Positions 1 through 64,000 of a DNA stretch of 64,000 bases are shown here, one piece after another. The stretch covers positions 2,029,001 to 2,093,000 of the forward strand of contig NZ_CP139141.1 in NCBI RefSeq assembly GCF_034059295.1, in the 5' to 3' direction. Made by a program: the position numbers and the translations under genes. This DNA comes from Pseudomonas sp. HR96. Lineage in GTDB: Bacteria > Pseudomonadota > Gammaproteobacteria > Pseudomonadales > Pseudomonadaceae. Position 1 is the first letter of the stretch. Each line of letters starts with the position of its first letter. A model generated the notes under the pieces. That model saw only the letters and a list, made by a program, of their open reading frames with translations. It did not search any database and was not told where the DNA came from.

Positions 1-99
1 CTGGTCAAGGGTGCCAAGGTCGTGGTGTTCCCCGGTGAAGACGGCAAGACCGCGCGCGGCGTGGCCGTGGGCAAGGACGGCTTCCAGCCACCGATGTAA
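1..99 (+). CDS. 3' end of an unidentified gene (partial)
   Basis: Frame 1 is open from the window edge and ends at TAA 97-99, giving the last 32 residues of a protein that ends GKDGFQPPM. The codons are GC-rich like those of the neighbours, so it is probably real. It lies 34 bases upstream of a cytochrome b561-type gene in the same direction and may be the first gene of that redox operon. The fragment is too short to assign a family. Confidence 0.55.
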   Translation: MVKGAKVVVFPGEDGKTARGVAVGKDGFQPPM

Positions 100-133
100 A
101 CCGTAGCCAGACTGCCACAAGGAGCGCCATACG

Positions 134-736
134 ATGGCCAAGCGTCGCATTCACAGCTGGCCCGTGCGGCTCACGCACTGGGTCAATGCGTTCGGCATGA
201 CCTGCATGTTCATGAGCGGCTGGGCGATCTTCAACGCCTCGCCACTGTTCGCCTTCCGTTTCCCCAAGGAGCTGACAGTGGGCGGCTGGCTCGGTGGCGC
301 GCTGGCCTGGCATTTTGCAGTGATGTGGCTGCTGGTCATCAATGGCCTGGTCTATCTGGTCTACGGCCTGGCCAGCCGGCACTTCAAGCGTGACTTGCTG
401 CCGGTGACGCCACAGGCCGTCAAGCGCGACCTGGTGGCGGCCTTGCGCTTTCGCCTGGTCCACGAAAAGGGCGTGTACAACGCCGTGCAGCGCCTGATGT
501 ATTGGGGGGTGCTGGCGGCCGGGGCGCTGATCGTGGTGTCCGGGCTGGCGATCTGGAAGCCCATTCAATTGCAGGAGCTGGTGGCGCTGCTGGGCGGCTA
601 TGACATTGCCCGCTATGTGCACTTCGCCGCCATGGCGGCGATCGGCGCCTTCGTGCTGGTGCACCTGGCCCTGGTGCTGATGGTACCCAAGACTCTCCTG
701 CCGATGATAACCGGTGGAACGCTCGATCATGACTGA
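134..736 (+). CDS. cytochrome b561-type membrane electron carrier
   Basis: A 200-residue protein with about four hydrophobic segments (roughly residues 15-40, 55-80, 125-150 and 160-185). Histidines sit at segment edges (THW near residue 15, AWHF, HEKGVYN, YVHF, LVHL), as in the bacterial cytochrome b561/Ni-hydrogenase and thiosulfate-reductase cytochrome b superfamily. Members hold haem b in the inner membrane and pass electrons between quinol and a periplasmic partner. The start has AAGGAG nine bases upstream. It overlaps by 8 bases the next gene, a Tat-exported molybdoenzyme, so it is inferred to be the membrane electron partner of that enzyme. Confidence 0.85.
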   Translation: MAKRRIHSWPVRLTHWVNAFGMTCMFMSGWAIFNASPLFAFRFPKELTVGGWLGGALAWHFAVMWLLVINGLVYLVYGLASRHFKRDLLPVTPQAVKRDLVAALRFRLVHEKGVYNAVQRLMYWGVLAAGALIVVSGLAIWKPIQLQELVALLGGYDIARYVHFAAMAAIGAFVLVHLALVLMVPKTLLPMITGGTLDHD

Positions 737-1499
737 ACCGAAGAAACGCGCCAGCCAACGCATCCAGCTGGAGCCGGCGCAGCACAACCAACTGGCGAAC
801 CTGCAGCGTCGCCATTTCCTCAAGGGCGGCTTGAGCGTGGGCGCGCTGGCCATGCTCAGCGGCTGCAATCTGCAGGATGGCGACCAGGTGGACAAGGTCC
901 TGTGGGCCATGTCGCGCTGGAACGACCGGGTCCAGGCCTGGCTGTTCAGCGGCCAGAAGCTGGCGCCGACCTTCAGCAAGGCGCAGATGACCCAACCCTT
1001 TCCCTTCAACGCCTTCTATGGCGAGGAAGACATTCCCGACCTCGACCTGTCGAGCTACTCGCTGGCCGTCGGCGGACTGGTGCGCGACAAGGCACCCTGG
1101 ACGCTGGAAGGCCTGCGCAAGTTGCCGCAACGCACCGACATCACTCGGCTGATCTGCGTCGAGGGCTGGAGCGCCATCGGCCAGTGGGGCGGGGTGCCGC
1201 TCAAGACCTTCCTGGAGCACGTGGGCGCCGACACCACAGCCAGATTCGTCGGCTTCAAGTGCGCCGACCGCTATTACTCCAGCCTCGACATGCCCACCGC
1301 ACTGCACCCGCAGACGCTGCTGGCGCTGGACTACGGCGAAGTCGCCTTGCCACCGGAATACGGCTACCCGTTGCGGGTGCGGGTGCCGACCAAGCTGGGC
1401 TTCAAGAACCCCAAGCACATCGTCGAGATCTTCGTCAGCAACGATTACCCGGGTGGCTACTGGGAGGATCAAGGTTACAACTGGTTCAGCGGAATTTGA
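729..1499 (+). CDS. Tat-exported molybdopterin-dependent oxidoreductase (sulfite oxidase/MsrP-like)
   Basis: A 256-residue protein. An N-terminal twin-arginine signal (RRHFLKGG, about residues 27-34) is followed by a hydrophobic stretch and a lipobox-like LSGC, so it is probably a folded, exported lipoprotein. The body matches the sulfite oxidase-type molybdopterin domain, and the conserved molybdenum-ligand cysteine is probably the one in RLICVEGW. The C-terminal dimerisation domain of classical sulfite oxidases is absent, which fits the short MsrP/YedY-like class. The ATG at 729 is preferred to a GTG at 714 because GGTGG lies at a good distance from it. The substrate cannot be told from sequence. 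Confidence 0.85.
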   Translation: MTEPKKRASQRIQLEPAQHNQLANLQRRHFLKGGLSVGALAMLSGCNLQDGDQVDKVLWAMSRWNDRVQAWLFSGQKLAPTFSKAQMTQPFPFNAFYGEEDIPDLDLSSYSLAVGGLVRDKAPWTLEGLRKLPQRTDITRLICVEGWSAIGQWGGVPLKTFLEHVGADTTARFVGFKCADRYYSSLDMPTALHPQTLLALDYGEVALPPEYGYPLRVRVPTKLGFKNPKHIVEIFVSNDYPGGYWEDQGYNWFSGI

Positions 1500-1542
1500 G
1501 CCCGAGCCGATAAAGAGCTCTTCTCAAGGGGTGCGCAAAAGA

Positions 1543-1554
1543 GTACAAATGTAC
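1543..1554. promoter_or_regulatory. LexA2-type operator
   Basis: The palindrome GTAC-AAAT-GTAC lies immediately before lexA2. The published LexA2 site of P. putida is of the form GTAC-N4-GTGC, so this is a close, fully symmetric version. It overlaps a possible upstream ATG at 1549 and ends four bases before the ATG at 1558, placing the repressor over the translation start of its own operon. Autorepression is inferred. Confidence 0.75.
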
Positions 1555-1557
1555 TCC

Positions 1558-2163
1558 ATGAGCACACTATCTCCACGCCGCAACGCCATTCTTGCCTTCA
1601 TCCGTGAGCGCATCACCGAACAGGGCCAGCCGCCGAGCCTCGCCGAAATCGCCGAGGCGTTCGAGTTCGCCTCACGCAGCGTGGCGCGCAAGCACATCGT
1701 CGCGCTGGCCGAAGCCGGTTTGATCGAGGTGCGGCCCAACCAGGCCCGCGGCATTCGCCTGCGCGAGGCCCAGCCGCGCCCCGAGCTCTTGCATCTCCCC
1801 TTGCTGGGCAAGGTCGCTGCCGGGGTGCCGATCGATCCCGACGTCGGCGTCCACGACCAACTGCTGTTCGACCCTCGGCTGTTCGCCCGGGTGCCGGACT
1901 TCCTGCTGCAGGTGGCCGGCGACTCGATGATCGACGACGGCATCCTCGACGGCGACCTGGTTGGCGTAACCCGCCAACTCGAAGCGCGCAACGGCCAGAT
2001 CGTGGTCGCCCGGCTCGACGGCGAGGTCACCATCAAGCGCTTCGAGCGCCATGCCAACGGCGTGCGCCTGTTGCCGCGCAACCCGGCGTATGCCCCGATC
2101 GAGGTTGGCGTCGAGCGCGACTTCGTCATCGAAGGCGTGTACTGCGGGCTGGTGCGGCGATGA
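1558..2163 (+). CDS. lexA2: LexA2 SOS repressor
   Basis: A 201-residue LexA-family repressor. The N-terminal winged helix-turn-helix spans about residues 5-65. The self-cleavage site is in KVAAGVP (Ala-Gly bond), the catalytic serine is in GDSMIDDG and the catalytic lysine in VTIKRF, so it should be RecA-responsive. It heads the imuA-imuB-dnaE2 operon, an arrangement known in P. putida, where this second LexA controls only the mutasome. A start at 1549 would add three residues; 1558 is chosen because the earlier ATG lies inside the operator. Its stop overlaps the imuA start (ATGA). Confidence 0.93.
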   Translation: MSTLSPRRNAILAFIRERITEQGQPPSLAEIAEAFEFASRSVARKHIVALAEAGLIEVRPNQARGIRLREAQPRPELLHLPLLGKVAAGVPIDPDVGVHDQLLFDPRLFARVPDFLLQVAGDSMIDDGILDGDLVGVTRQLEARNGQIVVARLDGEVTIKRFERHANGVRLLPRNPAYAPIEVGVERDFVIEGVYCGLVRR

Positions 2164-2792
2164 TCGGCGCACTGCAGGACAACCGCCTGGGCAACGTCAC
2201 CAGCCTGGCCGGCCTGCTCGACGAGCGCAGGGTCTGGAAGGGCCGCCAGCCGGCGCGGCCCAGCGGCCTGCAACCTACTGGCCACGCCGAACTGGACGCC
2301 GCCTTGCCCACCGGTGGCTGGCCGCCCGCAGCGCTCAGCGAGATTCTCCTGCCCGCCGTCGGCAGTGGCGAGTTGCGCCTGCTGTGGCCCACTTTGGCGC
2401 GCCTGACCCAGGCCGGTGAACGGGTGGTGCTGGTGGCGCCGCCGCATATTCCCTACCCGCAGGCCTGGCTCGCCGCCGGGGTCGATCTGCGCCACCTGTC
2501 CATGATCAGCGCAGACGATCAGCAGGCGCTATGGGCGGTCGAACAATGCCTGCGCTCGGGCAGTTGCGGTGCCGTGCTGTGCTGGCCGAACAAGGCCGAC
2601 GACCGCAGCCTGCGGCGCCTTCAGGTGGCGGCCGAAACCGGCCAGACCCTGGCGTTCGCCTGCCGCCCGCAACTGGCCGCGCGCAACCCGTCGCCAGCCG
2701 CCCTGCGCCTGGCCGTCGACCTGCACCCGGCGCAGTTGCGCGTACTCAAATGTCGCGGCGGGCTGGCCCCCGCGCAACCCTTGGCGTTTTGA
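2160..2792 (+). CDS. imuA: ImuA translesion-synthesis accessory protein
   Basis: A 210-residue RecA/SulA-like protein that, with ImuB and DnaE2, forms the damage-inducible mutasome. The P-loop region is degenerate: where RecA has a GK-S/T motif, this protein reads VGSGELRLL, so ATP binding is doubtful. It overlaps lexA2 by 4 bases and is followed after 7 bases by imuB, so the four genes are surely one transcript under LexA2. The family assignment rests mainly on operon position and overall sequence character. Confidence 0.9.
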   Translation: MIGALQDNRLGNVTSLAGLLDERRVWKGRQPARPSGLQPTGHAELDAALPTGGWPPAALSEILLPAVGSGELRLLWPTLARLTQAGERVVLVAPPHIPYPQAWLAAGVDLRHLSMISADDQQALWAVEQCLRSGSCGAVLCWPNKADDRSLRRLQVAAETGQTLAFACRPQLAARNPSPAALRLAVDLHPAQLRVLKCRGGLAPAQPLAF

Positions 2793-2799
2793 GGCGACC

Positions 2800-4221
2800 A
2801 TGCTCTGGGCCTGTATCGTCCTGCCACAGCTGGCCATGGACTCGCTCAGCCGTCGGCGCAACGACAGCGAACAAGCCCTGGTGCTGCTCACCGGCCCCGC
2901 GCAACGGCGCGTGCTGCAGGCGGTGAACCCGGCTGCGCGAGCGCTGGGGCTCAAGCCCGGGCAGTCGGTGGCCGCCGCGCAGATGCTCAGCCGCGACTTC
3001 ACCATGTTCGACTACGACCCGGCCGACATCGAGCTCAACCAGAACTTCCTCGCTGCCTGGGGCTACCGCTTCAGCTCCCAGGTCAGCCTGCATTACCCGC
3101 GCGCCCTGCTGCTGGAGATCGAATCGAGCCTCGGTCTGTTCGGCCCCTGGGCGCAGTTCGAAGCGCGCCTGCGCGGCGAGCTGCAGGCGCTGGGGTTTGC
3201 CCACCGCATCGTGGTCGCGCCCAACCCGGTGGCCGCGCGCATGCTGGCCAACGCCCATGACGGCCTGGCGGTGCTTGACGCGGCGCAGCTGGGCGAGCAA
3301 CTGGCGCCGCTGTCGGTGGAGCGCATCGGCCTGCCCGGCGAGGTCGCCACCGCCTTCAAGCGCATGGGCCTGCGCCGCCTCGGCGAGGTGCTGGCCTTGC
3401 CCCGCAACACCCTGGCCAAGCGTTTTCCCGGCCAGGTGCTGGCTCACCTCGACCGCCTGCAGGGGCTGCGCCCGCAGGCGCTGGCCTTCTATGTGCCGGC
3501 CGATCGCTTCGACCAGCGCATCGAGCTGAATTTCGACGTCGAGTCGCACCAGGCGCTGGTGTTTCCGCTGCGGCGCCTGATCAACGACCTGGGCGCCTTT
3601 CTCGCCGGGCGCGACGGCGGCGTGCAGCGTTTCACCCTGCACCTGGAACACCAGGAGGGCGAAGACACCCTGCTGTCGGTGGGGCTGCTGGGTGCCGAGC
3701 GCGATCCCGAGATGCTCTTCGAACTGGCCCGCGGGCGCTTCGAACAGCTTCAGGTGCCGCGCCCGGTGCGCAACCTGCGCCTGCTGGCCGAAGATTTACC
3801 GCCCTTCGTGCCCACCCACAAGGAGCTTTTCGAGCAGCGCCCGCAGCAATTGCAGCCCTGGCAGCAGCTGCGCGAACGGCTGCGCGCGCGCCTGGGTGAC
3901 GACGCCATCGTCAGCTTGCAGGCGCGCGCCGACCATCGCCCTGAATGCGCCTGGGCCGCCCTGGCCGAACTGCCGGCCGCGGCCCCTTCGCCCATGCCCG
4001 GCGCGCCACGGCCTGGCTGGCTGCTGCGCGAGCCGCAAGCGCTGCATGACCCGCGCCTGCGCATCCTTGCCGGCCCGGAACGCATCGAATCGGGTTGGTG
4101 GGACGGCGGCGACGTACGCCGCGACTACTACCTGGTGGAAACCGTCGACGGCCTGCGCGGCTGGGCCTTTCACAGCGTCGGCGAGCCCGGCCCGCTGCAG
4201 TTGCAAGGCTGGTTCGGCTGA
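2800..4221 (+). CDS. imuB: ImuB, catalytically inactive Y-family polymerase
   Basis: A 473-residue Y-family polymerase relative. The N-terminus ([19 protein letters not shown]) lacks the acidic metal-binding residues that DinB and UmuC have in the equivalent strand, as expected for ImuB, the non-catalytic hub linking ImuA, the beta clamp and DnaE2. A palm/fingers-like region covers about residues 1-220, helix-hairpin elements ([20 protein letters not shown]) lie near 190-210, and a little-finger-like region follows to about 350. The start at 2800 follows imuA by 7 bases. The stop overlaps the dnaE2 start by one base. Confidence 0.93.
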
Positions 4222-7200
4222 TGGCCGCCTACGCCGAGCTGCACTGCCTGAGCCATTTCAGCTTCCAGCGCGGTGCCTCCAGCGCCCGCGAGCTATGCGA
4301 AAGGGCCGCGCGCCTGGGTTACCAGGCCCTGGCCATTACCGACGAATGCAGCCTGGCCGGCATCGTGCGCGCCTGGCAGGCGGCCCGTGAATGCCAGGTA
4401 GCGCTGATCGTCGGTAGCGAGGTGCAGATCGATCAGGGTCCCAAAGTGGTGCTGCTGGTGGAGGATCTGGCCGGGTACCAGGCCCTGTGCCAGTTGATCA
4501 CCCTGGCCCGCCGGCGCGCCGCCAAGGGCGAGTACCAGGCCCTGCGCGAAGATTTCGCCAGTCTCGACCTCAGTGGCCTGATCGCCCTGTGGGTGCCTGG
4601 CGAGGAACCCAACGCCGGCCATGGCCACTGGCTCAAAGGCCTGTTCGGCCAGCGCCTGTGGCTGACCGTGCAGCTGCACCGCGGCCCCGACGATGGCCTG
4701 CGCCTGCAGCGCCTGCTCGACACCGCGCGCCTGCTCGGCCTGCCGGCCGTGGCCAGCGGCGACGTGCACATGCACGCCCGGGGCCGGCGAGCCTTGCAGG
4801 ACACCATGACTGCCATCCGCCATCACGTGCGCGTGGCCGAAGCCGGACCCTGGCTGTTCGGCAACGGCGAGCGGCACCTGCGAGCGCTGCCGGTGCTGGC
4901 CGAGCTGTACCCGGCGGCCTTGCTCGAGCAAAGCCTGGTGATCGCCCGGCGCTGCCGCTTCGATCTTTCCCAACTGCGTTATCAATACCCCCATGAACTG
5001 GTGCCCAGCGGGCATACGGCCACGTCGTGGTTGCGCCAGCTGACCGAACAGGGCATCGCCTGGCGCTGGCCGCAGGGGGAAAGCGCCAAGGCCCGGGAAT
5101 CGATCGAGAAGGAGCTGGCGCTGATCGCCGAGCTGGGCTACGAAAGCTACTTTCTCACGGTCCAGGACATCGTTCGCTTTGCCCGCGAGCGCGACATCCT
5201 CTGCCAGGGCCGGGGTTCGGCGGCCAACTCGGTGGTGTGCTTCGTGCTCGGCATCACCGCCCTCGACCCGCAACGCATGAACATGCTGTTCGAGCGCTTC
5301 ATGTCCCGCGAGCGCAACGAGCCACCGGACATCGACGTCGACTTCGAACACGAGCGCCGTGAGGAGGTGCTGCAGTACATCTTCAACCGCTACGGCCGTG
5401 GTCGCGCTGCCCTGACGGCGGTGGCCAGCAGCTACCGCGGCGCCGGTGCCGTGCGCGACGTGGCCCGGGCGCTGGGCCTGCCGCCTGACCAGATCAACGC
5501 CCTGGCCGATTGCGCCGGGCGCTGGAGCGACGAGGCGCCGCCGCTCGAGCGCTTGCGCGAAGCCGGCTTCGATACCGACAGTCCGTTGCTGCGCCGGGTC
5601 ATCGGCCTGACCTCACAGCTGATCGGTTTTCCCCGGCACCTGTCCCAGCACCCTGGCGGTTTCGTCATCTCCGAGCAGCCGCTGCACACCTTGGTGCCGG
5701 TGGAGAACGCGGCCATGGCCGAGCGCACCATCATCCAGTGGGACAAGGACGACCTCGACGCCGTCGGGCTGCTCAAGGTCGACATTCTCGCCCTTGGCAT
5801 GCTCAGCGCCATTCGCCGCAGCTTCGACCTGATCCGCCGCCATCGCGGCCTCGACCTGAGCCTGGCCAGCGTGCCGGCCGAGTGCCCGAAGACCTACGCC
5901 ATGATCAGCCGGGCGGACACGGTGGGGGTGTTCCAGATCGAGTCGCGGGCGCAGATGGCGATGCTGCCGCGGCTGCGCCCCAGGCAGTTCTACGACCTGG
6001 TGATCCAGGTTGCGATCGTCCGTCCCGGACCGATCCAGGGCGACATGGTGCACCCCTACCTGCGCCGCCGTAACGGCGAGGAGCCGGTGGTCTACCCCTC
6101 GGAAAAACTCAAGGCGGTGTTCGAGCGCACCTTGGGCGTGCCGCTGTTCCAGGAGCAGGTGATGGAAATGGCCATCGTCGCCGCCGACTATTCACCGGGC
6201 GAGGCCGACCAACTGCGCCGCTCCATGGCGGCCTGGAAGCGCCACGGCGGCCTCGAACCGCACCAGATCCGCCTGCGTGAAGGCATGCTGCGCAACGGCT
6301 ACAGTGAGCAATTCGCCGCGCGCATCTTCGAACAGATCAAGGGCTTTGGCAGCTACGGCTTTCCCGAGTCACACGCCGCCAGCTTTGCCCTGCTGACCTA
6401 CGCCAGTTGCTGGCTCAAGTGCCATGAACCGGCTGCGTTCGCCTGTGCCCTGATCAACAGCTGGCCCATGGGTTTCTATACTCCCGACCAGGTGCTGCAG
6501 GACGCCCGCCGCCATCGCCTGGAGATCCGCGCCCTGGACATCCGCTACAGCGACTGGGATTGCAGCCTGGAAGCAGGCGACGGCGCACAGCCAGCGATTC
6601 GGCTCGGGCTGCGCATGGTCAAGGGCTTTCGCGAGGTCGACAGCCAGCGCATCGAGGCAGCTCGGGCCGAACGGCCGTTCGCCGATGTCGCCGACCTGTG
6701 CCTGCGTGCCGCGCTCGACAGCCGGGCCCGCGAAGCCCTGGCCGATGCCGGCGCGCTCAAGCCGCTGGCCGGCAACCGCCATCAGGCGCGCTGGGAAGTG
6801 GCCAGTGTGGTGGCCCAGTTGCCGTTGTTCGAGGGCGTCGCCGAGCCGGTCGAAAGCCGCGTGCAACTGCCCCGGCCGACGGTGGGCGAGGACCTGTTCG
6901 CCGACTACGCCAGCGTCGGCACGACCTTGGGCCCGCACCCCATGGCCTTGCTGCGCCCGCGCCTGGATGCCTTGCGCAGTCGCAGCTCGCGCGCCCTGGC
7001 CACGGTGGAGCACGGCCGGCCGGTCAATGTGGTCGGCCTGGTGATCGGCCGCCAGCGCCCACAGACGGCCAGCGGGGTGATCTTCCTCACCCTGGAGGAC
7101 GAATTCGGCATGATCAACGTGGTGGTGTGGCACGATTTGGCCGAACGCCAGCGGCGGGTGCTGGTCGGTTCACACCTGCTCCAGGTGCGCGGCCGGCTCG

Positions 7201-7298
7201 AGTCGGCCGATGGGGTCAGGCATGTGATCGCCGGGCATCTGCAGGACATGACCCCGCTGTTGAACGGGCTGGATGTGGGAAGTCGGGATTTCCGCTGA
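4221..7298 (+). CDS. dnaE2: error-prone DNA polymerase III alpha subunit DnaE2 (ImuC)
   Basis: A 1025-residue C-family polymerase and the catalytic member of the mutasome, which inserts bases opposite lesions. The N-terminal PHP domain begins [16 protein letters not shown]. The polymerase core has [12 protein letters not shown] (about residues 329-340) and the catalytic aspartates in [10 protein letters not shown] (about 370). Helix-hairpin-helix and OB-fold regions lie near the C-terminus (about 870-990). It is shorter than replicative DnaE, as is usual for DnaE2. It is the last gene of the LexA2 operon; no obvious terminator hairpin follows. Confidence 0.95.
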
Positions 7299-7502
7299 TC
7301 GCGGCAAAGCCCCCGATCTCTGGTTGTCGGCTTGCCTATCGAGCCAGCCAAGCGGCCTCGACGGCTATGACCCGTCTCGCAGAATTCCCAGCCGCGGTAC
7401 TGATTTAACGAAATTTTCACATCTCGATGACCTGACCGTGACGCCCCCCGGACTATCTTCGCGGCATTACTCGAATCGTCATCACCCTCACAGCGGACCC
7501 TC

Positions 7503-8777
7503 ATGGAGTTCAAGCAAAGCCTCAAGCAGCGTATCGTCATTGTCTTTGCCTTGATGTCGGCGTTGGTAGGCGGGGTGTTCGCCAGTGGGATCGTCGCCAC
7601 CGTGCACGTGGTCGAGCGCAAGCTGACCACCATTGGCCTGAACGGCAACCTGCATCGCCTGCTGGTCAGCGATTCGGTGGAAACCTGGACCCACCAGCCG
7701 CAGAAAGACGAGTGGTTCTTCGTCCAGGGCGGGGTTGGCGACCTGGCCATGGATGACAAGCTGGCCCGGCTGGAGCCCGGTTTCCAGGAAATCACCCGTG
7801 ACCACCATCCCTATTACGCGATGGTGCAGGAAGTCGACGGGCGCAAATACGTGCTGCTACGCGACCGCGAGAGTTTCGACAAGCGCCAGCATCTGCTGTT
7901 TACCGTCGCGATCATCGGCTTTGTCCTGTGCATCCTGCTGGCGATGCTGCTCGGCTGGTTGCTGGCGCGCAAGGTGATGGCGCCAGTGGTCAAGCTGGCC
8001 GGCCAGGTGCGCCACCGCGACCAGTCGCTGGAGATGGCCCCGGCCTTGGCACCGCACTACGCCCGCGACGAAGTGGGCGAACTGGCCGCTTCGTTCGACG
8101 GGGCGCTGGGCCGCCTGCGTGATGCACTGCGCCGCGAGCGCCTGTTCACCGCCGATGTCAGCCACGAGTTGCGCACCCCCTTGATGGTGCTGGCCAGCTC
8201 CTGCGAACTGCTGCAGGTCGACCCCAGCGTCGACAGTCGCGCCCAGGCCCAGGTGACGCGCATGGCCCGGGCCAGCCTGGGCATGAGTCAACTGATCGAG
8301 ACCTTCCTGATCCTTGCGCGGGCCCAGGGCGATGGCAGCGGGCGCCTGTGCAGCCTGGCCGCGGTGGGCGACGAAGTGGTCGAGATCTGGCGCCAGCCCA
8401 TCGAAGAGAAGGGGTTGAGCTTTGCCTATCTAGCGGATAGCCGCTGTACCACCCTGTATAACCACACGTTTCTCTATTCAGTGATGAGCAATCTGGTGCG
8501 CAACGCCTGGCACTACACCGATTCGGGGTTCATTCGTCTGACCCTGCTGGATGACGGATTCACCGTGCAAGACAGCGGCATCGGGATACCCGAAGAAAAG
8601 CGTCAAGCCATGTTCCAGCCTTTCGTACGCGGCGACGAGCAGCGCGGCGAGGGCCTGGGACTGGGCCTGTCACTGGTCCAGCGGATTTGCCAGAACCAGG
8701 GCTGGAGCGTCAAGTTGTCGGGCCTGGAGCCCCATGGCTGTTGTTTTACCGTCGAGTTGGCCGCCCTGGTCGACTGA
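7503..8777 (+). CDS. two-component sensor histidine kinase
   Basis: A 424-residue membrane kinase. Two transmembrane segments (about residues 12-35 and 135-160) bracket a periplasmic sensor region of about 100 residues. A HAMP-like linker, a HisKA domain with phospho-histidine in VSHELRTP (about residue 220) and an HATPase with N, G1 and G2 boxes (NLVRNAW, DSGIGIP, GLGLGLSL) follow. An OmpR-family regulator gene begins 42 bases downstream and is its obvious partner. The periplasmic domain shows no family I recognise, so the signal is unknown. An AT-richer stretch near 7400-7430 probably contains the promoter. Confidence 0.9.
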   Translation: MEFKQSLKQRIVIVFALMSALVGGVFASGIVATVHVVERKLTTIGLNGNLHRLLVSDSVETWTHQPQKDEWFFVQGGVGDLAMDDKLARLEPGFQEITRDHHPYYAMVQEVDGRKYVLLRDRESFDKRQHLLFTVAIIGFVLCILLAMLLGWLLARKVMAPVVKLAGQVRHRDQSLEMAPALAPHYARDEVGELAASFDGALGRLRDALRRERLFTADVSHELRTPLMVLASSCELLQVDPSVDSRAQAQVTRMARASLGMSQLIETFLILARAQGDGSGRLCSLAAVGDEVVEIWRQPIEEKGLSFAYLADSRCTTLYNHTFLYSVMSNLVRNAWHYTDSGFIRLTLLDDGFTVQDSGIGIPEEKRQAMFQPFVRGDEQRGEGLGLGLSLVQRICQNQGWSVKLSGLEPHGCCFTVELAALVD

Positions 8778-8819
8778 CAGTGTGTTTCGAGATCCATTGA
8801 AGATACGAGTGCCCAACCC

Positions 8820-9497
8820 ATGCGGATCCTGGTTGTAGAAGACAATCGCGACATCATGGCGAATATCATCGAATATTTGCAGCTCAAGGGATGCGAAACC
8901 GCAAGTGCACTGGATGGCTTGACGGGGCTGCACCTGGCCGCTACCGAGCACTTCGACGTGATCATTCTCGACATCATGTTGCCCGGCATCGACGGCAACC
9001 AGATATGCCGCAGCCTGCGCGCCAGCAGCAAGCGCCACGTGCCGATCATCATGCTCACCGCGCGCGACGAACTGAGCGACCGCCTGACCGGCTTCAAGGC
9101 CGGGGCCGACGACTACGTGGTCAAGCCGTTTGCCCTGTCCGAGTTGCTGGCACGCATCGAGGCGCTGTCACGGCGCATCAATGGCGGCGGCCGGCGCGTG
9201 TTGCAACTGCATGACCTGAGCTATGACCTGGACACCCTGGAGATCCGCCGCGCCGGAATCAAGCTCAAGCTCAACCCGACCAACCTCAAGCTGCTGGCCA
9301 TCCTGATGCAGAAGAGCCCGGCGGTGGTAACCCGCCGCGAGCTGGAGGATACGCTGTGGGGCGACGATCCACCCGACAGCGACAGCCTGCGCAGCAACAT
9401 CCATCTGCTGCGCCGGGCGCTGGACAAGGGTTTCGACCAACCTTTGCTGCACACCGTCCATGGCGTGGGTTTCCAGTTGTGCGTCAAATCGCGCTAG
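8820..9497 (+). CDS. OmpR-family response regulator
   Basis: A 225-residue regulator. The receiver domain (residues 1-120) has acidic VVEDN, phospho-aspartate in IILDIMLPG and lysine in VVKPF. A winged-helix DNA-binding domain spans about 128-222. It is encoded just after a sensor kinase gene, which supports a cognate pair. It converges on the transketolase gene with only three bases between the stop codons, so read-through would run antisense to tkt. Target genes are not evident. Confidence 0.92.
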   Translation: MRILVVEDNRDIMANIIEYLQLKGCETASALDGLTGLHLAATEHFDVIILDIMLPGIDGNQICRSLRASSKRHVPIIMLTARDELSDRLTGFKAGADDYVVKPFALSELLARIEALSRRINGGGRRVLQLHDLSYDLDTLEIRRAGIKLKLNPTNLKLLAILMQKSPAVVTRRELEDTLWGDDPPDSDSLRSNIHLLRRALDKGFDQPLLHTVHGVGFQLCVKSR

Positions 9498-9500
9498 CGG

Positions 9501-11582
9501 CTATTTCTGCATCTGCTCGCGGGCCAGCTTGACGACGTTGTCGACGGTGAAACCGAACTTGGCCTGCAGCTTTTCGATCGGCGCCGAGGCGCCAAAGCTG
9601 TTCATCACCACCTTGGCCCCGGTGTTGCCAACGTAGCGGTCCCAACCCATAGGCCCGGCCTGCTCGATGGCGACCCGGGCGGTAACGGCCTTGGGCAGCA
9701 CCTGCTCGCGGTAGGCCGGGTCCTGGTCTTCGAACAACTCCCAGCAGGGCATCGACACCACACGCGCGGCGACGCCGTCGGCCTTGAGCTTTTCGTACGC
9801 CTGCACGGCCAGGCCGACTTCGCTGCCAGTGGCGATGAGAATCACCTCCGGCTGCTGGCCCGCCACTGCATCGGCGAGCACATAGGCTCCCTGGGCGACC
9901 CCTTCGGCTGCGGCATACACCGAGCGGTCAAGGGTGGCCATGGGCTGGCGCGAGAGGATGATGCAGGACGGCCGGTTGGTCTGGGCCAGGGCGGTCTTCC
10001 AGGCCTGGGTAGTCTCGTTGGCGTCGCCCGGGCGCAAGGTCAGCAGGCCGGGGGTGGCGCGCAACTGGGTCAGGTGCTCGATGGGCTGGTGGGTCGGGCC
10101 GTCTTCGCCGACGCCGATGGAGTCGTGGGTGAAGACAAAGATCACCGGCAGCTCCATGATCGACGCCAGGCGGATCGGCGGCTTCATGTAGTCGCTGAAC
10201 ACCAGGAAGGTCGAGGTGTAGGGCCGAATGTAGCTCAGCGCCAGGCCATTGGCGATCGAGCCCATGGCATGTTCGCGGATGCCGAAGTGCAGGTTGCGGC
10301 CGCTGTAGTCCTTGGCCGAGAAGCTGCCGGCGCCCTCGAACGTCAGGTTGGTCTTGGTCGACGGCGAGAGGTCGGCCGAACCGCCGATCAGCCAGGGGAT
10401 CTGCTCGGCAAAAGCGTTCAGCACCTTGCCCCCGGCAGCGCGGGTGGCCTGGCCCTTGGCGTCGGCGTCGAACACTTGCTGGGCATCGGCCCAGTGCTCG
10501 GGCATTTCGCCCTGGCGCATGCGCTCGAACTCATCGGCCAGGTTCGGCTCGCTCTGCTTGAGGGAGGCGAAGGTGCGCTGCCAGCCTTCGTATTGCTCGG
10601 CGCTGCGGGCCAGCAAGGCCTCGCGCAGGTGCGTGCGCACTTCTTCGGGCACCAGGAAGCTTGAGTCTTCCGGCCAGCCGTAGGCCTGCTTGGTCAGCTT
10701 GATTTCATCCACGCCCAGCGGCTCGCCATGGGCGCCGGCGGTGTTGTGCTTGTTGGGCGAGCCGTAGCCGATCACGCTGTCGACCACGATCAGGGTCGGC
10801 GCATCGGTGGTCTGGCGGAAGGTTTCCAGGGCCCTGGCCAATGCTTCGGTGTCGTTGGCATCGGTCACGTGCAGGGTGTTCCAGCCATAACCCTTGAAGC
10901 GCGTGGCGACATCCTCGTCGAAGGCCAGCTCGGTGTGCCCTTCGATGGTGATGGTGTTGTTGTCATATATCCAGCATAGATTGGCCAGCTTCAGGTGACC
11001 GGCAATCGAGGCGGCCTCGGAGCTGACGCCTTCCATCATGTCGCCGTCGCCGCACAGGTTGTAAACCTTGTAATCGAACAGGGTCGCGCCGGGACGGTTG
11101 AAGCGCTCGCCCAGCCAGCGCTCGGCCATGGCCATGCCGACGCTGTTGGCGCAGCCCTGGCCCAGCGGGCCGGTGGTGGTTTCCACACCGGTGGTCATAC
11201 GGTATTCGGGATGGCCGGGGGTTTTGGAGTCCAGCTGACGGAACTGCTCGATGTCGCTCAGGCTGACCGCAGGCTTGCCGCTGGCCTTGCCGTGTTCGTC
11301 GATTTCCACCACGCCGGCCAGGTGCAGCAACGAATACAGGAGCATGGAAGCGTGGCCGACGGACAACACGAAGCGGTCGCGGTTAGGCCAGTCCGGATGC
11401 TCGGGGTGGTAGCGCAGGAAGCGGCTCCACAACGTGTAACCCACTGGCGCCAGCGCCATGGGCGTGCCGGGGTGGCCGGAGTTGGCCTTCTGCACGGCGT
11501 CCATCGCCAGGGTGCGAATGGTGTTGATGCTCAATTGGTCGCGGTCGTGGGAATTGGATGAAGAGGTGCTGGGGGTAGGCAT
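9501..11582 (-). CDS. tkt: transketolase (paralogous form)
   Basis: A 693-residue thiamine-diphosphate enzyme that moves two-carbon ketol units between sugar phosphates in the pentose phosphate pathway. The cofactor motif runs from [13 protein letters not shown] to IYDNN, and the pyrimidine-domain segment ([13 protein letters not shown]) is present. The chosen start gives a serine-rich N-terminus, [15 protein letters not shown]; a longer in-frame extension looks untranslated. The segment [20 protein letters not shown] differs from the housekeeping pseudomonad enzyme as I remember it, so this is probably a second copy. It is monocistronic and stands divergent from pstS. Confidence 0.92.
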
Positions 11583-11923
11583 GCGTTCGATCTCACTCAC
11601 GATTCTGGCGGGCGGCAGCGCCCGGGAAAGAGCCACGCGAGACGGCTCCCGGTGATGATGTCCTTGGGGTTGACCGCAAGGGCAGGGGGGAAGTTGCCGT
11701 GGATTGGATGAAACCGGTGGCGCCTGACCCACGCGGCGCAGTCACCTCGGCCAACCTGAAAAAAAGTTTAGCTATTCAGCAACATGTCAACGCGCTGTCA
11801 TCAAACCGAAATATAGAAAGCATTAAATCGTCATCGCCGAACCACGAAGACCCAATGAATGGCGTCCGGTTCCCCAGCTTTCTCAAAAGCTTCTTCACAC
11901 TAGTCAAGCCGAGGTAATGCCTG
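11583..11923. other. tkt-pstS divergent intergenic region
   Basis: 341 bases without a convincing gene. The part near tkt is GC-rich. From about 11760 the sequence turns AT-rich and holds the Pho box described separately. No hairpin terminator was seen. It should contain promoters for both divergent genes. Confidence 0.6.
11784..11812 (+). promoter_or_regulatory. Pho box upstream of pstS
   Basis: Three 7-base units are spaced every 11 bases, as PhoB sites are: ATGTCAA (11784-11790), CTGTCAT (11795-11801) and CCGAAAT (11806-11812). The middle unit matches the PhoB half-site CTGTCAT exactly, the first matches 5 of 7 and the third 4 of 7. The site is about 110 bases upstream of pstS and faces it, implying phosphate-starvation control. 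Confidence 0.65.
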
Positions 11924-12940
11924 ATGTTGCTGAGCAAAAATCGTCTGTCGCTTCTCCTGGCCGCCCTGTGCCTCAGCGGTGCAGCGCACGCCACCGACGT
12001 GACTGGTGCCGGTTCCAGCTTCGTATTCCCCGTCTTGTCCAAGTGGTCGCAGGACTTCAGCAAGAGCTCGCCGCACCGCATCAACTACCAGTCGATCGGT
12101 TCGGGCGGCGGTATCGCGCAGATCAAGGCCGCGACCGTCACCTTCGGTGCCTCGGATGCCCCGTTGTCGGCCGATGACCTCAGTGCCGCCGGCCTGGGCC
12201 AGTTCCCCAGCGTGATCGGCGGCATCGTGCCGGTGGTCAACGTCGAAGGCATCAAGCCTGGCGAGCTGAAGCTCGACGGCCAGACCCTGGCGAAAATCTT
12301 CCAGGGCCTGGTGATCAAGTGGAACGACCCGGCCATCGTCGCGCTCAATCCGGATGCCAAACTGCCCGACAGCACCATCACCGTGGTGCACCGTTCGGAC
12401 GGCTCGGGCACCACCTTCAACTTCACCAACTACCTGTCCAAGGTCAGCACCGACTGGGCCACCGTGGTCAAGTTCGGCACCACCGTACCGTGGCCGGTGG
12501 GTGTCGGCGGCAAGGGCAACGAAGGGGTCTCGGCCTACGTCAAGCAGATCAAGAACTCGATCGGCTACGTCGAATACGCCTACGCCAAGCAGAACAACAT
12601 GTCCTACACCCTGCTCAAGAACGCTGCCGGCAAGTTCGTCGCGCCTGAGGCCAAGACCTTTGCCGCCGCCGCCGACACTGCCGACTGGGCCAGCGCCAAG
12701 GACTTCAACCTGATCATGACCAACGCGCCGGGCGACGCCGCATGGCCGATCACCGCGACCACCTGGATCATCATGTACAAGACCGCCAAGAACGCCGAGC
12801 AGAGCGGCGCCGCGTTCGACTTCTTCAAATGGTCGCTGGAGCACGGTCAGGAGCAGGCCGCTTCGCTGGACTACGTAGCGCTGCCCAGCTCCCTGGTCAG
12901 CCGTATCGAAGACTACTGGAAGACTCAGTTCACCCGTTGA
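11924..12940 (+). CDS. pstS: phosphate ABC transporter substrate-binding protein
   Basis: A 338-residue periplasmic protein. The signal peptide probably ends at GAAHA near residue 23, and the mature protein starts at TDVTGAGSSFVFP, the typical PstS N-terminus. Further phosphate-binding segments are SIGSGGG and RSDGSGTT. It captures phosphate for the PstCA permease encoded next. A Pho box lies upstream, and a strong imperfect hairpin sits between this gene and pstC. Pseudomonads often carry two pst operons; this one lacks phoU. Confidence 0.95.
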   Translation: MLLSKNRLSLLLAALCLSGAAHATDVTGAGSSFVFPVLSKWSQDFSKSSPHRINYQSIGSGGGIAQIKAATVTFGASDAPLSADDLSAAGLGQFPSVIGGIVPVVNVEGIKPGELKLDGQTLAKIFQGLVIKWNDPAIVALNPDAKLPDSTITVVHRSDGSGTTFNFTNYLSKVSTDWATVVKFGTTVPWPVGVGGKGNEGVSAYVKQIKNSIGYVEYAYAKQNNMSYTLLKNAAGKFVAPEAKTFAAAADTADWASAKDFNLIMTNAPGDAAWPITATTWIIMYKTAKNAEQSGAAFDFFKWSLEHGQEQAASLDYVALPSSLVSRIEDYWKTQFTR

Positions 12941-12952
12941 TTCAAAACCCGG

Positions 12953-12997
12953 ACATCCTCTGCCCGAGCCGCCACGGCGGCCTCGGCCAGGGGATGT
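12953..12997 (+). promoter_or_regulatory. imperfect hairpin between pstS and pstC
   Basis: ACATCC (12953-12958) pairs with GGATGT (12992-12997), and inside it CCGAGCCGCC pairs with GGCGGCCTCGG. No run of T follows, so it is not a classical terminator. Such hairpins in binding-protein transporter operons usually stabilise the upstream transcript or lower permease expression; that role here is inferred. Confidence 0.55.
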
Positions 12998-13015
12998 TCT
13001 TGCGAGTGGTCTTTC

Positions 13016-14011
13016 ATGACTGAACAAACACCGACCCTGTCTGCACCTATGACCCAGACCAAAGACCTCGGCGAGGCCCGCGCGGCCCGCGATCAAAGCC
13101 ACGACAAGTGGTTCCGCCGCACCATGTGCGGCGCAGCCATGCTGGTTCTGGCGCTGCTCGCGGCCATCGCCTTCTCCACCCTGTGGGGTGGCAGCCTGGC
13201 CTTGCACACATTCGGCTTCGGTTTCCTCACCAGCACCGACTGGGACGCGGTCAATGGCAAGTTCGGCGCATTGGTGCCGATCTACGGCACGCTGGTCACC
13301 TCTTTCCTGGCGCTGCTGATCGCCGTGCCGGTGAGCTTCGGCATCGCCATCTTCCTCACCGAAGTGGCGCCGCCCTGGCTGCGCATGCCGATCTCGTCGG
13401 CCATCGAATTGCTGGCCGGCATCCCATCGATCATCTACGGCATGTGGGGCCTGTTCGTCTTCGGTCCGTTCATGGCCGAGCACCTGGCGCCCTGGATCAA
13501 CGACTACCTGGGTGCCGTGCCGGTGATCGGCCCGCTGTTCCAGGGCCCGCCGCTGGGCATCGGCATGCTCACTGCTGGCATCGTGCTGGCGATCATGATC
13601 ACCCCGTTCATCACCTCGGTGATGCAGGAGGTGTTTCGCAGCGTGCCGACGACCCTCAAGGAATCGGCCTACGCCCTGGGCAACACCACCTGGGAGGTGG
13701 TCTGGGACATCGTGCTGCCCTACACCCGCTCGGCGGTGGTCGGCGGTGTGTTCCTGGGCCTGGGTCGCGCCCTGGGGGAAACCATGGCGGTGACCTTCGT
13801 GCTGGGTAACGCCCACCAGTTCTCGGCATCGCTGATGATGCCCAGCAGCTCGATCGCCTCGGTGATCGCCAACGAGTTCAGCGAGGCCTACACCGACCTG
13901 CACCGTTCGGCGCTGATCGCCTTGGGTTTCCTGCTGTTCATCGTGACCTTTATCGTGCTCGCCGCTGCGCGAATCATGCTGATGCGCCTGTCGCGCAAGG
14001 AGGGCCTGTGA
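13016..14011 (+). CDS. pstC: phosphate ABC transporter permease PstC
   Basis: A 331-residue inner-membrane permease with about six transmembrane helices. It has the ABC permease coupling motif (about residues 205-245, ESAYALGNTTWEVVWDIVLP) and the PstC/PstA-typical RALGETMAVTFVLGNA. The first 35 residues are hydrophilic and cytoplasmic; a second in-frame ATG at 13049 is an alternative start. The stop overlaps the pstA GTG start by four bases. Confidence 0.94.
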   Translation: MTEQTPTLSAPMTQTKDLGEARAARDQSHDKWFRRTMCGAAMLVLALLAAIAFSTLWGGSLALHTFGFGFLTSTDWDAVNGKFGALVPIYGTLVTSFLALLIAVPVSFGIAIFLTEVAPPWLRMPISSAIELLAGIPSIIYGMWGLFVFGPFMAEHLAPWINDYLGAVPVIGPLFQGPPLGIGMLTAGIVLAIMITPFITSVMQEVFRSVPTTLKESAYALGNTTWEVVWDIVLPYTRSAVVGGVFLGLGRALGETMAVTFVLGNAHQFSASLMMPSSSIASVIANEFSEAYTDLHRSALIALGFLLFIVTFIVLAAARIMLMRLSRKEGL

Positions 14012-14880
14012 GCCAGGACGATAGCCTTTATCGCAAACGCCGTCTCAAGAACAGCATCGCCATGGTGCTCAGCTGCGGCGCCACGGCGTTCGGCCTGCTG
14101 TGGCTGGTGTGGATTCTGATCACCACCATCGTCAACGGCTTCGCCGCGCTCAACGGCGCGCTCTTCACCCAGATGACGCCGCCACCGGGCACCGCGGGCG
14201 GCCTGGCCAACGCCTTCTACGGCAGCGTGTTGATGTCCGGGCTGGGCCTGCTCATCGGCACCCCGATCGGCCTGATGGCCGGGGTCTGGCTGGCCGAGTT
14301 CGCCCGCTACACCAAGCTGGGCACGGCTGTGCGCTTCATCAACGACATCCTGTTGTCGGCGCCGTCGATCGTGCTCGGCCTGTTCGTCTACACCGCCGTG
14401 ATCCTGCCGCTCAACGCCGTGACCAACCACCAGGTCGGCTTCTCGGCCATCGCCGGTGCGCTGGCGCTGGCCCTGCTGGTGATACCGGTGGTGGTCCGTA
14501 CCACCGACGAAATGCTCCAGCTGCAACCTTCGACCATGCGCGAGGCGGCCCTGGCCTTGGGTGTGCCGCAGTGGAAGCTGACCCTGCAGATCGTCCTGCG
14601 CGCCGCCAAGGCGGGCGTGGTCACCGGCATCCTGCTGGCCCTGGCACGCATCACCGGTGAAACCGCGCCGCTGCTGTTCACCGCCTTCGGCAACCAGTTC
14701 TGGAGCAGCAACCTGCTCAAGCCGATCGCCAGCGTACCGGTGGTGATCTTCCAGTACGCCATGAGCCCCTTCGACGACTGGCATGCCCTGGCCTGGGCTG
14801 GCGCCCTGGTGCTGACCCTGTTCGTCCTGCTGCTGAGCCTCGTGTCCCGTCTGATCCTTTTGCGCAATAGGTCCGCCTGA
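14008..14880 (+). CDS. pstA: phosphate ABC transporter permease PstA
   Basis: A 290-residue permease with six predicted helices. It has the coupling motif ([19 protein letters not shown]) and [20 protein letters not shown], diagnostic of PstA. The GTG start overlaps the pstC stop, and the stop overlaps the pstB start by one base, so translation is coupled across the permease and ATPase genes. It pairs with PstC to form the phosphate channel. Confidence 0.94.
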
Positions 14881-15668
14881 TGACTGTCATTCAAAGTAAC
14901 AGCCTCGTTAACGAACGAACCAAGATCAAGGTCCGGGACCTGGAGTTCTTCTACAACGGGCACCGCTCGCTCAAGTCCATCAACATGGACATTCCGGAAA
15001 AACGCATCACCGCCATCATCGGCCCATCGGGCTGCGGCAAGTCGACCCTGCTGCGGGTGTTCAACCGCATTTATGCGATGTACCCCAAGCAGGAAGCCAA
15101 GGGCGAAGTGTCGCTCAACGGCGAGAACATCCTGGCGCCGGGTTACTCCATGAACCGCCTGCGCAGCCAGGTCGGCATGGTGTTCCAGAAGCCGGTGCCG
15201 TTCCCGATGTCGATCTACGAGAACATCGCCTACGCCGTGCGCCATCAGGAGAAACTCTCGCGCCGCGAGATGGACGAGCGGGTCGAGCAGGCGCTGCGTG
15301 GCGGGGCGCTGTGGGACGAGGTCAAGGACAAGCTCAAGCAGAGCGCCCAGAGCCTCTCCGGCGGCCAGCAACAACGTCTGTGCATCGCCCGCACCATCGC
15401 CCTCAAGCCCCAGGTGCTGCTGCTCGACGAGCCGACCTCGGCGCTGGACCCGATCTCCACCGGGCGCATCGAGCAGCTGATCACCGAGCTCAAGGAACAG
15501 TTCACGGTGATCATCGTCACCCACAACATGCAACAGGCCGCGCGTTGCTCGGACTACACCGCATTCATGTTCATGGGCGAGCTGATCGAGCACAACGACA
15601 CCGACATCATCTTCACCAAGCCTGGCAAGACCCAGACCGAGGATTACATCACCGGGCGTTTTGGTTGA
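14880..15668 (+). CDS. pstB: phosphate ABC transporter ATPase PstB
   Basis: A 262-residue ATPase with Walker [10 protein letters not shown] (about residues 46-54), signature LSGGQQQR, Walker [12 protein letters not shown] and the switch histidine in [16 protein letters not shown]. It energises phosphate import through PstCA. No phoU follows; the next gene is on the opposite strand. The short convergent gap holds a half REP-like box, GTGGGAGGGG, at 15691. Confidence 0.96.
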
Positions 15669-15721
15669 TTGCAGCCTGGCCAGGACCGATGTGGGAGGGG
15701 CAACCACCCTGAGCGTGTGCG

Positions 15722-16285
15722 TTACCCCGAATCCCCGCTGACCTTCCAATGCACCGCATCCTTGTCGAACACCACCTGTTCGATACGATGGGCGATGCCG
15801 CAGGCGACCGAATCCTGCGCGGCGATGACCTTTTCTTCCGCCGAAAGGCATTTGAAGATGTCCAGTTTGCGCTCGGCGTGTTCGGTCTCCTGTTCGAATA
15901 TCCTTACATACCGGTCCAGGTCGTTATTCAGGCTGGACAGATATTCGCGCAACCGCGAATGATCCACTGACGCCTGGTTGAAGTACCAGTTCATCGGGTG
16001 AATCAAGTAGCGCGAGTGGGGCGAAGTAATGCGCTCGCTGGCCGCGAGAAACAATACGATGCCCATCGATTCTATATTGCCAGCATTGATCGCGGTGACC
16101 GGCACCGGCAGCGACTTGAGAAAGGTATAGAGGGTGAAGCCGAAGTTGGTGCTCCCGCCGGACGTTGACAAGTTGAGCAGCAAGGCACTGGCGCCCTCGG
16201 CCACAGCGGCCAGGCACTGGTCGCGAAAGCGTTCGCTGGTGCCCTGGTCGATCTGGCAGTGAAAATGCACGATATGCTGGCTCAT
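15722..16285 (-). CDS. ClpP-like serine protease family protein
   Basis: A 187-residue protein starting MSQHIVHFHCQID. It has the ClpP/crotonase fold pattern: LLLNLSTSGGSTNFG (oxyanion region), the likely nucleophile serine in NIESMGIVLF (about residue 80) and the likely histidine in RYLIHPMNW (about 104). The ClpP catalytic aspartate is not obvious. It lacks the long conserved C-terminal half of housekeeping ClpP, and no ClpX/ClpA partner is nearby. It is a stand-alone member of the S14/SDH-like superfamily with unknown substrate. The 33 residues that could extend the frame upstream lack a good ribosome site. Confidence 0.75.
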   Translation of the reverse strand: MSQHIVHFHCQIDQGTSERFRDQCLAAVAEGASALLLNLSTSGGSTNFGFTLYTFLKSLPVPVTAINAGNIESMGIVLFLAASERITSPHSRYLIHPMNWYFNQASVDHSRLREYLSSLNNDLDRYVRIFEQETEHAERKLDIFKCLSAEEKVIAAQDSVACGIAHRIEQVVFDKDAVHWKVSGDSG

Positions 16286-16316
16286 GAGTGGCCCGCCTAT
16301 CCAGAGAATGACAACC

Positions 16317-16349
16317 AAAAAAAAGGCCGAGGCGTCAGCCCCGGCCTTT
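16317..16349 (-). terminator. terminator after the KGG stress gene
   Basis: Read on the minus strand, AAGGCCGGGGC pairs with GCCTCGGCCTT across a TGAC loop and is followed by eight T. It is a textbook rho-independent terminator 21 bases past the KGG gene stop. Confidence 0.9.
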
Positions 16350-16369
16350 GCGCTGCACGCTAGCGGCGG

Positions 16370-16558
16370 TCAGCTGCGGCCACCACCGCCCGAGCTTTTT
16401 CCGCCTTTCTTGCCGGCGTCGGAGGCTTTCTGCCGGTCGTTGGCGAAATTGTTGCCGCCCGAGGCTTGTCCGCCCTTGGCCTGGCCGCCTTTCTTGCCGG
16501 CTTCCGAAGCCTTTTGACGATCGTTGGAGAAGTTGCCTGGGTTCTGTGTGTTAGCCAT
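16370..16558 (-). CDS. KGG-repeat stress-induced protein
   Basis: A 62-residue, very hydrophilic glycine/lysine-rich protein. It carries two near-identical repeats, each NDRQKAS(E/D)AGKKGG, the KGG motif of the YciG/con-10 general stress family. These are small soluble proteins induced in stationary phase or desiccation; the molecular role is poorly known. A strong terminator follows, so it is monocistronic. Confidence 0.88.
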   Translation of the reverse strand: MANTQNPGNFSNDRQKASEAGKKGGQAKGGQASGGNNFANDRQKASDAGKKGGKSSGGGGRS

Positions 16559-16951
16559 GATCGATTCTTCCTTTGTCGGGTGCAGACACGGCGAGTGCCG
16601 GAATGCAAGACTGCTGGTAAGCATGGAGTGAAGGTCATCCCTCACACTTACTCTGAAAAGAGCATTGTCATAAAGTTTTCGCCGAGCGCTCGAGTCGGAC
16701 GAGTGGTCGCAAAGTTAAAGTAACAATAAGTTTGTGCTCAAACTAAAAATCGCAGTAACCATTAGTTATAAGTTGCCGCAATAAGTTGCCTGAGCTGCGT
16801 TATAAGCCGCACGGGCGGGGGTTTTGTCGCCTGCGGCGCGGCATCCTTGACCATAAAAAAAGCCTTGGCAGGCGATTTTTTCTATACAGTGGCGTCTGAA
16901 TTTCAGGGCTCTGGCAGTACGCACGGCCTTTATCCGCTACAAGGTGTTCCC
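16559..16951. other. AT-rich divergent intergenic region
   Basis: 393 bases between the KGG gene (minus) and the CheB/CheR hybrid kinase (plus). The stretch 16640-16810 is clearly AT-rich against the genome background and contains ATAAG elements at 16726, 16768, 16781 and 16802; the middle two are 13-base direct repeats beginning ATAAGTTGCC. An A7-GCCTTGGCAGGC-GA-T6 hairpin lies near 16854-16880. In-frame extension of the kinase gene back to 16847 is possible but has no ribosome site. Confidence 0.55.
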
Positions 16952-19900
16952 ATGCCCCCCGACCTGCCTTGCCATCTTCCCGCCCAGGCCAGCGCAACGC
17001 GCTTTGCGGTGGTCGGCGTGGGAGCGTCGGCGGGCGGCTTGCAGGCGTTGCTCAGCCTGTTCGAAAGCCTGCCTGCCAACCCCGGGATGGCCTTCGTGGT
17101 GGTCATGCACCTCAATGCCACGCACAAGAGCAGCCTGGCGCAGATCATCGGCAATGCCACGACCATGCCCACCCTGCAGGTCAGCGAGGCCGTGCACATC
17201 GAGCCGGACCACGTCTATATCATTGCCCCGGGCAACGACCTGCTGATGGCCGACGGCGTGCTTTCGCTCAAGCCGGTGCAGCGTGCCATCGGCCCGCAGG
17301 TGGCTATCGATCTGTTCTTCCGCCAGTTGGCCATGGCCTACCAGAGCCACGCGGTGGGGGTGGTGCTGTCAGGCGCCGGCGCCGACGGCTCGGTGGGCAT
17401 CGCGCAAATCAAGGGGCAGGGTGGGGTGACCCTGGCGCAACTGCCCGAAGACGCCGAATACGAGTCCATGCCGCGCCACGCCATCGACACCGGCATGGTC
17501 GACATCGTGCTGCCGGTGGCGCTCATGGCCGAGCGCCTGATGACCCTCAACAGCAGCATTCGCCGCCTGCATGACCAGCCGCCGGCCTGCCTCGAGCAAC
17601 CGGCGCACGAGCCCGAGGAGCTCAACCAGGGGCGGGCGCTGCGTGAGGTGCTGGCCTTGCTGCGGGTGCGCACCGGGCACGATTTCAAGCTGTACAAAGG
17701 CGCCACCGTGCGCCGGCGCATCGAGCGGCGCATGCAGGTCAACGGCATCGCCGAGCTGAGCGCCTATCACACGTATCTGCGCGACAACATGGCCGAGACC
17801 CAGGCCCTGCTCAAGGACATGCTGATCGGCGTGACCAATTTCTTTCGCGACGCCGAGGCCTTCGAGGCGCTGGAGCGCGATGTGCTTGCGCAACTCTTCG
17901 ACGAAGAGCGCCTGCAGGAGCAGGAGCGGGAGATTCGCGTGTGGTCGGCGGCCTGCTCCACCGGGGAAGAGGTCTACAGCCTGGCCATGCTTCTGCTCGA
18001 ACAGGCCGACCGGGCGAAAGCACCGGTCAACGTGCAGATCTTCGCCACCGACATCGACGAGCAGGCGCTGCAGGTCGGGCGCAAAGGCCAGTACCTGCCC
18101 GGGGTGGTCGCCGACATCGGCCAGCGCCGGGTCAAGCAGCACTTCACCGTGGAAACCGACCTGCTGCGCATCAAGAAGGAGATCCGCGAGCGGGTGCTGT
18201 TCGCCAAGCACAACCTGCTCAACGACCCGCCGTTCTCGCGTCTGGACCTGATCAGCTGCCGCAACTTCCTCATCTACCTGGACCGCGAGGCCCAGGCCAC
18301 GGTGCTGCAGATCTTCCACTTCGCCCTGCGCCCCGGGGGTTACCTGTTTCTCGGCAACTCCGAGTCGGCCGAAGTCTGTTCCAACCTGTTCGTGGCGGTC
18401 GACAAGAAGCTGCGCATCTATCGCGCGCGCAACGCCTCGCGGGTCATTCGCGCCACCACCATGAGCCAGCCACCACCGCCACCACGGACTGTAATGGAGC
18501 CGGCCCTGCCGGAACCAGGGAGAAAGAAAATTTCCTTTGCCGACATTCACCAGCGGGTGCTGGAACAATACGCGCCACCCAGTGTGATCATCGACCAGGC
18601 GTGCAACATCGTGCACACCTCAGCGCGGGTCGGCCGTTTTCTGCGTTACGTCGCCGGCGAGCCGACGCACAACCTGCTGGCGCTGGTCCAGCCGGAACTG
18701 CGCCTGGAATTGCGCACTGCGGTGTTCCAGGCCTCGCAGAGCGGCAAGAGCGTCGAGGCGCGGCGGGTGCGTACCAGTCGCGACGAGCGCCAGTACTACA
18801 TCAACATGATTGTGCGCCCGTTCAGTGACAGCTCGGCCATGGCCGAGTACATGCTGGTGTTGTTCGACGAGGTCGAAGACGTGATGGGCACCGAGGTCAG
18901 TGCCTCCCACGAGGGTAAGGACAGCGTGCTGACCCAACTGGAGGCCGAGCTGCAGCGCACCAAGGAGCAGCTGCAGTTCACCATCGAGCACTCCGACACC
19001 TCCACCGAAGAGCTCAAGGCGTCCAACGAGGAGCTGCAGGCGATCAACGAAGAGCTGCGCTCGGCTTCCGAAGAGCTGGAAACCAGCAAGGAAGAACTGC
19101 AGTCGATCAACGAGGAGTTGAGTACGGTCAATGCCGAGCTCAAGGCCAAGATCGAAGAAACCGGCAAGATCAACGACGACCTGCAGAACCTCATCACCTC
19201 GACCAACATCGGTACGGTGTTCGTCGACCGGGTGATGCGCATCAAGTGGTTCACTCCGCAGGCGGCGCAGGTCTTCAACATGATCGAAAGCGACGTCGGC
19301 CGCTCGCTGCTGGACATCACCCATCGCCTGGATTACCCCGGGCTGGCTGACGACGCGAGCAAGGTGTTCGAGTCGCTGCACCAGATCGAGCGCGAGGTGC
19401 ACAGCCACGACAACCGCTGGTACCTGGCGCGTCTGCTGCCCTACCGCACCCTGGACGACCGGATCGAAGGCGCGGTGCTGACCTTCATCGACATCACCGA
19501 GCGACGCCTGGCCCAGGAGCAGGTACGCCAGGGCGAGGCGCACATGGCGCTGATTGCCCAGAGCACTCGCGACCACGCGATCATCACCACCGACCCCCAG
19601 GGCGTCATCACCTCGTGGAGCCGGGGCGCCGAGGCGATTTTCGGCTACAGCGAAGCGCAGGCGTGCGGCCAGGACATTGCCCTGATCTACAACGACGAGG
19701 ATCGCCAGGTCGGCCGGCCCAAGCTGCAATTGCGCCTGGCCCAGGAACGCGGCTACGCCGTGGACCAGCGCTGGCACCCACGCCAGGATGGCCAGCAGAT
19801 CTACTGCAGCGGGGTCTTCAACCCGCTGGAAGATGGCGCGGTGCGCGGTTTCGCCTTCATCGGCCGCGACACCACCCGCGAGCAGGAGCACTTGAAGAAG

Positions 19901-21043
19901 CAGCGCGTGCGGCTGAAAAAGACCCAGGCCACCAGCCTGCTCAAGGACGAGTTCATGGCAGTGATGTCCCACGAGCTCAAGCACCCGCTGAACCTCATTC
20001 AGCTCAACGCCGAGTTGCTGGCGCGCAGCCCGGGGGTGGCCGCTACCGACACCGCAGTGCGCGCCACGGCAGCGATCCAGCGCGCGGTGCGCAGCCAGGC
20101 GCAGATCATCGACGACCTGCTGGACATCTCGCGGCTCAAGACCGGCAAGCTCAAGCTGGAACGCCAGCAGGTCGATTTCGCCCAGCTGATCGCCGACATC
20201 GTCGCGGTGGTCAAGCCTGCTGGCGAGAGTGCCGGGGTCGAGCTGAGCTATGACGCCGGCGGCGCCGAGGTATGGCTGCAGGCCGACCCGGTGCGCCTCG
20301 AACAGATTGTCTGGAACCTGTTGAACAATGCGCTCAAGTTCACCCCGGCGGGCAAGCGCGTCGAGTTGAGCCTGGGCCTCGAGCAGGGCTCTGCCGTGCT
20401 GCGGGTGACCGACGAGGGGCAGGGCATCGAGGCCGACTTCCTGCCACGGCTGTTCGACATGTTCGGGCAGGCCGAGCTGCAGCACAGTGCCCGTGCCAAG
20501 CATGGCCTGGGCATTGGCCTGGCGCTGGTGCGGCAATTGGTGGAAGCCCACAACGGACGGATCGAAGCGACCTCCGAAGGCCTGGGCAGGGGCTCGAGCT
20601 TCTGCGTCTGGCTGCCCCTGCCTGCGGTAACGCCGGCCATGCTGGCGCTGGCAGCCAGCGGGCCCGGTGGCCTGAGCGGGTTGCGCGTGTTACTGGTGGA
20701 CGATGCCGATGAAGTGCTGGAGATGATGTGCCTGCTGCTGGAGTCGGAGGGCGCAGTGGTATATGCCACAGCCGACCCGCTGCTGGCGCTGGCGGCGGCC
20801 ATGGCCGAGAGCTTCGAGGTCATTCTGTCCGACATCGGCATGCCGGGGATGGACGGCCATCAGCTGATCCGCGAGATCCGCGCCGAAGGGCTCAACCGCA
20901 ACACCCCGGCCATCGCCCTGACCGGCTATGGCCGCGAGAATGACGTGGCGCTGGCCCGGGAAGCGGGCTTCAACCTGCACCTGAGCAAGCCGGTCAGCGT
21001 CGAGGCGCTGATCGAGTCGGTGCAGCATTTGATGATTCGCTAG
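16952..21043 (+). CDS. CheB-CheR-PAS hybrid histidine kinase
   Basis: A 1363-residue cytoplasmic multidomain signalling protein. A CheB-type methylesterase comes first (residues 15-195) with GASAGG serine, VVMHLNATH histidine and SGAGADGS aspartate. A CheR-type methyltransferase follows (about 215-490) with SAM motif WSAACSTGEE. Next come a PAS-like region, a long coiled coil rich in EELQ/NEEL (about 670-760), two PAS domains, a HisKA (phospho-histidine in MSHELKHP, about 1006), an HATPase and a C-terminal receiver (phospho-aspartate in LSDIGMPG, about 1293). No transmembrane segment was seen. The start has AAGGTG upstream. No chemoreceptor or cheA is adjacent, so the methylation target is unknown. 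Confidence 0.93.
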   Translation: MPPDLPCHLPAQASATRFAVVGVGASAGGLQALLSLFESLPANPGMAFVVVMHLNATHKSSLAQIIGNATTMPTLQVSEAVHIEPDHVYIIAPGNDLLMADGVLSLKPVQRAIGPQVAIDLFFRQLAMAYQSHAVGVVLSGAGADGSVGIAQIKGQGGVTLAQLPEDAEYESMPRHAIDTGMVDIVLPVALMAERLMTLNSSIRRLHDQPPACLEQPAHEPEELNQGRALREVLALLRVRTGHDFKLYKGATVRRRIERRMQVNGIAELSAYHTYLRDNMAETQALLKDMLIGVTNFFRDAEAFEALERDVLAQLFDEERLQEQEREIRVWSAACSTGEEVYSLAMLLLEQADRAKAPVNVQIFATDIDEQALQVGRKGQYLPGVVADIGQRRVKQHFTVETDLLRIKKEIRERVLFAKHNLLNDPPFSRLDLISCRNFLIYLDREAQATVLQIFHFALRPGGYLFLGNSESAEVCSNLFVAVDKKLRIYRARNASRVIRATTMSQPPPPPRTVMEPALPEPGRKKISFADIHQRVLEQYAPPSVIIDQACNIVHTSARVGRFLRYVAGEPTHNLLALVQPELRLELRTAVFQASQSGKSVEARRVRTSRDERQYYINMIVRPFSDSSAMAEYMLVLFDEVEDVMGTEVSASHEGKDSVLTQLEAELQRTKEQLQFTIEHSDTSTEELKASNEELQAINEELRSASEELETSKEELQSINEELSTVNAELKAKIEETGKINDDLQNLITSTNIGTVFVDRVMRIKWFTPQAAQVFNMIESDVGRSLLDITHRLDYPGLADDASKVFESLHQIEREVHSHDNRWYLARLLPYRTLDDRIEGAVLTFIDITERRLAQEQVRQGEAHMALIAQSTRDHAIITTDPQGVITSWSRGAEAIFGYSEAQACGQDIALIYNDEDRQVGRPKLQLRLAQERGYAVDQRWHPRQDGQQIYCSGVFNPLEDGAVRGFAFIGRDTTREQEHLKKQRVRLKKTQATSLLKDEFMAVMSHELKHPLNLIQLNAELLARSPGVAATDTAVRATAAIQRAVRSQAQIIDDLLDISRLKTGKLKLERQQVDFAQLIADIVAVVKPAGESAGVELSYDAGGAEVWLQADPVRLEQIVWNLLNNALKFTPAGKRVELSLGLEQGSAVLRVTDEGQGIEADFLPRLFDMFGQAELQHSARAKHGLGIGLALVRQLVEAHNGRIEATSEGLGRGSSFCVWLPLPAVTPAMLALAASGPGGLSGLRVLLVDDADEVLEMMCLLLESEGAVVYATADPLLALAAAMAESFEVILSDIGMPGMDGHQLIREIRAEGLNRNTPAIALTGYGRENDVALAREAGFNLHLSKPVSVEALIESVQHLMIR

Positions 21044-21044
21044 G

Positions 21045-21137
21045 GGCCGGTGGTGGCCGTATTGGACATCTCGCCAGGCGCTGGGTAGATCACACCGGCC
21101 TGGCGAACTCCCGGGGGCATTGCCCCCTCCCACATTC
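21045..21137. repeat. solitary diverged copy of the 51-kb repeat
   Basis: The convergent gap between the hybrid kinase and ligD resembles part of the repeat unit at 50.9-53.1 kb. It has GGCCGGTGGTGGCC, then ATTGGACATCTCGCCAGGCG, then ACCGGCCTGGCG, then a GGGGGCATTGCCCCCTCCCAC hairpin half. It shows the element is dispersed rather than confined to the array. Confidence 0.7.
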
Positions 21138-21159
21138 AAGGCCCGGCCAGATTATTGAG

Positions 21160-23784
21160 CTAGCCCAAGCGCTTTTTCATGGCGCCGGTGATGCTCTGGC
21201 GGGTGCTGAAGAATTTCTCCCAGGGGTCTCCTTCCAACGTTTGCAAGCGTTCGTGGACGTTATGGATATCCCACTGGTTGGCGCTCTTGATCTCGGTCAG
21301 TTCCTCGCGATAGATCGGCACCGACACCGGCAAGCCTTCGCGCGTCCGAGCGGCAAAGGCGCAGATGGTGGTGGCGCCAAGGCCGTTGCGCAGGTAGTCG
21401 ATGAAGATCTTGCCGACGCGGTTCTTCGGCCCCGAGACCGCCGAGAAGCGCTCGGGCACCAGCCTGGCGATGTGCTTGACGATGGCATGGCTGAAATCCT
21501 TGACCTCGTCCCAATCGCCCTTGCGGGTCAGGGGCACCACCACATGGATGCCCTTGCCGCCTGAGGTCTTGAGGAAGGCGGTCAGGCCCAGCTCATCGAG
21601 CACCGTCAGCACCAGCTGGGTGGCCTCGACCATGCTCTTCCACGGCAGCGCCGGGTCGGGGTCCAGGTCCAGGGTAAAGCGGTCCGGGTGCTCGAAGTCC
21701 TTGGCGGTGGCGTTCCAGGTGTGCAGTTCGACGCTGCCCATCTGCACCGCGCCGATCAGCGCCTCGGCATTGTTGATGACCATGGCCGCCTGGCCGGCCT
21801 CGGCCTTGGTGTAGGCCTCGATGCCCGGGATGGCCAGGTGCTCGGCGTTCTTCTGGAAGAACAGTTCGCCGGCAATGCCCTCGGGCGCACGCACCAGGGC
21901 GACCGGTCGTTGCTTGAGGTGCGGCAGGATCCAGGGGGCGATGCGCGCGTAGTACTCGGCCAGTTGCATCTTGGTGGTACCGCTGCTGGCATCGATGACC
22001 CGCTCGGGATGGGTGATGCGCACCTGGCCGCCGAGGTCGGCGGGGTCGGCCTGGGCCGGCTTGGCGGCCTTAGCCTTGCGGGTCGAGGGTGTTTTGGGCT
22101 TGGCTGGCGCATTGGCCTTGCCTGGCTTGCTCGCGGTTTCCACGGTGATGTCCTCGGCGGGTTTGTCCTGGCGCAGGCCGTGGAACACGGCGTGGCGCAC
22201 CGAGCCGTCACGGGTCATTTCGGCATAGGCGACCTCGGCCAGCAGGCTGGGCTGCAACCAGTGCACCCCGCGCAGCTCGCTGCCCGTGGGCGGGTTGCTC
22301 ACCGCAGGCTTGGCAGTCTGCAAAGGCTGCAACTGGCTGTGCAGGGTGCGCAGGGTGGTTTCATTGAAGCCGGTGCCGACCTTGCCGGCATAGCGCAGTT
22401 CGCCACTGTCGGCGTCGTGCAGGCCCAGCAGCAAGGCGCCAAAGGCGCTGCGGCTGCCCTTGGGGTCGGTGTAGCCCACGATCACGAATTCCTGGCGGCG
22501 CTTGCACTTGAGCTTGACCCAGCTGCTGCTGCGGCTGGAGGTGTAGGCGCTGCCCACGCGTTTGCCGATCAGGCCCTCCATCTCCAGCTGGCAGGCGCTG
22601 TCGAGCAGTGACTCCGGGGTCTGGGCGAAATCATCCGAGTAACGCAGCACGCTGTCCTTGCTGACATGACCCTTGAGCAACTCGCTGAGGGCGGCGCGGC
22701 GCTGCTCCACTGGCACCTGGCGCAGGTCCATGCCATTGAGGTAGGGCAGGTCGAACAGGTAATAGACAATGGCGCCGCTCTTGCCGGTCTCGAAGGCGTT
22801 CTGCAGAGCCTGGAAATCCGGCACGCCGTGCTCGTTGGCCACCACCACTTCGCCGTCCAGCCAGCCTTCCTGCAGGCCGAGGGCGGCCAGTGCTTTGGCC
22901 TGTTCGGGCATCTTCGCCGTCCAGTCGTGGCCGTTACGGGTGAACAGCTGCACCTGGTCGCCCTCGATGCGCGCCAGCAGCCGGTAGCCGTCGAACTTGA
23001 TCTCGTAGCGCCACTCGCCACCTGGCGGTGACTCCACCAACGTCGCCAGCTGCGGCTTGAAGCTGGCCGGCAACTTGGCCGGTTCGGCGCCCTCGAGCAA
23101 CTTGCCCTTGGCGGGCGTCCGGCGCTTGGCCGGGGCCTGTTTGATGGGACGCACCTTGGCGGCTGCCGCGGCCTTGCCTGGCGCCGCTCGGTCGGCCTGG
23201 GTCGGCGCCACCAGGGTACGCTCGCTGAGGACGCTGTCGGGCAAGGCCTCGGTCACGCTGTATTCGGCCTCGGGCCGCGCGGCCTGGTCCTTGGATTTGA
23301 TCAGGAACCATTGCTCTTTCTTGCCTTGCAGATGGGTCTTGACCAGGTTCCATACGCCCGCAAGCTTCTCGCCCTGCAGGCTGAACTTGAGCTTGCCCTT
23401 GGCGTAGCCCTCATGGGGATCGCCCTCGGGCTGCCAGATGCCACGGTCCCAGACGATGACATCACCGGCGCCATAATGCCCTTCGGGGATCTGCCCCTCG
23501 AAGCTGGCGTAGTCCAGCGGATGGTCCTCGACATGCACCGCCAGACGTCGGGCTTTGGGGTCCAGCGAGGGCCCCTTGGGAATCGCCCAGCTCTTGAGGG
23601 TGCCGTCCAGTTCCAGGCGAAAGTCATAGTGCAGGTGGCTGGCGTCGTGCTTCTGGATGCAGAACTGCAGGGCCTGTTCGCCGGCCTTGCGCCGCTTGCC
23701 CTTGGCGCCGGCCTTGGGGCCGGACGGCTCCGGGGTGGCGTCGAAATTGCGCTTGCGGTTGTATTCGTCCAGCGCCGTGGCCAT
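21160..23784 (-). CDS. ligD: multifunctional DNA ligase D (non-homologous end joining)
   Basis: An 874-residue protein with the three LigD modules. A 3'-phosphoesterase (about residues 40-190) has HYDFRLELDG and GHYGAGDV. An ATP-dependent ligase (about 230-540) has catalytic lysine in YEIKFDGYR. A primase/polymerase (about 580-870) has LDLDPDPALPW catalytic acids. Alanine/lysine-rich linkers separate them. With Ku it repairs double-strand breaks in non-growing cells. No ku gene lies in this window, although it is often adjacent. It starts 20 bases after the egtB-egtD fusion gene on the same strand, so the two are probably co-transcribed. Confidence 0.95.
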   Translation of the reverse strand: MATALDEYNRKRNFDATPEPSGPKAGAKGKRRKAGEQALQFCIQKHDASHLHYDFRLELDGTLKSWAIPKGPSLDPKARRLAVHVEDHPLDYASFEGQIPEGHYGAGDVIVWDRGIWQPEGDPHEGYAKGKLKFSLQGEKLAGVWNLVKTHLQGKKEQWFLIKSKDQAARPEAEYSVTEALPDSVLSERTLVAPTQADRAAPGKAAAAAKVRPIKQAPAKRRTPAKGKLLEGAEPAKLPASFKPQLATLVESPPGGEWRYEIKFDGYRLLARIEGDQVQLFTRNGHDWTAKMPEQAKALAALGLQEGWLDGEVVVANEHGVPDFQALQNAFETGKSGAIVYYLFDLPYLNGMDLRQVPVEQRRAALSELLKGHVSKDSVLRYSDDFAQTPESLLDSACQLEMEGLIGKRVGSAYTSSRSSSWVKLKCKRRQEFVIVGYTDPKGSRSAFGALLLGLHDADSGELRYAGKVGTGFNETTLRTLHSQLQPLQTAKPAVSNPPTGSELRGVHWLQPSLLAEVAYAEMTRDGSVRHAVFHGLRQDKPAEDITVETASKPGKANAPAKPKTPSTRKAKAAKPAQADPADLGGQVRITHPERVIDASSGTTKMQLAEYYARIAPWILPHLKQRPVALVRAPEGIAGELFFQKNAEHLAIPGIEAYTKAEAGQAAMVINNAEALIGAVQMGSVELHTWNATAKDFEHPDRFTLDLDPDPALPWKSMVEATQLVLTVLDELGLTAFLKTSGGKGIHVVVPLTRKGDWDEVKDFSHAIVKHIARLVPERFSAVSGPKNRVGKIFIDYLRNGLGATTICAFAARTREGLPVSVPIYREELTEIKSANQWDIHNVHERLQTLEGDPWEKFFSTRQSITGAMKKRLG

Positions 23785-23804
23785 GGCCCGTGCCCTCGCT
23801 CAGG

Positions 23805-25985
23805 TTAATACAGACAGAAGATGCCCACCTGCGGCGCGTCGCTCAGCCACTGGTGGCTGACCCGCCAGCCCGCCAGCGCCGCCAGTTCGGTGAACGACTG
23901 GGCGGTGAACTTGTGGGAGTTCTCGGTGTGCAGGCGCTCGCCTTCGGCAAAATGAAACGCCTGCCCGGCGACTGTGACCTGCTGATCGCGCAGGCTGACC
24001 AGGTGCATTTCCATGCGCTCCAGTTCGGCGTTCCAGCAAGCCAGGTGGCGAAACGCCTCGAGGTCGAAGTCGCCCTGCAACTCGCGGTTGAGCCGAGTCA
24101 GCAGGTTTTTGTTGAACGCGGCGGTGACGCCTGCGGCATCGTTGTAGGCCGCTTCCAGGATTTGCGGCTCCTTGACCATGTCGACACCGATGATGAACGC
24201 CGCGTCGCGCCCCAGCAGCGTGTGCGCCGAGCGCAGGAAATCCACTGCCTGGGCACGGGTGAAATTGCCCAGCGTAGAGCCCGGGAAGAAGCCCACCCGC
24301 GGCAAACCGCGGGCTGCGGAGGGCAGGCGCAGGGCCCGCGTGAAGTCATCCACCAATGGGGCGATGCTCAGGCGCGGGTAGCGGTTACGCAACTGCGAGG
24401 CCGCCTGGTCCAGGGCGTTGCGGCAAATGTCGATAGGCACGTACAGGCCGACCTGCGGAGCGGCATCGAGCAGCAGACGGGTCTTGTCGCTCGCGCCACT
24501 GCCGAACTCCACCAGGGCTGCACCGGTGGGTACCACGGCGGCCAGGTCGGCGGCGATGCGTTGCAGCAGGGCGGTTTCGGCGCGCGTCGGGTAGTACTCT
24601 GGGGTGGTGCAGATGTCCTCGAACAGCCGCGAGCCGGTGTCGTCGTAGAAGTACTTGGGCGACAGGTGCTTGTGCTCGGCCGACAGGCCTTCGATGACGT
24701 CGCGGGCGAATTCGCTGGCCGCCGGTTCCTTGTGCCGTGGCTCGACTGTCCCCGGCAGGCGCGCGTCACGGGCCAGGCGCAGGCCCGAGCACATCCAGCG
24801 CAGCCCAGGGCCGAAGAAGTTGCGGTAGGTCGGGCGACTGTGGCCCGGCGCGCTGATACTGGCGCCCCCGCGCAGGACCATCTGGTTGATCATGAACTTG
24901 CCGTTGTACTCACCGACTGCGCTGGCCGCCGGCTTGAAGCCGGGGTAGGCGCTGTAGGCACTCTGGGTCCATTGCCAGGCGCTGTCGTCGATTTGCTCCA
25001 GCTGGCCGCCGGCAGCGGCTGTTTCCCATTCCGCTTCGGTCGGCAGCCGGGCGCCGGCCCACTGGGCAAAGGCGGCGGCTTCGTAATAGCTGATATGGGT
25101 CACAGGGGCATTGGGGTCCAGCGGCTGCAGACCCCGCAGGGTCATTTCGTGCCAGCCTTCCGGGGTAGCGACCCAGTACATGGGAGCCTTCCAGCCTTCG
25201 TTCTGCACCGTCGCCCAGCCATCGGACAGCCACAGGTTGACCTGCTCGTAGCCGCTGGCTTCGATGAACTCCAGCCACTGGCCGTTGGTCACCAGCCGGT
25301 CGCTGATCTCGAAGGGTTGCAGGTAGGTCTTGTGGCGCGGGCCTTCGTTGTCGAAGCTGAAACCGTCGCCGTCATGGCCGATTTCCACCAGGCCGCCGTT
25401 CAGCGTCTTGAAGCGGCCACGGCGCCCAGCCGGGTCACGTGGCCAGTTGGCGTCGTAGGCGGGCTTGAGCGAGGACAGGCTGAACAGGTGATGGATGTCC
25501 ATCAACAGCAGTTCCTGATGCTGCTCCTCGTGGGCCAGGCCCAGCGTGACCATCTGCTGAGCCTCGTCACTCAGAGGCTGGCCTAGCAGGCTATGCATGT
25601 GCAGGTCCACGTATTGCCGGTAGGCGACCACTTGCTCCAGCGCCGGGCGGGTCATCAGGCCGCGCTGCGGGCGTGGATGGCGCGGGCCCACGGCTTCGTA
25701 ATAGGAGTTGAAGAGGTAGCAGAAGCTGGGGTCGAACGGGCGGTAGTCGGGCAGGTGTTCACTGAGCAGGAAGGTTTCGAAGAACCAGGTGCAGTGGGCC
25801 AGGTGCCATTTCGCCGGGCTGGCGTCGGGCATCGACTGCACCACCATGTCCTCGGCGCTGAGCGGGGCGACCAGGCTTTCGGTGCGTCGCCGCACCTGCT
25901 GGTAGCGTTCCAGCAACGGGTCGCTGTGCGGCGTGACGGCTGGGGCGCGGGCAAGGTGCAGGGCAGGACGGTTGTGACTGATCAT
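23805..25985 (-). CDS. egtB/egtD: fused ergothioneine enzyme: EgtB sulfoxide synthase + EgtD histidine methyltransferase
   Basis: A 726-residue single frame carrying two enzymes. Residues 1 to about 410 are EgtB: a DinB-like domain with the iron-binding HEEQHQE (HX3HXE) and an earlier histidine in KWHLAH, then a formylglycine-generating-enzyme-like domain (LPTEAEWE, ending GLRLARD). Residues about 420-726 are EgtD: KYFYDDTGSRLFE and PEYYPTRAE, SAM-binding VEFGSGASDK, FNKNLLTRLNREL and the substrate-binding segment MEMHLVS. EgtD trimethylates histidine to hercynine, and EgtB joins it to a thiol as a sulfoxide. No start codon with a ribosome site was found at the junction. OvoA has a similar layout, but its methyltransferase is of another family. 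The start at 25985 has GGAG seven bases upstream. Confidence 0.88.
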   Translation of the reverse strand: MISHNRPALHLARAPAVTPHSDPLLERYQQVRRRTESLVAPLSAEDMVVQSMPDASPAKWHLAHCTWFFETFLLSEHLPDYRPFDPSFCYLFNSYYEAVGPRHPRPQRGLMTRPALEQVVAYRQYVDLHMHSLLGQPLSDEAQQMVTLGLAHEEQHQELLLMDIHHLFSLSSLKPAYDANWPRDPAGRRGRFKTLNGGLVEIGHDGDGFSFDNEGPRHKTYLQPFEISDRLVTNGQWLEFIEASGYEQVNLWLSDGWATVQNEGWKAPMYWVATPEGWHEMTLRGLQPLDPNAPVTHISYYEAAAFAQWAGARLPTEAEWETAAAGGQLEQIDDSAWQWTQSAYSAYPGFKPAASAVGEYNGKFMINQMVLRGGASISAPGHSRPTYRNFFGPGLRWMCSGLRLARDARLPGTVEPRHKEPAASEFARDVIEGLSAEHKHLSPKYFYDDTGSRLFEDICTTPEYYPTRAETALLQRIAADLAAVVPTGAALVEFGSGASDKTRLLLDAAPQVGLYVPIDICRNALDQAASQLRNRYPRLSIAPLVDDFTRALRLPSAARGLPRVGFFPGSTLGNFTRAQAVDFLRSAHTLLGRDAAFIIGVDMVKEPQILEAAYNDAAGVTAAFNKNLLTRLNRELQGDFDLEAFRHLACWNAELERMEMHLVSLRDQQVTVAGQAFHFAEGERLHTENSHKFTAQSFTELAALAGWRVSHQWLSDAPQVGIFCLY

Positions 25986-26116
25986 CTGGCGGCTCCGACG
26001 GCTCCGTCGCTGGCGACGATAGGGGACGAGGGTCAATTGAGTGGTCTAGGTGTGACTGCCTCGGCTGCACAGGGTTCGGCGCAGGTGGCGCAAGCGCGAT
26101 AGACGGCGCTTGGCCA

Positions 26117-26542
26117 TCATTCGCCCAGCAAAAACAAGGTCTTGGCGTCGGCGTCCGCAGCGAAGAAGTGCTCCAGTGCCGGCGCGAACAGCGGATGCTC
26201 CGGAGCAATGCTGGCGAACAGGGTCAAGCAGGAGCGCAACTTGAGGTCGTCGGGGTGGCCGAGTATCTCCAATGCAGTCTTGTCGCGGTGCGCCAGCAGG
26301 GCGCTGACGCATTCCTCCAGCTGCGGGCCGAGCAAGGGGTGCAGCAGGTACGCCTGGGCCTCGGCAGCCCCGGACAGCGCATAGCGCTCAGCCATTTCGC
26401 TGTGCCCCAGGCCATGCAGCTGCGGAAATACGAACCACATCCAGTGGCTGCTCTTGCGCCCGCGCTGCAACTCTTCCAGCACCCGCGCATACACCGGCCG
26501 CTGGGCCTCGACGAAACGGTGAAGATTGAATGGGTCGTGCAT
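26117..26542 (-). CDS. DUF1810 family protein
   Basis: A 141-residue soluble protein starting MHDPFNLHRFVEAQ, with the DUF1810 hallmarks GRKSSHWMWFVFPQ and LFFAADADAKTLF-like ending. The family is widespread, small and of unknown function. It lies between a PatB-type lyase and the ergothioneine fusion gene, all on the minus strand, with gaps of about 130 bases. Neighbouring genes give the only functional hint. Confidence 0.85.
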   Translation of the reverse strand: MHDPFNLHRFVEAQRPVYARVLEELQRGRKSSHWMWFVFPQLHGLGHSEMAERYALSGAAEAQAYLLHPLLGPQLEECVSALLAHRDKTALEILGHPDDLKLRSCLTLFASIAPEHPLFAPALEHFFAADADAKTLFLLGE

Positions 26543-26679
26543 GATCCACGCCTCCTGGGTAATGGAGTTGTGAATGGGCTGGGCGCGGGGAGTTCCATTT
26601 TTCGCAGGTCTGGCCGGTATGGCTGGGAGAGGGCAGACCCCCGAGCGGCGGTCTGCCCGGTTTGATCCCGTCCGGTGAC

Positions 26680-27828
26680 TCAACGTGCGCGCAAAGCCCG
26701 CTCCATCCGCGTCAATCCTTCTTCGAGCAAGGCCCGTGGGCAGCCGAAGTTCAAGCGCACGAACTGCGCCTGGCCGCTGCCGAACTCCGGGCCGGCGCTG
26801 AAGGCCACCTTGCCCTGTTCGACAAAAAAGCGCTGAGGGTCGTCCAGGCCCAGCGCCGAGCAATCCAGCCAGGCCAGGTAGCTCCCTTGCGGCACCGTCA
26901 TGCGGATGCCCGGCAGGCGTGTGGCCACGGCCTGCACCAGGTAGTCGCGGTTGCTTTGCAGGTAGGCGAGCATGGCCTGCAACCATTCACCACCATGGGC
27001 GTAGGCTGCCTGGGTCGCCTCCAGGCCAAAGGCGTTGACGCTGTCCACCAGGCCCAGGCGCGAGGCATTGAAGCGCTGGCGCAGCTCGGGGTTCTGGATC
27101 ACCGCAAAGGCGGTCTTCAACCCGGCGATGTTGAACGCCTTGCTCGCCGACATCAGCGTGACCGTGCGTGCAGCGATCTGCGGGCTGAGCGAGGCAATAG
27201 GGACATGGCGGCGGCCGTCGAAAAGAATGTCGGCGTGGATTTCATCGGAGATGATCAGCGCGTCGGCGTCGACGCAGGCCTGGCCGATCAGGTGCAGCTC
27301 TTCACTGGCGAACACCTTGCCCAGCGGGTTGTGCGGGTTGCTGAACAACAGTGCACCGGCGTCCTTGAGGGCGCGGCCGAGCGCGGCAAGGTCGGTGGGG
27401 TATTCGCCATTGGCGTCAACGTTGAACGGCAGCTCGATCAGCGGCAAGTCCCAGTGCCCGGGTGCCACTCGCAGGGGCTGGTAGTTGGGCGTCTGCACCA
27501 CCACGCCGCTGCCCTTGGCCAGCAGGCCGTTGAGGGCCATGTTCACCCCTGGCTCGACGCCTGGCAGAAACACCAGTTGGTCGGCCTCGACGCGCCAGGC
27601 ATAGGCGCTCCAGAGGTACTCGACCAGGGTCTCGCGCAGGGCGTCCTGGGGCACGCAATAGCCCATCAATGGGTGTTCAAGACGTTGGCGCAACGCCTCG
27701 ACCACTGCCGGCGCCATGGCAAAATCCATGTCGGCCACCCACATCGGCAGCACGTCGTCTGGGTACAGGCTCCATTTCTTGCTGCCTGTGCCCTGGCGGT
27801 CGAAGGTCTGGTCGAGGTTGAAGGTCAT
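26680..27828 (-). CDS. patB: PatB/MalY-type PLP-dependent C-S lyase or aminotransferase
   Basis: A 382-residue fold-type I PLP enzyme. It has LPMWVADMDF near the N-terminus, FSNPHNPLGKV, IISDEIHADI and the cofactor lysine in SASKAFNIAGLK, all typical of the MalY/PatB cystathionine beta-lyase group, which cleaves C-S bonds of cysteine conjugates. The last step of ergothioneine synthesis is a PLP C-S lyase reaction, and an EgtB-EgtD fusion lies about 700 bases downstream on the same strand, so a role as EgtE is a plausible inference. General cystathionine lyase activity is the alternative. Confidence 0.85.
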   Translation of the reverse strand: MTFNLDQTFDRQGTGSKKWSLYPDDVLPMWVADMDFAMAPAVVEALRQRLEHPLMGYCVPQDALRETLVEYLWSAYAWRVEADQLVFLPGVEPGVNMALNGLLAKGSGVVVQTPNYQPLRVAPGHWDLPLIELPFNVDANGEYPTDLAALGRALKDAGALLFSNPHNPLGKVFASEELHLIGQACVDADALIISDEIHADILFDGRRHVPIASLSPQIAARTVTLMSASKAFNIAGLKTAFAVIQNPELRQRFNASRLGLVDSVNAFGLEATQAAYAHGGEWLQAMLAYLQSNRDYLVQAVATRLPGIRMTVPQGSYLAWLDCSALGLDDPQRFFVEQGKVAFSAGPEFGSGQAQFVRLNFGCPRALLEEGLTRMERALRAR

Positions 27829-28041
27829 GGCAGGCTCTCGCAAATCAGGCAGGCTGCCTGATTGTGGCGGTGACGGCAACCCGAGGGTACTCCAAGGGGC
27901 TTGATGCCGAGGGCAACGTGATCCGGTGGAACTATTCCCCACCCCCCGCCCCCTAACTCATCAGGACCGGCAGCTCCATACGGATGCTGACCGCTCGTCA
28001 TCGAGCGACTGACCGGGCACTTCAGCCATATGGGGAACATC

Positions 28042-28290
28042 ATGAAAAGCGAACAAGTGGAAGGCGCAGCAGAGAAACTGGCAGGCAAGGCGCAAGGCGC
28101 ATTCGGCAAGCTGGTCGGTGATCCCGGCGTGGAAGCCGAAGGCAAGGGCCACGAGGCGGCTGGCCACCTCAAGGAAACCTATGGCGACGCGCTGGACGGC
28201 GTGACCACCTTCGTCAAGGAAAACCCGATTGCCGCACTGGCCATCGGTGCGGGCATCGGCGTGATCATCAGCCGTCTGCTGCGCCGCTAA
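28042..28290 (+). CDS. CsbD-like stress protein with C-terminal membrane anchor
   Basis: An 82-residue protein. The first half (MKSEQVEGAAEKLAGKAQGAF) is CsbD-like. The end (ENPIAALAIGAGIGVIISRLLRR) is the glycine-zipper membrane helix with arginine tail seen in ElaB/YqjD (DUF883) proteins. A start at 28042 is favoured by GGGGAA six bases upstream; an ATG at 28030 would add MGNI. It is probably a stationary-phase, membrane-associated stress protein. A strong terminator follows. Confidence 0.82.
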   Translation: MKSEQVEGAAEKLAGKAQGAFGKLVGDPGVEAEGKGHEAAGHLKETYGDALDGVTTFVKENPIAALAIGAGIGVIISRLLRR

Positions 28291-28306
28291 GCGTCAGCGC
28301 TGGCAT

Positions 28307-28335
28307 AAAAAAACCTGGGCTAGCCCAGGTTTTTT
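28307..28335. terminator. bidirectional terminator between csbD-like and ygdR-like genes
   Basis: A7, the perfect palindrome CCTGGGCTAGCCCAGG, then T6. It serves both convergent genes. Confidence 0.92.
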
Positions 28336-28353
28336 CACATCTGCAGCAGGGAC

Positions 28354-28662
28354 TCAGGGTTTGCTCACCCGGGTGACCTGCGACAGCAGCAGTTGCTTGT
28401 GCTGACCGCTGGAATCGGTGAAGGAGTAACCGCCATCGGTGAATTCCGGCGCGCCTTGGGTGGCGTAGGTCTTGCCATCGGCAGTGTGGATCACGTAGTT
28501 GCTCGAGCAACCCGTGGCCCCGAACAGGCAGGCTGCGGTCAGAGCGACGGCAGCGCAGGTGCGGGACAGAATGGAAACAGTGGTAACGTTGCGCATCACG
28601 CCTGACGCAGTGGCCTCATCCATGAGCTGACCGATAACCGGCAGCGATTTGTAGTTGTTCAT
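28354..28662 (-). CDS. YgdI/YgdR-like small lipoprotein (DUF903)
   Basis: A 102-residue protein. The mature part, CSSNYVIHTADGKTYATQG to SQVTRVSKP, matches the YgdI/YgdR SH3-like lipoprotein family. The lipobox is ATGC, preceded by a hydrophobic stretch. The start at 28662 has GGAG seven bases upstream but places 22 extra residues before the signal peptide. An internal ATG at 28596 gives a normal 80-residue prolipoprotein but has a weak ribosome site. Likely outer-membrane anchored; the role is unknown. Confidence 0.78.
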   Translation of the reverse strand: MNNYKSLPVIGQLMDEATASGVMRNVTTVSILSRTCAAVALTAACLFGATGCSSNYVIHTADGKTYATQGAPEFTDGGYSFTDSSGQHKQLLLSQVTRVSKP

Positions 28663-28840
28663 GAGGACTCCAGAAGATAGCCAGAGATAAATGCGCAGGA
28701 TGCTGTCTCGGGCTTGGGAGGGAGAATATCAAAGCCAACGGGAAAATCACTGGCCCGATGATATCACCTGACAAATGGTAGTTGCAGGAAATTGGATCCT
28801 GAACTATGGATTGGATCCTATAGGCCCACGTATCTTCCAG

Positions 28841-32347
<3,507 letters not shown>

Positions 32348-32426
32348 GGGAATTGGAATGGCCGCAGGCAGGGAAAGTTCTGCGCTGGGAGTATAGGTGC
32401 TGCACACCAAACCGGCCTTGCGGCGT

Positions 32427-32448
32427 CTCGGGGGGCATGGCCCCCGAG
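32427..32448 (-). terminator. GC-rich hairpin after the pirin gene
   Basis: CTCGGGGG and CCCCCGAG flank GCATGG. It lies 21 bases past the pirin stop and before the hybrid kinase start on the minus strand. No T run follows, so it may be a weak terminator or a degenerate REP-like element; nearby ACCGGCC-TGCGGC resembles the type B repeat of the 51-kb array. Confidence 0.5.
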
Positions 32449-32468
32449 GTTCCCGGGCCGGTTGCCGG

Positions 32469-33194
32469 TCAGCCTGGCATGCGCGGCAGTTCCTGTGCGC
32501 GCAGGTCGAACACCAGCACCTCGGCATCCAGGCCGCGGCTGAGGGTCAGCGCCTGTTCCTCACGCACCCGCACACCGTCACCGGCCTCCAGGCGCTGGCC
32601 GTTGAGCTCCACCGAGCCGCTGGCCACATGGACGTAGGCGTAGCGGTCCGCTGCCAGTTGCAGGGTGGCCTGCTCGTCGCCGTCCAACAGCCCGGCGTAG
32701 ACCAAGGCGTTCTGCCGCACGCTGAGCGAGCCATCGGCGCCGTCCGGGGAGATGATCAACTGCAGGCGGCCACGCTTGCTCTCCCGGCTGAAATGCTCCT
32801 GCTGGTAGCGCGGCTTGGCGCCGGCCTCCTGCGGCACGATCCAGATCTGCAGGAAGTGCACCGGCTCGGTGGTCGAGGCGTTGTACTCGCTGTGGGCAAC
32901 GCCGGTCCCGGCGCTCATCAGTTGCACATCGCCTGGGCGGATCACCGAACCGGTGCCCAGAGTGTCCTTGTGCTCCAGTGCGCCCTCCAGCACGTAGGAG
33001 AAAATTTCCATGTCGCGGTGCGGGTGCTGGCCGAAACCGCCGCCTGCCGCCACGCGGTCATCGTTGATCACCAGCAGGTCGGAAAACCCCTGCTCCAGTG
33101 GGTTGCGGTAGTGACCGAAGGAAAACGTATGGTAGGACTTCAACCAGCCGTGGTTGGCGACACCGCGTTGCGAGGCTTTTCTGAGCGTCAGCAT
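32469..33194 (-). CDS. pirin family protein (YhhW-like)
   Basis: A 241-residue double cupin. It has the metal-site segments HPHRDMEIFSYVLEG (about residues 58-72) and AGTGVAHSEYN (about 94-104). The closest family concept is YhhW-type pirin, some members of which have quercetin 2,3-dioxygenase activity; the physiological substrate is usually unknown. The ribosome site GGAGATAGAAC precedes the ATG. It is divergent from the dual-domain response regulator gene. Confidence 0.9.
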   Translation of the reverse strand: MLTLRKASQRGVANHGWLKSYHTFSFGHYRNPLEQGFSDLLVINDDRVAAGGGFGQHPHRDMEIFSYVLEGALEHKDTLGTGSVIRPGDVQLMSAGTGVAHSEYNASTTEPVHFLQIWIVPQEAGAKPRYQQEHFSRESKRGRLQLIISPDGADGSLSVRQNALVYAGLLDGDEQATLQLAADRYAYVHVASGSVELNGQRLEAGDGVRVREEQALTLSRGLDAEVLVFDLRAQELPRMPG

Positions 33195-33274
33195 GTTCTA
33201 TCTCCATCACTGCCCGGTGGAGTCACGGCGCCTTGAGCGGTCGGCGTGTCTGGGCGTGTTGAAGTGAAGGTTAC

Positions 33275-33335
33275 GGTTTACCGGAAGGTGGATAAACCGG
33301 CTGCAATGAGCATGACTGTCATCAATGGGTTGACA
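33275..33335 (+). promoter_or_regulatory. candidate promoter and inverted repeats upstream of the dual-domain regulator
   Basis: The 269-base divergent gap holds CGGTTTA...TAAACCG (arms about 12 bases apart, near 33275-33300), the palindrome ATGACTGTCAT (33312-33322) and a perfect -35 hexamer TTGACA (33330-33335). A recognisable -10 is weak (TAACAG at 33351). It could control the pirin gene, the regulator gene, or both. Confidence 0.4.
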
Positions 33336-33463
33336 ATATGCCTGCGTCCTTAACAGTTCCTGCCCCAAGGGGTAATTGCGCCGGTGGCATTGGCTCTCTA
33401 CCCTGAAGCATCGATGTGATGCGCCCGTCATCTTCACGAGCCTGCACGAGTTGCGAGAGCACC

Positions 33464-34489
33464 ATGATCCGAATCGGCAAACTCAGCGTTTCCCTCGAAC
33501 GCCGCGAAGTGTTCGACCCCCACGGCGTGGTCAAACTGGGCAGCCGCGCCTTCGACGTGCTCGCCGAGCTGATCGCGGCCAAGGGCCAATTGGTGTCCAA
33601 GGACCAGTTGCTGGCGCGGGTCTGGCCGGACCTGGTGGTGGAGGAAAACAACCTGCAGGTGCACGTCTCGGCCCTGCGCAAGCTGCTGGGCAACGAACGC
33701 GAAGCCATCCGCACCGTGCCAGGGCGTGGCTACCGGCTGATCCTCGAGCCGCCCGTGCCGGCGCCGGTGCAGGCCTGGTGGGCGCCGCCCGGGCCAGTGC
33801 CGGTCAGCGCCGAGATCGCCGACGCCACGCTGCCGGCCGATGATCACGCTCAGGTCTATATAGTCGACGACGAGCCCGGGGTGCGTTCGGCCCTGGCGCG
33901 CCTGTTGCGTTCGGCCGGCATCCCCAGCCAGACCTTCGCCTGTGCCGAAGACTTCTTCGCCGAGCCCCGCGACGGCGCGGTCGCCTGCCTGCTGCTGGAC
34001 GTCAACCTGGCCAATGCCAGTGGCTTCGACCTGCAGGAGGCGATGGCCGCGCGGGGCCTGGAGCTGCCGATCATTTTCATGACCGGCTACGGCACCATCC
34101 CCATGTCGGTGCGTGCGATCAAGGCCGGCGCGCAGGAGTTCCTGACCAAGCCGTTCGACGAAACCCAGCTGCTCGATGCGGTGGCGACCGCGTTCGCCAC
34201 GGTGCGCAGCGAGCGCCAGGCGCGTGCCTCGCGCCAGCTGCTGCGCGCTCGCTACCAGTCGTTGACGCGCCGCGAGCAGCAGGTGCTGATGCTGTTGCTG
34301 CAAGGGCGCATCAACAAGCAGATCGCCGCCGACCTGGGCACCCGCGAGGTCACCGCCAAGGTGCACAAGAAGCACATCATGGCCAAGATGCAGGCGCGCA
34401 CCCTGGTGGAGCTGGTACGCCAGTGCCAGCGCATCGGTGTGCTGCCCGAACTCGACGAGGCCTTGGCCGGCGCCGAGCGCTGGGCATGA
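33464..34489 (+). CDS. response regulator with winged-helix, receiver and LuxR-type domains
   Basis: A 341-residue regulator with three domains. Residues 1-100 are an OmpR/CadC-type winged helix (RAFDVLAELIAAKGQLVSK to RTVPGRGYRLI). Residues about 128-245 are a FixJ-type receiver (VYIVDDEPG, phospho-aspartate in LLLDVNL near 179, lysine in LTKPF). Residues about 262-330 are a LuxR-type helix-turn-helix (LTRREQQVLMLLLQGR, then IAADLGTREVTAKVHKKHI). Two DNA-binding domains around one receiver is unusual. Its stop overlaps the start of the giant kinase gene (ATGA), so the kinase is probably its partner. Confidence 0.88.
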   Translation: MIRIGKLSVSLERREVFDPHGVVKLGSRAFDVLAELIAAKGQLVSKDQLLARVWPDLVVEENNLQVHVSALRKLLGNEREAIRTVPGRGYRLILEPPVPAPVQAWWAPPGPVPVSAEIADATLPADDHAQVYIVDDEPGVRSALARLLRSAGIPSQTFACAEDFFAEPRDGAVACLLLDVNLANASGFDLQEAMAARGLELPIIFMTGYGTIPMSVRAIKAGAQEFLTKPFDETQLLDAVATAFATVRSERQARASRQLLRARYQSLTRREQQVLMLLLQGRINKQIAADLGTREVTAKVHKKHIMAKMQARTLVELVRQCQRIGVLPELDEALAGAERWA

Positions 34490-37400
34490 ATCCGATCGCC
34501 GTGGCGCCGGTGCTGAATCGACGCGAGACCGGGCACTTCAACGAGCAGTGGTTGCAGCAGTTGCAATGGCAACTGCTGCGGGTGGACGGCGAAGTGGCCT
34601 GGTACCGGGTGCGTTCGCCCAATGCCTTGCGCCCCTGGGTGATCGTGCGGCCGACCGGCAGCGCCACCGAAGACGTGTTCCGCCGCCTGCAACATGAGTA
34701 TCAGCTGCGCGAGGCCCTCGACCCGGCGTGGGCAGTGGTGCCCACGGCCCTGCTGTACAGCGCCGAAGGGCCGCTGCTGGTGCTCGACGAGCCGGGCGGC
34801 CGAGGCCTGGAGGACACCCAGGGCGACCAGCTGTCGATCAGCCTGTTCCTGCAGTTGGCCTTTGGTGCGGCGCAGGCCCTGGCCGGCCTGCACGGCCAGG
34901 GCGTGCTGCACCGCGACCTCAAGCCCTGTCAGTTCATCGAAGGCGAGGACGGCGTGGTGCGCCTGGCCGGGTTTGCCTTGAGCAGCCGCCAGGACGTTCG
35001 GGCGCCTCGCTCCCAGGTCCCCGCTTGCGCGACCGGCGGCCACGACCCGGCCAGCGCTGCGGTGATCAGCGGCAGCCTGGCCTACATGTCGCCAGAGCAG
35101 GCCGGGCGGGTCGAGGGCGCGGCGGATGGGCGCAGCGACCTGTACAGCCTGGGGGTGACGCTGTACGAGCTGCTCACCGGGCGTCTGCCGTTCGTGGCCA
35201 ATGACGCGGTGGAGTGGTTGCACCAGCATCTGGCCCAGCCGCCGCTGCCCCCCGAGCAACTGCGCGGCGACGTGCCGCCGGCGTTGAGCGCGATCATCCT
35301 GCGTCTGCTGGCCAAGGACCCGGCACAGCGCTACGCCAGCGCCAGCGCCCTGGCACAGGTACTGCGCCGGGCCCTGGTGCAGTGGCGGGAAACCGGCGAG
35401 CTGGCCGCCGACGCCGGTGCCGCCGAGTCCGACCCGACTCGGGCGCTGACCGCGCACTGGGCGCCGGTGCTGGTCGGCCGCGAAAGCGAAATGGCCCGCC
35501 TGCATGCCTGCGTGCGGCGTCTGAGTGAGCAGGGGGAGCCGGGGCCGATCCTGGTCAGCGGGCCCTACGGCAGCGGCAAGACTCTGCTGCTGCGCCAGTT
35601 GCATCAGGACCTGGCCGCCAGCGCCTTGCGCTTCGCCGCCTGCCGCTTCGATCCGGGCCGTCAGGCCATGCCCTATGCCGCAGTGTGCGCTGCGTTGCGC
35701 GGGTTGCTGCTGCAAGTGCTGGGCGAGCGCCCGACGGTGTTGCAGCGCTGGCGCCAGCGCTTGCAACGGGCGCTTGGCGGCCGCGCGCACTGGATGGTGG
35801 CAATGCTCCCGGAGATCGAATGGGTGCTGGGCCCGTTGCGCGCGCCTGCGACCGGCGACGATCCGGCCGGGCAGGGGCCGCTGGACGAGCTGCTGCTCGA
35901 CTGCCTGGCGGTGTTTGCCCGCCCGCAGAAGCCGCTGCTGCTGTTTTTCGACGACCTGCAGTGGTTGGATCCGCAGAGCCTGGACTTCTTCAACCTGCTG
36001 GCCACGCGCCGGCTCGCGCATCTGCTATTGATCGGCGCCTACCGCGAGCGGCCCGGCCGCGCGGCGCCCGAGGAATTCGCCAGCGCCGCCCAGGCCGCCG
36101 CCTTGCAGCGCCTGCTGGCGGGCGCCGGGCACCAGGCCGGTGTGGCGATCAAGCTGGCGCCCCTGCGCCATGACACGGTGCAGGCGCTGCTCGCCAGCCA
36201 ACTGCGCTGGCAGGCGCCGGCGCTGGCCGAACTGGCGACGCTGCTCATGGCCAAGAGCGGCGGCAACCCGCTGTTCGTGCAGCAACTGCTCTGCGGCCTG
36301 ATCGACGACGGGTTGCTGCGTCATGTGCCGGCCGCGAGCGAGCCGGCCCATTGGCAGTGGGAAACCGAGCGGCTGGCCGAATACCCGGTGGCACCGGACG
36401 TGCTCGAGCAGCTGCTGAGCCACCTGGGCCGTTTGCCCGGCGTCACCCGGCGCCTGCTCGGGCTGCTGGCGTTGGTGGGCAGCCGCGCCGACGGGCAGTG
36501 TATCGCCCGCCTGGCCGAGCGCAGCCTCGACGACCTGCGCCAGGACCTGCACCCGGCGCTGGCCGCAGGCCTGCTCACGGCCGACCGCCAGGGTTGGCGC
36601 TTCAGCCACGAGCGCTTGCGCGAAGCGGCCTACCGGCTGGTGCCGGCCGCGCAGCGCAGCAAGATCCATACGCGCATCGCCCGGGTGCTGATCGCCGACC
36701 TGCTGGCAGCCGACGCGGCCAGCGCCGAGTTGACCCTGCCGTGGGTGCCGCTGCCGTCGCCGTCAGCCAACGACTCACGGGTGCTGCTGTTCCGAATCGC
36801 CTTGCACATCCAGCAGGCGGCCCGCGACCCGGTGCTGGAGGCCGACCGCACCGCCTTCATCCAGGTGCTGCTGCAGGCGGCGCAGCGCGCCCGCGACACC
36901 GCCGCCCTGCCGTTCGCCCTCGAGTACCTGCGCCTGGCCCGCGAGCTGGGCAGCCGGCAACGCTGGCTGGAGCATCGCGGGCAATGCCTGGCGGTCGAGC
37001 GCCTGTATATCCACTGCCTGATCCAGGCCGGCGACCATGAGCCGGCCCAGGCGGCCATCAGCCAATTGCTCGAGCGCGTCGACAGCCTGCAGGAGCGCGC
37101 CATGCTGCATGTCCTGCAAGTGCATTCGCGCAGCCTCGCCGGTGACTATGCCGCCGCCGTGAGCGCCGGGCTCGAGGGCCTGGGCTTGTTCGGCCTGGCG
37201 TTTGCCGACCTTGACGCGCACGGCGCGGACGCTGCAAACGCCTTGGCGCGGGTCGAGCAGTTGCTCGACCAGCGTCCGGTGGCCGCCTTGATCGAGCTGC
37301 CGGAAAACCGCGACCCGCGTATCGACGCCGCCCATGAACTGCTCGCCTGCCTGTTGGCGCCGGCCACCTTCAGCCAGCCGGGGCTCAGCTGGCGGCTGGT

Positions 37401-39783
37401 GTGCAAGATGGTCGAGCTGACCTTGATGCATGGCCTGGCCCCGGCTTCGGCGCGCGGCCTGGCCTGGTTCGGCGTGATGCTGGCGCAGCACAGTGGCGAT
37501 TATCAGCAAGGCCTGCGCTTTGCCGACCTCGGCCAGCGCATCGTCGCGCGGATGCCCATACCGGCCCACCAGGCCTCGGTGCTGCTGGCCCTGGCGCGGG
37601 TCAGCGTGTGGATTCGCCCGCTGGATTTCGCCGCCGAGTGCGCCGAGCGCGCGGTGGCCGCCGGGCGCAACGAGGGCGTCCCTTACATCAGTTGCCATGC
37701 CCATCATCAGTGGGCCTGCCTGTTGCTGGGCCAGGGCGTGCCGCTGCTCCGGGTGCAGGAGCAGGCCGAGGCCGGCCTGGCGCTGGCCGGGCTGCCGGGC
37801 ACCGGCGATGGGCAGCTGTTGCTGCACAGCCTGGTGCACTTCGTTCAGCGCCTGCGCGGTCTGCCCACCACCCATGCCTCACAGGCGCGCCCGGCGGCCC
37901 AGGCGAATATGGCCGCCGCGCGTTTCTGGTGGTGGCTGTTCGAGGCCATCGAGGCGTTCCATCAAGGCGCTCACGAGGTGTCGCTGCAAAGCCTCGACCG
38001 CGCCCAGGCGCTGGCCTGGAGCGTGCCCGGGCACCTGCATCAACAGGACCTGGCGCTGTATCGGGCGCTCAATCTCAGTGCTCTGGCGCCCGCCGAAGAC
38101 CGCGAGCCGACCCTGGCGGCGCTGGCCGAGCCGCTGGCGCAGCTGCGCCATTGGGCCGAGCTCAACCCGGCCGTATGCCTGGACCAATGCCTGCTGGTGG
38201 AGGCCGAGGCGGCGCGCCTGGCCGGCCAGCCGCTGCGCGCCCTGGGCCTGTACGAAGCGGCCATCGCCCAGGCCGGCAGCACCGGCTCGGCCTCGCTGCA
38301 GGCGCTGGGCCATGAACTCGCCGCGCGCTGCAACCAGCAGCTGGGCCTGGTCACTGCGGCGCGCAGCCACTGGCGCCAGGCACGCGAGCAGTACCAGCGC
38401 TGGGGCGCGCAGGCCAAGGTGCGCGCCCTGGAGGCCCAGCACCAGTGCCTGCACGACCAGCCCGGCGACGCGCGCTCCTCGGTGGACCTGCGTCAGGGTC
38501 AGCATTACCTGGACCTGATCTCCGTGACCAAGGCCTCCCAGGCGCTGTCGCGTGAAGTGGTGCTGGACCGCCTGATCGAAACCCTGATGGCCAACACGGT
38601 GATGCATGCCGGTGCCCAGCGCGGTGCGCTGGTGCTGTTGCACAAGGGTGAGCCGCTGGTGGTGGCGCGTGGACAGACCTGGGAGGGCGGGGTGCAGGTA
38701 GAGCTGGCCCGCGTGCCGCTGGATCAGGCGCAACTGCCCATGGAGGTGGTCTACCGCGTGCTGCGCAGCGGCCAGTGGCTGGCACTCAACGACGCCGACC
38801 AGGTGCAGGGGCAGGGCGATGGCCTGCTGCACGTGCCTACGGCCGGCTCCATGCTGTGCCTGCCGCTGCTCAAGCAAGGCGAGGTCAGCGGGCTGATCTA
38901 CCTGGAGAACCCGCTGGCACGCGGGCTGTTCAGCGAAGCGCGGATCGCCGTGCTGGAGGTGCTCGCCGCCCAGGCGGCGATCTCTCTGGAGACCTCGAGC
39001 CTGTACGCCGAGCTGCTGGAAGAAAACCAGCGCCGGCGCGACGCCGAGGTGCAGTTGCGCAACGCGCGCGCCGAGCTGGCCCAGGCCAACCAGGCGACCT
39101 TGATGGGCGAGCTGGCGGCCTCCATCGCCCATGAGATCAACCAGCCGCTGGTAGCCATCGTCGCCAATGCCAGCGCCAGCGTGCGCTGGCTCAAGCGGGC
39201 CACGCCGCAGGTGGAGGAGGCCCTGGAGGGCTTGCACGACATCGTCGGCGACGGCCGCCGCGCCGCCGACATCGTCGTCGCCCTGCAGGCCCTGGCCAAG
39301 CAGCGCGCGCCCAACCGCAGCCGGCTGATCATCGACGACGTGGTGCGCCAGGTGCTGCGCCTGGCCGCCAGCGACATCGAGCACCGCCACGTTCAGGTCG
39401 ACAGCCGCCTGGACACGGCCGGCAGCCGGGTCTTCGTCGATGGCGTGTTGATGCAGCAAGTGGTCTACAACCTGGTGATCAACGCCCTGGACGCCATGGC
39501 TGGCATCGACGAAGGCCGCCGACGCCTGACCCTGACCTCCAGCGTGCAGGCCGGGCAGGTAGTGGTCAGCGTCGAAGACACCGGCAACGGCATCGATGCG
39601 GCGCACCTGCCCAAGGTCTTCGACGCCTTCTTCACCACCAAGCCCGGCGGCATGGGCATGGGCCTGGCGATCTGCCGCTCGATCATGATCGCCCAGGGCG
39701 GCACCCTGCACCTGACCCATGGGCGGGCCGGGCAGACCATGTTCGTGTTCACCTTGCCGCTGCTGCCGGCCACCTGTCTCTGA
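34486..39783 (+). CDS. giant Ser/Thr-kinase-like, AAA-type ATPase, GAF and histidine kinase protein
   Basis: A 1765-residue cytoplasmic protein. A eukaryotic-type kinase fold comes first (about residues 30-300) with HRDLKP near 142-147 and MSPEQAG. A predicted ATPase follows (Walker A GPYGSGKT near 358, Walker B LLLFFDDLQWLD near 485), then a long helical TPR-like region (about 700-1330), a GAF domain (about 1345-1505), HisKA with SIAHEINQPL (about 1548) and HATPase with DTGNGID and MGMGLAICRS. In the kinase fold the DFG motif reads GFA, the HRDLKP-x-N asparagine is Q and no VAIK lysine is visible, so it is probably a pseudokinase. It is translationally coupled to the upstream response regulator. 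Confidence 0.9.
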   Translation: MNPIAVAPVLNRRETGHFNEQWLQQLQWQLLRVDGEVAWYRVRSPNALRPWVIVRPTGSATEDVFRRLQHEYQLREALDPAWAVVPTALLYSAEGPLLVLDEPGGRGLEDTQGDQLSISLFLQLAFGAAQALAGLHGQGVLHRDLKPCQFIEGEDGVVRLAGFALSSRQDVRAPRSQVPACATGGHDPASAAVISGSLAYMSPEQAGRVEGAADGRSDLYSLGVTLYELLTGRLPFVANDAVEWLHQHLAQPPLPPEQLRGDVPPALSAIILRLLAKDPAQRYASASALAQVLRRALVQWRETGELAADAGAAESDPTRALTAHWAPVLVGRESEMARLHACVRRLSEQGEPGPILVSGPYGSGKTLLLRQLHQDLAASALRFAACRFDPGRQAMPYAAVCAALRGLLLQVLGERPTVLQRWRQRLQRALGGRAHWMVAMLPEIEWVLGPLRAPATGDDPAGQGPLDELLLDCLAVFARPQKPLLLFFDDLQWLDPQSLDFFNLLATRRLAHLLLIGAYRERPGRAAPEEFASAAQAAALQRLLAGAGHQAGVAIKLAPLRHDTVQALLASQLRWQAPALAELATLLMAKSGGNPLFVQQLLCGLIDDGLLRHVPAASEPAHWQWETERLAEYPVAPDVLEQLLSHLGRLPGVTRRLLGLLALVGSRADGQCIARLAERSLDDLRQDLHPALAAGLLTADRQGWRFSHERLREAAYRLVPAAQRSKIHTRIARVLIADLLAADAASAELTLPWVPLPSPSANDSRVLLFRIALHIQQAARDPVLEADRTAFIQVLLQAAQRARDTAALPFALEYLRLARELGSRQRWLEHRGQCLAVERLYIHCLIQAGDHEPAQAAISQLLERVDSLQERAMLHVLQVHSRSLAGDYAAAVSAGLEGLGLFGLAFADLDAHGADAANALARVEQLLDQRPVAALIELPENRDPRIDAAHELLACLLAPATFSQPGLSWRLVCKMVELTLMHGLAPASARGLAWFGVMLAQHSGDYQQGLRFADLGQRIVARMPIPAHQASVLLALARVSVWIRPLDFAAECAERAVAAGRNEGVPYISCHAHHQWACLLLGQGVPLLRVQEQAEAGLALAGLPGTGDGQLLLHSLVHFVQRLRGLPTTHASQARPAAQANMAAARFWWWLFEAIEAFHQGAHEVSLQSLDRAQALAWSVPGHLHQQDLALYRALNLSALAPAEDREPTLAALAEPLAQLRHWAELNPAVCLDQCLLVEAEAARLAGQPLRALGLYEAAIAQAGSTGSASLQALGHELAARCNQQLGLVTAARSHWRQAREQYQRWGAQAKVRALEAQHQCLHDQPGDARSSVDLRQGQHYLDLISVTKASQALSREVVLDRLIETLMANTVMHAGAQRGALVLLHKGEPLVVARGQTWEGGVQVELARVPLDQAQLPMEVVYRVLRSGQWLALNDADQVQGQGDGLLHVPTAGSMLCLPLLKQGEVSGLIYLENPLARGLFSEARIAVLEVLAAQAAISLETSSLYAELLEENQRRRDAEVQLRNARAELAQANQATLMGELAASIAHEINQPLVAIVANASASVRWLKRATPQVEEALEGLHDIVGDGRRAADIVVALQALAKQRAPNRSRLIIDDVVRQVLRLAASDIEHRHVQVDSRLDTAGSRVFVDGVLMQQVVYNLVINALDAMAGIDEGRRRLTLTSSVQAGQVVVSVEDTGNGIDAAHLPKVFDAFFTTKPGGMGMGLAICRSIMIAQGGTLHLTHGRAGQTMFVFTLPLLPATCL

Positions 39784-39892
39784 AGGTTTAGGGAGGGCTC
39801 AGGTTTCAGAACGTTTAACCTCCAGGCCAAGGACGTTCAGGGGCGTGAGCACGCAGCATGGTCGGGTCGCTATCTTGCAAGGAGCCCGCGCC

Positions 39893-40498
39893 ATGAATGC
39901 GTTGACCACCCCCGGCCCCCAGGCCGGCCCCGTGCCCCTGGACGCCGTTGCCTATCAGCTGCTGCATTCGTTGCAGACCGCCCTGGCCGAAGGCAGCGCC
40001 AGCGCCGCACCGGGCCTGTTCGCCCATTGCCAGGCGCTGTGCAGCCACCTGCTCGGCGAGCCGGCCTGCAGCGTCCCGCCGGCCAAGGTGGCGCTGTCGC
40101 CCTGGCAGGAGCGGCTGGCCAAGCGGACCATGATCGAACACATGGCCAGCGGTATGCCGATCGCGGCGGTCGCGGCCCAATGCGCCTTGTCGCGCAGCCA
40201 TTTCTCCCGAGCCTTCAAGAAAACCACCGGCCTGTCGCCGCGCGACTGGTTGCAGCAGGCGCGGATCGAGCGCGCCCGGCACCTGCTGGCCGCCAGCAGC
40301 GTGCCGATCGCCGAGGTCAGCCTGGAGTGCGGCTTTGCCGACCAGTCGCATTTCACCCGGGTGTTCACCCGCGCCACCGGCGCCACGCCGTTCAACTGGC
40401 GGCGCGCGGCGGCGGCTGTTGCCCGCAGGGATAGCATCCTTATGGATAAGAGCTCTGCAGATACCCCGCCGCTCGCCAGCCTGAGGCCTTTGCAATGA
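39893..40498 (+). CDS. AraC-family transcriptional regulator
   Basis: A 201-residue protein with a short cysteine-containing N-terminal region and a C-terminal AraC double helix-turn-helix (about residues 85-180: ALSRSHFSRAFKKTTG, then CGFADQSHFTRVFTRATG). No ligand-binding cupin is present, so it may respond to level or partner rather than a sugar. The start has AAGGAG upstream in a leader that closely resembles that of the monooxygenase-fold gene at 41577. The stop overlaps the next LysR gene by four bases. Confidence 0.88.
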   Translation: MNALTTPGPQAGPVPLDAVAYQLLHSLQTALAEGSASAAPGLFAHCQALCSHLLGEPACSVPPAKVALSPWQERLAKRTMIEHMASGMPIAAVAAQCALSRSHFSRAFKKTTGLSPRDWLQQARIERARHLLAASSVPIAEVSLECGFADQSHFTRVFTRATGATPFNWRRAAAAVARRDSILMDKSSADTPPLASLRPLQ

Positions 40499-41421
40499 AC
40501 CGCAACGATCTGCGCCACGTCGACATGAACCTGCTGGTGATCTTCGAGGCGCTGATGTTCGAGCGCAACCTGACCCGAGTCGCCGAAAAGCATTTCATGG
40601 GCCAGCCGGCGGTCAGCGCTGCCTTGGGCCGCCTGCGCGACCTGTTCGACGACCCATTGCTGATCCGCAACGGCCGCGGCATGGACCCCACGGCGCGCGC
40701 CCTGGCCATCCTCGGCGAACTGCAGCCGGCGCTGGACACCATCTCCGGCGCGGTCAGCCGGGCCAAGGATTTCGACCCGGCCAGCAGCTGCGCGGTGTTT
40801 CGCATCGGCCTCTCGGACGACGCCGAGTTCGGCCTTTTCCCACCCTTGCTCAACACCCTGCGCGAAGAAGCGCCTGGGGTGGTCATCGTGGTGCGCCGCG
40901 CCAACTACCTGCTGACCCCGGCGATGCTGGCTTCCGGCGAGATCTCCGTGGCGGTCAGCTACACCACCGAGCTGCCGGCCAACGCCAAGCGCCGCAAGCT
41001 GCGCGACATCGGCTGCAAGGTGCTGCGCGGCGACGACCGCCCCGGGCCGCTGAGCCTGGACGAATACTGCGCGCGGCCGCACGCCATGGTGTCGTTCTCC
41101 GGGGACCTGTCCGGCAACATCGACCTGGACCTGGCCAAGGTCGGCCGCAGCCGCCGGGTGGTCCTCGGGGTGCCGCAGTTCAACGGCCTGCGGGCGCTGC
41201 TCAAGGGCACCGACCTGATCGCCACGGTGCCCGACTACGCGGCCTGCGCGCTGGTGGAGGACAGCGCGCTGCGCGCCGAAGAGCCGCCGTTCCCGATCGA
41301 CCCGGCGGAGTTGTCCATGGTCTGGAGCGGCGTGCACGACAACGACCCCGGTGAGCGCTGGCTGCGCGGCCATATCGACCGCTTCATGTCGGCGGCGCTG
41401 CCGGCGGCAGCCTTGATATAG
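40495..41421 (+). CDS. LysR-family transcriptional regulator (NodD-like)
   Basis: A 308-residue LysR regulator. The N-terminal helix-turn-helix (DMNLLVIFEALMFERNLTRV, then MGQPAVSAALGRLR) and the NodD/SyrM-like wording DDPLLIRNGRGMDPTARA are clear. The effector domain spans about 95-300. Its ATG overlaps the AraC stop, so the two regulators are made together. The downstream enzyme genes are the likely targets, by position only. Confidence 0.9.
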   Translation: MNRNDLRHVDMNLLVIFEALMFERNLTRVAEKHFMGQPAVSAALGRLRDLFDDPLLIRNGRGMDPTARALAILGELQPALDTISGAVSRAKDFDPASSCAVFRIGLSDDAEFGLFPPLLNTLREEAPGVVIVVRRANYLLTPAMLASGEISVAVSYTTELPANAKRRKLRDIGCKVLRGDDRPGPLSLDEYCARPHAMVSFSGDLSGNIDLDLAKVGRSRRVVLGVPQFNGLRALLKGTDLIATVPDYAACALVEDSALRAEEPPFPIDPAELSMVWSGVHDNDPGERWLRGHIDRFMSAALPAAALI

Positions 41422-41576
41422 CCGTAAAAGTGCTCGTCGGCAGGTTCACCGGGGTTGCCCCCGGTGCTCATGACCCGAATCCCACAGCACACCACCCCCA
41501 TGCGCAGCACACCCATGCAATCGTCCCGGCGAGCCGGAGTGCATCCTCTACCGCTACATTCGCAGGAGCCCGCGCC

Positions 41577-42209
41577 ATGCCAGCAAGTCCCCACGAGGAA
41601 GTCGTCACCCTCGTCGTCAAGCACCGCATCAAGCCCGGCCAGGAGCCGCAGTACCAAGCCTGGCTCAAGCGTACCGTGGCCACCGCGCAGGGTTTCGCCG
41701 GGCACCTGGGCGTCGATGTGATCGGCGGCCAGGAGGGGGCTGCGCAGACCTTCACCAGCGTGCTGCGCTTTCGCTCCATCGACCTGCTGCAGCAGTGGAT
41801 GGACTCGCCCGAGCGCCTGGCGCTGATCACCGAGGCGGCCCCGATGCTGGCCGACGGAGACCAGGTCCAGGTACACCCGCTCAACGAATTCTGGTTCACC
41901 CCGGCCGCCCCCGCGCAGCCGCCGCGGTGGAAGCAGGCCTGCGTGACCCTGTGCGTGATCCTGCCGCTGACCTCGCTGCTGCCGCTGGCCTACGCACCCT
42001 TGTTCAAGGCCGTGCCCTGGTTGGGCGGCTACATGCCCAGCACCGTGGTGGTCACCCTGACCATCGTGCTGTTGGTGGTGTACCTGCTGATGCCGGCCGC
42101 CACGCGGCTGTTCGCCCCCTGGCTGCAGCCGCGCGCCGCTGCGCCGACCCTGCAGGCCCGCAGCGTTGCATCCCCACCCCTTGCCAGCAAGCTCGAGGAA
42201 CACCCATGA
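41577..42209 (+). CDS. antibiotic-biosynthesis-monooxygenase-fold protein with membrane tail
   Basis: A 210-residue protein. Residues 1-105 are an ABM (dimeric alpha-beta barrel) domain: EEVVTLVVKHRIKPGQE, then FRSIDLLQQWMDS. Two transmembrane helices follow (about 123-143 and 158-180), giving a membrane-bound form like the COG3224 group. Function is unknown; ABM domains include quinone monooxygenases and haem-degrading enzymes. The stop overlaps the amidohydrolase start. The leader AGGAGCCCGCGCC before the ATG repeats that of the AraC gene. Confidence 0.82.
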   Translation: MPASPHEEVVTLVVKHRIKPGQEPQYQAWLKRTVATAQGFAGHLGVDVIGGQEGAAQTFTSVLRFRSIDLLQQWMDSPERLALITEAAPMLADGDQVQVHPLNEFWFTPAAPAQPPRWKQACVTLCVILPLTSLLPLAYAPLFKAVPWLGGYMPSTVVVTLTIVLLVVYLLMPAATRLFAPWLQPRAAAPTLQARSVASPPLASKLEEHP

Positions 42210-44044
42210 ACGCCGAACTGATCCTGTTCAACGGCCGCTTCCATACGGTCGACGCCACCAAGCCCAATGCCAGCGCCGTGGCCATCAGCGCCGGGCGCTT
42301 CGTCGCCGTCGGCAACGACGCCGAGGCCATGGCCCTGCGGGGTGCGGCCACCCAGGTCATCGACCTCAAGGGCCGCACGGTCATCCCCGGGCTCAACGAT
42401 TCGCACCTGCACCTGATTCGCGGTGGCCTCAATTACAACCTCGAGCTGCGCTGGGAAGGCGTGCCGTCGCTGGCCGATGCCCTGCGCATGCTCAGGGAGC
42501 AGGCGTTGCGCACGCCAACCCCGCAGTGGGTGAGGGTGGTCGGCGGCTGGAACGAATTCCAGTTCGCCGAAAAGCGCATGCCCACCATCGAGGAGCTCAA
42601 CCAGGCGGCGCCCGACACCCCGGTGTTCGTGCTGCACCTTTACGACCGCGCGCTGCTCAACCGTGCGGCCTTGCGTGTGGTCGGCTACACCCGCGACACG
42701 CCCAACCCGCCGGGCGGCGAGATCGTGCGCGACAGCCACGGCGAGCCGACCGGCATGCTGGTCGCACGGCCCAATGCGATGATCCTCTACGCCACCCTGG
42801 CCAAGGGGCCGAAGCTGCCGCTGGAGTACCAGGTCAACTCGACTCGCCAGTTCATGCGCGAGCTCAACCGCCTGGGCCTGACCAGTGTGATCGACGCCGG
42901 TGGCGGCTTTCAGAACTACCCCGACGACTATCAGGTGATCGAGCAACTGGCCAAGGCGCAGCAGCTGACCGTGCGCATCGCCTACAACCTGTTCACGCAA
43001 AAACCCAAGGAAGAGCTCGCCGACTTCAGGAACTGGACCTCCAGCGTCACCCTGCACCAGGGTGACGACTTCCTGCGCCACAACGGCGCCGGCGAGATGC
43101 TGGTGTTCTCTGCCGCCGACTTCGAGGATTTCCTCGAGCCGCGCCCGGACCTGCCCCAGGCCATGGAGGACGAGCTGGAACCGGTGGTGCGCCACCTGGT
43201 CGAGCAGCGTTGGCCGTTTCGCCTGCACGCCACCTACGACGAGTCGATCTCGCGCATGCTCGACGTGTTCGAGAAGGTCGACCGCGAAATTCCCTTCAAC
43301 GGCCTGCCGTGGTTCTTCGACCACTGCGAGACCATCAGCCCGAAGAACATCGAACGGGTGCGGGCGCTCAACGGTGGCATTGCCATCCAGGACCGCATGG
43401 CCTTCCAGGGCGAATACTTCGTCGAGCGCTACGGCGCCAAGGCTGCCGAAGCCACCCCGCCGATCAAGCGCATGCTCGCCGAGGGCGTGCCGGTAGGCGC
43501 GGGCACCGATGCCACCCGGGTCTCCAGCTTCAACCCCTGGACCTCGCTGTACTGGATGGTCAGCGGCCGCACCGTCGGCGGCCTGGCGCTCTACCCCGAG
43601 GGCCTGCCGCGCGCCACCGCGCTGGAGCTGTACACCCGCGGCAGCGCCTGGTTTTCCTCGGAACAGGGCAAGAAGGGCCAGATCAAGGTCGGGCAACTGG
43701 CGGACCTGGCGGCGCTGTCGGCGGACTTCTTCAGCGTCGAGCCTGAAGCCATCAAGGCCATCGAATCGGTGCTCACCGTGGTCGGCGGGCAGGTGGTATA
43801 CGCCGCCGACGAATTCGAACCGCTGTGCCCGGCCAGCCTGCCGGTGCTGCCTGACTGGTCGCCGGTGGCGCGGGTGCCCGGCCATTGGCGACCGCACGCC
43901 GGGTTGCAGAACCAGGCGCACGTCTGCAGCGGGCCGTGTGCGGTGCACCAGCACGGCCATCAACGCGCCCGCCATTCCACGGCACCGATCAGCGACTTCC
44001 AGGGTTTCTGGGGTGCGTTCGGCTGCTCTTGCTTCGCTTTCTGA
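42206..44044 (+). CDS. YtcJ-like metal-dependent amidohydrolase
   Basis: A 612-residue amidohydrolase of the YtcJ/exoenzyme-regulatory group. Metal-site candidates are DSHLHL (near residue 70), RLHATYDES and DHCE, and the late aspartate in GTDATR. The substrate is unknown; family members hydrolyse amides, imides or formamides. The last 40 residues carry a cysteine/histidine-rich tail (VCSGPC, HQHGHQ, CSC) beyond the usual barrel. It sits between the ABM-fold and YcaC genes and is probably co-transcribed. Confidence 0.87.
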   Translation: MNAELILFNGRFHTVDATKPNASAVAISAGRFVAVGNDAEAMALRGAATQVIDLKGRTVIPGLNDSHLHLIRGGLNYNLELRWEGVPSLADALRMLREQALRTPTPQWVRVVGGWNEFQFAEKRMPTIEELNQAAPDTPVFVLHLYDRALLNRAALRVVGYTRDTPNPPGGEIVRDSHGEPTGMLVARPNAMILYATLAKGPKLPLEYQVNSTRQFMRELNRLGLTSVIDAGGGFQNYPDDYQVIEQLAKAQQLTVRIAYNLFTQKPKEELADFRNWTSSVTLHQGDDFLRHNGAGEMLVFSAADFEDFLEPRPDLPQAMEDELEPVVRHLVEQRWPFRLHATYDESISRMLDVFEKVDREIPFNGLPWFFDHCETISPKNIERVRALNGGIAIQDRMAFQGEYFVERYGAKAAEATPPIKRMLAEGVPVGAGTDATRVSSFNPWTSLYWMVSGRTVGGLALYPEGLPRATALELYTRGSAWFSSEQGKKGQIKVGQLADLAALSADFFSVEPEAIKAIESVLTVVGGQVVYAADEFEPLCPASLPVLPDWSPVARVPGHWRPHAGLQNQAHVCSGPCAVHQHGHQRARHSTAPISDFQGFWGAFGCSCFAF

Positions 44045-44073
44045 TCACCCATTCATTCACTGAGGAATACCCC

Positions 44074-44697
44074 ATGAGCACTCCCTACAAGCGCTTGAAC
44101 AAGGACGAAGCGGTGGTTCTGCTGGTCGACCACCAGGCCGGGCTGATCTCGCTGGTGCAGGATTTCACCCCCAACGAGTTCAAGAACAACGTGCTGGCGC
44201 TGGCCGACTGCGCGAAGTTCTTCGGCCTGCCGACCATCCTCACCACCAGCTTCGAAAAAGGGCCCAACGGGCCGATGGTGCCCGAGCTCAAGGAGCTGTT
44301 TCCCGACGCGCCGTACATCCCGCGGCCGGGGCAGATCAATGCCTGGGACAACGAGGATTTCGTTCGCGCAGTGAAGGCCACCGGGCGCAGGCAGCTGATC
44401 ATTGCCGGCGTGGTAACCGACGTTTGCGTGGCGTTCCCGACCCTCTCGGCGCTGGCCGAAGGCTTTGAAGTGTTCGTGGTCACCGATGCTTCCGGCACCT
44501 TCGACAAGACCGTGCAGCAAGCCGCCTGGGCGCGCATGAGTGCGGCGGGCGCGCACCTGCTGAACTGGTTCGCGGTGGCCTGCGAGCTGCAGGTCGACTG
44601 GCGCAACGACATCGAAGGGCTGGGCAACCTGCTCTCGCAACGCCTGCCCAACTACCGAAACCTGATGAACAGCTATGCGGCGGTGAGCAAGGGCTGA
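44074..44697 (+). CDS. ycaC: YcaC-like isochorismatase-family hydrolase
   Basis: A 207-residue cysteine hydrolase that reads almost like E. coli YcaC: VVLLVDHQAGLISLV (catalytic aspartate), TSFEKGPNGP, RPGQINAWDNEDFV and VVTDVCVAFP (nucleophile cysteine). YcaC-type proteins form octamers whose natural substrate is unresolved. The ribosome site is TGAGGAA. It is the third gene of the amidohydrolase group and is followed by a perfect palindrome. Confidence 0.92.
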   Translation: MSTPYKRLNKDEAVVLLVDHQAGLISLVQDFTPNEFKNNVLALADCAKFFGLPTILTTSFEKGPNGPMVPELKELFPDAPYIPRPGQINAWDNEDFVRAVKATGRRQLIIAGVVTDVCVAFPTLSALAEGFEVFVVTDASGTFDKTVQQAAWARMSAAGAHLLNWFAVACELQVDWRNDIEGLGNLLSQRLPNYRNLMNSYAAVSKG

Positions 44698-44699
44698 TG

Positions 44700-44735
44700 G
44701 CAGGGCTTTCGCCAGCCGGCTGGCGAAAGCCCTGC
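44700..44735. terminator. perfect 36-base palindrome after ycaC
   Basis: Two 18-base arms meet with no spacer; the left arm contains CAGGGCTTTCGCCAGCC from 44701. It lies three bases after the ycaC stop. There is no T tract, so it may be a REP-class or protein-binding palindrome as well as a transcript end. Confidence 0.7.
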
Positions 44736-44791
44736 GGGCGCCCGGGGACCTCCCGTGATATAAGCAACCCTTTGTCCACCAGGAAGTGACA

Positions 44792-45685
44792 ATGAATGCG
44801 TTTGAAGACATGCGCCTGTTTGTGCAGGTCATGGAATCGGGCAGTTTCACGGGGGCCGCGGAGCAGTTGGGGTTGTCCAAGCAGTATGTCAGCCGGCGCC
44901 TGATGCAGCTGGAGGAGCGGCTTGGCGTGCGCCTGCTCAACCGCTCTACCCGGCGCCTGGATGTCACGCCGCTGGGCCAGGGCTACTACGAATCGGCGGT
45001 GCGCCTGCTGGCCGAAGTACTGCAGGTGGAGGAGGGGATCGCCGGGCAGAACAGCCAGCCGCGCGGCACCTTGCGCCTGAGTGCGCCGCTGTCGTTCGCC
45101 ATGGAACACCTGGGCAGCCTGCTGCCGGAATTTCTCAAGCGTTACCCGGACGTGTCGGTGGAGGTCGACCTCAGCGATCGCCCGGTAGACCTGATCGGCG
45201 AGGGCTACGACCTGGTGCTGCGCATCGGCCTGCTGGAAGATTCCAGCCTGATCGCCCGCCACCTGGCGGTCATCCCGCGGGTGTACTGCGCCAGCCCCGA
45301 ATACCTGGCCGAGCGCGGCACGCCCCAGGAACCCCAGCAACTGAGCGAACACGACTGCCTGCCGTACGGCCACAGTCGCCAGGTGCACTGGCGTTTCGAA
45401 GGCCAGGGCGGCAAGGGCAAGCCCAGCAGCCTGGCGGTCAGCGGACGAATTCGCGCCAACAACGGCGAATTGCTGCGCGATGCGGCCATCGCCGGCCTGG
45501 GTATCGCCTACCTGCCGTTGTTCATCGTGGGCGCCGCATTGCGCGACGGGCGCCTGGTCCGTGTGCTGGACGATTACACCAGCGAGCCGCTGCGCCTGTC
45601 GGCGGTGTACCCGCAGCATCGGCAGAGTTCGCGGCCGGTGCAGGCGCTGATCGAATTCTTGCGCGAAGGGCTCAACCGCGCCTGA
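44792..45685 (+). CDS. LysR-family transcriptional regulator
   Basis: A 297-residue LysR protein of the AaeR/DsdC-like small-effector class. The helix-turn-helix is MESGSFTGAAEQLGLSKQYV followed by RRLMQLEERLGVRLLNRST. The effector-binding domain starts near LRLSAPLSFAMEHLG. AGGA precedes the ATG by about seven bases; a GTG at 44786 is possible. It is separated from ycaC by the palindrome and from the next regulator by about 70 bases. No target is evident. Confidence 0.9.
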   Translation: MNAFEDMRLFVQVMESGSFTGAAEQLGLSKQYVSRRLMQLEERLGVRLLNRSTRRLDVTPLGQGYYESAVRLLAEVLQVEEGIAGQNSQPRGTLRLSAPLSFAMEHLGSLLPEFLKRYPDVSVEVDLSDRPVDLIGEGYDLVLRIGLLEDSSLIARHLAVIPRVYCASPEYLAERGTPQEPQQLSEHDCLPYGHSRQVHWRFEGQGGKGKPSSLAVSGRIRANNGELLRDAAIAGLGIAYLPLFIVGAALRDGRLVRVLDDYTSEPLRLSAVYPQHRQSSRPVQALIEFLREGLNRA

Positions 45686-45757
45686 TTCGGCACGGCGCTG
45701 GTTGCCGGGCGAGGGCGGCTCTACACTGTGCCGCACGCCGCACCTCGAGAAGCCCCG

Positions 45758-46708
45758 ATGAACACCGTTGCCCTGGTCCTGTACCCCGATTTTCTGCTGC
45801 TCGACATGGCCGGCCCCGTCGAAGTGTTTTCCATCGCCAACCGTTACCTGCCGGCCGAGCGGCATTACCGCATCCTCACCCTCAGTGCCCGCGAGCGACG
45901 CATCCGCGCGTCCAACGGCATCATCCTGTGCACCGACCACCTGCTCGAAGACGCGCCCATGGCCCATCACCTGCTGCTGGTGCCGGGCGGCCCGGGGGCC
46001 TACGGCGCGAACCATGCCGAGCTGCTGCCGTGGCTGCGCGATGCTGCCGGGCAAAGCCGGCGCTATGGCGCGGTGTGCACCGGGGCGTTCATCCTCGGCC
46101 ACGCCGGCCTGCTCGACGGCCATCGGGTGACCACCCACTGGCACTACACCGAACGCCTGCTCAAGGCCTTTCCCCTGGCGCAGGTGGGCAGCGACCAGAT
46201 CTACGTGCATGACCGCAAGCTGATCACTTCGGGTGGGGTCACGGCGGGTATCGACATGGCCTTGTCGATCGTGGCCGAAGACCATGGCCGCGCGGTGGCC
46301 CTGGACGTCGCCAAGGTGTTGCTGGTGCTGATGACGCGCCAGGGCGGCCAGGCGCAGTTCAGCCCGCTGGTGGCGGCGATGGCTGGCCAGGACTCGCCGG
46401 TGGCCCGGGCCCAGGCGCACATGCTCGAACATTTGCACGAAGCCTTGACGGTGCAGCACCTGGCGCAGCTGGCGGCGATGAGCACCCGGCATTTTTCCCG
46501 GGTGTTCCTGCGCGAGACGGGCCTGACGCCAATGGAATTCCTGCAGAACGCGCGCATCGACCACGCCCGCCAGCTGCTGGAAAGCAGCGAATTGCCGCTC
46601 AAGACCGTGGCCTGGCGCAGCGGTTTCGGCAGCGTGCGGCATATGCGCTTTCTGTTCGGCGAGCGTTTGGGCCTGAGCCCCAGCCAGTACCGTCAGCAGT
46701 TTGCCTGA
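45758..46708 (+). CDS. GlxA-type AraC regulator with DJ-1/PfpI domain
   Basis: A 316-residue regulator. The N-terminal DJ-1/PfpI-like domain (residues 1-175) has the nucleophile-elbow region GAVCTGAFILGHAG. A C-terminal AraC helix-turn-helix (about 215-310) has MSTRHFSRVFLRETG and SGFGSVRHMRFLFGERLG. This architecture is common in regulators of amine and amino-acid catabolism such as GbdR/ArgR types; the ligand here is unknown. Confidence 0.9.
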   Translation: MNTVALVLYPDFLLLDMAGPVEVFSIANRYLPAERHYRILTLSARERRIRASNGIILCTDHLLEDAPMAHHLLLVPGGPGAYGANHAELLPWLRDAAGQSRRYGAVCTGAFILGHAGLLDGHRVTTHWHYTERLLKAFPLAQVGSDQIYVHDRKLITSGGVTAGIDMALSIVAEDHGRAVALDVAKVLLVLMTRQGGQAQFSPLVAAMAGQDSPVARAQAHMLEHLHEALTVQHLAQLAAMSTRHFSRVFLRETGLTPMEFLQNARIDHARQLLESSELPLKTVAWRSGFGSVRHMRFLFGERLGLSPSQYRQQFA

Positions 46709-46830
46709 GCGGCTGGCGCCGACCATGGCCGGATGCGGCCCGCCGTTGTCCGTTCTGCTCCGCTCGGGCCACCGACGTGGCGTGCGGCATCTGCCATGCT
46801 GAGCGAGACAGCCAGTTGGGAGCCATTATC

Positions 46831-47151
46831 ATGCAGAGCGAAGGGAGAGCCGCAGCCGACAGCTTGGTGCTGGCCGAAATCACGGCGGCGCTGGGCGACA
46901 GCATCAGCCCCTGCGACCGCCTTGCGCACTGGACCCTGCGCTGGGCCCTGGCCCGTGGCCAGCTGACCTGCAACCGCTGCGGCGCCAGCCAGCCGACGCG
47001 GCGCGCCGGCGAGCCGTTCGAGCACCGCAGCGCCTGCACCGGCAGTGACGAGCACCGCTACCCGTTGCAGGAGTTGAAGGGCCTGCTGGGGCATCTGCCC
47101 GGCCAGCCCGTGCCTACTGCAAATGACTGGCAAACTGGCCGACGGCGCTGA
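46831..47151 (+). CDS. small uncharacterised protein with a Cys-x2-Cys pair
   Basis: A 106-residue protein starting [17 protein letters not shown], with CNRCG near residue 50 and a later HRSAC, possibly a small zinc site. GGGAG lies eight bases before the ATG. Its last 38 bases overlap the end of the convergent transducer gene. I do not recognise a family; the open frame, ribosome site and composition support it. Confidence 0.6.
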
Positions 47152-48427
47152 CCACCTGCTTGGCGCCGTCCTGAATCTCGACGATGACCGCGCCGGCCTG
47201 GTTGGCCAGGTCCAGGCCTTGCTCGGCCTGGGTGCGGCTGTTGGCCATGCCCTTGACCGCTTCGTCGGCCAGCTTCTGGTTCTGCTGCACCACGTTGATG
47301 ATCTCTTCGGTGGCGCTGCTGGTGCGCCCGGCCAGCTGGCGTACCTCGTCGGCGACCACGGCAAAGCCGCGACCCTGTTCGCCAGCGCGTGCCGCTTCGA
47401 TGGCCGCGTTAAGCGCCAGCAGGTTGGTCTGCTGAGCGATGCCGCCGATGGTCTGCACGATCGAGCTGATCAGCAGCGACTGCTTGCCCAGCGCCTCGAT
47501 GCCCTGTGACGCCGACTCCATCTCGCTGGCGATGCGGCGCATGGTCTGCACCGTGTCGCTGACGACCGAGGCGCCGCGCTGGGCGCTCAGGTCGGTGCGC
47601 TGGGAGATGCTGAAGGCGATGTTGGCCGCTTCGCTGACCTCCTCTTCGCGGTTGACCTGGTCGGTGACCAGGGTGGCGAACTTGACCACCTTGTACAGCT
47701 GGTCGCGGGTGTCGTGCACCGGGTTGTAGGACGCTTCGAGCCAGATCACGTTGCCGCGGCTGTCGACGCGCTTGAAGCGGTTGGCGACGAATTCGCCGCG
47801 GTTGAGCGTGGCCCAGAAGTCGCGGTAGCCCTGGGAGGCGACTTCCTCGGGTTCGCAGAACAGGCTGTGGTGCTTGCCCTGGATCTGGTTCAACGAATAA
47901 CCCATGGCCTGCAGGAAACGCTCGTTGGCGGTCAGCACTTCGCCCTTGAGGTTGAATTCGATGACGGCGGTGGAGCGCAGCAGCGCGTCGATGATGCCGG
48001 CGTTTTCCTTGGCTGCGACCACGCCTGAGGTCACGTCCATGCTGGTGAACTGGGTGCGCGCGGGGCGCCCGTCGGCGCCCTTGAAGGTCTGCCACATGCC
48101 GCGCAGCCAGACTTCACTGCCATCGGCGCGAATCAGCCGATACAGGTCGCTGACATGCCCGCCATTGGCCATCGAAGCCTGCAGGTTGCGGTAGCAGCTG
48201 AGCTGCTTGACGTAGGGTGGCACCAGGTCGTCCACCGGGCGACCGAGCAGGTTGCTTTCGGTAAAGCCGATGGCCTGAAGAAACTTGGCATTGGCCGACT
48301 CGACCCGCTGGTTGCCGTCGAGGACCAACGTCAGCAACTCCTCACGGACGCCTTGCTCGGCTTGGCGCAGTTGCGCGACTTCGGCGCGCAGGGCGGCCAG
48401 TTCCTGCTTCATACGACGGTTGAACAT
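47114..48427 (-). CDS. cytoplasmic PAS-PAS methyl-accepting transducer (BdlA-like)
   Basis: A 437-residue soluble transducer. A short coiled coil (residues 1-30) precedes two PAS domains (about 30-140 and 150-265) and a short MCP signalling domain (about 280-437) with the hairpin tip [19 protein letters not shown]. No transmembrane segment is present. This matches P. aeruginosa BdlA, which couples cyclic-di-GMP and nutrient signals to biofilm dispersal. It stands divergent from a diguanylate cyclase gene, which supports such a role. Confidence 0.87.
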
Positions 48428-48574
48428 GAAGAATTACCGAAAAGTTGCTTTGGATCCTTTGCTATCGGCGCTACCGATCAGCGCTGAAGGGACCGTTGAT
48501 CGGCGTTCAGTCAAATAACAGACGAGCGTTGGCATGGTTCTTTCATTGGTGCGTTCAGAGCCACTTTATTGACG

Positions 48575-50143
48575 ATGCAAACCATGCCAGCCAGCCACCC
48601 TTCCAATCGACCCGCCACAACCGGCAGCTCCCTCAGGAGCTTGCTGAGCTTTATCGTGCTGGTGGCGGTGGTGCTGGTGGCAGCCACCGCCTGGCAGGAT
48701 CTGCAGGCCCGTGATGTGGCCTTGCACAACGCCCAGACTGCCGTGAGCAACCTGACCAGTTCGGTCGCTCGCCAGGCCGAGGACGCTATCCACCAGGCCG
48801 ACAACGTACTCATCGAGCTGGCCGAACGGGTCGCCGAGGACGGCGTGACGCCGGCCAATCGCGAGCGCCTGAGCCGCCTGATGCGCCGCCACGTCCAGGC
48901 CCTGGAGGGTCTGCAGGGGCTGTTCGTGTACGACGAGCAGGGTGATTGGCTGGCCACCTCGTTCGGCGAGCGCGGCGATCACCCGAACAACAGCGACCGC
49001 AATTATTTCATCTACCATCGCGACCATTCCGACCCCGGCGTGCACATCAGCCCGGTGGTGTCCAGCCGCACCACCGGCGAGGCGATCATTCCGATCAGCC
49101 GCCGCCTGGAACACGCCGACGGCAGCTTCGCCGGCGTGGCCCTGGCAACCATTCCGGTCAGCTACTTCGAGACCTTCTTCCACCGCCTGTCGCTGGACGG
49201 CAAGGGGGTGATCTTCCTCGCCATGCGCGACGGCACCATTCTCGTCCGCCGCCCGGCCAGCGCCCCGGGCCAGGCGCAGACGCTGATCAACGGCGAGATC
49301 TTCAGCCGCTACCTGCCGCGCTCACGCCAAGGCACGGCGATGGTCACCTCAGTGGTCGACGGCGTGACGCGCCTGTATGGCTACAGCGAGTCCGAGCAAT
49401 TTCCGTTGGTGGCGGCCGCCGGCCTGTCGCGCGAGTCGATCCTCGCCGACTGGAAGCTGGACGCCTACCGCGACACCCTGCTGGTCAGTGCGGTGATCCT
49501 GCTGTTGTGCCTGATCGGCTCGGTGCTGTATCGCCAGGTGCGCCAGGCCGAGCGAGCCAAGACGCGCCTGGCCGATGCCTACCTGGAGCTCGAGTCGCTG
49601 GCGCAGTCGGACAGCCTGACCGGCCTGGCCAACCGCCGGCGCTTCGACGCCGCCTTGCAGGTGGAGTTTGCCCGGGCCTTGCGCAATCGCACCTCGCTGG
49701 CGGTGATCCTGTTCGATATCGATCTGTTCAAGCAGTACAACGATGCCTATGGCCATCTGGGCGGCGATGAGTGCCTGCGCCAGGTGGCGCAGATCATCCA
49801 GCGCTTCGTACGCCGTCCGGCCGATGTTGCGGCGCGCTACGGTGGTGAGGAGTTCGTGGTGCTGCTGCCGGACACCGACATCGCCGGCGCTCTTACCGTT
49901 GCCGAGCAGATTCGCTATGCCGTCAGCGAAGCGGGCCTGGCGCACCGGGCCGCTCCGCTGGGCCGGGTGACCATCAGCGGCGGCGTGCACGCCATCGATC
50001 GCGCGGCGGCGACCAGCGCGCTGGGCCTGCTGGAGACCGCCGATGCAGCGCTATACCTGGCCAAGCAGAACGGCCGCAATCGGGTCTGCCAGGAGGCTGA
50101 CCGACCCACTGCCTCGGTGGTCAAGCTGCCCACGCGCGGCTGA
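48575..50143 (+). CDS. membrane diguanylate cyclase with periplasmic sensor
   Basis: A 522-residue enzyme. Transmembrane helices lie near residues 20-42 and 305-325 and bracket a PDC/dCache-like periplasmic sensor (FVYDEQGDWLATS). A GGDEF domain follows (about 345-505) with active-site GGEEF near 424 and an inhibitory RPAD five residues before it, so it should make cyclic-di-GMP under product feedback. It is divergent from the BdlA-like transducer, with about 150 bases between. ATGs at 48575 and 48584 are both possible starts. Confidence 0.92.
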   Translation: MQTMPASHPSNRPATTGSSLRSLLSFIVLVAVVLVAATAWQDLQARDVALHNAQTAVSNLTSSVARQAEDAIHQADNVLIELAERVAEDGVTPANRERLSRLMRRHVQALEGLQGLFVYDEQGDWLATSFGERGDHPNNSDRNYFIYHRDHSDPGVHISPVVSSRTTGEAIIPISRRLEHADGSFAGVALATIPVSYFETFFHRLSLDGKGVIFLAMRDGTILVRRPASAPGQAQTLINGEIFSRYLPRSRQGTAMVTSVVDGVTRLYGYSESEQFPLVAAAGLSRESILADWKLDAYRDTLLVSAVILLLCLIGSVLYRQVRQAERAKTRLADAYLELESLAQSDSLTGLANRRRFDAALQVEFARALRNRTSLAVILFDIDLFKQYNDAYGHLGGDECLRQVAQIIQRFVRRPADVAARYGGEEFVVLLPDTDIAGALTVAEQIRYAVSEAGLAHRAAPLGRVTISGGVHAIDRAAATSALGLLETADAALYLAKQNGRNRVCQEADRPTASVVKLPTRG

Positions 50144-50202
50144 CTGGAACAAGCGCGCCGGAACCGTTAAGGTTGGGGCCTTTGAACCGCCGGTCGCCCG
50201 CC

Positions 50203-50670
50203 ATGACGCGTTGTCTCTCGCTGTTGCTGCTTGCCCTGTTGCCCACCCTGGCCTGCGCCGAGGACTCCGCCCCGGCGACGGCGCCCTGGACCCTGCTCGA
50301 CCAGTTCGACAAGGCCTACACCCTGGACGATCAGGCCCACGTGTTGCTGGTGGCACGCAGCATGTCAACCGCCAAATTGGTCAATGCCGCCCTGGAAACC
50401 CGCCCGGCCGGCTACCTGGAAGCGCGCCACACCATCTATGTGGCCGACATCGAGAAGATGCCAGCCATCGCCAAGGCTTTCGCCGTACCGGCCATGCGCT
50501 CGGCCAGGTACCGCATCTTGCTCGACCAGACCGGCCGCGTCGCCCCCCGATACGCCGGCGACCGCGACACCGTGCAGTGGCTGGAATTGAAGAACGGCCA
50601 GGTGGTGCACGAGCAGAAGTTCTCCGATGCCCAGCAGCTGAGCCAGGCACTGGAGGGGTTGGCGCCCTGA
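50203..50670 (+). CDS. small exported protein of unknown function
   Basis: A 155-residue protein with a signal peptide (MTRCLSLLLLALLPTLACA) and a mature alpha/beta domain of about 136 residues that looks loosely thioredoxin-like (HVLLVARS, TIYVADIEKMPAIA) but lacks a CxxC. It follows the cyclase gene by 59 bases and may share its transcript. I do not recognise the family. Confidence 0.7.
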   Translation: MTRCLSLLLLALLPTLACAEDSAPATAPWTLLDQFDKAYTLDDQAHVLLVARSMSTAKLVNAALETRPAGYLEARHTIYVADIEKMPAIAKAFAVPAMRSARYRILLDQTGRVAPRYAGDRDTVQWLELKNGQVVHEQKFSDAQQLSQALEGLAP

Positions 50671-50738
50671 GTAGGGCTCAGGATCGGGCTGGGTGCGATG
50701 TCCAATAGGGGTAGCAGCGGCTGCCTTGGGATTCAATC

Positions 50739-50968
50739 ATGGCCACCACCGGCCGCCCGCGCGGCCTATCGCGGGCTTCGCGCGCTCCCACATTTGTTTC
50801 GGGCGTATGCATCCAGATGCATCACCTATGACCGCCTGGGTGCCTGGCGGCCTATCGTCGAAGATCCAAAGCGCTCATAGGCGATGCCATTGAATGCATA
50901 AAAATCGAAACAAACGTGGGAGCGTGCGAAGCCCGCGATAGGCCGCGCGGGCGGCCGGTGGTGGCCAT
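50739..50968. repeat. type A inverted repeat, first copy
   Basis: Arms 50739-50801 and 50906-50968 match at 61 of 63 positions as reverse complements. Each arm contains the REP-like core CCTATCGCGGGCTTCGCGCG then CTCCCACA. The 104-base interior holds further shorter inverted pairs (TATGCAT/ATGCATA, CCTATGA/TCATAGG), so the whole 230 bases could fold as one long hairpin or cruciform. A later copy has arms at 51471-51507 and 51612-51648, and further copies follow about every 394 bases. Confidence 0.9.
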
Positions 50969-50992
50969 ATTGGACATTTCGCCAGGCGCTCG

Positions 50993-51111
50993 GAAGATCA
51001 AACCGGCCTGGCGGCCTCTCGGGGCCATGCCCCTCCCACGTCGTGGGGTGTTGCGCCTTCGACGTGGGAGGGGGCAAAGCCCCCGAGAGGCCGCAGGCCG
51101 GTTTGATCTTC
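50993..51111. repeat. type B inverted repeat, first copy
   Basis: Arms 50993-51043 and 51060-51111 are near-perfect reverse complements around a 16-base loop. The core is GGCCTCTCGGGG...CCCCTCCCACGTCG, a second REP-like type. Complete copies recur at 51305-51423, 51699-51817, 52092-52210 and 52486-52604; the right end of the array has only left halves. Confidence 0.9.
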
Positions 51112-52827
51112 GATCAGATCCAGGGCCTGACCTGGATTTCGATCACGACCACCACCTGGCGGTCTATCGTCGAAGATCCAAAGCGCTCATAGGCGATGCC
51201 ATTGAATGCATAAAAATCGAAACAAACGTGGGAGCGCGCGAAGCCCGCGATAGGCCGCACGGGCGGCCGGTGGTGGCCATATTGGACATTTCGGCGGGCG
51301 CTAGGAAGATCAAACCGGCCTGGCGGCCTCTCGGGGCCATGCCCCTCCCACGTCGTGGGGTGTTGCGCCTTCGACGTGGGAGGGGGCAAAGCCCCCGAGA
51401 GGCCGCAGGCCGGTTTGATCTTCGATCAGATCCAGGGCCTGACCTGGATTTCGATCACGACCACCACCGGCCTATCGCGGGCTTCGCGCGCTCCCACATT
51501 TGTTTCGGGCGTATGCATCCAGATGCATCACCTATGACCGCCTGGGTGTCTGGCGGCCTATCGTCGAAGATCCAAAGCGCTCATAGGCGATGCCATTGAA
51601 TGCATAAAAATCGAAACAAACGTGGGAGCGGGGGAAGCCCGCGATAGGCCGCACGGGCGGCCGGTGGTGGCCATATTGGACCTATCGCCAGGCGCCAGGA
51701 AGATCACACCGGCCTGGCGGCCTCTCGGGGCCATGCCCCTCCCACGTCGTGGGGTGTTGCGCCTTCGACGTGGGAGGGGGCAAAGCCCCCGAGAGGCCGC
51801 AGGCCGGTTTGATCTTCGATCAGATCCAGGGCCTGACCTGGATTTCGATCACGACCACCACCGGCCTATCGCGGGCTTCGCGCGCTCCCACATTTGTTTC
51901 GGGCGTATGCATGCAGATGCATCACTTATGACCGCCTGGGTGCCTGGCGGTCTATCGTCGAAGATCCAAAGCGCTCATAGGCGATGCCATTGAATGCATA
52001 AAAATCGAAACAAACGTGGGAGCGCGCGAAGCCCGCGATAGGCCGCACGGGCGGCCGGTGGTGGCCATATTGGACATTTCGGCGGCGCCAGGAAGATCAA
52101 ACCGGCCTGGCGGCCTCTCGGGGCCATGCCCCTCCCACGTCGTGGGGTGTTGCGCCTTCGACGTGGGAGGGGGCAAAGCCCCCGAGAGGCCGCAGGCCGG
52201 TTTGATCTTCGATCAGATCCAGGGCCTGACCTGGATTTCGATCACGACCACCACCGGCCTATCGCGGGCTTCGCGCGCTCCCACATTTGTTTCGGGCGTA
52301 TGCATCCAGATGCATCACCTATGACCGCCTGGGTGTCTGGCGGCCTATCGTCGAAGATCCAAAGCGCTCATAGGCGATGCCATTGAATGCATAAAAATCG
52401 AAACAAACGTGGGAGCGTGCGAAGCCCGAGATAGGCCGCACGGGCGGCCGGTGGTGGCCATATTGGACCTATCGCCAGGCGCCAGGAAGATCAAAACGGC
52501 CTGGCGGCCTCTCGGGGCCATGCCCCTCCCACGTCGTGGGGGGTTGCGCCTTCGACGTGGGAGGGGGCAAAGCCCCCGAGAGGCCGCAGGCCGGTTTGAT
52601 CTTCGATCAGATCCAGGGCCTGACCTGGATTTCGATCACGACCACCACCGGCCTATCGCGGGCTTCGCGCGCTCCCACATTTGTTTCGGGCGTATGCATC
52701 CAGATGCATCACCTATGACCGCCTGGGTGCCTGGCGGTCTATCGTCGAAGATCCAAAGCGCTCATAGGCGATGCCATTGAATGCATAAAAATGGAAACAA
52801 ACGTGGGAGCGCGCGAAGCCCGCGATA

Positions 52828-53093
52828 GGCCGCGCGCGCGGCCGGTGGTGGCCATATTGGACCTATCGCCAGGCGCCAGGAAGATCACACCGGCCTGGCG
52901 GCCTCTCGGGGCTTTGCCCCTCCCACGTCTGTCCTGAGATTCAATCATGGCCGCACGGGCGGCCGGTGGTGGCCATATTGGACATTTCGGCGGGCGCCAG
53001 GAAGATCAAACCGGCCTGGCGGCCTCTCGGGGCTTTGCCCCTCCCACGTCTGTCCTGAAATTCAGTCATGGCCGGTGGTGGCCATATTGAACC
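52828..53093. repeat. 121-base direct repeats at the right end of the array
   Basis: Units begin GGCCG at 52828 and 52949, with a truncated third at 53070. Each carries GGCCGGTGGTGGCCATATTG, a half type B element and ends CTGTCCTGA-ATTCA-TCAT. The left edge of the whole array (50731) starts with the same ATTCAATCATGGCC. Confidence 0.85.
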
Positions 53094-53363
53094 TAAAATT
53101 CATTCCAAATATTTCTCAACCCAGCACCGTCTTCGGAAAAATCCGATTGGATAGCATCCCACTTTCCGCTGGCTAGCCACATTGTCGGACGAATTTCCTA
53201 CAGGATCGTCGGAATTTTCCTACAAATCTCGCCGTTCAAAGAATTTAACAACATATTTCCGTGCTTTGGCGCATCTGACATTCCTGCTATAGCTCTGCGT
53301 CGGCCGCCCTGATCGATTCATTCGGGGGGTGGCCGTCCATGATCAGTCAGAGAGCAGAATTCG

Positions 53364-54326
53364 ATGAACAGCACGACCCGGCGCAAGCGCCTTGGCCTGA
53401 TGGCTGCCCTGGCTCTGTTCGGCAGTAGCGTTGCCGCCCAGGCCAACCCCAGCTTCGTCAACATCCTCACCGGCGGCACCAGTGGGGTGTATTACCCGAT
53501 CGGCGTCGGCCTGTCGCAGATCTACGGCCAGCATATCGACGGGGTGAAGGTCTCGGTGCAGGCTACCAAGGCCTCGGTCGAAAACCTCAACCTGCTGCAG
53601 AGCGGCCGTGGTGAACTGGCCCTGGCACTGGCCGACTCGGTGGGCGATGCCAGCCGCGGGGTCGCGGAGGCCGGTTTCAAGCAGCCACTGGACAAGCTGC
53701 GGGCGATCGCCAGCGCCTACCCCAACTACATCCAGATCGTCGCCAGCGAGCAGTCGGGCATCACCACCCTGGCCGACCTCAAGGGCAAGCGCATCTCCGT
53801 CGGCGCGCCCAAGTCCGGCACCGAGCTCAACGCCCGGGCCATTCTCGCCGCCGCAGGCCTGAGCTACGCCGACATGGGCCAGGTGCAGTTTCTCGCCTAT
53901 GCCGAGTCGGTCGAGCTGATCAAGAACCGCCAGCTGGACGCCACCTTGCAGTCCTCGGGGCTGGGCATGGCGGCCATTCGTGACCTGGCCGCCAGCGTGC
54001 CGATCCGTTTCGTGCCGATCCCCGCCGAGGTGGTGGCTGCCATCGACAACCCGGCCTACCAGGCGCTGCCAATCCCGGCCGGCACCTACGACGGCCAGGA
54101 CGCCGACGTGCCAACCGTGGCCATCAGCAACATCCTCGTCAGCCACAGCGGCGTCTCCGACGAGCTGGCCTACCAGATGACCCGCCTGATGTTCGACAAC
54201 CTGCCGCGCCTGGGCAGCGCGCATTCGGCGGTCAAGGACATCGATGTCAAGCATGCCGCCGCCAATCTGCCCATCGAACTGCACCCCGGTGCCCGGCGTT
54301 TCTATGAAGAAATCGGGGCGCTGTGA
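53364..54326 (+). CDS. TAXI-family TRAP transporter substrate-binding protein
   Basis: A 320-residue periplasmic protein with a signal peptide ending near VAAQA (residue 27). The TAXI hallmark NILTGGTSGVYYPIGVGLSQ follows, with SVGAPKSGTELNARAIL in the second lobe. It binds a small carboxylate or amino acid (for example glutamate) for the fused permease encoded next. The stop overlaps the permease region (GTGA). Confidence 0.93.
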   Translation: MNSTTRRKRLGLMAALALFGSSVAAQANPSFVNILTGGTSGVYYPIGVGLSQIYGQHIDGVKVSVQATKASVENLNLLQSGRGELALALADSVGDASRGVAEAGFKQPLDKLRAIASAYPNYIQIVASEQSGITTLADLKGKRISVGAPKSGTELNARAILAAAGLSYADMGQVQFLAYAESVELIKNRQLDATLQSSGLGMAAIRDLAASVPIRFVPIPAEVVAAIDNPAYQALPIPAGTYDGQDADVPTVAISNILVSHSGVSDELAYQMTRLMFDNLPRLGSAHSAVKDIDVKHAAANLPIELHPGARRFYEEIGAL

Positions 54327-54328
54327 GC

Positions 54329-56353
54329 ATGAGCCAAGCGCAGATCACCGCCACCGAGTCACCGCCATGGACGCGAACGCTGTTCGCGGTGGCCATTGCC
54401 TTCTCCCTGTTCCAGATCGTCACCGCAGCTTTTCATCCCCTTTCCAGCCAGGTGCTGCGGGCGGTGCACGTCGGCTTTCTGTTGCTGATGGTGTACCTGG
54501 CGCTGCCGGCCCCCGGGCAACGTCCGCTGGCGCGTGTCGCTAGCTGGATGCTGGCTGCGGCCGCACTGGTGACCGCCGGTTACCAATGGGTGTATGAGGG
54601 CGAACTGATCCAGCGCTCCGGTGACCTGACCGAGGCCGACATGGCCGTCGGCCTGGTCCTGTGCGTGCTGGTGTTCGAAGCGGCGCGGCGCCTGATGGGG
54701 CTGGCGCTGCCCAGCATCTGCGCGCTGTTCCTGGCCTACGCACTGCTCGGGCAGCACCTGCCCGGCGACCTCGCCCATCGCGGGTACGATCTCGATCAAC
54801 TGGTCAACCAGCTGGCCTTCGGTACCGAAGGCTTTTACGGCACACCGACCTACGTTTCAGCGACCTACATTTTCCTGTTCATTCTGTTCGGCGCGTTTCT
54901 CGAGCAGGCCGGCATGATCAAGCTGTTCACCGACTTTGCCATGGGCCTGTTCGGGCATAAGGTCGGCGGCCCGGCCAAGGTTTCGGTGGTGTCCTCGGCG
55001 CTGATGGGCACCATCACCGGTTCCGGGGTGGCCAACGTGGTCACCACCGGCCAGTTCACCATCCCGTTGATGAAGCGCTTCGGTTATGGCGCCGGCTTTG
55101 CCGGCGGGGTCGAGGCTACGGCGAGCATGGGCAGCCAGCTGATGCCGCCGGTGATGGGCGCCGTGGCGTTCATCATGGCCGAAACCCTCAACGTGCCTTT
55201 CGTCGAGGTGGCCAAGGCGGCGCTGTTGCCGGCCTTGCTGTACTTCGCTTCGGTGTTCTGGATGGTGCACCTGGAGGCTCGCCGGGCCGGTCTCAGCGGC
55301 CTGCCCAAGGCGCAGTGCCCCGACCCCTGGGCGGCGGTGCGCCAGCGCTGGTACCTGCTGATTCCGCTGGGCATCCTCGTCTACCTGCTGTTTTCCGGGC
55401 ACACGCCGCTGTTCGCCGGCACCGTTGGCCTGGCGCTGACCGCCATCGTCGTGCTCGGCTCGGCGGTGGCCCTGAGGGTCTCGGCGTTCAAGCTGCGCTG
55501 CGCCTTCTGGGTTGCCCTGGGCCTGCTGTGCACGGCGTTCTTCCAGCTGGGCATCGCGGTGGTGTTTGCGGTGATCGCTGGCCTGATCGGCCTGTGCGCC
55601 TGGCACAAGGGCTCCCACGCGACCCTGCGCCTATGCCTGCAGGCCCTGGTCGAAGGCGCACGCCATGTGGTGCCGGTGGGCGTCGCCTGTGCATTGGTGG
55701 GGGTGATCATCGGCGTGGTGTCGCTGACCGGCGTGGCTTCGTCGTTTGCCGGCTTCATCCTGGCCATTGGCGAGCAGAGCCTGTTCCTTTCGCTGCTGCT
55801 GACCATGCTCACCTGCCTGGTGCTGGGCATGGGCATCCCGACCATTCCCAACTACATCATCACCAGCTCGATCGCCGCCCCGGCGTTGTTGGAACTGGGC
55901 GTGCCGATGCTGGTGTCGCACATGTTCGTGTTCTATTTCGGCATCCTCGCCGACCTCACGCCACCGGTGGCGCTGGCCTGCTTCGCAGCTGCGCCGATCG
56001 CCAAGGAGAGGGGCCTGAAGATTAGCCTGTGGGCGGTACGCATCGCGTTGGCCGGGTTTGTCGTGCCGTTCATGGCGGTGTACGAGCCGGCGCTGATGCT
56101 GCAGGGCGGCGGGGTGCTGGCGGTGCTGTATGTGCTGCTCAAGGCGGCACTGGCCATCGGCCTGTGGGGCGCCGTGTTCACCGGCTATCTGCTGCAGCCG
56201 TTACGCCGCTGGGAGCGGCTGCTCGGCCTGCTGGTCGGCGTTAGCCTGGTGGTGGCACTGCCCTGGAGCGACGCGCTGGGCTTCGTTCTGGCGGCGCTGC
56301 TGATCGCCCAGCACTTCTGGCGTGCGCGAGGCCAGGCACGAGTGCCAGCATGA
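54329..56353 (+). CDS. TRAP transporter fused permease (DctQM type)
   Basis: A 674-residue membrane protein with about 16-18 hydrophobic helices. Early helices correspond to the small DctQ subunit and the rest to DctM, as in TAXI systems (COG4666). Typical segments are GTITGSGVANVVTTGQFTIP and GMGIPTIPNYIITSSIAAPA. It drives sodium- or proton-coupled uptake. A GTG at 54323 overlapping the previous stop is the alternative start; the ATG at 54329 has better spacing from GGGG. Confidence 0.92.
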   Translation: MSQAQITATESPPWTRTLFAVAIAFSLFQIVTAAFHPLSSQVLRAVHVGFLLLMVYLALPAPGQRPLARVASWMLAAAALVTAGYQWVYEGELIQRSGDLTEADMAVGLVLCVLVFEAARRLMGLALPSICALFLAYALLGQHLPGDLAHRGYDLDQLVNQLAFGTEGFYGTPTYVSATYIFLFILFGAFLEQAGMIKLFTDFAMGLFGHKVGGPAKVSVVSSALMGTITGSGVANVVTTGQFTIPLMKRFGYGAGFAGGVEATASMGSQLMPPVMGAVAFIMAETLNVPFVEVAKAALLPALLYFASVFWMVHLEARRAGLSGLPKAQCPDPWAAVRQRWYLLIPLGILVYLLFSGHTPLFAGTVGLALTAIVVLGSAVALRVSAFKLRCAFWVALGLLCTAFFQLGIAVVFAVIAGLIGLCAWHKGSHATLRLCLQALVEGARHVVPVGVACALVGVIIGVVSLTGVASSFAGFILAIGEQSLFLSLLLTMLTCLVLGMGIPTIPNYIITSSIAAPALLELGVPMLVSHMFVFYFGILADLTPPVALACFAAAPIAKERGLKISLWAVRIALAGFVVPFMAVYEPALMLQGGGVLAVLYVLLKAALAIGLWGAVFTGYLLQPLRRWERLLGLLVGVSLVVALPWSDALGFVLAALLIAQHFWRARGQARVPA

Positions 56354-56733
56354 TCGGCGTGTGCCTGGGCCTGGCTGGGGTGATCTGGGCGCAGCTGCCG
56401 GAGGCCGAGTTCACTCTCGGCTGGCAGCACAGCGTCGAGAAGCTGCGCTGGGAGGAGGATTACCAGGTGCAGGGCCGGCAGCTGCTGCTGGCCCGGGCGC
56501 GGGTCGAAGGCAGCGGGGCGGGGATGGAAATTCCTGCCGATGCCCGCTGGTCCCGCGGGCGCTGGCACTATGCGCCAGGGTTGCACCTGGATGTGCTGCG
56601 CCTGGCACGCAGCCCGGCAGCCGGTGACTACCAGATCTGCCAGACGGGCGTCTGCCATGATTTGGCGCATTGGCTGGGGCCGCCGAGCGAGCAGAGCCCG
56701 GCGCTGGAACTCTGGGTCTGCGACCTCGGCTGA
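56350..56733 (+). CDS. DUF1850 protein of the TAXI-TRAP operon
   Basis: A 127-residue protein with a signal-like N-terminus (MIGVCLGLAGVIWAQLP) and the DUF1850 pattern FTLGWQHSVEKLRWEEDYQV. DUF1850 proteins regularly accompany TAXI-type TRAP permeases; their role is unknown, probably periplasmic and transporter-linked. Its start overlaps the permease stop by four bases. Confidence 0.85.
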   Translation: MIGVCLGLAGVIWAQLPEAEFTLGWQHSVEKLRWEEDYQVQGRQLLLARARVEGSGAGMEIPADARWSRGRWHYAPGLHLDVLRLARSPAAGDYQICQTGVCHDLAHWLGPPSEQSPALELWVCDLG

Positions 56734-56745
56734 CCGACCACCCAT

Positions 56746-57840
56746 TCAGGCTTCCCAGGCGAAGAACGCATCGACCCGTTCCGGCTTCAATTCCTGCACG
56801 GTCGGTGGGTTCCAGCGTGGGCTCTTGTCCTTGTCGATCAGCAGGGCGCGCACCCCCTCGATGAAGTCGCCATGGGCAAACCATTGGCGATCCAGTTGCA
56901 GCTCCATATCGAAACATTCGTCCAGCGACATCTGCCGGCCGCGGCGCAGCATCTCCAGGGTCACCGACATGGCCAGGGGCGAGCGCCCGCGCATCAGCTG
57001 CGCGGTGGCGCGCGCCCAGGGCTGGCTGTCGCCGATGGCCACGGTGTGCAACTGCTCGATCATGCTGGCGATGTCCGGCAGGGCGAAATAGTGGTCGATG
57101 GGCTGGCGCAGTTTGTCCAGCGGTGGCTCGGGCAGCACCTGCACGCCGAGGCGGGCGAGCACGCTTTGCAGGTCCTTGAGCGGGTAATCGGTCCAGACGA
57201 TCCGCGCCAGCCGCTCGTGCAGGGTGGCCAGCCGATCGGAGTCGACGAACCAGTTGGCCAGGCCGCAGTACAAGGCGTCGGCGGCCTCGATCTGCACCCC
57301 GGTCACGCCCAGGTAGATGCCCAGCTCCCCGGGCAGGCGCGGCAGGAAGTAGCTGCCGCCGACATCCGGGAAGTAGCCGATGCCCACCTCGGGCATCGCC
57401 AGGCGACTGCGCTCGGTGACGATGCGCAGGTCCGCCGCCTGCGCCAGGCCCATGCCACCGCCCAGGGTCAGGCCGTCCATCAGCACCACCACCGGCTTGC
57501 GGTAGTTGTGCAGGGCAAGGTCCAGGGCGTACTCCTCGACGAAGAAGTCGGTGTGCAGGCTGTCGCCGGCCTGGTAGCTGTCGTACAGCGAGCGAATGTC
57601 GCCGCCGGCGCAGAAGGCCCGCTCACCGTTGCCGCTGAGCAGCACGGCCTGGATGTGGGGGTCGTCGGCCCAGGCATCCAGGCACCTGCGCAGCGTGCGC
57701 ACCATGTCGAGGGTCAAGGCGTTCAGGCCGGCCGGGCGATTGAGCGTCAGATGGCCGATGCGGTTGCGTACCTCACTGAGCACATGACCTTCGCCCACGG
57801 TGGTCGGATGCTCGGTGGAACCTTGGCCTTCTTCGGACAT
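56746..57840 (-). CDS. enoyl-CoA hydratase/isomerase family, 3-hydroxyisobutyryl-CoA hydrolase type
   Basis: A 364-residue crotonase-fold protein. The oxyanion segment is MDGLTLGGGMGLAQAAD and the catalytic segment MPEVGIGYFPDVGGSY, characteristic of 3-hydroxyisobutyryl-CoA hydrolase of valine breakdown. The C-terminal extension (about 270-364) also fits that group rather than simple hydratases. No other valine genes are nearby, so the physiological role is inferred. GGGAG lies eight bases before the ATG at 57840. It converges on the DUF1850 gene. Confidence 0.88.
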   Translation of the reverse strand: MSEEGQGSTEHPTTVGEGHVLSEVRNRIGHLTLNRPAGLNALTLDMVRTLRRCLDAWADDPHIQAVLLSGNGERAFCAGGDIRSLYDSYQAGDSLHTDFFVEEYALDLALHNYRKPVVVLMDGLTLGGGMGLAQAADLRIVTERSRLAMPEVGIGYFPDVGGSYFLPRLPGELGIYLGVTGVQIEAADALYCGLANWFVDSDRLATLHERLARIVWTDYPLKDLQSVLARLGVQVLPEPPLDKLRQPIDHYFALPDIASMIEQLHTVAIGDSQPWARATAQLMRGRSPLAMSVTLEMLRRGRQMSLDECFDMELQLDRQWFAHGDFIEGVRALLIDKDKSPRWNPPTVQELKPERVDAFFAWEA

Positions 57841-58199
57841 GTAGTGCAACTCCCTGTTTTTGGCCGCCCTGTTTTGGCTGCCTGTTCTGGCTGACGAGTG
57901 ATGGACGCCCGCGTCCCGGCGGGCCGGGGACCGGAGATCCTGACAGGCGCCAGGGACCGCGACAACCGTCGTACTGGTCATGCCGGACGACGACTGTGCC
58001 CTGTCGCTCTACCAGAGTAGTTGACCGGTGCCGTTGGGCACTGGTTCGTCCTGCATTTAAGGGAGTTGCGCGCCGCACCGGCCGGCCAACGGACCAGTTG
58101 CTGACAAATAAAGATTGAATAATCACACCGAATGTTATTTAAATAACAAAAATAAAAAGCGCCAGCCCGTTGGCCGGCGCGCTAGAGGGCATGACCACA
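57841..58199. other. divergent intergenic region before the sugar cassette
   Basis: 359 bases between the hydrolase (minus) and the PfkB kinase (plus). The hydrolase side is GC-rich. From 58100 the sequence is AT-rich and contains the palindrome at 58133. A GC-rich imperfect hairpin (GCGCCAGCC/GGCCGGCGC, about 58160-58181) lies just before the kinase ribosome site. No gene was seen. Confidence 0.6.
58133..58148. promoter_or_regulatory. 16-base palindrome, candidate operator of the sugar operon
   Basis: TGTTATTTAAATAACA is a perfect palindrome 51 bases before the kinase ATG, in the only AT-rich stretch of the region. The TGTT...AACA ends resemble sites of several DeoR-family repressors, and a DeoR gene closes this cassette, so it is the natural candidate binding site. 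Confidence 0.5.
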
Positions 58200-59126
58200 A
58201 TGAGCAGGATCGCAGTCATCGGCAGCAACATGGTCGACTTGATTACCTATATCGAGCGCATGCCCGCCCAGGGCGAAACCCTCGAAGCGCCCCGTTTCGC
58301 CATGGGCTGCGGCGGCAAGGGCGCCAATCAGGCGGCCGCGGCTGCGTTGCTCGGCGCCGACGTGCTGATGATCAGCAAGGTCGGCGACGACGCCTTCGCC
58401 GACACCACGCTGGCCAACTTTCGCCGCCTGGGCATCGACAGCCGCTTCGTCGAGCGCGTGCCGGGCGTGTCCAGCGGCGTAGCGCCGATCTTCGTGCAGG
58501 CCGACTCGCACAACAGCATTCTCATCGTCAAAGGCGCCAATGCCCACTTGACTGGCGCCGATATCGACCGCGCCGAGCCGTTGCTGCGCGAATGCCGGCT
58601 GATCGTGCTGCAGTTGGAAATCGAACCTGCCACGGTCTACCACGCCATCGAATTCGCCCATCGCCACACCATCCCGGTGCTGCTCAACCCGGCTCCGGCG
58701 GTGGCGGCCCTGAGCCGCGAGCATCTGGCCCTGCTGGACTTCCTGATTCCCAACGAGAGCGAGCTGGCGCTGCTCAGCGGCCAGCCAGTGGCGTCGCCCG
58801 AAGCGGCGGCTCGGGCCGCGCGCAGCCTGGTCGCCGAAGGCGTGCGCCACGTCATCGTTACCCTGGGCGAGCAGGGCGCCTTGTATGTTGGCGAGCAGGG
58901 CGAGTGGCACGTGCCGGGCCAGCGCGTCCAAGCGCTTGACACCACGGGCGCCGGAGACGCCTTCATCGGTTGCTTCGCCCATCACTGGAGCGAGGACGGC
59001 GACATCCGCCGGGCCATGCAGCAAGCGGTGGCCTATTCCGCCTGCTCGGTCACCGGGCTTGGCACGCAATCTTCCTACCCGGATGCGCAAACCTTTGCGC
59101 GGTTCAAGCTGGCTCACTCGGCCTGA
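58200..59126 (+). CDS. PfkB-family sugar kinase (ribokinase-like)
   Basis: A 308-residue kinase with the two PfkB signatures: GCGGKGANQAAAAALLG (about residues 39-55) and DTTGAGDAFIGCFAHH (about 245-260, catalytic aspartate). It phosphorylates a sugar with ATP; its overall shape is closest to ribokinase. The ATG at 58200 has GAGGG ten bases upstream; the one at 58191 is too close to that site. It is first in an operon with a sugar symporter and an epimerase-like protein. Confidence 0.9.
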   Translation: MSRIAVIGSNMVDLITYIERMPAQGETLEAPRFAMGCGGKGANQAAAAALLGADVLMISKVGDDAFADTTLANFRRLGIDSRFVERVPGVSSGVAPIFVQADSHNSILIVKGANAHLTGADIDRAEPLLRECRLIVLQLEIEPATVYHAIEFAHRHTIPVLLNPAPAVAALSREHLALLDFLIPNESELALLSGQPVASPEAAARAARSLVAEGVRHVIVTLGEQGALYVGEQGEWHVPGQRVQALDTTGAGDAFIGCFAHHWSEDGDIRRAMQQAVAYSACSVTGLGTQSSYPDAQTFARFKLAHSA

Positions 59127-59167
59127 CCTTCGAGCCTGACTTTCCCAGCCTTTCGCGGAGAACAATA

Positions 59168-60499
59168 ATGAACAAGCCTGCGTTGCAACACACCCCGGAC
59201 GGGTTCTACCTGAACCGCACGCCCTGGTTCGCCTTCATCCTGCTGTGCTGCATCTTCGCCCTGTGGGCGGCGGCGGCGAGCATGAATGACGTGCTCATCG
59301 CCCACTTCAAGAAAGCCTTCCTGCTCAGTGATTTCCAGACCGCCTTCGTGCAGTCGGCGTTCTACCTGGGCTACTTCTTCGTGGCCATCCCGGCCGCGCT
59401 GGTGGTCCGCCGCTTCAGCTACAAGACCACCATCCTGATCGGCCTGTTGCTGTACCTGTTCGGGTGCACGCTGTTCTTCCCCGCAGCCTCCACCGCCAAG
59501 TACGGGATGTTCCTGATGGCGCTGTTCGTCATCGCTGCCGGCCTGTCGTTTCTGGAAACGGCTTGCAACACCTACTCGACGCTGATGGGGCCACGGGAAA
59601 CTGGGACGCGGCGCCTGAATATCTCGCAGACCTTCCACCCGTTCGGCGCCATGACGGGTGTGTACGTCGGCAGCTTCGTGATGTTCAAGGACACCGACGC
59701 CACCCGAGAGCAGTTGACCCGGATGAGCGCCAGCGATGCGGCGGTGCAGCAGTTGCAGATGATCCAGTCGACCCTGCTGCCGTACAAATGGATGATCGCG
59801 GTGCTGGTGCTGATGTTCATCCTGATCGCCATCACCCGCTTCCCGGCGTGCAAAGGCAACCGCCAGGCCAGCGAAAAGCGCGCCAGCATCGGCGAGAGCC
59901 TTGGCCGCCTGCGGCGCAACCCGCGGTTCTGCTTCGGCGTGCTGGCGCAGTTTCTGTATGTAGGCGCGCAGGTCGGCGTATGGAGCTTCACCATTCGCCT
60001 GGCCATGCAGATGGGCGGCATGAACGAGCGCAGCGCCTCGTGGTTCCTGTTGACCACCTTTGCCGCCTACTTCGTCGGCAAGATGGTCGCCAACCTGCTG
60101 ATGCGCAGGATGCATCCGGCGCGGGTGCTGGCCTTGTACAGCGTGCTGAGCATCGTGCTGCTGGCCTATACCATCCTGGTGCCGAACATTTCCGCCGTGT
60201 ATGCCGCGGTGGGCGTAAGCATTTTCCTCGGGCCCTGCTGGCCGACCATCTACGGCCTGACCATCGATGGCCTGGGTGAAGACACCGGGGTGGGTGGCTC
60301 GCTGCTGGTGATGAGCATTGTCGGCGGCGGCGTGCTGCCGATCTTCCAAGGCCTGCTCAGCGATGCCAGTGGGGGCAACATGCAGATCGCCTACAGCGTG
60401 CCGCTGCTGTGCTTCGTGGTCATCCTGGCCTATGCCGTGCGCTGCATGCGTCAGCCACAGGCGCGGGCGCTGGCGGGCGCCGCGGTGGCCGCGCAATGA
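59168..60499 (+). CDS. FucP-type sugar:proton symporter (MFS)
   Basis: A 443-residue protein with about twelve transmembrane helices of the FucP/glucose-galactose branch of the major facilitator superfamily (FALWAAAASMNDVLIAHFKK, LETACNTYSTLMGP, FHPFGAMTGVYVG). It imports a free sugar with protons; fucose is the family prototype, but the substrate here is unknown. It lies 41 bases after the kinase, and its stop overlaps the next start. Confidence 0.9.
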   Translation: MNKPALQHTPDGFYLNRTPWFAFILLCCIFALWAAAASMNDVLIAHFKKAFLLSDFQTAFVQSAFYLGYFFVAIPAALVVRRFSYKTTILIGLLLYLFGCTLFFPAASTAKYGMFLMALFVIAAGLSFLETACNTYSTLMGPRETGTRRLNISQTFHPFGAMTGVYVGSFVMFKDTDATREQLTRMSASDAAVQQLQMIQSTLLPYKWMIAVLVLMFILIAITRFPACKGNRQASEKRASIGESLGRLRRNPRFCFGVLAQFLYVGAQVGVWSFTIRLAMQMGGMNERSASWFLLTTFAAYFVGKMVANLLMRRMHPARVLALYSVLSIVLLAYTILVPNISAVYAAVGVSIFLGPCWPTIYGLTIDGLGEDTGVGGSLLVMSIVGGGVLPIFQGLLSDASGGNMQIAYSVPLLCFVVILAYAVRCMRQPQARALAGAAVAAQ

Positions 60500-61581
60500 G
60501 CGGGGCAGGCGGCGACTCGCTGCGCATCCCGTTGTACCCGCAGGACTTCGGCCAGGCGCCGCGCGTCGTGCTGGAATCAGCGCACTTCAGCGTGCGCGCC
60601 TGGACCTACCCCAGCGGGGTCAAGGCGCTGTCGCTGGAAAACGCCCGCGGCCGGTTGGTGGTGCTGCCCTGGCAAGGGCAAATGATCTGGGCCGCCGAGT
60701 TCGATGGCTGCAACCTGACCATGCACAACATGTTCAGCCAGCCGCGGCCCAGCGCCACGGTCATCGGCACCTACGGCTGCTTCATGTTCCACAGCGGTTT
60801 GCTGCGCAACGGCTGCCCGGCGCCCGAAGACGATCACCCGCTGCACGGCGAGATGCCCTGCGCGCCCATGGACAGCGCCTGGCTGCAGGCCGGCGAAGAC
60901 GAGCAGGGCGCCTGGCTGCGCCTGGGTGGCGATTACGAGTATGTGCAGGGTTTCGGCGATCACTACCGGGCCAGTCCCAGTGTGACGCTGCGCGCGGCCA
61001 GCGGGCTGTTCGAGATCGCCCTGCAGGTGGTCAACCTGGCTGGCAAACCCATGGACCTGATGTACATGGCGCACATGAACTACGCCTACGTCCCAGGCGG
61101 GAGCATGAGCCAGCCATTGGGCTGCGCCCGCACCCGGGTGCGCAGCAGCGTGCCGGCCCATGTGCGCCCGACCCCGGCCTGGAGCGCCTATATGGAAGAA
61201 CTCACCGCCGACCCCGAGGGGCTGCAGGTGCTTGATTCGCCGCAGTTGTACGACCCGGAAATCGTCTGCTTCTTCGACCAGGTACGCAGCGACGCCGACG
61301 GCCAGGCGCATTTTCTGCTCGAGCACCCGGACGGCGCAGCCTTCTATACCCGCTACAGCCCGCAGCAGTTCGAGCATGCCGCGCGCTGGGTGCTACACAA
61401 CGCCGATCAGCAGGTGGCGGCGTTCGTCCTGCCAGCCACCTGCGAGCCGGAGGGCTACCGCGCCGAGCAGGCCAAGGGAAACGTGCACAGCCTGGCCCCT
61501 GGAGCCAGCGCCCGGTTCAACCTGAGCACCGGCTACCTCAGCCCCAGCGAGCGCCGCACGCTTGAGGCGGCCCTGGCCTAG
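60496..61581 (+). CDS. DUF4432 aldose 1-epimerase-like protein
   Basis: A 361-residue protein of the galactose-mutarotase-like fold (DUF4432). Recognisable parts are GRLVVLPWQGQMIWAAEFDG, MFHSGLLRNGCP, LHGEMPCAPMD and MYMAHMNYAYVPGG, with histidines suited to sugar binding. It probably interconverts anomers of the imported sugar before phosphorylation. Start and upstream stop overlap (ATGA), and its end overlaps the convergent deoR gene by four bases. Confidence 0.87.
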   Translation: MSGAGGDSLRIPLYPQDFGQAPRVVLESAHFSVRAWTYPSGVKALSLENARGRLVVLPWQGQMIWAAEFDGCNLTMHNMFSQPRPSATVIGTYGCFMFHSGLLRNGCPAPEDDHPLHGEMPCAPMDSAWLQAGEDEQGAWLRLGGDYEYVQGFGDHYRASPSVTLRAASGLFEIALQVVNLAGKPMDLMYMAHMNYAYVPGGSMSQPLGCARTRVRSSVPAHVRPTPAWSAYMEELTADPEGLQVLDSPQLYDPEIVCFFDQVRSDADGQAHFLLEHPDGAAFYTRYSPQQFEHAARWVLHNADQQVAAFVLPATCEPEGYRAEQAKGNVHSLAPGASARFNLSTGYLSPSERRTLEAALA

Positions 61582-62342
61582 ACCACCAGCTGTGCGCCAC
61601 CGGCCAGGATGGCGTCGCGGTAGGCGCGCGGGATCTTCTTGTCGCTGACCACGCAATGAAAGTCGCCCAAGGCGCCGAAGTGCGCGGTGCGCACCGCGTC
61701 GAACTTGGAGTGGTCGGCCAGCAGCATGGATTGCCGGGCCTGGCGGATGACCTTCTGCTTGACCTCCACCTCGTGGAAGTTGAAGCAGGTGACGCCGAAA
61801 TCCAGGCTTACCCCGGCTGCCGAGACGAACGCCCAGCTCAGTCGCACACCGTCGAGAATGCTCGCCTCGGCATGGCTCTCGAACACCTGGTTCTTGCGGT
61901 GAAAGGTACCGCCACAGAGGATGATGCTGCACTGCGGCTTCTGCTGCAGCTTGAGCAGTACGTTCAGGGAGTTGCACACTGCGGTGAACTCGAGGTCGTC
62001 GGGAATGAAGTCGACCACGAACGGGATGGTCGTGCCACAGTCGAAAAACACCGTGTCGCCGGGCTGGATGAAGGCTGCCGCGAGCTTGCCGATGCGGCGT
62101 TTTTCCTCGACATGGCGGGCGTCCTGCTCGCTGACGCGGTAGTCACCCGGCTCGGGGTCGTCATGGGCGCGGGTAATGTAGCCACCGAGCAGGCGCAGCT
62201 GTTCGGGGTGCCGACCGAGGTCGCGGCGCAGGGTCATTTCCGACACTTCGAGCAGCGCGGCCATTTCCCGTAGATGAATGGCCTTCTGATCTTGCAGAGC
62301 CTGCTGGATGAGCTTGATTCGATCGGTTTTCTTGGCGTCCAC
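61578..62342 (-). CDS. DeoR-family transcriptional repressor
   Basis: A 254-residue regulator with an N-terminal DeoR helix-turn-helix (REMAALLEVSEMTLRRDLG) and a C-terminal sugar-phosphate sensing domain (FFDCGTTIPFVVDFI, SAAGVSLDFGVTCF, LLADHSKFD). It probably senses the phosphorylated product of the adjacent sugar kinase. The start is GTG at 62342 with no strong ribosome site. It converges on the cassette it is inferred to control. Confidence 0.9.
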   Translation of the reverse strand: MDAKKTDRIKLIQQALQDQKAIHLREMAALLEVSEMTLRRDLGRHPEQLRLLGGYITRAHDDPEPGDYRVSEQDARHVEEKRRIGKLAAAFIQPGDTVFFDCGTTIPFVVDFIPDDLEFTAVCNSLNVLLKLQQKPQCSIILCGGTFHRKNQVFESHAEASILDGVRLSWAFVSAAGVSLDFGVTCFNFHEVEVKQKVIRQARQSMLLADHSKFDAVRTAHFGALGDFHCVVSDKKIPRAYRDAILAGGAQLVV

Positions 62343-62419
62343 GGGCGTACCGGCAGTCCATTGAGAGGGCAGAAGAATACCATTGCGCGGGGGTGGGGAG
62401 GACTATAGGGAGGCTTGCA

Positions 62420-62487
62420 GTGGGAGGGGTACGGCCGCCGAGTTTTTGAACGTGTGAATCAAAAGCTCGGGGCGCTGCCCCTCCCAC
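62420..62487. repeat. REP-like inverted repeat between aroQ and deoR
   Basis: GTGGGAGGGG (62420-62429) and CCCCTCCCAC (62478-62487) form outer arms, and GCCGAGTTTTTGA pairs imperfectly with TCAAAAGCTCGG inside. The outer arms equal the type B core ends of the 51-kb array. It may end the aroQ transcript. Confidence 0.65.
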
Positions 62488-62517
62488 AACGAAGTCCCCA
62501 CAGCTGCGATGCAGGCG

Positions 62518-62961
62518 TCAGGCAGTCTTCAGCAACTTGGCAAAATGGTCGATCGCCAGCTTGTAGCCATGGGTGCCGAACCCGGCGATCACGCCGACGG
62601 CCACCAGCGACACATAGGAGTGATGGCGGAAGGCTTCGCGCTTGTGCACGTTGGAGATGTGCACCTCCAGCACCGGGACTTCGGCGGCGGCCAGGGCGTC
62701 GTGGATGGCCACCGAGGTGTGGGTCCAGGCGCCGGGGTTGATGACGATGCCGGCCACCGTGCCGCGCGCGGCGTGGATGCGATCGATCATCACGCCTTCA
62801 TGGTTGGTCTGCAGGCATTGCACCGCAAAGCCATGGCCGCTGCCCACTTCGACGCACAGCTGCTCGACGTCGGCCAGGGTTTCGTGGCCGTAGATGGTCG
62901 GCTCGCGCTTGCCGAGCATGTTCAGGTTGGGGCCGTTGAGCACCAGAATCGTGTGAGCCAA
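62518..62961 (-). CDS. aroQ: type II 3-dehydroquinate dehydratase
   Basis: A 147-residue enzyme of the shikimate pathway that dehydrates 3-dehydroquinate. It has the active-site lid [16 protein letters not shown] (arginine and tyrosine), [12 protein letters not shown] and [14 protein letters not shown] (catalytic histidines). The frame offers no ATG at the right place; a TTG at 62961 with AGGA eight bases upstream gives [11 protein letters not shown], the expected N-terminus. It is probably an additional paralog, since no other aro genes are nearby. Confidence 0.92.
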
Positions 62962-63026
62962 GAGCGTAATCCTCGTATCGATGAAGGGTGGGGTTGCCGG
63001 CGTCAGAATATACCTGATCGGCGCCT

Positions 63027-63548
63027 TTATTGGCCGCTGCGCGGCACTGCCATGAAGCGTTCGTGCATCTCCACGGTCAGCGCTTCGACGCGCTGGGTCA
63101 GTTGCTGGGTCAATTCCGTCAACCGAGTGTTCTGCTCCAGCAGGGCCAGCAGTTGTGTGCTGGTGGCGGCGGCCGCTTCCTGACGCTGGGCATTGGCCTG
63201 GGCCAGGTCCTCGCGGTGCTGGGCATCGGCTTCGGTTTGCGCCTTGTCGCGCGCCGCCTGGCGCGTCTGCGCCAGCAGGATCAGCGGCGCCGCGTAGGCC
63301 GACTGCAGGCTGAACGCCAGGTTGAGCAGGATGAACGGATAGACGTCGAACTGCACCAGCCCGGTGACATTGGCCACCACCCACAGCACCACCACCAGGG
63401 TCTGCGCGCCCAGAAAGGTCGGCGTGCCGAAGAAGCGCGCGAAGGCTTCGGCCTTGAGGGCGAAGGTGTCGGTGCCAAAGGTGCTGGTCAGGTGCTTGTA
63501 GTTCTGATGAAAGCGCAGATGGTCGGTGACTTTCGGTGCGGTGGACAT
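63027..63548 (-). CDS. DUF1003 membrane protein
   Basis: A 173-residue protein. Two transmembrane helices (about residues 48-68 and 72-95, [14 protein letters not shown] and [19 protein letters not shown]) match DUF1003, and a C-terminal coiled coil rich in Ala/Gln/Glu (about 100-165) follows. The function is unknown. It is divergent from the partial gene at the window end. Confidence 0.87.
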
Positions 63549-63682
63549 GGAGGCGGTTCCTGGCGGCGGGGAGTGAACGGCTAAGCGGTCGGGCCGATTT
63601 CGGGCTGAACTCGCGCCCCGTTGGCGACCTCTGAAGTTGTATCTCAACGTGCAAGTGTGCACTCAAATCATCAGGAGACGTC

Positions 63683-64000
63683 ATGAAAGTAGTGATCAAG
63701 GCCGCAGACATCCCCCGTACCGATTTCAGCTCGGCCAGCGAGATCTGGGTAGCGGACCTCAACGCCGCACTCGACGTCGAGAATACCGACGACGGCCTGT
63801 GCCTGTGGCGTGGCCAGCCCGTGGTGACCCACGACATGCTCAGCGAAGGCACGCACGAGCAGAACGTGCGCCGCATCTGGCTGCAGGTGCCGCATATCGA
63901 GGACCGCGAAGCTGTAGCGGCCATCGAGCAGGCCCTGCGCGAACGGCTGGAGGGCCAGCGCCTGAGCGGCGAGTTCTACCCGGCGCAGCGTGGCGACACG
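63683..64000 (+). CDS. unidentified protein (partial, runs off the window)
   Basis: An open frame from ATG 63683, with AGGAGACGTC immediately upstream, continues to the window edge (106 codons). It begins [20 protein letters not shown] and is soluble and acidic. I do not recognise the family. Confidence 0.6.

Follow-up and report, generated by a model that had tools for sequence, protein, structure and literature searches.

The window, a stretch of 64,000 bases from the chromosome of Pseudomonas sp. HR96 (contig NZ_CP139141.1, positions 2,029,001 to 2,093,000), contains a tandem array of approximately 2.3 kb in a gap between two genes. The array (50739..53093, + strand, that is, in the orientation of the query unit) consists of six core copies and two truncated end units. 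It starts 69 bases past the stop codon of the left flanking gene (50173..50670, +), which encodes 165 amino acids and has no Pfam or NCBIfam family. The right flanking gene (53364..54326, +), encoding a TAXI family TRAP transporter solute-binding subunit, lies outside the array. Tandem Repeats Finder reported a 394-base period with 4.5 copies and 96% matches at 51155-52929, together with periods of 312 bases at 50843-51468 and of 121 bases at 52828-53074. Core anchors at 50868, 51180, 51574, 51968, 52361, and 52755 mark the six copies, and the steps between them are 312, 394, 394, 393, and 394 bases. The original prediction of six copies at 394-base steps therefore stands for the copy number and for four of the five steps (one being 393), but not for the first: the A element of unit 2 has no left arm, which shortens this step by 82 bases.

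A full module runs from an A element through a linker to a B element and a second linker, and thus combines a pair of class-A and a pair of class-B REPs in two hairpins, with REPs in both orientations and the modules arranged head-to-tail. As had been claimed, each full unit combines two different inverted repeats, neither of which was assigned a strand. The longest is the A element of unit 1 (50739..50968), whose 63-nt arms (50739-50801 and 50906-50968) are 97% complementary; unit 2 retains only the core and right arm of A (51180..51257), and the A elements of units 3 to 6 (51468..51651, 51862..52045, 52255..52438, and 52649..52832) have inverted REP arms of 39–40 nt (93–98% complementary) around a 104-nt loop. 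The B element has 41-nt arms, 73–76% complementary, with 37 nt between them (unit 1, 50993..51111, 76%; units 2 to 5, 51305..51423, 51699..51817, 52092..52210, and 52486..52604). The right end is formed by two truncated 121-base units containing half B elements only (52828..53074, +). The linkers are repeated along with the palindromes and the units have diverged little, both in agreement with the earlier description. The closest pair in the array is units 2 and 4 (99.0%), and a run of linker variants is common to units 3 and 5, which would fit the duplication of a two-unit block. Elsewhere in the window, a lone partial B-type element is found at 21045-21133, with 83% identity to the query unit.

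The cores are REP-like, as predicted: the A core is GTGGGAGCGCGCGAAGCCCGCGATAGGCCG and the B core is GTGGGAGGGGGCAAAGCCCCCGAGAGGCCG. Both start with GTGG, and the third REP class of this genome starts with GTAG, the usual REP tetranucleotide. A change to GTGG in place of GTAG has been reported for one REP family (PMC3733652). In other arrays of the genome, the stem of B is changed on both sides (GGGGGC..GCCCCC and GGGGTC..GACCCC) or on one side (GGGGGC..GACCCC). Two further readings of the locus were tried and rejected. A search for RNA families in 50100-53500 returned only microRNA hairpin matches, all under the gathering score. Open frames of up to 227 amino acids cross parts of the array, and the frame tested as a coding repeat (50916-51596) had no NCBIfam family.

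Related arrays on the chromosome

The chromosome contig of this four-contig genome is 5,579,321 bases long; dnaA lies at 0.14 Mb and a single dif-like site at 2.785 Mb. Comparison of one unit with the genome gave 328 matches, approximately 150 of them among the matches listed, and A or B cores within two mismatches occurred 243 times (control pattern: 0). Tandem arrays were present in 14 of the 20 stretches taken around unit matches, giving at least 16 array loci with the window included; the main periods of these 16 range from 143 to 450 bases. REP spacing suggests further arrays at 3.087 and 3.690 Mb. The most copies among the arrays found with the unit were at 2482485-2484588 (143 bases × 14.7, B-variant REPs). 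With at least 16 arrays in one chromosome, this is a good genome for asking whether such arrays grow by transposase or recombination and whether their location with respect to the terminus plays a part.

We aligned 41 units from 14 loci (13 arrays plus one locus with a single copy); of the 16 arrays, those at 2.240, 2.248, and 3.674 Mb, which have short units, were left out. Mean identity was 94.4% within arrays (51 pairs) and 83.8% between arrays (749 pairs, excluding those that join the window array to the 2.02-Mb array), and the linkers were homologous across different loci. In the unit tree, five of the 12 arrays with two or more units formed one cluster each and seven did not; therefore, units are also common to different arrays, and simple array-by-array homogenization is ruled out as the whole story. 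In the arrays at 2.57, 2.73, and 2.93 Mb, some units grouped together across loci and not with their own neighbors. Three units of the 3.26-Mb array, which lies on the other arm and the other strand, were 96–97% like the query over 280 bases, and the repeats of the 3.674-Mb array have only a 44-base B arm in common with it.

The nearly identical sister of the window array lies 57 kb away on the same strand, at 2.0226-2.0245 Mb (stretch L022, 5562-7464). This 2.02-Mb array likewise has a 394-base unit and begins directly past a stop codon with a diverged first unit (86%). The two arrays have a mean identity of 96.1% over 20 pairs, their units intermix in the tree, and each ends in a diverged 121-base unit (the first of the two in the window) that is 99.2% identical between them. 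From these alignments, we infer that units, and in one case an array together with its end unit, may have been transferred from site to site, either by copying or through gene conversion.

The genome encodes three REP-associated tyrosine transposases (RAYTs), all above the NCBIfam cut-off, and each adjoins REP arrays or REPs. One at 4.2475 Mb (region 4.247-4.249 Mb) lies between a B array with a 126-base period and an A+B array with a 394-base period, another, at 1.745 Mb, is flanked on either side by A REPs, and the third, at 3.4385 Mb, lies just ahead of a 71-base × 3 array of the third REP class (stretch L042, 1074-1284; near 3.438 Mb). The A and B classes could thus be assigned to RAYTs, by proximity only. 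None of the three matches is in the window or near its array, which bears out the earlier remark that the window has no RAYT gene.

Comparison with known repeats

The array is a hybrid modular BIME, or tandem REPIN array, of a known kind, as published for Stenotrophomonas and P. fluorescens SBW25. It shows the features of these kinds: many short intergenic palindromic cores, inverted REP hairpins, and RAYT genes in the genome that adjoin REPs, together with the head-to-tail modules, both REP orientations, and two REP core classes per module of hybrid BIMEs. Bertels and Rainey (2011, PMC3116915) describe 16 ordered REPIN clusters in SBW25 as tandem repeats that include flanking sequences, and the GI–GIII tandem REP arrays at approximately 2 and 4 Mb as oppositely oriented, the two largest being almost identical. 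The present arrays resemble those clusters and arrays in mixing two REP classes, in repeating their spacers, in occurring several times per chromosome, in having near-identical copies at distant sites, and in the RAYT genes beside clusters. The modules differ, however: as described there, that of SBW25 has 184 bases and two REPs (112 + 72), whereas the present one has 394 bases, four REPs, and two hairpins.

In Stenotrophomonas maltophilia, head-to-tail BIMEs include hybrids with REPs of two RAYTs, and a rolling-circle model is also described (Nunvar 2010, PMC2817692). Those hybrid modular BIMEs have in common with the present arrays the head-to-tail modules, the REPs of two RAYTs, and a BIME-associated RAYT gene, but their inter-REP segments are described in that report as lacking homology between BIMEs, whereas the linkers here are homologous across arrays. 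The BIME-2 elements of Escherichia coli are similar as tandem units of REP and inverted REP with linkers and a flanking RAYT gene, although their REPs belong to other classes and gyrase binding has been reported for them (PMC2817692, PMC8266576). The R0, R2, R178, and R200 repeats of P. fluorescens (Silby 2009, PMC2718517) are also hairpin-forming, intergenic, and preferentially located in convergent gaps; they are tabulated as families of 50–352 bases and were likened to the present unit by description.

The original prediction held that repeated spacers distinguish the array from ordinary REP or REPIN clusters. This view has to be corrected: published ordered REPIN clusters include their flanks (PMC3116915), repetition of REP clusters together with adjoining DNA segments has been described (PMC3733652), and hybrid BIMEs carrying REPs of two RAYTs are on record (PMC2817692). 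The possibility that the unit is an already catalogued repeat of the same tandem form was borne out at the level of kind, but not for the exact unit, which was found at E ≤ 1e-20 in none of 397 other Pseudomonas genomes, with two candidates scored per genome in the rows listed, so that diverged relatives may escape. This absence, like that of an array at related TAXI loci (below), is to be expected because REP families are reported to be strain- and species-specific (PMC2718517, PMC2817692). At E ≤ 1e-3, weak matches of 40–44 bases occurred in two of 56 other genomes, with at most 12 candidates scored in each, so that diverged relatives may be overlooked here too. The array is thus confirmed as real and belongs, as a well-formed case, to an already known kind of repeat; two aspects merit further attention, namely the copying from site to site and where large arrays lie with respect to dif.

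Origin and possible functions

The explanation that we favor, with a probability of roughly 0.75, takes the array as a hybrid modular BIME whose distribution results from RAYT-linked spread, local multiplication with partial homogenization, and exchange between arrays, and which is mainly selfish and tolerated behind genes. The composite module, with an A pair and a B pair each followed by a linker, would have arisen first and copies of it would then have reached numerous intergenic positions shortly downstream of genes, probably via single-stranded DNA handled by RAYT. Its two REP classes would belong to REP/RAYT systems with transposase genes elsewhere on the chromosome. Units may subsequently have multiplied and become partly homogenized within arrays by recombination or slippage, with exchange between arrays on top of this. 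The array would mainly serve its own spread, with transcription ending or gyrase binding as side effects, and its placement behind genes may reflect harm done in other places. This account draws on the observed anatomy, the genome-wide family, the higher identity within than between arrays, the RAYT neighborhoods, the lack of arrays in divergent gaps (0 of 16), and the sister array with its common end unit; from these, we infer RAYT as the mover and recombination as the homogenizer, with no dedicated function. Cluster length does change in other bacteria, as in an E. coli mutation accumulation line that lost five of six tandem REPIN copies (PMC8049555). The GTGG cores, the restriction of single clusters to five of 12 arrays, the three of 16 arrays outside the alignment, and the lack of a RAYT near the window array speak against this explanation. 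If it is correct, the arrays would be a clear case of two REP/RAYT systems joined in a composite that travelled as a single module, with partial homogenization within sites and exchange between them coming later.

Another explanation is that selection keeps the array as a transcription terminator, a stabilizer of mRNA 3′ ends, or a gyrase site for its neighbors. Gyrase binding and transcription termination have been reported for BIMEs (PMC2817692, PMC8266576), and the hairpins are strong: a single unit folded as single-stranded DNA reached −158.5 kcal/mol, compared with −80.9 (sd 4.75) for 100 shuffled sequences (z −16.3). All 16 arrays were called between genes, and their neighbors, according to a simple GC3-based gene call, were convergent in eight cases, co-directional in eight, and divergent in none. 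However, mere tolerance of arrays at gene ends would produce the same bias, and a single REP pair would suffice for termination. A regulatory role at this site is further opposed by the related TAXI loci, none of which (0 of 80 named loci, a few of the stretches being short on the upstream side) had a tandem repeat with a period of at least 60 bases in the 4 kb preceding the TAXI gene, where the window array lies. This result also rules out an array conserved at the TAXI-gene site; three of the 80 loci carried a tandem repeat elsewhere in the stretch, and the best relative matched the TAXI/TRAP side at approximately 80% and the left side over 110 bases only. We consider such a selected role improbable. 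Still less credible is an assembly artefact or an inflated copy number, since the same form recurs with different periods at 16 loci and the 11 units of the window and 2.02-Mb arrays differ at 38 columns; because no two of these units are identical, multiplication of one unit during assembly is unlikely.

Position relative to the terminus

The position of REP loci was analyzed using the 173 exact REP matches, grouped into 61 loci, with non-exact REPs left out. The 13 loci containing at least four exact REPs were closer to dif than the 45 loci with one or two (median 0.47 and 1.43 Mb, respectively; one-sided Mann–Whitney p 0.0008), and 11 of the 13 fell in the terminus half compared with 21 of the 45 (Fisher p 0.015), where three loci with three REPs were left out and the cut-offs were set after seeing the data. 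In 400-kb samples of the present genome, there were eight tandem arrays around dif, one of which resembles a duplicated gene, and one around the origin, with open frames. These contrasts, and the location of SBW25 arrays approximately 2 Mb from the origin (PMC3116915), are consistent with a tie to the replication terminus, in which terminus-biased recombination makes and keeps arrays, or arrays are kept because they help to organize the terminus half. We nevertheless regard this explanation as rather unlikely. Two of the 13 many-REP loci, both large arrays, lie far from dif (1.42 and 1.50 Mb), and the post hoc cut-offs and omitted non-exact REPs weigh on the contrast. The unit contains none of four consensus motifs for protein binding or recombination (IHF, matS, KOPS, and E. 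coli Chi), and 11 of the 16 arrays are oriented with replication (p 0.21). The same sampling in two other Pseudomonas genomes gave one array around dif and none around the origin (G017), and none around dif and two around the origin, both with open frames (G031). On these samples, terminus bias is thus rejected as a general rule, being seen in the present genome only. Near the origin of G031, a 630-base period × 13.6 with an open frame (C1:4018372-4026935) resembles a large repeat protein.

A combination of copying and position is conceivable, and we advance it tentatively: multi-unit arrays, end units included, would be copied between intergenic sites on both arms, and their growth would be tied to the terminus, such that single REPs of the same classes are evenly distributed and large arrays lie towards dif. 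If this were true, the conversion of a dispersed REP into a satellite-like array of bacteria would be driven by recombination biased to the terminus or by exposure of single strands. Among the titles listed in literature searches, none dealt with terminus-biased or concertedly evolving REP arrays.

More arrays were found within 200 kb of dif. Two are of the third REP class (starting GTAGGAGCCGGCG), one at 2624257-2624628 (125 bases × 3.0) and the other at 2944815-2946066 (157 bases × 8.0). An 80-base unit with the core GTGGGAGGGGCAACGCCCC is repeated 13.8 times at 2972567-2973670, and close to it, an 809-base period × 3.6 (82%) at 2975742-2978634 resembles a tandemly duplicated gene with diverged ends, not a REP array.
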